Source: DASVDK01 sp036381125 [NCBI: Thermodesulfobacteriota bacterium]
GTDB taxonomy: Bacteria; DASVDK01
Length of the DNA stretch: 13,227 bases
Direction: 5' to 3'
NCBI GenBank assembly: GCA_036381125.1
Contig: DASVDK010000115.1
Location: 1 to 13,227, forward strand
In this document: positions 1 to 13,227 of the stretch, piece after piece
Layout of the letters: every line of letters begins with the position of its first letter
Numbering within the stretch: position 1 is the first letter of the stretch
Notes under the pieces: generated by a model
Told to the model about the DNA's origin: nothing
Databases searched by the model: none
Seen by the model: only the letters and a program-made list of their open reading frames with translations
Position numbers and translations under genes: made by a program

Positions 1-1218
1 CGCGGTCCCCTGCACGGGATCCCCGTGCTCATTAAGGACGCCAACGAGACCGCCGACATGCCCACCAGCTATGGCAGCATGGCGATGGTCGGCTTCGAGT
101 CCGGGTCCGACGCGGTGGCCGTCGAGCGGCTGCGCAAGGCCGGGATGATCGTCATCGGCAAGACCAACTCCCCGGAGTTCGGGCTGCGGCCCACCACTTC
201 CAACGGGGAGTGGGGTCCAACGCGCAACCCGTGGGACACAAGCCGCACCGCCGGCGGGTCCAGCGGCGGCGCCGCGGCCGCGCTCGCGCTGGGCATGGTC
301 CCGGTCGCGCAGGGCAGCGACGGCGGCGGCTCCTGCCGCATCCCGGCCTCCTGCTGCGGCGTCGTGGGCCTCAAGCCGACGCTCGGCACGGTGCCGCACG
401 GTCAGCCGCCCGACCTCTTCGGGACCGTGTCGTACGTCGGGCCGATGACGCGGACCGTCGCCGATGCGGCGCTCATGCTGGCCGTCATGGCCGGACCGGA
501 CGAGGCCGACCCGCACTCGCTCGGCCGGACGCCGGATGACTACCTGGGAGCCGCGACGGCCGGTCGCCTCGACGGGCTGCGCATCGCGTGGATGCCCACG
601 GTGGGCAACCGGGCGGTGGACCGGGAGGTGAAGGCGCTCTGCGAGCAGGCCGTGCGACGGCTCGAGCGAGCGGGGGCGTACGCGGAGGCGGCCGAGGTGG
701 ACCTGACGCCGTGCGAGGCGATCTTCCTCACGCTCTCGCGCGCGACCAACTTCAGCCGCTTCGGCGACCGCCTGCCCGAGTGGCGCGATCGTCTCGACGC
801 GTCGCTCGTCGACTCGATCGAGAAGGGGCGGGACCTCACGGCGGCCGACCTCGCGCGCGCCGTCTTCGCACGGTCCGACGTCTACCGGCAGGTGCAGGCG
901 CTCTTCCGGCGCTACGACCTGCTGGCCACGCCGACCCGGAGCGCCCCCCCGCCGCCGGCCGGCCGCTCGGCCCTCGAGCCGATCGAGGTCGAGGGGAAGC
1001 CGGCCGGGTCGCTCCGCGGCGCCTGGTACCCCTACACGCTCCCGTTCAACCAGACCGGTCACCCCGCCATCTCCGTGCCGGCGGGGTTCACGGCGAGCGG
1101 CCTGCCGGTCGGGCTGCACCTCGTCGCGCCCTGGCACCAGGAGGTACGCCTCCTGCGCGCCGCAGCCCTGCTCGAGGCCGAGGCGCCATGGGCGCACCGG
1201 CGGCCGCCGGTTCCCTAG
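1..1218 (+). CDS. Amidase signature family hydrolase, 5'-truncated by window
   Basis: This is the C-terminal 405 residues of an amidase-signature enzyme, a cytoplasmic hydrolase of carboxamide bonds. The frame is open from base 1, so the start lies outside the window; family members are usually about 450-500 residues, so roughly 60-90 are missing. The Ser-cisSer-Lys triad is visible. The Lys is in VLIKD (residue 12 of the fragment), the cis-Ser in AGGSSGG (about residue 87) and the nucleophile Ser in [13 protein letters not shown] (about residue 111). The following CGVVGLKPT and the C-terminal [11 protein letters not shown] and [11 protein letters not shown] blocks are also typical. The exact substrate cannot be told from sequence; the family includes acetamidases, 6-aminohexanoate cyclic-dimer hydrolases and GatA. 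GatA is less likely because no gatB or gatC neighbour is visible and the next gene is unrelated. The gene ends in TAG and is followed by a 418-base spacer. Confidence 0.93.
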
Positions 1219-1381
1219 TTCCATGGGGTCAGGTCTTTCCATTTTCCACGCCGCTCCGCCCGGCCCGCCGTGTCTCGGTGTCCGCCGGCCGGCGTGTCTC
1301 GGCCGGTCTCGTCGACCGGCCCCTGCGCCAGCCGCTGGCGCCCGTGACGAACCGACGGCGCCGGGCGTCATGTGGCGTGGT

Positions 1382-1405
1382 CCAACTCGGTCCGGACCGA
1401 GTTGG
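1382..1405. repeat. 24-bp perfect palindrome, left boundary of HNH element
   Basis: The half-site CCAACTCGGTCC is followed without spacer by its exact reverse complement. The same palindrome with a changed centre recurs at 2815-2834, on the other side of the HNH gene. Including flanking bases, 1380-1403 and 2815-2838 form a 24-base terminal inverted repeat with two mismatches, both in the palindrome centre. It could act as a cruciform, as a site for a dimeric protein, or as the recognition site of the enclosed nuclease. Confidence 0.85.
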
Positions 1406-1425
1406 GCGCGCGCCGCGGCGCGCGC
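1406..1425. repeat. 20-bp GC palindrome abutting the left palindrome
   Basis: The half-site GCGCGCGCCG is followed directly by its reverse complement, starting at the base after the 24-bp palindrome. Runs of alternating GC make chance palindromes likelier, but placement right next to another perfect palindrome is notable, and a GC-rich hairpin also lies to the right of the second palindrome (2839-2856). Confidence 0.6.
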
Positions 1426-1636
1426 GTCGTTGAAGAACTCGAAGAATTCTCTTGACAGCCCGCGACGACGAGGCGGCGGCGTGGCAGAGAGCCTGCGAGA
1501 ACCGACCCTGTACGGCCGGCAAGCGCCCGCCAGGCGCCGTTTCGCGGCGCGGGGGCGAGTCGAGATGGTCGGAGACGCGCGCATCGCACAGGGGCGCGCC
1601 GGGAGGCTGCTGAACCCCCCGTGATAGAAGTGAAGT

Positions 1637-2860
1637 ATGGCTCCGACGATTCGCCTCGCTTCTCTCGCCGGCCTCTCCGACGCCGACCTCCTCGCGCAGG
1701 TCGCCCGGCTCGCCGCGTGGGAGCGCGAGGCGACGGTCGCGCTGATTGCGCACCTCGCGGAACTCGATGCCCGGCGCCTCTACCTGGCCGAGGGGTACCC
1801 GTCGCTCTTCGTCTACTGTACGCAGGCCCTGCACCTCTCCGAACACGCCGCCTACGGCCGCATCGAGGCGGCGCGCGCGGCGCGGCGCTTTCCCGTCCTT
1901 CTCGACCACCTTGCCGACGGCTCGATCACGCTCACGACGGTGACGCTCCTGGCGCCGCATCTCACGGTGGAGAATCATCGGGACCTGCTCGAGCAGGCCC
2001 GGCACAGGAGCCGGCGGGAGGTCGAGGCGCTGGTGGCGGCGTTGCGTCCCCTGCCCCCGGTACCTCCCTCGATCCGCCGGCTCCCGGTGCCGCGGACGGC
2101 ACCGGCCGTGCCGCCGTCTCCGGCGCAAACGGCGGCGGCGAGCGCACCCACGTCGGTCCCGGAGCCCCAGGCGGCCGCCTCACCGCCGCCCCCGGTACCG
2201 TCCGCAGCCGCGTCGGCGCCGGCACCGACGTCACCGGTGCCGGCCGTTGCCCCAACCCCGCCGGCGCCGCCCCCCGCACCGACGCCGCCACGGCCGCCGG
2301 TCGTGGCGCCGCTGGCACCCGACCGCTACAAGGTCCAGTTCACCGCGAGCGCCGAGACCTGCGCCAAGCTGCGGCAGGCGCAGGACCTCCTGCGCCACCA
2401 GATCCCCGACGGCGACGTGGCCCAGGTCCTCGACCGCGCGCTCACCGTCCTCGTCGACACGCTCCTCAAGCGGAAGGTCGGCGCGACCGGTCGGCCGCGG
2501 GCGGGGACGCCCCCGAGGCCGGGCTCGCGGCACATCCCGGCGGCGGTCAGGCGAGCGGTGTGGGCGCGCGACGGCGGGCGGTGCGCCTTCGTGAGCCGGC
2601 GGGGGCGCCGGTGCACCGAGCGGGGTTTTCTCGAGTTCCACCACGTGCGGCCCTACGCCGACGGCGGCCCGGCGACGGTGGAGACCATCGAGCTGCGCTG
2701 CCGGGCGCACAACGGGTACGAGGCGGAGCGGGCCGTCGGCCCCCGGGGCGCGTCGCAGGTGCGGGAGCCGGCTAGCGTCTACGTCACGGCTCGCCGGGTC
2801 ACCGGCTGGCGGCGAACTCGGTTCGAACCGAGTTGGACGGCGGCGGTCCAGCCGCCGTAA
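1637..2860 (+). CDS. DUF222-like / HNH endonuclease family protein
   Basis: This is a 407-residue predicted HNH nuclease of the type with an N-terminal helical DUF222/13E12-like region. Residues 1-135 form the helical domain, with ELDARRLYLAEGYPSLF, LHLSEHAAYGRIEAARAARR and LTTVTLLAPHLTVENH. About 137-227 is a Pro/Ala-rich linker. Residues 228-280 form a second helical segment and 300-365 the HNH module. In the module, FHHVRPYADGG supplies the His pair (335-336) and LRCRAHN ends in Asn359. C316, C326, C355 and H358 could hold a structural zinc. The ATG is preceded only by a weak GAAG-type ribosome site. The last residues (RRTRFEPSW, then a short tail) are encoded by the right palindrome, so the natural C-terminus may have been replaced when the element inserted. 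Related DUF222/HNH genes form the mycobacterial REP13E12 repeats. I infer a mobile or repetitive unit here; the cleavage target is unknown. Confidence 0.88.
   Translation: MAPTIRLASLAGLSDADLLAQVARLAAWEREATVALIAHLAELDARRLYLAEGYPSLFVYCTQALHLSEHAAYGRIEAARAARRFPVLLDHLADGSITLTTVTLLAPHLTVENHRDLLEQARHRSRREVEALVAALRPLPPVPPSIRRLPVPRTAPAVPPSPAQTAAASAPTSVPEPQAAASPPPPVPSAAASAPAPTSPVPAVAPTPPAPPPAPTPPRPPVVAPLAPDRYKVQFTASAETCAKLRQAQDLLRHQIPDGDVAQVLDRALTVLVDTLLKRKVGATGRPRAGTPPRPGSRHIPAAVRRAVWARDGGRCAFVSRRGRRCTERGFLEFHHVRPYADGGPATVETIELRCRAHNGYEAERAVGPRGASQVREPASVYVTARRVTGWRRTRFEPSWTAAVQPP
2815..2834. repeat. 20-bp perfect palindrome, right boundary of HNH element
   Basis: The half-site AACTCGGTTC is followed by its exact reverse complement. 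It differs from the left copy only in the four central bases (TCGA instead of CCGG), and both versions are fully self-complementary. It lies within the HNH reading frame, where it encodes RTRFEPS. The outward sequence GGAC (2835-2838) is shared with the left copy read outward, extending the inverted repeat to 24 bases. No convincing target-site duplication is visible outside either copy. Confidence 0.85.
2839..2856. repeat. GC hairpin at the 3' end of the HNH gene
   Basis: GGCGGC, a six-base loop ggtcca and GCCGCC form a clean 6-bp stem ending one base before the TAA stop codon. A competing stem pairs TGGAC (2834-2838) with GTCCA (2846-2850). There is no following T-run, so it is not a standard intrinsic terminator on the plus strand. 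Confidence 0.5.
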
Positions 2861-3039
2861 GAGGCAGACCTCGGCGCCCGGCCTCGCGCGACCACGAAGG
2901 GACCGAGCCCCGTGCCGCCGCCGAAGCCTGGGGCCGACGCCCTTGGCGAGCCGAGCCGGCGGGCGATCCACGGCGGCTCGGCCAGCTTCGCACGCGCGTC
3001 GCACCGGTTCCCGGCGCAGGCGCGCGAGCCGATTGCGCG
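2861..3039. other. Unassigned spacer between HNH element and IS630 remnant
   Basis: This is GC-rich sequence with no recognisable gene, RNA or repeat. ORFs crossing it on either strand have Arg/Pro/Ala shadow composition. It may be eroded insertion sequence, since both flanks are mobile-element material, but nothing in it proves this. Confidence 0.4.
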
Positions 3040-3313
3040 TCAGCCTACGGGGTAGCCGCAGTGGCGGAACCAGCCGCGGGCGTCATCAGGGGTGATCGCC
3101 ACGAGCGCCGCCGACACGACGTCGTCGAGCGCCTCGTGTGTGCGCGCCCTGGCCGCCTGCAGCGCCGTCTTCACCTTCGACCAGCAGCGCTCGATGGGGC
3201 TGAGGTCCGGCGAGTAGCGCGGTCATCGCCGCCGCGAGCCCCTCGGGGCCGAGCGCGCCAAGGACGGTCACCATCTGCCAGCGGCCCTGGGGCGCGGTGT
3301 CACGGACCCGCAT
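3040..3313 (-). pseudogene. IS630-family transposase remnant with internal deletion
   Basis: Read on the minus strand, 3313 to about 3225 encodes MRVRDTAPQGRW followed by QMVTVLGALGPEGLAAAMT, which matches the central strand region of IS630 (DDE_3) transposases. About 3221 to 3040 encodes the C-terminus in another frame: PRYSPDLSPIERCWSKVKT, then EALDDVVSAALVAITPDDAR and GWFRHCGYPVG before TGA. The Glu of SPIE is the third acidic catalytic residue of the family. The N-terminal half with the first Asp is missing, and so is the stretch of roughly 70-85 residues with the second Asp (the DN-containing region) between the two pieces. The join lies near 3222-3225 and shifts the frame. No terminal inverted repeats were identified. 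The remnant starts about 20 bases after the polymerase stop codon, so the insertion decayed just downstream of that operon. It cannot encode an active transposase. Confidence 0.85.
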
Positions 3314-3333
3314 CCGCCCGCGGCGGGCCGCCG

Positions 3334-5637
3334 CTAGAGGAGCGAGAGCTGCTTGGGCCGCGTCGCGTCGCCGCCGCCGAAGAGGCGGCCCCACTCGGCA
3401 TCGGAGAGGAACGGCCGGATCCGCTTGAGCACCTCGTCGAGCTTGCGGAGGTAGTAGTCGACGTTCTCGTCGCGCGCCGCCGGGTCGAACTCGGAGGCGA
3501 GCTTCGCGTGCGAGAAGCCGGTGACCCGCGCGCCCCGCCCGGTGATGTAGTAGGTCACCGCCTCGCCCCGCCTGAAGTCGCCCCGGGACCGCTTGGCCAG
3601 CTCGTAGACGGCGGCGCGGTTGCGCCCGCTGCGGGCGACCTTCCGGTCGTACTCGCTCCGCGACTCGCGCAGGTACTCGGTCCGCGCGAACTCCCGCACG
3701 TCGAGCTCGCGCGCGAGGATGCGGCGCCTGAGGTCGTGGTAGGCGTCGGCGAGCCGCTCGTGCTCGCCCGTGAGGAGACATCGGATGGCGGTCTCGAGGA
3801 ACGTGCGGGCGAAGGGCTCGACGTCGCGGGCGCGGAAGGCGCTGCCGGCGAGCTTGACGTGGCCGTCGTAGTCGAGCAGGGCGTAGTTCTTGACCTTGTA
3901 GCTCAGCATGGCGGCGTACCGGCCGTCGAACGCGATGCGGATGCCGCCGGGCGCCGCCGCCGCCATCTGCTCGACGAACGCCCGCTCGGCGGCCTCCCCC
4001 TCCGGCAGGTCGGGCGGGGGCACGAAGTAGAGCCCGTCGGTGTCGATCTCGATGACGCGTCCGCCGGCCGCGCGGACGAAGTCGATCATGCGGCCGAGGA
4101 TCTGCTGGCCGGTCGTCGTGACCCGCTCGGCCTCGTCGAAGTCGTTGAAGAGCCCGAAGGACCAGCCGAGGTAGCCGAAGAACGAGTTCACGAGGATCTT
4201 GAAGGCGCCCTGAAGGGCGTCCAGCCGCGCGCGCTCGACCGGGTCGGTGGCGGCCGCCGCGGCCCGCTTGGCGGCAAGCCGGCGCGCGGTGAGCGCCTCG
4301 AGGAGCCTCGGGAAGACGCCGAGGGTGTCGCGGCGCGGCCTGATGCCGTAGGCGAGCATGACCGACGGATAGAGCGACTCGACGTCGGCCTTCACCACGC
4401 GCCTGACCACGCCGGTCTCGTACACGGCGGTGAGCCCGCCCGGGAAGGCGCGCGCCGGCGACGGTCTCGGCAGGCTCGCGCCGGCCTGGACGTAGGCGCG
4501 AACGAGCAGCATCTCGATGCGCGACGCCATGCCGGTCGACACGACGCTCTGCAGCCCCATCGGCAGGATCTGCGTCTGGTAGAAGAGCGGCCCGACGAGG
4601 GTCGTCGCGAGCGCGGCGGTCTCCCGGACGTCGTCCATCGCGTAGCGGGCCAGCGTGTCGGGGTCGCGCGTCCAGAGTTCGCTGATCTCGCGCCCCTCGA
4701 CGTACGTGCGGCCGGGCGGCACGAGGCCGAACCACCGCGCGGCCTGCTTGAGGCCGTAGGACGGCATCTCCCGCTTCACCATGTCGTACTGCTGGACCAG
4801 GAACCAGGTGTCGACGACGTGCCGCCCCGGCACGTCGTAGCGGGTGTAGTCCACCGTGCGGTCGGCGAAGCGCACCCGCGCGGGGACGGCGGTCGGCTCG
4901 CCGCCGTCGCGGCCGATGGCGAACGGCACGCCGTGACGACGGCATCGGGCCGCGAGGTAGGCGAGGTCGAAGTTGAAGACGTTGTGCCCCTCGATCACGT
5001 CGGGGTCCCGCTCGCGGATCAGCGCCACCAGCGCCTCGAGCATCGCGCGCTCGTCGAGCACCCGGCCGTCGAGGAGGCGCTCGAAGCCGCGGCCGTCGGA
5101 GAGGGAGACCAGGATGATCCGGTCGCCCTCGCGCCCGGGGTCGCTGAACTCGCCCGGGACGCTCGAGTAGGTCTCCAGGTCGATCTGCAGGCGGGCGAGG
5201 TGCTCGAAGGCGAGCCCCTTGAAGAGGGTCCGTCCCGAGGCGACGAGGTACTGCTCGCGCGGGTCGCGCAGGAGGAGCAGGTCGGGCACCGACGCCGGGC
5301 TGTCGATGGCGGTGCCGTGCCGGCGGTTGTAGCGCTCGAGCGCCTCCCGCGCCGCCTGGCGGTAGGCGCGCAGGCCGGGGAACACCGCCAGCCAGCCGAA
5401 CGGGCCGTCGCCCGAGAGCCGCTCGAGGCGCGCCCCGCTCTTCGCCGGCCCGAGGAGGTCGGGGTCGGCCAGGTGGAAGAAGGGCTCGAACGGGACCTCC
5501 GTGCGGACGAGCCGGCCGGGGCCGCCGTCGGCCGGCGGCCGCTGGTAGCACGCCATGCGGTCGTCGCCGACCGGTTCGACGGCGACGAGCCACGGCGTGG
5601 GGTCGCGTCCCTCGAGGAGATGGTCCGCTCCGGTCAC
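3334..5637 (-). CDS. polB: Family B DNA polymerase (Pol II / archaeal-like)
   Basis: This is a 767-residue DNA-dependent DNA polymerase with a 3'-5' proofreading exonuclease. Exo I is DLET (D153, E155), Exo II is GHNVFNFD (N219, D224) and Exo III is YAMDD (Y332, D336). Polymerase motif A is DVESLYPS (D418), motif B is KILVNSFFG (K480, N484, G488) and motif C is IDTDG (D532, D534), so both activities look intact. The N-terminus (HLLEGRDPTPWLVAVEP) fits the usual start of bacterial members of this archaeal-like group. The protein ends in KQLSLL, resembling the QL(S/D)LF peptide by which bacterial polymerases bind the beta sliding clamp. I chose the GTG at 5637 because it overlaps the TGA of the upstream lipoprotein gene (GTGA), a standard coupling arrangement; the frame stays open further upstream but has no better-placed start. 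By analogy with E. coli Pol II, a role in repair or replication restart is likely. Confidence 0.94.
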   Translation of the reverse strand: MTGADHLLEGRDPTPWLVAVEPVGDDRMACYQRPPADGGPGRLVRTEVPFEPFFHLADPDLLGPAKSGARLERLSGDGPFGWLAVFPGLRAYRQAAREALERYNRRHGTAIDSPASVPDLLLLRDPREQYLVASGRTLFKGLAFEHLARLQIDLETYSSVPGEFSDPGREGDRIILVSLSDGRGFERLLDGRVLDERAMLEALVALIRERDPDVIEGHNVFNFDLAYLAARCRRHGVPFAIGRDGGEPTAVPARVRFADRTVDYTRYDVPGRHVVDTWFLVQQYDMVKREMPSYGLKQAARWFGLVPPGRTYVEGREISELWTRDPDTLARYAMDDVRETAALATTLVGPLFYQTQILPMGLQSVVSTGMASRIEMLLVRAYVQAGASLPRPSPARAFPGGLTAVYETGVVRRVVKADVESLYPSVMLAYGIRPRRDTLGVFPRLLEALTARRLAAKRAAAAATDPVERARLDALQGAFKILVNSFFGYLGWSFGLFNDFDEAERVTTTGQQILGRMIDFVRAAGGRVIEIDTDGLYFVPPPDLPEGEAAERAFVEQMAAAAPGGIRIAFDGRYAAMLSYKVKNYALLDYDGHVKLAGSAFRARDVEPFARTFLETAIRCLLTGEHERLADAYHDLRRRILARELDVREFARTEYLRESRSEYDRKVARSGRNRAAVYELAKRSRGDFRRGEAVTYYITGRGARVTGFSHAKLASEFDPAARDENVDYYLRKLDEVLKRIRPFLSDAEWGRLFGGGDATRPKQLSLL

Positions 5638-6110
5638 CCCGTTATGATGATCACTCCGGGCGAGAAGAAAAAGAACAGAAACCCTCGCGCCGGGAAGCGT
5701 GCCCCGATGTCCACGTCGACCTCCCGGATGCGAGGCCGGGGGGCCGGCAGGAGGACCGCGAACGTGCCCCGCTCGCCGGGGAAGAGCGTCCGCGTCCCCT
5801 GGACGACGTCGAACACCGGCACATCGGGAACCGTCTCGAAGGGGACGAGCCGGCCGAACGCGTCGACGACGAAGGTCGTGAGCGTGACCTCGACGTCGAA
5901 GGCCTCGACGTCGCCCACGTTGACGACGGTGCCCGACACCTCCTGGTCGCCGTTGCCGAACCGGGTGACGACGACCGACCCCTCGAGCCGCAGGTCGGCG
6001 CGAGGGGCCGAGTGGAAGCCGACGGCGACATCCCCGCACCCGGCGGCCTGCACCCCGAGCAGCAGCAGGAGCGCGAGGGCGTGCGGCCCGACGTGCCGCC
6101 GGCTAGTCAT
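5634..6110 (-). CDS. Small predicted lipoprotein with CARDB/FxLYD-like fold
   Basis: This 158-residue protein starts MTSRRHVGPHALALLLLLGV and reaches Cys25 in QAAGC, a plausible lipoprotein signal with a weak -3 residue (Ala). Residues about 40-135 look like one secreted beta-sandwich. The pattern GTVVNVGDVEAFDVEVTLTT followed by a PGERGTF turn resembles CARDB or FxLYD extracellular domains. The C-terminus is odd: GFLFFFFSPGVIIITG is strongly hydrophobic and comes from a local AT-rich tract (5641-5690). The ATG has a GGGGAACGG-type ribosome site about 6-10 bases upstream. The TGA stop overlaps the GTG of the polymerase gene by the GTGA motif, so the two are probably co-translated. A functional link to the polymerase is not evident. 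The function is not known. Confidence 0.78.
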   Translation of the reverse strand: MTSRRHVGPHALALLLLLGVQAAGCGDVAVGFHSAPRADLRLEGSVVVTRFGNGDQEVSGTVVNVGDVEAFDVEVTLTTFVVDAFGRLVPFETVPDVPVFDVVQGTRTLFPGERGTFAVLLPAPRPRIREVDVDIGARFPARGFLFFFFSPGVIIITG

Positions 6111-6778
6111 TGTCCGTTCCCCGGCACGGCCGTTGCCACGCCGCCTCTCGCATAGTCGCCCCCCGTCCCTCTCCTCGTCCGCGCGCGCCGGCGCTCGCCC
6201 TGGTCGCCGCCGCGAGGGCGGCGACCCCGGGCTGCGGCGGCGACACCTGGTATACGCGCGAGGAGCGCGTTTCCGTCGACCTGCAGGCGCGCGTCCCGGG
6301 CCGGGCGCCCGGCCCGGCAACGCGGCTCGCCCTCGTGCGTCGCGTGACGCCGCCCGCCCCCTTCGCGGTCGACGAGACCCCCGCCGCGACCAGCGCCCTC
6401 GACGTCGAGGTCTCCGGCCTCGCGGAGCCCGGGATCCCGGTGATCGTGCGGGTCGAGGGGGGCGCCGGGCTCGTCGAGGTGCGCAAGGCAGCCGGTGAGG
6501 CGCGCTTCGTCTCGGCGCCGCGAGCGACCCTGCGAGGGCAGGCGCCGGGGGCGGTGTCGGTGCAGGTCGACACGCCGGCCGACGGGCGCCTCTCGGCGCC
6601 GGTCGCCTCCGACGGCGCCTTCCGGCTCGGCGTGGTCCTGCCCGCGACGCTCACGCCCGTGTCGATCGACGTCGAGGCGGTCGACGCGGCCGGCAACCGG
6701 AGCGCCGCGACGACGCTGCGCGCCCTGGCCGTGGGCGGCGGCCTCGGCGACGGCGGCGGCGAGCGGGGCGCCCGATAG
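6110..6778 (+). CDS. Hypothetical secreted/lipoprotein-like protein, Ig-like
   Basis: This reads as a 222-residue protein from the TTG at 6110. An in-frame TAG at 6104-6106 closes the frame upstream, and no in-frame ATG or GTG follows before the mature part. Residues about 26-42 (APALALVAAARAATPGC) resemble a short signal peptide with a non-canonical lipobox ending at Cys42. The rest is rich in beta-strand patterns; VSIDVEAVDAAGNRSAATT near residues 184-202 is typical of bacterial Ig-like or carbohydrate-regulatory modules. The TTG has no ribosome site and shares base 6110 with the ATG of the minus-strand lipoprotein gene, so the start is doubtful; a frameshift near the six-C run at about 6160 or an unannotated start is possible. 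The minus-strand ORF over the same bases looks like a shadow. The function is unknown. It points tail to tail at the PilZ gene across 72 bases. Confidence 0.55.
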   Translation: MSVPRHGRCHAASRIVAPRPSPRPRAPALALVAAARAATPGCGGDTWYTREERVSVDLQARVPGRAPGPATRLALVRRVTPPAPFAVDETPAATSALDVEVSGLAEPGIPVIVRVEGGAGLVEVRKAAGEARFVSAPRATLRGQAPGAVSVQVDTPADGRLSAPVASDGAFRLGVVLPATLTPVSIDVEAVDAAGNRSAATTLRALAVGGGLGDGGGERGAR

Positions 6779-6850
6779 CCCGAGCCATCGAGCGGCGGGC
6801 GGCCGGTCGCAGGCAGCCGGCTCCACCCCGTCGAGCGCGCGCTCCGCTCG

Positions 6851-7213
6851 CTAGTTCAGCCGCTTCTTGACGAGGCTGTCGATGCGCTTCGCCGTCTCGG
6901 GATCCACGTCCTGGAACTCGATCCCCATGCCGGGCTCCGTGCGGCCCCCGACCCGGTCCTCGAACTCCTTCGTGATCCAGACAACCCGCCCGGCGACCTT
7001 GATGACGCGCGAGTCCTCGGGGAGGGAGAACTGCAGGTTCACGAGCGTGCCCGGCGTGAGGGGGGACCGGGACTTGAGGAAGAGGCCGTCGCGGTTGATG
7101 TTCGCGGAGTAGTCGGAGTACGGCGCGTCGTCCCGCGTCATGTCGACCTTGTAGTCGACCTTCACGTAGATCGGTACGCGCGGCTGGCGGCGCTTGTCCC
7201 CCTTACCCGACAT
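6851..7213 (-). CDS. Single-domain PilZ protein (TIGR02266-like)
   Basis: This is a 120-residue cytoplasmic PilZ domain protein. The N-terminal RRQPR gives the RxxxR switch (R8, R12), and NINRDGLFL (38-46) stands where the (D/N)xSxxG motif belongs, with Asn40 in place of the Ser. The rest follows the family: SPLTPGTLVNLQFSLPEDS, then VAGRVVWI and GMGIEF, ending in a helix. The spacing and wording resemble the TIGR02266 PilZ subfamily found in myxobacterial proteins. PilZ domains usually bind cyclic di-GMP, but the Ser-to-Asn change may weaken or alter binding. The ATG has a strong ribosome site (GGAGG about 8 bases upstream), and the gene starts 11 bases inside the end of the reductase gene, so the two are probably one transcript. 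A second PilZ-containing gene lies beyond the reductase. Confidence 0.9.
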   Translation of the reverse strand: MSGKGDKRRQPRVPIYVKVDYKVDMTRDDAPYSDYSANINRDGLFLKSRSPLTPGTLVNLQFSLPEDSRVIKVAGRVVWITKEFEDRVGGRTEPGMGIEFQDVDPETAKRIDSLVKKRLN

Positions 7214-8345
7214 GGGGCCCCCCTCCGGACACGTGCGCGGCGGCCCGCCCCCGCCCGCCCCGGGCGTCGATCAGCGCGAGCAGCGGCCCGACGTTCTCGA
7301 TCCGGCTCTGCCGCTCGCCGCGCTCGATCTCGTGCACCATCTCGACGAGCGCCGCGTTGAGCGGCGTCGGCACGCCGCGGGCAGCGCCCCGCGCGACGAG
7401 CACGCCGTTGAAGTCGTCCACCTCGGTGCGCCGGCCGCGGTCGAGGTCCTGGAGCATGACCGAGCGCAGCCCGCGGTAGCGGTTCGCGGCCAGCCGCAGC
7501 GCGGCGCCGCCCGCCAGGTTGTGCCACCACGCCCCGATCCCGCCGCCCGCGCGCCAGGCGACGCGCCGCAGGTCGACGCGGCCGCCGAACGGCTCGAGCC
7601 GGATCCCCTCCGCGTCGGCCACGCGCACCGACTCGGCCACGAGGTGACGCGCCACCCACCGCACGACCGGCTTCGAGAGCATCTCGCCCAGCGTGAGCCC
7701 CGTCACGGCCCCGAGGGTCGAGGTGGCCGAGTTGATGATGAGCTTGGTCCAGAGCGCGCCGAGGATGTTCGTCGAGACGCGGACCGGCTCCACCACCTCG
7801 AGGAGCGCCTCGAGGGCCCTGAGCCGCGGCGTCACCGTTCCGTCCAGCTCGCCGATCGTGGTGTGACCACGGGAGGTCTGCACGACCTCGCCCGGTCGGG
7901 CGAGCGTCGCGCCCCACCCGACGATCGCGCCGATGGTCCGCTCGCGGCCGACGACCGCGGCGATCCGCTCCTCGCAGAGCCCGTTCTGCAGCGACACCAC
8001 CATCGAGCGCGGCTCGAGCCTCGGGACGAGTTCCCGGCAGGCGGCCTCGACGTCGCCGGCCTTGACGGCCAGGAGCACCGTCCCGGGCGCGCCCGGGACC
8101 TCGGCCACGCCGGCCGCCACCCGGACCGGGACGACACCCTCGTAGTCGGGCCCTCGCACCCGGAGACCTCCCTGCGCCCGGATGGCGTCCAGGTGGCTGC
8201 CCGGTCGGCAGACGAGCCAGGGCCGGAGGTCCTCGCCCGATCCCGGCTCGCCCTGGCTCGCGGAACGGGTCAGGTGCGCCCCGAGGACGCCGCCGACCGC
8301 GCCGCAGCCGACCACCCAGATGGGGGCGATCGTGGCGCTCGACAC
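7203..8345 (-). CDS. Ketopantoate reductase (ApbA/PanE) family protein
   Basis: This is a 380-residue predicted NADP-dependent 2-dehydropantoate 2-reductase-type enzyme; the pathway would be pantothenate and CoA synthesis if it is a true PanE. VVGCGAVGG (11-19) is the Rossmann GxGxxG. LLAVKAGD carries Lys95, SLQNGL carries Asn121, LGALWTKLIINSATST carries the expected catalytic Lys201, and RTEVDDFNG carries Glu308 and the following Asn313. Classical PanE is about 300 residues. The excess here is an insertion around 255-300 (RRVAWRAGGGIGAWWHN) plus a Gly-rich tail, so another 2-oxoacid or imine substrate is possible. I chose the GTG at 8345 because the promoter at 8355-8384 occupies the alternative TTG start at 8384. 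There is no clear ribosome site, and the predicted transcript would have a very short leader. The gene overlaps the PilZ gene by 11 bases. Confidence 0.87.
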   Translation of the reverse strand: MSSATIAPIWVVGCGAVGGVLGAHLTRSASQGEPGSGEDLRPWLVCRPGSHLDAIRAQGGLRVRGPDYEGVVPVRVAAGVAEVPGAPGTVLLAVKAGDVEAACRELVPRLEPRSMVVSLQNGLCEERIAAVVGRERTIGAIVGWGATLARPGEVVQTSRGHTTIGELDGTVTPRLRALEALLEVVEPVRVSTNILGALWTKLIINSATSTLGAVTGLTLGEMLSKPVVRWVARHLVAESVRVADAEGIRLEPFGGRVDLRRVAWRAGGGIGAWWHNLAGGAALRLAANRYRGLRSVMLQDLDRGRRTEVDDFNGVLVARGAARGVPTPLNAALVEMVHEIERGERQSRIENVGPLLALIDARGGRGRAAAHVSGGGPHVG

Positions 8346-8354
8346 AGTGCCGGA

Positions 8355-8384
8355 AGTATACCGCCCCCGTACCCGACCGGCCAA
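8355..8384 (-). promoter_or_regulatory. Predicted sigma70-type promoter of the reductase-PilZ operon
   Basis: On the minus strand TTGGCC (8384-8379) and TATACT (8360-8355) are separated by 18 bases. The -10 ends only 9 bases before the GTG at 8345, implying a leaderless or nearly leaderless message. A CGAGCGCTCG palindrome (8385-8394) lies immediately upstream and could be an operator. Confidence 0.55.
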
Positions 8385-8427
8385 CGAGCGCTCGCCCGGA
8401 AGGCGGCGTCACCACACGCTATCTGTG

Positions 8428-8457
8428 TTGATCCGGGCTTTCTCGCCGTGCTATAAG
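8428..8457 (+). promoter_or_regulatory. Predicted sigma70-type promoter of the PilZ-fusion/kinase operon
   Basis: TTGATC (8428-8433) and TATAAG (8452-8457) are separated by 18 bases. Transcription would start near 8464, leaving a leader of about 38 bases with AGGAG five bases before the GTG start. It lies back to back with the reductase promoter in a 156-base divergent region. The surrounding sequence is otherwise very GC-rich, so the AT-rich -10 stands out. Confidence 0.6.
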
Positions 8458-8501
8458 AGCCCCCGGTTGGCTTGCGGCCCCCCCTCGCGACAGGAGCCTC
8501 C

Positions 8502-11500
8502 GTGGACGCAGTTCGGGTCCCGCGGGCGCGAGCCCTTCCCTGGGTCGCCTGCGACCTCCCCCTCGAACCTGGTGTCGGCGGCACGGTCGGTGAGGGCCGG
8601 GTGACCGGTCTGTCGATGGACGCGGTCCGCCTGGCCGGCGCCGAGGGGCTTGCCGAGGGAGCCGAGGTCAGGATCGGGTTCAGGCTGCCGGGTCAGCGGG
8701 CGGCCACCGTCCTCTCCGGCCGGGTCGAGCCGGACGAGGCGGGCGCCGCGGCGGTCCGCATCGCCATCCTCGGCTTCGAGAAGGGCGCCGAGCGGGCCTA
8801 TCGTCAGTTCGTCCTCGCCCGGGTCGGGGCCGACACCCTCGCGCGCCAGGCCGAGGCGCTCACCACGCCGTCGGGCCGGCTGGTGCCGCTGACCGATCCT
8901 GCCCGCATCCGGGAACTCCTCGCCGACTCCCTCGCCTACCGGGCCGACGCCCTCGTGCAGGGGGCCGACCTGCCCCAGCCGGTGCGGGCGCTCCTCACGG
9001 ACGTGACGGCGACGGAGCTGCTCCTCACGGCCGAAGGCGGCAGCAGGGGCGGCCCGCTCGCCGGCACGCGCGTCCGCTGCTCGCTCCTGTCGCGACACGG
9101 GCCCTATCTGTTCGAGGCCGACGTGCGCGGCTGCACCGACGGCCAGTTTCGCCTCGCCTTCCCCACCCGGCTCCACCAGTACGAGAAGCGCGGCGCGCCC
9201 CGCCTCGTGGTCGGCGCCGGTCGCGCCGGCGGCGCTCGACGCGAGCCGGCCGAGCCGCTGCCGCCCGACCGCATCGTGCTCACGCTGCCGCCCGTCTACG
9301 GCGGCACCATCGAGCGGCCGCTCATCGACGTGAGCGAGACGGGGGCGGCCTTCCGCAGCCGCCCGGGCGATCCGCTCTTCCTGCCCGGCACGCCGCTTGC
9401 CGGCGTCGTGCTCGTGCTCAACGGCGCGCCCGGCTCGCCCCGGCCGGCCGAGGTCCGGCAGGTCGCGCTGGAGACGGCGGGCGACGGCGCCGGGGGGCCG
9501 ACCTACCGCGTCGGCCTCGCCCTCGACGTCGAGCGTGCAAGGCCGGTGCGCGGCTCGCAGGGGCCGGAGGCGCCGGCAGTGCGGCGACCCGGCCTCTTCG
9601 CCCGCGCGGCGGAGGGCGACGGCCTCGCCGGCCGACTGGTCCGCCGCCTCCGGGCTCCCCTCGAGGCGCTGCGCGCGACCCGGGTTCGGTCTCGCGCCCG
9701 GGCCGGCGGGCCGCTCGTCAACGTGGTCCGCTACCGCCGGCGCGACGGCGAGCCGATCGTCGGCCTCGTCAACAGCACGCAGCCGATCGGCCGCGCGGGC
9801 GCGCGGCTGCGCGGGCCGCTCGTCGTCATCCCGCCCGCCTACGGGAAGACCAAGGAGACCTACTCCGCGCTCGCGCTGATGATCACCGAGACCTTCCGGC
9901 GACACGGCCGCGACGTCGTCGTGGTCCGCTACGACGGCACGTACGCCGTGGGGGAGAGCCACAAGGCGCCGGAGGACTGGCCGGACGAGCGGCAGATGAT
10001 GCGCTTCACGCTGTCGGCCGGCGCGGGAGACCTGCTGGCGACGCTGGACTACTTCCACGGCCGCCCCTGGTTCCGTCCGACGCACACCGTGGTCATCAGC
10101 TTCAGCCTCGCCGCGCTCTCCACCCGGCGGGCGATCCTCTCCGACCCGTCGGGGCGGACGACGCACTGGCTGAGCGTCGTCGGCGCGCCCGACGCCCAGG
10201 AGGTGATCTTCAACGCGACCGGCGGCTTCGACGCCATCGGCGGCCACCAGCTCGGCATCCGCTACGGCACCGTGCAGGTCCTCAACCACCTGATCGACGC
10301 CGACCACTTCTCGCAGGACGCCGTCGCCTCGGGACTGGCGACGCTCCAGGACGCGCGGCGGGACCTCGGCCGGATCGCGATCCCGGTCACCTGGTTCGTC
10401 GGACGCGACGACCGGTGGGTGCGCGCCGAGCGGGTCTACGACGTCATGAGCGTGGCCGCGCCGGCGCCGCGGGAGGTGGTCGAGCTGCCGGTCGGCCACA
10501 CCATGCGCTCGTCGGCCGAGGCGCTCGCGTCGTTCGACACGATCATCCGCCACCTCTGGCGGCAGCTCCACGGCGAGACGCCGGTCGAGGTCCGGGCCGA
10601 CGAGGCGGCGATCAAGCGCGTCGCCGCGCTCGAGCGGGGCCGACTGCCGCGCCGCCGGATCGGCGACGCGCGGGAGTACTGGTCCCGCTACCTCGTCGGC
10701 GACGACGGGCGCGGGATCGGCTTCGACCTCTGGGCCACGACGCCGGCCTACACGGACCTCATGGACCTGCAGCGGCAGCTCCTCGACGTGTGCGAGGGGG
10801 ACGTCGTGGCCGACCTCGGGGCCGGGACCGGGAACTTCACGGCGCACCTGCTCGACCGGCTCGTGCGCGACGGCTTCCGGGCGAGCCCGAGGCGGCTCGT
10901 CGTCGCCGACCTGGTGCCCGCGGCGCTCGAGCTGGCGCGCGCGAAGGCCGGGCGGATCCTCGAGGGGGTGCTCGCGCCGAGCGACTTCCTGGAGTTCCGC
11001 GAGCTGAACCTCGAGACGAGCCGCCTGCGCCCGATCCGGCGCTTCCTCGCGGGGGAGTTCCCGAGCGTCGAGGGGCTGCGAGGCCTCGTCGACGGCCTGC
11101 CCGACGCCACGCTCGACGCGTGGCTCGCGGTGTACGACGAGCGGCTGCACGCCTGGCTCAGGGGCGCCGCCCCCGACGGCCCGCTGCGCTCGCACGTCGG
11201 CCGGCTCCTCAAGGGCGTCGACCTCGAGGTGGCGGTCGAGTTCAACCGCGCCGCGCGCTGGACGCTCGGCCGGCTCGCGCCCGAGGACCTCTCCGCGGAC
11301 CTCGGGATGGCCGAGGCGCGGGCCGTCCTCGCGGACGCCCGCTCGGCGACGGTCGCGCACCTTCGCTTCGATCGGCTGCGCTTCGACGGCCCGGGCCTCG
11401 ACGACGCCCTCCCCTTCCCCGACGCGAGCCTCGACAAGGCGGTCATGAGCCTCGTCCTCTCGTACCTCTTCGACCCGGTCGAGACCCTTCGCGAGGTGCA

Positions 11501-11837
11501 CCGCATCCTGCGTCCCGGCGGTCGGCTCGTCGCCTCCACGATGCGGCCCGACGCCGACCTCTCGCGCACCGCGGAGGAGCTGGTCGATCGCATCAGGACC
11601 GATCCGGCGGTCCACCAGCGCTTCGGCGTCTCGGTCGAGGAGCTGTCCGCCGCCGTCCAGCGCTACATCAACTCGGCCGCGAGCCTCCTCGACCTCGAGG
11701 AGGGGGGCGTCTTCCGCTTCTTCTCGAAAGAGGAGATGCGGGCGCTCCTCGAGCAGGCCGGCTTCGACCGGGTGAAGGTCTACGAGTCCTTCGGCCGCCC
11801 CCCACAGGCCTTCGTGGCGGTGGGCGTGAAGCGGTGA
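8502..11837 (+). CDS. PilZ-PilZ-LuxD-like hydrolase-methyltransferase fusion protein
   Basis: This is an 1111-residue cytoplasmic multidomain protein without signal peptide or membrane helices. Residues 1-115 look like a degenerate PilZ module (VTGLSMDAVRL, SGRV). Residues 125-225 resemble the YcgR-type N-terminal barrel. Residues 226-345 are a PilZ domain with RGAPR (R230, R234) and DVSETG (276-281), as expected for c-di-GMP binding. Residues 437-690 are an alpha/beta hydrolase most like LuxD acyl transferases: VVVVRYDGTYAVGES, VVISFSLAAL (probable nucleophile Ser533), FVGRDDRWV (acid Asp636 or Asp637) and PVGHTM (His666). Residues 725-1111 are a class I SAM methyltransferase with VVADLGAGTGNF (768-779), a helical insertion at about 840-950, ASLDKAVMSLVLSYL and RILRPGGRLV. 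The GTG at 8502 has AGGAG upstream; an in-frame TTG at 8472 lacks a ribosome site. The substrate is unknown; acylation or methylation of a surface lipid or polyketide is inference. The kinase gene follows after 12 bases. Confidence 0.9.
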   Translation: MDAVRVPRARALPWVACDLPLEPGVGGTVGEGRVTGLSMDAVRLAGAEGLAEGAEVRIGFRLPGQRAATVLSGRVEPDEAGAAAVRIAILGFEKGAERAYRQFVLARVGADTLARQAEALTTPSGRLVPLTDPARIRELLADSLAYRADALVQGADLPQPVRALLTDVTATELLLTAEGGSRGGPLAGTRVRCSLLSRHGPYLFEADVRGCTDGQFRLAFPTRLHQYEKRGAPRLVVGAGRAGGARREPAEPLPPDRIVLTLPPVYGGTIERPLIDVSETGAAFRSRPGDPLFLPGTPLAGVVLVLNGAPGSPRPAEVRQVALETAGDGAGGPTYRVGLALDVERARPVRGSQGPEAPAVRRPGLFARAAEGDGLAGRLVRRLRAPLEALRATRVRSRARAGGPLVNVVRYRRRDGEPIVGLVNSTQPIGRAGARLRGPLVVIPPAYGKTKETYSALALMITETFRRHGRDVVVVRYDGTYAVGESHKAPEDWPDERQMMRFTLSAGAGDLLATLDYFHGRPWFRPTHTVVISFSLAALSTRRAILSDPSGRTTHWLSVVGAPDAQEVIFNATGGFDAIGGHQLGIRYGTVQVLNHLIDADHFSQDAVASGLATLQDARRDLGRIAIPVTWFVGRDDRWVRAERVYDVMSVAAPAPREVVELPVGHTMRSSAEALASFDTIIRHLWRQLHGETPVEVRADEAAIKRVAALERGRLPRRRIGDAREYWSRYLVGDDGRGIGFDLWATTPAYTDLMDLQRQLLDVCEGDVVADLGAGTGNFTAHLLDRLVRDGFRASPRRLVVADLVPAALELARAKAGRILEGVLAPSDFLEFRELNLETSRLRPIRRFLAGEFPSVEGLRGLVDGLPDATLDAWLAVYDERLHAWLRGAAPDGPLRSHVGRLLKGVDLEVAVEFNRAARWTLGRLAPEDLSADLGMAEARAVLADARSATVAHLRFDRLRFDGPGLDDALPFPDASLDKAVMSLVLSYLFDPVETLREVHRILRPGGRLVASTMRPDADLSRTAEELVDRIRTDPAVHQRFGVSVEELSAAVQRYINSAASLLDLEEGGVFRFFSKEEMRALLEQAGFDRVKVYESFGRPPQAFVAVGVKR

Positions 11838-11849
11838 CGAGGCGCGCCG

Positions 11850-13227
<1,378 letters not shown>

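What the first reader, a model, noticed from the sequence alone, without database searches (positions are those of the whole stretch)
8502..11837. PilZ x2 + LuxD-like acyl hydrolase + methyltransferase in one polypeptide
Seen directly: a PilZ domain with both RxxxR and DxSxxG motifs, a serine-hydrolase region with LuxD-like signatures (SFS, GRDD, GHTM) and a complete SAM-binding methyltransferase share one reading frame. LuxD enzymes normally supply fatty acid to bacterial luciferase, yet no lux genes are visible here. A c-di-GMP receptor joined to an acyl-handling enzyme and a methyltransferase suggests second-messenger-gated lipid or polyketide modification. I do not recognise a described system with this layout.
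Basis: partly seen in the sequence, partly recalled or inferred. Interest (0 to 1): 0.78.

Follow-up and report, generated by a model that had tools for sequence, protein, structure and literature searches.

The report
Likely c-di-GMP-gated fatty-acyl signal synthase
One bacterial protein joins a likely sensor for the internal messenger c-di-GMP to an enzyme domain of a kind that releases fatty acids and one that adds methyl groups, and in the four genomes where I found it the next gene is the same type of membrane receptor, which suggests a new way of making and sensing a fatty chemical signal.

Summary
Window 8502-11837 encodes one 1111-aa protein: a decayed N-terminal PilZ domain, a full PilZ domain (R230xxxR234, D276xS278xxG281), a LuxD-like acyl hydrolase and a SAM methyltransferase. 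It is not a chance fusion. I found three more members, in Planctomycetota genomes (one is Candidatus Anammoxibacter), 24-31% identical to the window. The PilZ motif residues, the Ser-Asp-His candidates and the SAM motif are invariant in the four.

The finding stopped one gene short. In 4 of 4 loci the next gene is a histidine kinase with a homologous membrane sensor. That sensor is also homologous to the kinase of a phcBSRQ-like (fatty-acid methyl ester quorum sensing) operon of Paraburkholderia graminis. In another planctomycete the sensor follows a PhcB-like methyltransferase. FadL-type genes lie near two of the fusion loci and near that cluster.

My reading: a c-di-GMP-gated synthase that frees an acyl chain and methylates it, with a receptor kinase beside it. 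It would work like PhcB/PhcS, but it is not a PhcB homologue. Confidence about 0.45; the chief rival is c-di-GMP-gated lipid modification without signalling. Structure prediction failed. c-di-GMP binding, substrate and product are untested.

The parts
8492..8496 (+). ribosome-binding site AGGAG, 5 nt before the GTG start
   Evidence: read directly
8502..11837 (+). fusion gene: PilZ(decayed)-PilZ-LuxD-like hydrolase-methyltransferase, 1111 aa
   Evidence: relatives
8523..8831 (+). N-terminal PilZ remnant, residues about 8-110; motifs lost here
   Evidence: aligned with a Pfam-scoring PilZ in P0002/P0003; window itself only TIGR02266 E 0.038
9186..9551 (+). second PilZ domain, residues about 229-350 (borders approximate; Pfam stretch 267-336)
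   Evidence: PF07238
9189..9203 (+). RxxxR motif, R230-R234
   Evidence: invariant columns in 4 of 4 members
9327..9344 (+). DxSxxG motif, D276 S278 G281
   Evidence: invariant columns in 4 of 4 members
9708..10586 (+). LuxD-like alpha/beta hydrolase domain, residues about 403-695
10104..10106 (+). candidate nucleophile S535
   Evidence: invariant in 4 of 4; register against LuxD Ser114 (residue number recalled) uncertain
10410..10412 (+). candidate acid D637
   Evidence: invariant in 4 of 4
10497..10499 (+). candidate base H666
   Evidence: invariant in 4 of 4
10659..11834 (+). SAM-dependent methyltransferase domain, residues about 720-1111; motif I VADLGAGTGNF at 769-779
11007..11360 (+). 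insertion of about 120 residues in the methyltransferase between motif I and the LPFPDASLD stretch; shared by relatives, fold unknown (possible lid)
11850..13226 (+). histidine kinase, runs off the window; the paired gene
   Evidence: HisKA and HATPase_c; 12 nt after the fusion's stop
11850..12450 (+). membrane sensor of the kinase, six hydrophobic segments; just under the MASE8 cut-off

Best explanation
The fusion and the kinase behind it form a fatty-acyl signalling pair. The LuxD-like domain cleaves (or transfers) the acyl group of acyl-ACP or another acyl thioester. The methyltransferase methylates the product, most simply the freed carboxyl, giving a fatty-acid methyl ester or similar methylated lipid. 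The PilZ module binds c-di-GMP through R230/R234 and D276/S278/G281 and turns this activity up or down. The downstream kinase detects the product with its membrane sensor. In one relative that kinase also carries GGDEF and EAL domains, so the output could feed back on the c-di-GMP that gates synthesis. Shown: domains, invariant motifs, conserved gene pair, sensor homology. Inferred: c-di-GMP binding and its sign, the thioesterase substrate, the methyl acceptor, and ligand recognition by the kinase.
For: Same fusion in four genomes, directly upstream of a kinase with the homologous sensor in 4 of 4; stop and start overlap by 4 nt in L001 and L024. Invariant c-di-GMP, triad and SAM residues. LuxD likeness: 1THT is the only PDB match of the profile at E up to 0.1; NCBIfam LuxD 38.2 and 44.0 bits in relatives. 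The sensor is homologous to the kinase of a phcBSRQ-like operon in P. graminis (hhalign E 9.5e-11 over 193 columns; BLASTP E 1e-7; six hydrophobic segments in the window and P. graminis sensors at like spacing), while three unrelated membrane proteins give E 0.22-0.73. In G002 a kinase with this sensor overlaps by 14 nt a methyltransferase 36% identical to the P. graminis PhcB-like one. FadL-type genes near L001, L024 and the G002 cluster, although these genomes hold few: 4 matches in G001, 2 in G040, 7 in G002. Fatty acid desaturase next to the L001 fusion. The L024 kinase is HK-REC-GGDEF-EAL.
Against: The methyltransferase shows no useful similarity to the PhcB-like enzyme (E 0.035 on a generic motif), so methyl ester formation is inferred from context alone. 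The sensor is not confined to such pairs: of 5 hits in 73 genomes, one is on an adenylate cyclase and one on a kinase beside acetoacetate-decarboxylase-like genes. PhcB-like proteins also occur without it: G044 and G028 have a PhcB-like match and no sensor match. The Pfam name MASE8 fits only the window and P. graminis sensors, both below cut-off; the L001, L024, L052 and G002 sensors give no MASE8 hit, and the same hydropathy rule gives L001 five segments, not six. No FadL or desaturase was found in the window; the G002 FadL gene is on the opposite strand and in two frames. That the P. graminis operon is phc is inferred from layout, lengths and R22, not from comparison with Ralstonia PhcB. 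Both structure predictions failed.
Confidence: 0.45

Rival explanations
1. c-di-GMP-gated lipid remodelling without signalling: the protein releases acyl chains and methylates a membrane lipid or fatty acid for membrane adaptation, and the kinase senses the membrane state rather than a secreted product.
For: Desaturase and FadL neighbours fit membrane lipid metabolism as well as a signal; the sensor also occurs on an adenylate cyclase.
Against: The pairing with one sensor kinase in 4 of 4 loci and the parallel PhcB-like/sensor pair in G002 are what a synthase-receptor pair would show.
Confidence: 0.3
2. BioC/BioH-like masking and unmasking: the methyltransferase caps a carboxyl on an acyl-ACP precursor and the hydrolase removes the cap, in synthesis of biotin or another dicarboxylate.
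For: BioC 30.9 bits (window domain), 39.5 and 40.4 (relatives), and BioH 12.7 bits; methyltransferase plus hydrolase in one protein is the right pair of chemistries.
Against: Far below the BioC and BioH cut-offs of 184.95 and 206.95; LuxD scores better than BioH; no bio gene among the neighbouring proteins scanned by Pfam.
Confidence: 0.07
3. Aldehyde or luciferase-like chemistry: the LuxD-like domain supplies fatty acid for reduction, as in light production.
For: LuxD family likeness.
Against: No lux-like partner among the proteins scanned in the window or beside L001 and L024; LuxD equivalog cut-off of 420 bits far from met.
Confidence: 0.03
4. A regulatory protein whose enzyme domains are mainly scaffolds, with PilZ and kinase acting through protein contact.
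For: No activity is known; both structure models failed.
Against: Triad candidates and the SAM motif are invariant among members 24-31% identical to the window, which is unlikely for dead enzymes.
Confidence: 0.08

Closest known systems
Phc quorum sensing (PhcB methyltransferase, PhcS histidine kinase; methyl 3-hydroxy fatty acid signals) of Ralstonia and relatives
   Same: methyltransferase gene directly followed by a histidine kinase; sensor domain homologous to that of a Phc-like kinase
   Different: methyltransferase not detectably related; extra LuxD-like and PilZ domains in the same chain; found here in Planctomycetota and an unplaced high-GC bacterium
LuxD / Acyl_transf_2 (thioesterase 1THT)
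   Same: hydrolase domain sequence; conserved Ser, Asp and His candidates
   Different: no lux genes seen nearby; embedded in a four-part protein; below the LuxD equivalog cut-off
PilZ c-di-GMP receptors such as YcgR and TIGR02266 proteins
   Same: PilZ domain with RxxxR and DxSxxG
   Different: fused to two enzyme domains; hhalign with YcgR gave nothing useful (E 0.079), so no close kinship to YcgR is claimed; that test was weak, since the same alignment also failed against a certain PilZ protein
RpfF/RpfR (DSF-type signal synthase with thioesterase activity held by a c-di-GMP-related partner)
   Same: a fatty-acid signal enzyme tied to a c-di-GMP module (passage in PMC13220807)
   Different: RpfF is a crotonase-fold enzyme (recalled) and RpfR a separate protein; here receptor and enzymes are one chain
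BioC and BioH
   Same: methyltransferase and alpha/beta hydrolase acting on acyl-ACP carboxyls (recalled)
   Different: scores far below family cut-offs

Membership tests
PilZ domain | Pfam PF07238 over its cut-off | tested here: met
   35.5 bits on residues 1-345, 30.0 on the whole protein, cut-off 22.5
PilZ domain | RxxxR and DxSxxG c-di-GMP motifs | tested here: met
   second PilZ only; invariant in 4 of 4; first PilZ of the window has lost them
PilZ domain | binds c-di-GMP | not testable with these tools
   needs protein
LuxD / Acyl_transf_2 | Pfam PF02273 over its cut-off | tested here: inconclusive
   window 18.4 bits against 20.3; L001 35.7 and L024 46.5 bits pass
LuxD / Acyl_transf_2 | NCBIfam LuxD equivalog cut-off (420 bits) | tested here: not met
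   17.6 bits in the window domain, 38.2 and 44.0 in relatives: a distant relative, not LuxD itself
LuxD / Acyl_transf_2 | Ser-Asp-His triad | tested here: inconclusive
   S535, D637, H666 invariant in 4 of 4, but the gapless HMMER register does not pair S535 with LuxD Ser114 (number recalled), and no usable model was obtained
LuxD / Acyl_transf_2 | lux operon context | tested here: not met
   no lux-like hits among the window proteins scanned
class I SAM methyltransferase | motif I and Methyltransf_11 over cut-off | tested here: met
   50.1 bits on the domain, cut-off 21.2; D771, G773, G775, G777 invariant
Phc system | PhcB-type methyltransferase | tested here: not met
   E 0.035 to the P. graminis PhcB-like protein, on a generic motif
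Phc system | PhcS-type sensor kinase directly downstream | tested here: met
   sensor homologous to the kinase of a phc-like operon, with controls; the comparator is phc-like by inference
Phc system | PhcR/PhcQ-type response regulators | not testable with these tools
   window ends inside the kinase
Phc system | makes a methyl ester signal | not testable with these tools
   needs enzyme assay
BioC / BioH | NCBIfam cut-offs | tested here: not met
   BioC 30.9 (window domain), 39.5 and 40.4 (relatives) against 184.95; BioH 12.7 against 206.95

The most novel reading that the evidence does not exclude
A single polypeptide is a c-di-GMP-gated autoinducer synthase: it both frees a fatty acid from its carrier and methylates it, and it is wired to its own membrane receptor kinase, which in one lineage carries GGDEF and EAL domains and so could set the level of the messenger that gates the synthase. 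This would be a closed loop joining quorum sensing and c-di-GMP in two adjacent genes, in anammox-related and other bacteria.
Probability: 0.3. Interest if true: 0.88.

Novelty: new variant of a known kind. Interest (0 to 1): 0.7.

Why it matters
As far as I recall, links between fatty-acid signals and c-di-GMP usually run through separate proteins, as in RpfF/RpfR. A synthase that carries the c-di-GMP receptor in its own chain would make the coupling a single-protein question that can be tested in vitro. It would also give anammox-related planctomycetes a concrete candidate signalling system; one full-text search for anammox with quorum sensing and fatty acid methyl ester listed only three papers, off topic by title.

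Tried and rejected
Structure: full-length model mean pLDDT 30.7 and hydrolase-domain model 40.2, two sequences each; both discarded and no fold search was run. Hydrolase in phages and plasmids: no match; fusion in viral contigs: 84 pattern stretches, no relative; window sensor in plasmids: no match. Plasmid searches with whole fusions gave one record and 27 records of which 20 were listed; the listed hits are in the methyltransferase part only. In one search, 49 of 98 genomes matched P0002, but only G001 and G040 full length; the other matches were short, and all but one lay in the methyltransferase part. The exception, in G072 (E 2.4e-4), fell in an ORF that looks like a secretin by eye and was dropped; the class search with the hydrolase profile gave no match in G072. 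PF02273 missed G157 in the phylum sample, which the three-member profile found, so absences by family model are weak evidence; one search also listed short LuxD-like hits in G185 and elsewhere in G001 that were not studied. YcgR as a PilZ yardstick gave nothing useful, nor did the window's lone PilZ; alignment A7 was poorly aligned at the motif and these tests had little power. A long antisense ORF (8451-13085, minus) is set aside as a high-GC shadow: its GC peaks at first codon positions and the plus-strand proteins are conserved. A terminator-like site at 8405-8420 is noted only.
Full report
The gene. Window 8502-11837 (+) is one open frame of 1111 residues, with AGGAG five bases before its GTG start. 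Codon-position GC (0.78, 0.52, 0.955) is like that of the neighbouring genes. With domains given as sub-sequences, Pfam gives one PilZ domain (35.5 bits), a methyltransferase (Methyltransf_11 50.1 bits) and a hydrolase that misses the Acyl_transf_2 (LuxD) cut-off at 18.4 of 20.3 bits. By sequence the hydrolase finds one PDB entry at E up to 10, the LuxD thioesterase 1THT (E 0.0045).

Relatives. A scan of the 84,980-species collection with six peptide patterns of the single protein, which reaches close relatives only, found one: 1073 aa in a Candidatus Anammoxibacter MAG (Planctomycetota), 30% identical in the pairwise alignment. Whole-genome searches around it found a second, 54% identical to the Anammoxibacter protein (G040), and, with a hydrolase or methyltransferase profile, a third (G157). 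In a sample of 392 genomes of the phylum 3 had the hydrolase profile match, and in the class 2 of 75. The family is sparse there. The window's own genome is not held, and I had no handle in another phylum to search from.

What is conserved. In a four-member alignment (24, 25 and 31% identity to the window) the invariant columns include R230, R234, D276, S278, G281, S535, D637, H666 and the SAM motif residues D771, G773, G775, G777 and D803. The relatives P0002 and P0003 have two PilZ stretches each, the N-terminal region among them, and so has the readable piece of the G157 copy; in the window the first PilZ has lost its motif residues. The hydrolase is clearly LuxD-like in P0002 and P0003: Acyl_transf_2 35.7 and 46.5 bits, NCBIfam LuxD 38.2 and 44.0 bits, and the three-member profile finds only 1THT in the PDB at E up to 0.1 (E 2.8e-7). 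The same family rings in 0 of 14 control genomes. The exact serine register against LuxD is unsettled. The methyltransferase carries an insertion of about 120 residues of unknown fold, shared by the relatives.

The gene next door. In the four loci the next gene is a histidine kinase. In the window it starts 12 nt after the stop; in L001 and L024 stop and start overlap by 4 nt; in L052 it starts about 125 nt on. Its first 200 residues, a membrane domain, are 32-33% identical between the window and L001 or L024 and 32% in L052 (E 2e-15; hhalign E 1.1e-18). A simple hydropathy rule gives six segments in the window and five in L001. The parts behind vary: HK-REC in L001, HK-REC-GGDEF-EAL in L024, HK-REC-HK in the frame-broken L052 copy; the window's kinase is cut by the window end.

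Why a signal. A profile of the sensor hit 5 of 73 genomes of the class: the two fusion loci, G002, G041 and G052. In G002 the kinase overlaps a 483-aa methyltransferase by 14 nt and is followed by a receiver-ATPase protein; a FadL-type gene lies further on, on the opposite strand and split over two frames. That methyltransferase is 36% identical over its length to one on a Paraburkholderia graminis plasmid, where the order is methyltransferase, kinase, response regulator, response regulator; the receiver parts of the G002 and P. graminis regulators are 34% identical. This resembles phcBSRQ. PhcB in Ralstonia makes methyl 3-hydroxy fatty acid signals and PhcS senses them (passages of PMC6989110, PMC10653808 and PMC11960443). 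The P. graminis protein has arginine at position 22, the position of a reported PhcB mutation in a residue conserved in Ralstonia, Cupriavidus and Paraburkholderia (PMC6989110 passage); its kinase has the histidine of HEVNNP at 233, against a phosphorylated histidine at 230 reported for PhcS (PMC11960443 passage). I could not compare with Ralstonia PhcB or PhcS themselves. The P. graminis sensor aligns with the fusion-associated sensor over 193 columns (hhalign E 9.5e-11; BLASTP E 1e-7 with the window), and three unrelated membrane proteins do not (E 0.42, 0.73, 0.22). FadL-type genes lie near L001, L024 and the G002 cluster; those of L001 and G002 are 44% identical, those of L001 and L024 25%. 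FadL matches number 4 in G001, 7 in G002, 2 in G040 and 7 in G157, some of them pieces of one gene, so this is unlikely to be chance in G040 and G001; in G157 the contig ends just past the kinase.

Against. The fusion's methyltransferase is not a PhcB relative at any useful level. Two of the five sensor hits are in other settings: an adenylate cyclase, and a kinase beside acetoacetate-decarboxylase-like genes. PhcB-like matches occur in 4 of 75 genomes of the class; of these G044 and G028 have no sensor match, and the G001 one lies on another contig than the fusion. The Pfam family MASE8 matches the window sensor (24.8 bits) and the P. graminis one (17.6) below its cut-off of 26.2, and not those of L001, L024, L052 or G002. 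No structure could be predicted (mean pLDDT 30.7 and 40.2). c-di-GMP binding, acyl substrate, methyl acceptor and ligand are all inferred.

Literature. Full-text searches of the held open-access library for PilZ with methyltransferase, hydrolase and domain architecture (4 papers), PilZ with fatty acid, thioesterase, methyltransferase and histidine kinase, PilZ fused to enzymatic domains, PilZ with autoinducer synthase or methyl ester, LuxD with thioesterase and LuxD with PilZ (none) listed nothing that by title or start of abstract describes this architecture. Most subscription papers are not held, and domain-architecture databases were not available. I saw passages of PMC6989110, PMC10653808, PMC11960443, PMC9102662 and PMC13220807, and only search listings of the rest.

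Verdict. A real, conserved architecture that my searches did not find described, best read as a c-di-GMP-gated fatty-acyl signal synthase with its receptor next door. It works like Phc signalling but is not a member of the Phc family by its synthase.

Noticed in passing
window 3334-6039 (-): A family B DNA polymerase with exonuclease domain.
   Followed up: no
window 6851-7213 (-): A standalone PilZ protein of the TIGR02266 type lies two genes from the fusion, on the other strand.
   Followed up: partly
L036 841-2148 (same gene as L039 6488-7795): The fusion-associated sensor (profile match E 2.2e-15) heads an adenylate cyclase, so the sensor is shared between kinase and cyclase outputs.
   Followed up: no
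L038 6475-9670: A kinase with the same sensor next to two genes that look alike, one of which scores as an acetoacetate decarboxylase family protein.
   Followed up: no
L052 2936-6952 and 279-2887: In genome G157 both the fusion gene and the kinase gene change reading frame; decay or assembly error cannot be told apart.
   Followed up: partly
NZ_CP134637.1 46755-47450: A type I polyketide synthase on an Enterobacter ludwigii plasmid contains a stretch 30% identical to the G002 PhcB-like methyltransferase.
   Followed up: no
L043 1501-2280: Genome G001, which has the fusion, also has a separate PhcB-like match, 31% identical over part of the query.
   Followed up: no
L040 5929-7332, residues 15-90: The N-terminal region of the PhcB-like protein looks beta-rich and may be a distant PilZ-like barrel; no family hit there, impression only.
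   Followed up: no
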